NCBI GenBank assembly: GCA_026692885.1
Contig: JAPLNJ010000258.1
Location: 1-12,900 of the forward strand
DNA length: 12,900 bases
Source: Planctomycetota bacterium
GTDB taxonomy: Bacteria > Planctomycetota > Planctomycetia > Pirellulales > Pirellulaceae
Direction of reading: 5' to 3'
Part shown: in pieces, positions 1 through 12,900 of the stretch
How the letters are laid out: every line of letters starts with the position of its first letter
Position numbering within the stretch: the first letter of the stretch is position 1
The notes under the pieces: model-generated
What the model was told of the DNA's origin: nothing
The model's input: only the letters and a program-made list of their open reading frames with translations
Databases searched by the model: none
Position numbers and translations under genes: made by a program

Positions 1-1935
1 AGCGCGGCGAAACAGTCGTGCCGCGCGCTGCGGGACTTCCTGGTGCGTTATCCGGAGGTGCGCTGCGTGGTCAGCGGTCGGCCATACGCTATCCGGCGCT
101 ATTGGGATCTGTTGTTCGAACCCCAGGGAACGTGGCAATTCGTCAAGGTGGACGTGTTCACCCACGACGAATGTCGGCAATTCGTGGGACCCGAGCGGCT
201 AGCCCACCTCACGCGTCTGGGGGCCGATGTGATCTCGGTGCCCCGGGCCCTGGAGATGATTCAGCAGATTCCGGTCAAGTTCCTGCCGAGCCTGCGCACC
301 ACGAGCGATGTGTACTGGAAATCGCTGGAGGGCATGCTCGAGGAGGCGTTGAAGAACCAAGCGGACCATGTCGGATGGCCTTTGCACCAGACCCGACGGC
401 TGTTCGCGCTGTTGGCTTTCGAGATGCTGCGCTGCGGCTATCGGGCCGGCGAGGCCGGCATCAAGGGCGGCGAAGACGCGACGAGCTTCATGGCCAGGAT
501 CCTGGCCGCCCAAGGCCCGTTGCTGCGCAGTTGGTTGGACATCGAGAACCGGGCACAACTGGAACAGCACCTGGTGCAATTGCTGGCGGTGAACGAGATT
601 CTGGCGGATCCGGTGCTGGCCGGTCGCGGGAAACCAGAAGTCGTGCATTTCCTCTGGCGAAACCAGGCCCTGATGGACATGTTCGCCGCGCTCTGGCTGA
701 CGCGTTATGCAAACGAGCCGGCGGACTATCGCTGGTTCCACCAACAGCTTGGTGAGCGGGCAAGCCGCGAACTCTGCAAGCTGACGGTCGAGATGCCACT
801 GGCCGAGCCCAAGGCGACGTATGTGAAGGCGATGTCCGTGGTGTTCACCGACGCGGTGCGGCCGCCGGAGCCGCTGCCTCCACGGAACAAGCTTGAGACT
901 TCCCCACGGCGCCGGACCGCCGCTTCGCTCCGCTATTGGGGGAAGCCGCTGTCCGTCCTGTTCAGAGACCGCGAGCCGCCGGCTGCGGCTGTCGAAACGC
1001 CATCAACAACAAGAGCCCCCAAGACTCGCCGACGGCATTGGACCGAGTGGATCTACCGCAGTTGGCCGAACCTGCTGCAGATCGCGGGCTACCTGAGGGA
1101 ACCCGGCTGGACGGACGATGCGCTGAGGGCCGCGACGTGGGCCGCTCAGCGCGAGGCCCGACGGTGCGTGGAGTTGAACCGGGAGTTGTCCGACGCGAAC
1201 GCCGCTCGCGAGCTGCTATTGCAGTTCCTCGGAGAATTCCCCTTGATCAAGCGGGGGTCTCGGGGAACCGCCGCGCAGCGCGTGGCCGCGGAGCTGGAGC
1301 GGGGGCTGGTTCGTGTACCGCCGGACGACGCTTGCAGTCACACATGTCCGGGAAACGTGCGAAAGGCTACGCCCAGCGTGGAGATCGAACCGTTCTGGCT
1401 GGGCGCGATGCCCGTGACCAACGTCCAGTACGAGCTGTTCGATCCGGCACATCAACAGCAACACGGCCGGGCGAGTCCCGGAGACACGTGTCCCGCCATC
1501 GAGGTTTGCTGGTACGACGCGTGGTGCTATGCCGTCTGGTCCGGCGGGCGGCTGCCGACCGAGGAGGAGTGGGAGTATGCGTGCCGGGCAGGCTCGGCGG
1601 GAGCTTGGTGTTTCGGAGACGACGATCAGCGGCTCAACGACTATGCGTGGTACTACTCCAACGCCGGTGGGCAGACACAACCGGTCGGTAGCAAGGCTCC
1701 AAACATCTGGGGGCTGCATGATTTGCACGGCAATGTGTGGGAGTGGTGCGACAGCTGGTATGACGAAAGTCGCACAATCCGGGTGTTTCGCGGCGGGAGC
1801 TGGAAGAGCCCCCTGGAGGACAGCCGGTCGGCGTACCGCAACGGCAGTTCGCCGTCGTTTCAAAACGTCCACGTGGGCTTTCGAGTGGCAGCGGTTCCGG
1901 CCCGCCGTCAAATCGGGCCGGCCGAACGCCGGTAA
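1..1935 (+). CDS. NACHT-type NTPase with C-terminal FGE-sulfatase/lectin-like domain, copy A (5'-partial)
   Basis: The frame is open from base 1, so the gene starts upstream of the window; 644 residues are visible. The first codons match copy B from position 5084, just after its Walker B, so the P-loop lies outside the window. The segment CVVSGRPYAIRRY near residue 22 is the NACHT sensor region. A long helical region follows, then an FGE-sulfatase (SUMF1/EgtB/PvdO-type) domain over about the last 190 residues, with motifs MPVTNVQYELF, GGRLPTEEEWEYACRAG, HGNVWEWC, RGGSW and GFRVA. STAND/NACHT proteins are ATP-driven switches, and FGE-fold tails often act as binding modules. The catalytic cysteine pair of true FGEs is absent, so enzyme activity is unlikely. 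Relative to copy B it has about 49 extra Pro/Arg-rich codons in the linker (about 881-1027). It converges on the M16 gene at 2104. Confidence 0.85.
   Translation, partial: SAAKQSCRALRDFLVRYPEVRCVVSGRPYAIRRYWDLLFEPQGTWQFVKVDVFTHDECRQFVGPERLAHLTRLGADVISVPRALEMIQQIPVKFLPSLRTTSDVYWKSLEGMLEEALKNQADHVGWPLHQTRRLFALLAFEMLRCGYRAGEAGIKGGEDATSFMARILAAQGPLLRSWLDIENRAQLEQHLVQLLAVNEILADPVLAGRGKPEVVHFLWRNQALMDMFAALWLTRYANEPADYRWFHQQLGERASRELCKLTVEMPLAEPKATYVKAMSVVFTDAVRPPEPLPPRNKLETSPRRRTAASLRYWGKPLSVLFRDREPPAAAVETPSTTRAPKTRRRHWTEWIYRSWPNLLQIAGYLREPGWTDDALRAATWAAQREARRCVELNRELSDANAARELLLQFLGEFPLIKRGSRGTAAQRVAAELERGLVRVPPDDACSHTCPGNVRKATPSVEIEPFWLGAMPVTNVQYELFDPAHQQQHGRASPGDTCPAIEVCWYDAWCYAVWSGGRLPTEEEWEYACRAGSAGAWCFGDDDQRLNDYAWYYSNAGGQTQPVGSKAPNIWGLHDLHGNVWEWCDSWYDESRTIRVFRGGSWKSPLEDSRSAYRNGSSPSFQNVHVGFRVAAVPARRQIGPAERR
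881..1027 (+). other. In-frame 147-nt linker insertion in copy A NACHT gene
   Basis: Copy A carries about 49 extra codons here compared with copy B, where the flanking sequences GCTGCCTC and TGGACCGAGTGG are nearly adjacent (about 5960). The inserted peptide is rich in Pro, Arg and Ala, including SPRRRTAASLRYWGKPL. The insert holds a 7-bp inverted repeat, CTTCCCC at 900-906 and GGGGAAG around 940-946. It keeps the frame, so the protein is extended and not broken. It could be a captured small repeat element, or it could be ancestral sequence lost from copy B; the sequence alone does not decide. Confidence 0.6.
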
Positions 1936-1989
1936 GGAGGCGGGCCAGCGGATCGCGGAATGTAGCCTGCCGGGGGGGTAGCGGCTATC

Positions 1990-2071
1990 AAGGAACAACG
2001 TCGTCGGACGGAATTCATTCCGCCCGAGGGGACTGCGGTCCGCTCCACGCCGAGACGACGAAGTTGTTCTT
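1990..2071. terminator. Imperfect long hairpin between convergent genes
   Basis: The 168-bp gap between the NACHT stop at 1935 and the M16 stop at 2104 contains an imperfect inverted repeat. AAGGAACAACGTCGTC (1990-2005) can pair with GACGACGAAGTTGTTCTT (2054-2071), with one bulged G and a bulged GAA. Inside it lies a perfect short palindrome, CGGAAT-TC-ATTCCG (2009-2022). A structure between convergent ends fits a bidirectional terminator, but there is no clean T-run, so the role is inferred from position only. Confidence 0.4.
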
Positions 2072-2103
2072 GAGCCGCCGCTTAGGTCGAACCCTGCTCC
2101 AGC

Positions 2104-3396
2104 CTATCGCAGCGGAATCCGGGGCGGGGCCGTCCACAACCCATCCCACCAATTGCCACCGGTCACCTGTTCCGCCTGTTGCAGCGGGCCGAGCGCGACG
2201 GTCGTGTGGGTGCTGAGGGGATAGCACGCGAGGACGTCGGCGATGTCCTGAGAAGTCACGCGGTCGTAACGCTCCACGATCTCACGCGCCGTAAGGTATA
2301 CACCGCGGGTGATCCAGTTGTTACCGACGCTGAACAGGCGGTTGGCGGGCCGTTCGGCTTGGAGAATCACATGAGAACGTATCTTGCTCTTGGCGAGAGT
2401 TAGTTCTGCATTACTAACGCCCTCGCTTTCGGCCTGCATGTAGATCCGCTGAATTCGCCGTAGGTTCTCCGGAGTATCCCCAGGTGCGCAGCAGAGATAC
2501 GTCATGAAAATGCCTGCCCCCTGATAGTCGTATGTCTCCAGAACTGCGGTTTCGGCGAGACCCGTGTCGAACAACTCCCAGTGCAGGCGACTGCCACTGG
2601 AGTCGCCCAAGATGGTTGCCAGCAACCTCGCCGCATATCGTTGCTCGTCCTCGGCTGTCGGGCCGTCGGCGATCTGTACCACGTGCTGCTGCGCGGCCAG
2701 CGAGTTATGGATCATGCGAAAAGCATTGGTGCCGTGCGCGCGCGGCGTCCAGCGGGAAGTTTCGCACGGCTCCCAGCGTCCGCACCAGCCATCCGTCTGG
2801 CGGACCAAACGATCGAAGTCCACGTTGCCCGCCGCAACCAGAACCATGTTGCCAGGACTGTAACGCTGACGAAAATAATCGTGCATGTCGTCATGTTTCA
2901 ACGCCACGACACTGGCGGGCGTACCCGTCACGCTACGAGCCAGCGGATGACCGCCGAAATGGGCCGCCATACACTTTTCGTGGGCGCCGAACGGCGGCGA
3001 ACCCTCGTACTTCGCAATGGCCTCCAGAGCCACCTGCTTCTGAAGGTCGAAATCCTTCTGCCGCAACGAGGGCCGCAGGAGGTCGCAGAACAATTCCAAG
3101 GCTCGATCCTGATAGTCGGGCAGAAACGCGGCGAAATAGACCGTCTGCTCTTCGCTGGTGAAGGCGTTGCTGTGACTCCCAATTTCGTCCAACTGGCGGT
3201 TGACGTCTACAGCCGTACGCACGGGAGTCCTCTGCCACACGATGAACTGTAAGAGATGGCTCACGCCATGCACCTGGTCGCTCTCATCCCGCGAGCCGGT
3301 CTTCACGAAGAAGCCGAGGGCCGTCGAGTATGCACGTGGGCTGCATTCCGCAACGATTTCCAGCCCGTTATCCAGGGTCGCTTTTCGGAATTCCAA
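2104..3396 (-). CDS. M16-family pseudoprotease, copy A (M16a)
   Basis: The protein has about 430 residues, the usual length for single-unit bacterial M16 proteins. It begins MEFRKATLDNGLEIVAEC, the typical M16 N-terminal strand. The start is TTG at 3396-3394, preceded by GGAG with 7-nt spacing; the same TTG and GGAG occur in copy B. Later M16 landmarks are NAFTSEEQTVYFA, SLRQKDFD, PPFGAHEKCM, RQRYSPGNMVLVAAGNVD and the C-terminal half with ELFDTGLAE. The zinc site HxxEH is H47-L-L-Q50-F51, so the catalytic Glu and second His are gone. The downstream LEEI motif reads LEAI near residue 126, losing the third ligand. It should therefore be a non-catalytic binding, chaperone-like or structural subunit. 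No signal peptide is seen, so it is probably cytoplasmic. The remnant of M16b overlaps its start. Confidence 0.85.
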   Translation of the reverse strand: MEFRKATLDNGLEIVAECSPRAYSTALGFFVKTGSRDESDQVHGVSHLLQFIVWQRTPVRTAVDVNRQLDEIGSHSNAFTSEEQTVYFAAFLPDYQDRALELFCDLLRPSLRQKDFDLQKQVALEAIAKYEGSPPFGAHEKCMAAHFGGHPLARSVTGTPASVVALKHDDMHDYFRQRYSPGNMVLVAAGNVDFDRLVRQTDGWCGRWEPCETSRWTPRAHGTNAFRMIHNSLAAQQHVVQIADGPTAEDEQRYAARLLATILGDSSGSRLHWELFDTGLAETAVLETYDYQGAGIFMTYLCCAPGDTPENLRRIQRIYMQAESEGVSNAELTLAKSKIRSHVILQAERPANRLFSVGNNWITRGVYLTAREIVERYDRVTSQDIADVLACYPLSTHTTVALGPLQQAEQVTGGNWWDGLWTAPPRIPLR

Positions 3397-3508
3397 GGTT
3401 TTTCTCCAGAGGTGGCACGCCCCAGGCAACGTCGCGAAAGTCGCGAGGCGGATTCGCGGCGAGATACGCGTTGATCCGCACCCCGGTCAAGCCTTCCAAC
3501 GTATCTCG
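3368..3508 (-). pseudogene. C-terminal remnant of M16b gene, copy A
   Basis: In the minus frame ending with TAA at 3370-3368 the translation RDTLEGLTGVRINAYL, then AANPPRDF, then PPLEKNLGIP aligns residue by residue with the last 41 residues of the full M16b in copy B. The rest of that gene, about 1.1 kb, is missing. Sequence homologous to the region upstream of the copy B start resumes at about 3520. The original stop (TAA in copy B) has become AAA, extending the frame by five codons into the M16a start. It overlaps the 5' end of M16a, as in copy B. It is a deletion relic and is not expected to give a functional M16 protein, though it still supplies the M16a ribosome-binding site. Confidence 0.75.
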
Positions 3509-3811
3509 GGTTCCATCGAGCCACGGAGTGAGGACTCACCCGATATTATCGCGAGTCGCACGCGGATGCCAGTTCCCCGGTCGTGAAGAACGCCATATTC
3601 GGCGCGAATCCAAGACGTCCCTCGGCCGGTTGCAACAGGCACACGGGGCTGTGGTCCGGCGATTGCATCGCTGGGCCAACGGCGATCTTTTTTTCGGGCA
3701 ATGACGCCGGCAGGACCGTTTCCGGCGCCTCTAGTCTTGCAGAAGGCAAGCGAGGAATGGATGCCAGGGAGGGTGGGCAAGAACGACCGTTCATTTATCG
3801 GGGAGGTTGTC
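3509..3811. other. Divergent intergenic region, copy A
   Basis: No convincing gene was found. Positions 3520-3617 are homologous to the region upstream of M16b in copy B (about 9509-9606), including the conserved block TATTATCGCGAGTCGCACGC. Read on the minus strand this gives GATAAT, a possible -10 box for the M16 transcript. Positions 3618-3845 are absent from copy B. The segment carries the Shine-Dalgarno sequence and start of the small membrane-protein gene. An open minus frame (3546-3794) runs through, but an indel between the copies shifts its frame, so it is not counted as a gene. Confidence 0.5.
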
Positions 3812-4150
3812 ATGCATTCGTTAGTACTGAATCTCACGTCGCAGGAATTGGCAATCGTTTTGGGGATCGTCGTCTTGGCCTGTATGGCCGGCGGCTTCCT
3901 GGCGGCAGCGATCGTTTTGCCGCGAACCTGGTGCTGGCTGGGAAAGCACCTGGCTCGCACCGCGGGGCTCTGCTGCATCTGTCTGGTCAGTCTGTTGGCG
4001 GCCCAGGGGCGCATCACGGCCGACATGGTACAGGGGTCCGGGGAGCAGTTGGTCCGTGATGTGCGTAACGTCGTGAACGGCTGGCCTTCGTTTCTCCGCC
4101 ACCAAGACGAAGGCGTGGTGCCGGCGGACGAGGCCGCTTCCCAGTCCTGA
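3812..4150 (+). CDS. Small two-helix membrane protein, copy A
   Basis: The protein has 112 residues, starting at ATG 3812 with the strong Shine-Dalgarno GGGGAGG five bases upstream; the frame is open further back but that region lacks such a site. Two hydrophobic segments are visible: residues 12-36 (LAIVLGIVVLACMAGGFLAA and following) and 48-66 (around TAGLCCICLVSLLAAQ). They are separated by a short basic loop with WCWLGKH. The C-terminal ~45 residues are polar and acidic at the end. The family is not recognised. It is the plus-strand partner of the M16 genes in both cassette copies, which suggests a membrane anchor or membrane-acting component; that role is inference. Copy B lacks the first ~13 residues. 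Confidence 0.75.
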   Translation: MHSLVLNLTSQELAIVLGIVVLACMAGGFLAAAIVLPRTWCWLGKHLARTAGLCCICLVSLLAAQGRITADMVQGSGEQLVRDVRNVVNGWPSFLRHQDEGVVPADEAASQS

Positions 4151-4174
4151 TGCGGGGGCTTCTGCAGAACCGCT

Positions 4175-4195
4175 GGAAACGCTTTTCGCGTTTTC
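4175..4195 (+). terminator. Candidate hairpin terminator after membrane-protein gene, copy A
   Basis: GGAAACGC (4175-4182) pairs with GCGTTTTC (4188-4195), with one G-T wobble and loop TTTTC, 25 bases after the stop codon. The T-run lies inside the stem-loop and not after it, so this is a weak terminator candidate judged mainly on position. Confidence 0.35.
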
Positions 4196-4440
4196 GGTCC
4201 CTGGCCCCGCCTGGGAACGCACTGCCCGGCCGGCTCTGCATGTCCCGGCTCATGCCCCGAGGACCCACGGCGGTCCTGTTCGTAGACACGGTGCATCGAG
4301 CCAGTAATCTGGCTGTTACATCGGCGCTCGATAAGCGCTGGCCATTCCTGCAGGCTGGGCGTCGCCGCTGGCGGCGAGGCGCCAAGGGCTGAGGCGAGCG
4401 TGATGGACAGGAGCCATCCCGGCTAGGCGTGAGCGGGGCA

Positions 4441-4466
4441 GTCGTCGACCGCCGTGTGTCGACGAC
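4441..4466. promoter_or_regulatory. Perfect 9-bp dyad upstream of NACHT-FGE copy B
   Basis: GTCGTCGAC (4441-4449) and GTCGACGAC (4458-4466) form a perfect inverted repeat with an 8-base spacer, 63 bases before the chosen ATG. TATATT at 4482-4487 could be a -10 box, although no good -35 is visible. The geometry suits a dimeric regulator site or an RNA hairpin in the leader. A GTG at 4454 that would extend the reading frame upstream lies inside this dyad, which argues against using it as the start. Confidence 0.4.
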
Positions 4467-4528
4467 GGCAGTGGCGGACGATATATTGCCGTTCGCGATG
4501 CTTTGTTCCGCCCCACGAGACGTCTTCG

Positions 4529-6925
<2,397 letters not shown>

Positions 6926-6955
6926 AGACGCAGGTAAGCGGAGCGTGAAACACAG

Positions 6956-6991
6956 CCTGCGGGAAGCAGGGCAGATCCCGCTCCACCCTGC
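6956..6991. terminator. Candidate hairpins between convergent genes, copy B
   Basis: In the 82-bp gap between the NACHT stop and the M16a stop, CCTGC (6956-6960) can pair with GCAGG (6966-6970). Alternatively GCAGGG (6966-6971) can pair with CCCTGC (6986-6991). These are mutually exclusive GC-rich stems without T-runs. A terminator role is plausible from their place between convergent genes, but weak. Confidence 0.3.
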
Positions 6992-7007
6992 GGCAACGCA
7001 TGGCAGT

Positions 7008-8255
7008 TCAAGTCCAATTGCCGCCGGTCACGTGTTCTGCCCGCTGAAGCGGGCCGAGCGCGACGGTTGTGTGGGTGCTGAGGGGATAGCACGCGAGTAC
7101 GTCGGCAATGTCCTGACAAGTTACGCGGTCGTAGCAATCCACGATCTCGCGCACGGTACGGTATACACCTCGCTGGAGCCAATTATTTCCAACACTGAAC
7201 AGGCGGTTGACGGGGCGTTCGCCCTGGAGGATCACATGAGAACGAATCTTGCTCTTGGCCTGCGTCAATTCCGCATCGCTGATGCCTTCGCGTTCGGCTT
7301 GCACGTAGATCTGTTGAAGTTGTTGCAGGTTCTCCAGAGTATGCTCTGATGCGCAGCAGAGATACGTGAAGCAAGCCCCAGCGCCCTGGTAGTCGCATGT
7401 CTCCAGGACTGCGCATTCGGCGAGACCCGTGTCGAACAACTCCCAGTACATGCGACTGCCGCGGGAGTCGCCTAAGACCATTGCCAGCAGCCTCGCTGCG
7501 TAACGTCGCTCGTCCTCGGCAGCCGGGCCATCGGCGATCTGCACCACATACTGCTTCCCGGCCTCCGGTTTGTGAATCACGCGTAACACGTTCGTGCCGT
7601 GTGCGCGCGGCGTCCAGCGGGAAGTCTCACACGGTGCCCAGCGTCCGCACCAACGCTCGGCCTGGCGGACCAGGCGATCGAAGTCCACTTTGCCCGCCGC
7701 AACCAAAGCCATGTTGCCAGGACTGTAGCGCTGACGGAAATAATCCAGCATGTCGCCGCGCTTCAACGCCATGACGCTGGCAGGTGTGCCCAGAACACTG
7801 CGTGCCAAAGGATGGTCGCCGAAGTGGGCCTCCATGCACTTTTCGTGGGCGCCGAATGGCGGGGTAGTGTCGTACTTGGCGATGACCTCCAGAACCAACT
7901 TCTTCTCGAACTCGAACTCCTCTTGCCGTAGCGAGGGCCGCAGGACGTCGCAGAGCAATTCCAAGGCGCGATCCTGATCATCCGGCAGAAACACGGCATA
8001 ATAGACCGTCTGTTCTTCGCTCGTGTAGGCGTAATTATACATTCCGGTCATGTCGCGCTGGAAGTCCCCCGCCGTACGCGTGGGGGTCCTCTGCAACGAA
8101 CAGAACATGATAAGATGACTTGCACCGTGCAACTCCGCGCTTTCGTCGCGCGGGCCGGCCTTCACAAAGAAACCAATGGCACCCGTCCAGGCAAGGGCGT
8201 TGCATTCGGCCACGATCTCCAGCCCGTTTTCCAGGGTCGCTTTACGGAATTCCAA
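7008..8255 (-). CDS. M16-family pseudoprotease, copy B (M16a)
   Basis: The protein has about 415 residues and is clearly paralogous to the gene at 2104-3396 over its whole length. The start is TTG at 8255-8253 with GGAG seven bases upstream, identical in arrangement to copy A. It overlaps the end of M16b (stop at 8242) by 14 bases, which suggests translational coupling. M16 landmarks include EFRKATLENGLEIVAEC, AYTSEEQTVYYAVFLP, PPFGAHEKCMEAHFGDHPLA and FRQRYSPGNMALVAAGKVDF. The zinc motif is H47-L-I-M50-F51 in place of HxxEH, and LEEI is LEVI near residue 124, so all but one metal or catalytic residue is lost. Different replacements in the two copies (Q versus M, A versus V) show the site is unconstrained while the fold is kept. 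The C-terminus is about 13 residues shorter than in copy A. Confidence 0.87.
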   Translation of the reverse strand: MEFRKATLENGLEIVAECNALAWTGAIGFFVKAGPRDESAELHGASHLIMFCSLQRTPTRTAGDFQRDMTGMYNYAYTSEEQTVYYAVFLPDDQDRALELLCDVLRPSLRQEEFEFEKKLVLEVIAKYDTTPPFGAHEKCMEAHFGDHPLARSVLGTPASVMALKRGDMLDYFRQRYSPGNMALVAAGKVDFDRLVRQAERWCGRWAPCETSRWTPRAHGTNVLRVIHKPEAGKQYVVQIADGPAAEDERRYAARLLAMVLGDSRGSRMYWELFDTGLAECAVLETCDYQGAGACFTYLCCASEHTLENLQQLQQIYVQAEREGISDAELTQAKSKIRSHVILQGERPVNRLFSVGNNWLQRGVYRTVREIVDCYDRVTCQDIADVLACYPLSTHTTVALGPLQRAEHVTGGNWT

Positions 8256-9489
8256 GGTTCGTCTCCAATGGTTGCCGGCCCAAGGTGACGACGCGAAAGT
8301 CACGTGGCGGGTTCGTGGCCAAGTACGCGTTGACTCGATCGCACGTCAGGTCGTCTACCGCGTCCCGGAAGTCATGCCGTCCACAGACCCGTCCCAGGTG
8401 ATACCAGTCCGCGGCGAGCGAAGAACTTCGTCCCGGGCTGGACTCGAGTTGACGGACAGATGAGAATTTTAGCCCTGCCTTCACGGCCTCCAGTTCGTTC
8501 GTCTCAATCCCGTGAGCTAGGCGATGGATTTCTCCTAGGAGCACGGCTAGCGCCTCCTGGGCGCGATTCGACTCGGCCGCCGCGTAGCAGGTGACGCAGC
8601 CCCTATCCCGCAGAGTGTGCACGGTGGCATAGGAGGCCCAATCGCATAGCTCGCGTTTCGTCCATAGTTCAGTGAACAGCCGGGACCGCAGCCCGTCACC
8701 CAGGGCTCCGACCGCGGCGCGCGATTCGGGGTATCGCTTGTCCGAGTACGGCACGGCGGGATTGCTGATGGCAATGTACGTCCAACTCGAATCGTGCGTG
8801 AGGTGTCGATATCGGTCTGCGCTGGGCACCTCCAGCAAAGGGGCCGCCGCCTTCGGTTGCCAATCTGTGAACAGCGTCTCCACGTGCTCCGTGACGCGCG
8901 GCCAATCAATCTTTCCGACGACACTCAGAATCGCGCCGCCCGGACGATAGAAATCCTCAAAATGGTGCAACAAGTCCGCCAATTGGACGGTGTGAATCGA
9001 CTCCGCCGACCCGGACGCGTTACGGCCGTACGGTTCCCCGTACTGCAGCCGTTTCACCTCCTGAATCGCTCTCTGCCCCAAGTCATCCTCGATCTCGCGA
9101 ATCTCCTGGAGGCAGACCGCTCGTCCGTCCTCCAGTTGATCGGACGGCAACTGAGGCCGTCGCACAACATCGGCGTAGATCGACAACACCTCTAGCAGAC
9201 TCTCGGCCGGCATCGCCCCGCCGAAATGGACATGGGCATTGGTGACTGATGTACTCGCGTCGGCACCGAGCAACTCGAGGTCTGTGACGAACTCGCGGGA
9301 ATTCCGGCGGCCAGCCCCGCGTTGTACCATCTCGGCGAGAAAGTTGGACAGCCCCAGTTGGTCCGCAGGGTCGTGGCAGGCGCCGGCGGGAACCAACAGT
9401 GAGAAAGCCGCCGACTCAAACCATTCGATCGGCTCGGCCAGCAGCACGAGACCATTGTCGAATTCATGAATGTGAATATCTTCGGGCAT
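8242..9489 (-). CDS. M16-family pseudoprotease, second type (M16b), copy B
   Basis: The protein has 415 residues from ATG 9489 (MPEDIHIHEFDNGLVLLAEP). The frame is open further to 9615 but the M16 homology begins at this ATG; no clear Shine-Dalgarno is seen. M16 signature regions are FSLLVPAGACHDPADQLGLS, then NFLAEMVQRGAGRR, a QLPSDQLEDGRAVCLQEI block, YGRNASGSAESI, the FYRPGGAILSVVGKIDW strand, GDGLRSRLFTELWTKREL and the tail NAYLATNPPRDF. HxxEH is replaced by N49-F-L-A52-E53, so the protein is non-catalytic, although the LQEI glutamate remains. M16 proteins often work as two-subunit pairs with one inactive partner. Here both partners lack the site, so the pair may be a scaffold, binding chamber or regulator. 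It is first in a coupled pair with M16a. Confidence 0.85.
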   Translation of the reverse strand: MPEDIHIHEFDNGLVLLAEPIEWFESAAFSLLVPAGACHDPADQLGLSNFLAEMVQRGAGRRNSREFVTDLELLGADASTSVTNAHVHFGGAMPAESLLEVLSIYADVVRRPQLPSDQLEDGRAVCLQEIREIEDDLGQRAIQEVKRLQYGEPYGRNASGSAESIHTVQLADLLHHFEDFYRPGGAILSVVGKIDWPRVTEHVETLFTDWQPKAAAPLLEVPSADRYRHLTHDSSWTYIAISNPAVPYSDKRYPESRAAVGALGDGLRSRLFTELWTKRELCDWASYATVHTLRDRGCVTCYAAAESNRAQEALAVLLGEIHRLAHGIETNELEAVKAGLKFSSVRQLESSPGRSSSLAADWYHLGRVCGRHDFRDAVDDLTCDRVNAYLATNPPRDFRVVTLGRQPLETNLGIP

Positions 9490-9608
9490 GGCAGTCTGTT
9501 GAATTAGGCCGCGGAGCGATGGCACACCAGTTATTATCGCGAGTCGCACGCAGATTCTAGTTCCCCAGTCGTGAAGAGCGGGCCATATCGGCGCGTATCC
9601 AAGACGAA
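9490..9608. promoter_or_regulatory. Divergent region upstream of M16b copy B
   Basis: This 119-bp gap separates the M16b start from the plus-strand membrane-protein frame. It keeps the block TATTATCGCGAGTCGCACGC found in copy A at about 3543, which gives GATAAT on the minus strand as a candidate -10 for the M16 pair; no convincing -35 was found. Compared with copy A, 228 bp that hold the Shine-Dalgarno and start codon of the membrane-protein gene are missing at the 9606/9607 junction. Confidence 0.4.
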
Positions 9609-9911
9609 TTGGCAATCGTCTTGGGGATCATCGTCTCGGCCTGTATGGTCGGCGGCTTTCCCGCGGCATCGATCGTTTTGCCGCGAACCTGGTGCTGGCT
9701 GGGTAAGCACCTGGCTCGCACCGCGGGATCCAGCTGCATCTGTCTGGTCAGCCTGTTGGCGGCACAGGGGCGCATCACGGCGGGGTTGATCAGAGAGTCG
9801 GGCGAACAACTGGTCGGTGACGTGCGTCACTTCGTCGACGGCTGGGCCCCGTTCGTCCGACATCAAGACGAAGGCGAGATGCCGGCGGACGAAACCACCA
9901 CCCCGTCCTGA
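9609..9911 (+). pseudogene. Small two-helix membrane protein, copy B, 5'-truncated
   Basis: The frame encodes about 100 residues that align with copy A from its residue 14 to the end (AIVLGIIVSACMVGGF, then WCWLGKHLARTAG, then SCICLVSLLAAQGRITAG). Both hydrophobic helices and the acidic tail persist. A deletion joined upstream sequence directly to this point, removing the ATG and strong Shine-Dalgarno of copy A. The only in-frame start near the junction is TTG at 9609, without a ribosome-binding site, and the frame is closed by TAG at 9558. It may be weakly expressed from the TTG, or be a decaying gene. The body of the frame is still intact, so loss, if real, is recent. Confidence 0.55.
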
Positions 9912-9925
9912 CCAGGGCGGGGTTT
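9901..9925 (+). terminator. Intrinsic-type terminator at end of membrane-protein gene, copy B
   Basis: CCCCGTCC (9901-9908) pairs with GGGCGGGG (9915-9922), with one wobble pair and loop TGACCA, followed by TTT. The stem overlaps the last codons and the stop TGA. The T-run is short, but this is the best intrinsic-terminator-like hairpin in the window. Confidence 0.5.
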
Positions 9926-9956
9926 CCTGAGCGCCAAGGGCGACGTCCTTCACCCG

Positions 9957-10019
9957 ACGCGCCGCAGCCTCCTCGCCGCCAAGCGGAGTTTGACCTTGGC
10001 GGCGAGCTGCGCGGCGCGT
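9957..10019. terminator. Very strong long hairpin between convergent operons
   Basis: CTCGCCGCCAAG (9972-9983) and CTTGGCGGCGAG (9995-10006) form a perfect 12-bp stem with an 11-base loop. Outside it, ACGCGCCGC (9957-9965) pairs perfectly with GCGGCGCGT (10011-10019) across a small internal loop. It sits in the 162-bp gap between the plus-strand membrane-protein gene and the stop of the minus-strand gene at 10074. A bidirectional terminator or boundary element fits the location. It could also be a member of a dispersed repeat family, which cannot be judged from one window. Confidence 0.6.
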
Positions 10020-10073
10020 GCAACGTCGCCCGACGGCCCGACGGTCGCCGATTCCAGCAACCGCAGTACGATT

Positions 10074-11306
10074 CTACACATCGGCGGTCCCTGGTTGCCA
10101 CTGTTCCAACCACTTGGCCTTCACCGACTCTTGGTAAGCGATCAGGATGCGGTGATACGAGAGGAGTTGCTCAAACGCGTCTCGAAGCGTCTTCAACGGG
10201 ACCACCTCCGGGTCGTCACGATAGTCCACGACGACCTTCTTGTCCTGCTTCGCGTGTTCATCAGCCACTACGACCTCTTGAAGCCCCGCTTCGCGTGCCG
10301 CTTGAAGCTTCGCGCGGAGTTCGCGGACCGGCCCCAGACGCACGTCTGCTCCGGGCTCGCCTGCCAAGGTCGCCGTCACCGTTCCCAGCGGATCGAGCTG
10401 GAGATGCTCGTCTCGTTCGTCTCCGGGCAGGGCACCCCAGGCCGCCCAGATCGCACAGCAGGCGGCGACCTCCACCGATCGATCAAAAAGATAAGGCGTC
10501 GCAAAGTTTTCGACCTTGTTCTCGTCTCTCTCCGGTGGGCAAAACTTCGTGATTCCCCAGCGGCCGCGACATTTCTGCGATAGCCCCGCATAACGCCAGG
10601 CATTCCCCATCGCGGCGAGGAAACTGCCGTTGCCCTCGGGCCCCAACGCGGTCAGCCCCAGCTTCAGCGGATCAGGCCGAAATCCCTGCCCGCCGTCGAG
10701 GATCAAATCGACCGTCAAGCGCGCCACTTGGCCGCTGTCGTCCTGTCTGTACAGAAGAATCGGCAGACTGGCGGTTCTCACCTTTGGACGCAAGTCCTTG
10801 GAGGAGTATGTGTACTCCGGAACCAGAGCATCCAGGATGTCCCACACAACCCAAAAGCCTGTGGATTGAAGGCATCCTAGTTCTTGGCAATAGCGTCTCA
10901 AGACGCCGTAGTCCGCAACGTGGTACGCCGGCAGACTTGTACCTGGCAGCCCCGGCCAAGCAGCATCAAACTCCTGGGCTGCTTTCTTGAGCCGGTCCCA
11001 GTCCACATCCCCACCCGCATCGCATGCCGCCAGAGCGGCCCCCGTCAGACCGTGCAGCAGGTGATTTCCCTGGTCCCACACGTCCTGGTCACGGTCGCTT
11101 ACGCCGTAGATTTGGCAGACGATGTCCTTCTCAACCGTGAGCAACGCTTCACATGTTTTCTTGAACGCCTCACCGGCCCCCGTCGTCAATGCCTCGCGGG
11201 CGGCCGACAACAACAGACAATCCTCTCCGAAGAAGCGACGCTTGCCTACGGTCGGATCGTAGACTCCCGCGCTGACGACATGGCAAAGATCCGCGAGTTT
11301 GGTCAT
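10074..11306 (-). CDS. Protein with Lon (S16)-like C-terminal proteolytic domain
   Basis: The protein has 410 residues. The start is ATG 11306, with GGGAG seven bases upstream; the GTG at 11312 is too close to that site. The N-terminal ~260 residues are not recognised. Residues about 270-355 resemble the Lon proteolytic domain. FDRSVEVAACCAIWAAWG matches the region of the Lon catalytic serine (Ser277 here). GPVRELRAKLQAAREAGL, then QEVVVADEH, matches the Lon GGLKEKLLAAHRGGI segment, placing Lys333 at the catalytic lysine. No AAA+ ATPase module is present, so any protease activity would depend on another energy source or be ATP-independent. It is the last gene of a three-gene minus-strand operon, 29 bases after its neighbour. 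The Lon assignment is by motif and moderately uncertain; an inactive Lon-like fold is possible. Confidence 0.6.
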   Translation of the reverse strand: MTKLADLCHVVSAGVYDPTVGKRRFFGEDCLLLSAAREALTTGAGEAFKKTCEALLTVEKDIVCQIYGVSDRDQDVWDQGNHLLHGLTGAALAACDAGGDVDWDRLKKAAQEFDAAWPGLPGTSLPAYHVADYGVLRRYCQELGCLQSTGFWVVWDILDALVPEYTYSSKDLRPKVRTASLPILLYRQDDSGQVARLTVDLILDGGQGFRPDPLKLGLTALGPEGNGSFLAAMGNAWRYAGLSQKCRGRWGITKFCPPERDENKVENFATPYLFDRSVEVAACCAIWAAWGALPGDERDEHLQLDPLGTVTATLAGEPGADVRLGPVRELRAKLQAAREAGLQEVVVADEHAKQDKKVVVDYRDDPEVVPLKTLRDAFEQLLSYHRILIAYQESVKAKWLEQWQPGTADV

Positions 11307-11335
11307 CGGCACACTCCCAGGCTGTCAGATGGCGG

Positions 11336-12403
11336 CTACCGCTTCAGCAGATTCCTCAAGCATTCGATCTTGGTTTTGAGCTTCATGTCACTGGCGACGG
11401 ACGGCTGTGCGAGCAATTGCTCGACCTCAGCCAGTTGGAAATAGGCCAGTGTCTTCGGTTGGGCCGGGTGTAGATAATAGTGGATCTCCAACGGGTCGCG
11501 TTCGGCTCCCAGGATCTCGTCGCACCTGACGCTGGCCGAGCAGAACACGGTGCCATGTGCGGTCTCATATTCGGGCAGGCATACCAAGCGCGTCCCCAGG
11601 AGTTGTTTTCGCGACGCGCCATGCGCTAGGATGCGGGCCACTCCGAACGGAACCCTTTCAGCGGGCTGGCGGATTTCGAGTACGTGGCCGATCGGTTCAA
11701 TCCTGGTGAGGTCGGGCACGTCCTCCAACGGGGGGACCGTTTGCCCGGTTTTCGTGGACCGGGCTTCCGTCGACGGCCGGGCCGGCGGCGCACTCGACCC
11801 GGACAGCGCTCCGCTGGGAGCTGCCTGCCGCGCCGACGGTGCGTGGCGAGGTGCCCGTGCGACGACCGCCGTAGTCGCCTCCGGTCCTCCTTCTCGATAA
11901 GCCGTCAGCAGATCGGTAATCCAAGCGACCTCCGCGCGGTGCTCTTGGAGAGCCGCGACTGCGAGCCTGCGCAACCCCACGGGCAGTGACGCGTCGTGCT
12001 GCGCTTCGTCTAAGGCCTCCCAACCCCAAGGATCGGCCAACTGTTCGAGCAGCTGCACATCCTCCTCCCCGCGCACCTCGAGCACGTACTTCAAGCGGTG
12101 CTGGCCGGGCGTTAAATCGGCCACGCGGAACTGCCCGCGGTGATCGGTACGGCCACACCACGAGAACCCCCCCGCTGCGGTCTTTGGTTCCAGCCCCCAG
12201 GCCAGGTTTCGGGCGGCTGGCCGCAGATGGGGCCCCAACGACAGTGTGACCAGGTGCTCCAGCCGTTGATCCGGGCGCTGCCGCGTGGTCACCATCCAGA
12301 AGCCTTCTTCCAGTTCGTGGTATGCGGAGCGGCCCTGAGTCAGACGCAGGTCACTCAGCGATTGGAGTAGCTCTGTAGGGTATTCAAGGGTTGAGTTTGT
12401 CAT
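11336..12403 (-). CDS. Hypothetical protein with carboxypeptidase-regulatory-like module
   Basis: The protein has 355 residues from ATG 12403, with GAGG nine bases upstream; the start lies inside the end of the preceding gene (20-base overlap), suggesting coupled translation. Residues about 75-110 (WCGRTDHRGQFRVADLTPGQ) look like a carboxypeptidase-regulatory-like beta-sandwich module of the kind common in planctomycete regulatory proteins. Residues about 115-172 are helical. Residues about 178-230 are a Pro/Ser/Ala-rich disordered linker. The last ~120 residues form an unrecognised domain containing GTRLVCLPEY and LEIHYYLHPAQPKTLAYF. No signal peptide or membrane helix is seen. Its operon partners are a zinc-ribbon protein and a Lon-like protein. 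The name rests on one module; the function is unknown. Confidence 0.6.
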   Translation of the reverse strand: MTNSTLEYPTELLQSLSDLRLTQGRSAYHELEEGFWMVTTRQRPDQRLEHLVTLSLGPHLRPAARNLAWGLEPKTAAGGFSWCGRTDHRGQFRVADLTPGQHRLKYVLEVRGEEDVQLLEQLADPWGWEALDEAQHDASLPVGLRRLAVAALQEHRAEVAWITDLLTAYREGGPEATTAVVARAPRHAPSARQAAPSGALSGSSAPPARPSTEARSTKTGQTVPPLEDVPDLTRIEPIGHVLEIRQPAERVPFGVARILAHGASRKQLLGTRLVCLPEYETAHGTVFCSASVRCDEILGAERDPLEIHYYLHPAQPKTLAYFQLAEVEQLLAQPSVASDMKLKTKIECLRNLLKR

Positions 12404-12863
12404 GATCGGAATCCTCACCGTTATCGTTCCAGTAGTCTAAAGCGTCTCCGCCAAAGATCCGTCTTTGGGTCCAAACTCCGGTAATGCCGCTCTTTCGCCG
12501 TCCGTTGCAGCGAGGGCAGGATTCGTCCAGGTTGGATGGGTCTTTCGCCACCCAGTAGTTGCCACATCGACCGCAATTGAAAGCACACGACCGAAAACGG
12601 GTCTCCTTGGGGAAGAGCCTGACATCGAGCAGATTTGACGGGAGCGGTCGTTTGTCGGCGGCCTGACAAATGGGACACACGCGATAGACGTCGTCGTTAA
12701 CCCAACCGTTGCGATAATGCTTCGGGGCTGGGGCGTGCGCCGGAAAGGCCGCCGCCAAGAGACACCGATTGAGCCACGTCCACCATGGCGAATCCTCAGC
12801 CGCTGATGCGCCCCGGATTTTTTGAGACGGGAAGTGCCAGATTGTGTGAGATGGCCGGGGCAA
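12384..12863 (-). CDS. Zinc-ribbon protein of unknown function, start uncertain
   Basis: About 159 residues are read from TTG 12863. There is no in-frame ATG, and the frame is closed by TGA at 12884-12882, so the start could be this TTG, a later TTG/GTG, or an upstream frame if the sequence has an indel. Cysteine pairs are CPIC (63-66), C93/C97/C100 (CAFNCGRCGNYW) and CPRC (116-119). The last two pairs form a classical zinc ribbon separated by 15 residues. The C-terminus is acidic (NDNGEDSDHD) and overlaps the next gene by 20 bases. Zinc ribbons of this type mediate nucleic-acid or protein contacts. It is the first visible gene of the minus-strand operon; there is no clear function from sequence. 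Confidence 0.6.
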   Translation of the reverse strand: MPRPSHTIWHFPSQKIRGASAAEDSPWWTWLNRCLLAAAFPAHAPAPKHYRNGWVNDDVYRVCPICQAADKRPLPSNLLDVRLFPKETRFRSCAFNCGRCGNYWVAKDPSNLDESCPRCNGRRKSGITGVWTQRRIFGGDALDYWNDNGEDSDHDKLNP

Positions 12864-12900
12864 ACAATATCCCGCAGTCGATCAACGGGGATGGAGTGGG

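Follow-up and report, generated by a model that had tools for sequence, protein, structure and literature searches.

A planctomycete locus with duplicated NACHT-FGE genes, a Lon-like partner gene and M16 genes resembling maintained pseudopeptidases

The stretch of DNA analyzed here (the window, 12,900 bases) appears to be a whole planctomycete contig. Comparison of the window with itself revealed two collinear, same-strand, diverged copies (A and B) of a unit of about 5 kb, in which a NACHT-FGE gene (+) is followed by the M16 family gene M16a (−), its neighbor M16b (−, copy B only) and a gene for a small membrane protein (+). The features of the window are as follows.

1..1935, +, NACHT-FGE copy A, incomplete at its 5′ end because the window begins inside the gene (Pfam FGE 6.5e-39; NACHT-part HMM 1.7e-134)
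2104..3396, −, M16a copy A, putative pseudopeptidase (Pfam M16; HxxEH replaced by HLLQF; second distal Glu replaced by Ala; TTG start as in P0002)
3383..3481, −, M16b remnant of copy A, last ~32 codons (sequence comparison)
3520..3617, no strand, intergenic stretch of copy A separating the M16 genes from the divergently oriented membrane gene (84% to 9508-9606)
3812..4150, +, membrane-protein gene of copy A, 112 aa (P0164, 66% over the whole length; hydropathy)
4529..6925, +, NACHT-FGE copy B, complete (Pfam NACHT 3.1e-6, FGE 1.1e-36)
7008..8255, −, M16a copy B, putative pseudopeptidase (Pfam M16; HxxEH replaced by HLIMF; second distal Glu replaced by Val)
8242..9489, −, M16b, only in copy B (Pfam M16/M16_C; no HxxEH; R/Y pair lost)
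9508..9606, no strand, intergenic stretch of copy B (self-comparison)
9609..9911, +, membrane-protein gene of copy B, shortened at the N-terminus (100 codons, starting at TTG; self-comparison)
10074..11312, −, Lon-protease-like gene d412 (profile comparison; Pfam Lon_C E 0.021, below cut-off)
11336..12418, −, d360, located 5′ of the Lon-like gene in the window, G001 and G042 (neighborhood comparison)
12384..12863, −, Cys-rich protein, probably zinc-binding (Cys pattern in sequence; weak DUF5817 match below cut-off)

The two copies share 78–91% DNA identity, depending on the segment, and every matching segment reached E ≤ 3e-23. The segments (copy A / copy B, same strand throughout) are listed below.

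1-880 / 5084-5963, 90.9%
1030-1973 / 5966-6963, 77.8%
2149-3474 / 7014-8333, 79.8%
3520-3617 / 9508-9606, 84.0%
3845-4150 / 9606-9911, 84.0%

These matches confirmed the tandem duplication proposed in a first-pass annotation of this DNA, together with the two losses described there: most of M16b is gone from copy A, and the membrane gene of copy B is without its start, having no equivalent of positions 3618-3844 (11 codons and the leader). The comparison of the copies gene by gene that the same annotation had called for gave dN/dS ratios (NG86) of 0.16 for the NACHT part, 0.22 for FGE, 0.24 for M16a and 0.32 for the membrane gene, showing that the open frames are under purifying selection. In the NACHT part (1-880 / 5084-5963), dS is roughly half that of the remaining unit (0.29, against about 0.63 for both FGE and M16a), a lower value that suggests gene conversion of this part.

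The Pfam FGE-sulfatase domain (PF03781) was found at the C-terminus of both NACHT-FGE proteins, and the NACHT domain (PF05729) in copy B at 27.5 bits against a cut-off of 26.7; copy A is cut by the left end of the window. The conserved N-terminus of the family alignment A1 points to the ATG at 4529 as the likely start of copy B. Relatives of the FGE domain in the PDB include the DGR-type variable protein 2y3c. The FGE tail block contains no Cys in copy A and one in copy B; the positions of the catalytic Cys pair of the formylglycine-generating enzyme are presumed here.

When the whole NACHT-FGE profile A1 was used as the query, it matched 139 of 146 genomes, mostly through the FGE domain alone, and it was replaced by the NACHT part A3. 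With the latter, NACHT-FGE proved rare, being present in at least 11 of 396 genomes (a lower bound from the best 3 candidates scored per genome). Nine of these 11 genomes carry at least two copies on one contig, the second copy of G133 being a weak match to the NACHT profile (1.6e-10). The array of G042 (C26:5774-48765; L052-L054) has six NACHT-FGE genes and one RT/template repeat in 43 kb, with ThiF, NYN and Pup-ligase genes close by; in G090 (L050:13437-16337), ThiF-family and GCS2 genes lie between NACHT-FGE genes. Some neighbor lists are provisional, as the ORF caller sometimes chose the wrong strand, for example for a sigma-factor gene of G001.

In G042 and G133, a reverse transcriptase (RT, PF00078) and a template repeat are located among the NACHT-FGE genes. 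Both NACHT-FGE tails of G133 differ from the template solely at template adenines (14/14 and 13/13), as do two of five tails in G042 (17/17 and 16/16); for the remaining three G042 tails the corresponding fractions are 17/24, 18/35 and 16/22. Because this variation is adenine-specific, the NACHT-FGE family includes sensors diversified by DGR hypermutation. RT relatives were detected in 9 of 12 NACHT-FGE genomes (E ≤ 1e-10), on the NACHT-FGE contig itself only in G042 and G133. Among the annotated genes of the window no RT was identified, and no template repeat was seen on this one contig, a distant DGR being possible; of 33 codons, 8 differ synonymously and 6 non-synonymously between its FGE tails A and B, which is not an adenine-only pattern.

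Just outside the interval 1..9911 covered by the first-pass annotation lies the Lon-like gene. The gene was assigned to Lon because its profile matches that of planctomycete Lon (hhalign probability 93.4%, E 2.5e-7, against 0.1% for the reversed control). All nine Lon-like rows contain a Ser and a Lys that we take to form the Lon catalytic dyad, and the Lys aligns with that of planctomycete Lon. Pfam Lon_C scored below its cut-off in the window member and gave no hit in the other eight, even at E 10; a structure model built from 3 rows (pLDDT 38.1) was not used. The Lon-like gene is a recurrent partner of NACHT-FGE: it immediately precedes NACHT-FGE on the same strand in G001, G042, G235, G241 and G333, is flanked by two NACHT-FGE genes in G090, lies on the NACHT-FGE contig in G225, and is fused to NACHT-FGE in a second gene of G001. 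A single frame in G225 (L108:6295-9666) encodes a Lon_C-NACHT fusion with both domains over the Pfam cut-offs. Across the 396 genomes, with the best 4 Lon-like candidates scored per genome and all tallies therefore lower bounds, NACHT-FGE is also present in 7 of the 8 genomes that carry the Lon-like gene (NACHT-FGE in at least 11 genomes, the Lon-like gene in at least 8; P 9e-12), and the ratio was 4 of 5 (P 3.5e-7) when the three seed genomes were left out. That the Lon-like partner recurs and is at times fused to NACHT-FGE suggests that planctomycete arrays of these genes have a proteolytic output. In contrast to the same-strand operons of its relatives, the Lon-like gene of the window is on the opposite strand, 3.1 kb from NACHT-FGE.

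The fused gene of G001 stands in a row with anti-sigma-like and sigma-70-like genes (L049:1-5887; both identified by eye). PADLOC matched none of NACHT-FGE, M16, the Lon-like protein and d360; the Cys-rich protein received only weak PtuB matches (best 2.6e-5).

Pfam M16 and M16_C were found in both M16a proteins and in M16b. Elsewhere M16a is a core gene: it was detected once each (E ≤ 1e-70) in at least 138 of the 146 genomes from the order that includes G001, a Planctomycetaceae MAG (a lower bound, up to the best 12 candidates per genome being scored). M16b adjoins M16a in 31 of 32 examined loci, which comprise the best 30 of the genome search plus L007 and L008 (L006 being common to both sets). 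HFLEH is present in all 32 of these M16a proteins and HxxEH in none of their 31 M16b partners. M16b-M16a is thus a housekeeping pair, and we assume that an active pair exists elsewhere in the genome of the host.

The M16a copies of the window depart from this pattern at the active site, a point that the first-pass annotation had overlooked. Among the best 120 of 2015 matches, the two window copies lack HxxEH and all 118 other relatives keep it. Of the 98 columns conserved at ≥99%, 12 are changed in copy A and 18 in copy B; the 16 active-site columns take 9 and 10 of these changes, respectively (P 1.3e-6 and P 1.5e-5, with block widths set after the changes had been seen), and the losses cluster in two helices, the zinc helix and that of the distal Glu. 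The second Glu of the LEEI motif is lost in both copies (Ala/Val) and the first is kept. The lost residue is matched in the alignment by the only Glu that beta-MPP has at this place (ilrE), which suggests that it is a zinc ligand, and this alignment fits the HxxEH...E rule in the available text of PMC11266112. Since H51F, K55Q and G56R are common to both copies, catalytic loss began before the copies parted. The deviation also extends beyond the active site: at the 137 columns conserved at ≥95%, copy A has 15 changes and copy B 22, compared with at most 10 in other relatives.

Nevertheless, the M16a frames are open over 415–430 codons, and omega between the copies is 0.24 (0.17–0.30 in 200 bootstraps). 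The fold of copy B is predicted to be intact (pLDDT 88.3), with a TM-score of 0.90 to both 3eoq, the best PDB match, and 7v4y_A. The two copies sit on a long stem (0.43), and no M16a relative was found in the viral contigs searched. Judged by sequence, they look like maintained pseudopeptidases; purifying selection is silent on which function is kept. M16b is altered as well, with changes in 18 of 72 columns conserved at ≥95%, compared with 0–9 in 31 relatives. The conserved REKRGLCY block, in which we take the lost R and Y to be the R/Y pair of the partner subunit, carries R275W and Y283W (both ≥95% conserved in the 31 relatives) and an inserted Asp. Such a pair is described in the accessible part of PMC12731061.

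The start of the membrane-protein gene in copy A is supported by P0164, a 112-aa relative from another planctomycete MAG. In the 100-codon frame of copy B, the first hydrophobic stretch is intact and the second weaker. The 146 order-level genomes gave no convincing match to this gene, only two weak ones (E 3.2e-4, with 3 stops, and 3.9e-4), and none was found in 241 and 199 family-level genomes in a search run without a positive control.

On these data, we tentatively prefer the explanation that the window belongs to a STAND-NTPase conflict (immunity) locus of a planctomycete. The sensor or switch would be NACHT-FGE, its FGE tail (C-type-lectin fold) binding a trigger and its NACHT domain oligomerizing, and the Lon-like product would be the likely proteolytic effector. 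Sensor genes of this kind multiply locally, and in the window one duplication would have taken along the neighboring M16b-M16a pair and the membrane gene, whose product is a possible membrane-acting component. The M16 pair would derive from the housekeeping M16B peptidase, would have lost both active-site halves before the duplication, and would then have been kept as a pseudopeptidase that most likely serves as a binding partner, either a peptide-binding adaptor or a bait resembling the M16 peptidase of the cell. Among NACHT proteins, bNACHT25 with DnaJ offers a precedent for sensing by way of a host protein (PMC12169576). Counting against this explanation are the M16/NACHT-FGE association, which was seen on one contig only, the M16a changes outside the active site, the strand and distance of the Lon-like gene in the window, the Lon assignment by profile with eight of nine members lacking a Pfam hit, and the presumed status of the active M16 pair.

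It is about equally likely that the M16 paralogue, derived from the housekeeping gene, came to lie beside the sensor by chance and was copied with it, its own role being unrelated to NACHT-FGE; it could, for instance, regulate the active M16 peptidase or act on it as a dominant-negative partner. Tandem duplication can happen without a functional link, the convergent genes NACHT-FGE and M16a form no operon, and no M16 match was found in the NACHT-FGE stretches examined in other genomes, some of which are short (3 kb in G057). On the other hand, selection acts on both M16a copies next to the two sensors, and among the relatives listed only this locus shows the inactivation. The first-pass annotation had gone further and read NACHT-FGE, M16a, M16b and the membrane gene as one conserved unit, from an order and strand pattern identical in both copies; we consider this highly improbable. 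A block duplication copies whatever adjoins, so the shared order is no proof of one system, and in other genomes the parts are not linked: wherever both genes could be placed, M16a is 2.95 Mb from NACHT-FGE in G090 and on a different contig in G001, G003, G042, G057 and G133, whose assemblies are unfinished, so that the two could adjoin. A core M16a and a rare, unlinked NACHT-FGE are largely the independent scatter that the annotation had itself set against its proposal. The relative P0164 in another MAG speaks for the four-part unit, and the membrane-gene searches described above speak against it.

Erosion of the M16 and membrane genes on their way to being lost would account for the missing M16b of copy A, the cut membrane gene of copy B and the long stem of the M16a pair, but we regard it as improbable given the long open frames, an omega that reaches at most 0.30 in the bootstraps, and changes that gather at the active site instead of being scattered. 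Within the preferred immunity explanation, the dead M16a and M16b could serve as a decoy in trans for the NACHT receptor, inactive but with its shape kept, the M16a of copy A using the M16b of copy B. Invaders that attack the real M16 peptidase or mimic its substrates would engage the decoy and trip NACHT-FGE; this version is a long shot. The animal and plant NLRs are considered relatives of the bacterial NACHT proteins, and those of plants employ decoys imitating host proteins that pathogens attack. If true, a dead copy of a core peptidase, held by selection between duplicated NACHT sensors, would be a concrete bacterial counterpart of the NLR decoys.

The first-pass annotation knew of no described system of this make-up. 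NACHT-FGE sensors are already described; an M16 association was not found in the literature searched. STAND-FGS fusions, their multiple copies and their DGR association appear in the accessible text of PMC8195603 and PMC10907252, as do FGS domains of planctomycete systems in that of PMC7159879. The word M16 is absent from the accessible text of these three papers, and the word Lon from that of PMC7159879 and PMC8195603. Titles and abstracts of the open-access literature yielded no link of M16 to NACHT systems, an absence that is not proof.

As far as the available text describes the STAND NTPase-FGS systems, the window resembles them in its NACHT domain with C-terminal FGE, its several copies and a nearby peptidase gene, and the relatives G042 and G133 resemble the DGR-diversified systems of this type in their RT and template repeat. 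The window differs in the dead M16 pair between its copies and in that no RT or template repeat was seen there. It carries the domains of these systems and, from its sequence, may share a defense or cell-death activity. The bacterial M16B heterodimer TTHA1264/TTHA1265 (7v4y, 3eoq) is matched in M16 fold and gene pairing, whereas M16a of the window is without the catalytic and zinc residues and M16b without the R/Y pair. The mitochondrial bc1 core proteins I and II likewise form an M16 pair with a degenerate active site, but they belong to a respiratory complex; HxxEH is missing from yeast core I according to the accessible part of PMC12731061. Finally, bNACHT25 has no encoded pseudo-copy in the available description, and its likeness to the window, set side by side from that description, is conceptual only: a NACHT protein that detects infection through a host protein, in this case sensing phage via the host DnaJ (accessible part of PMC12169576).
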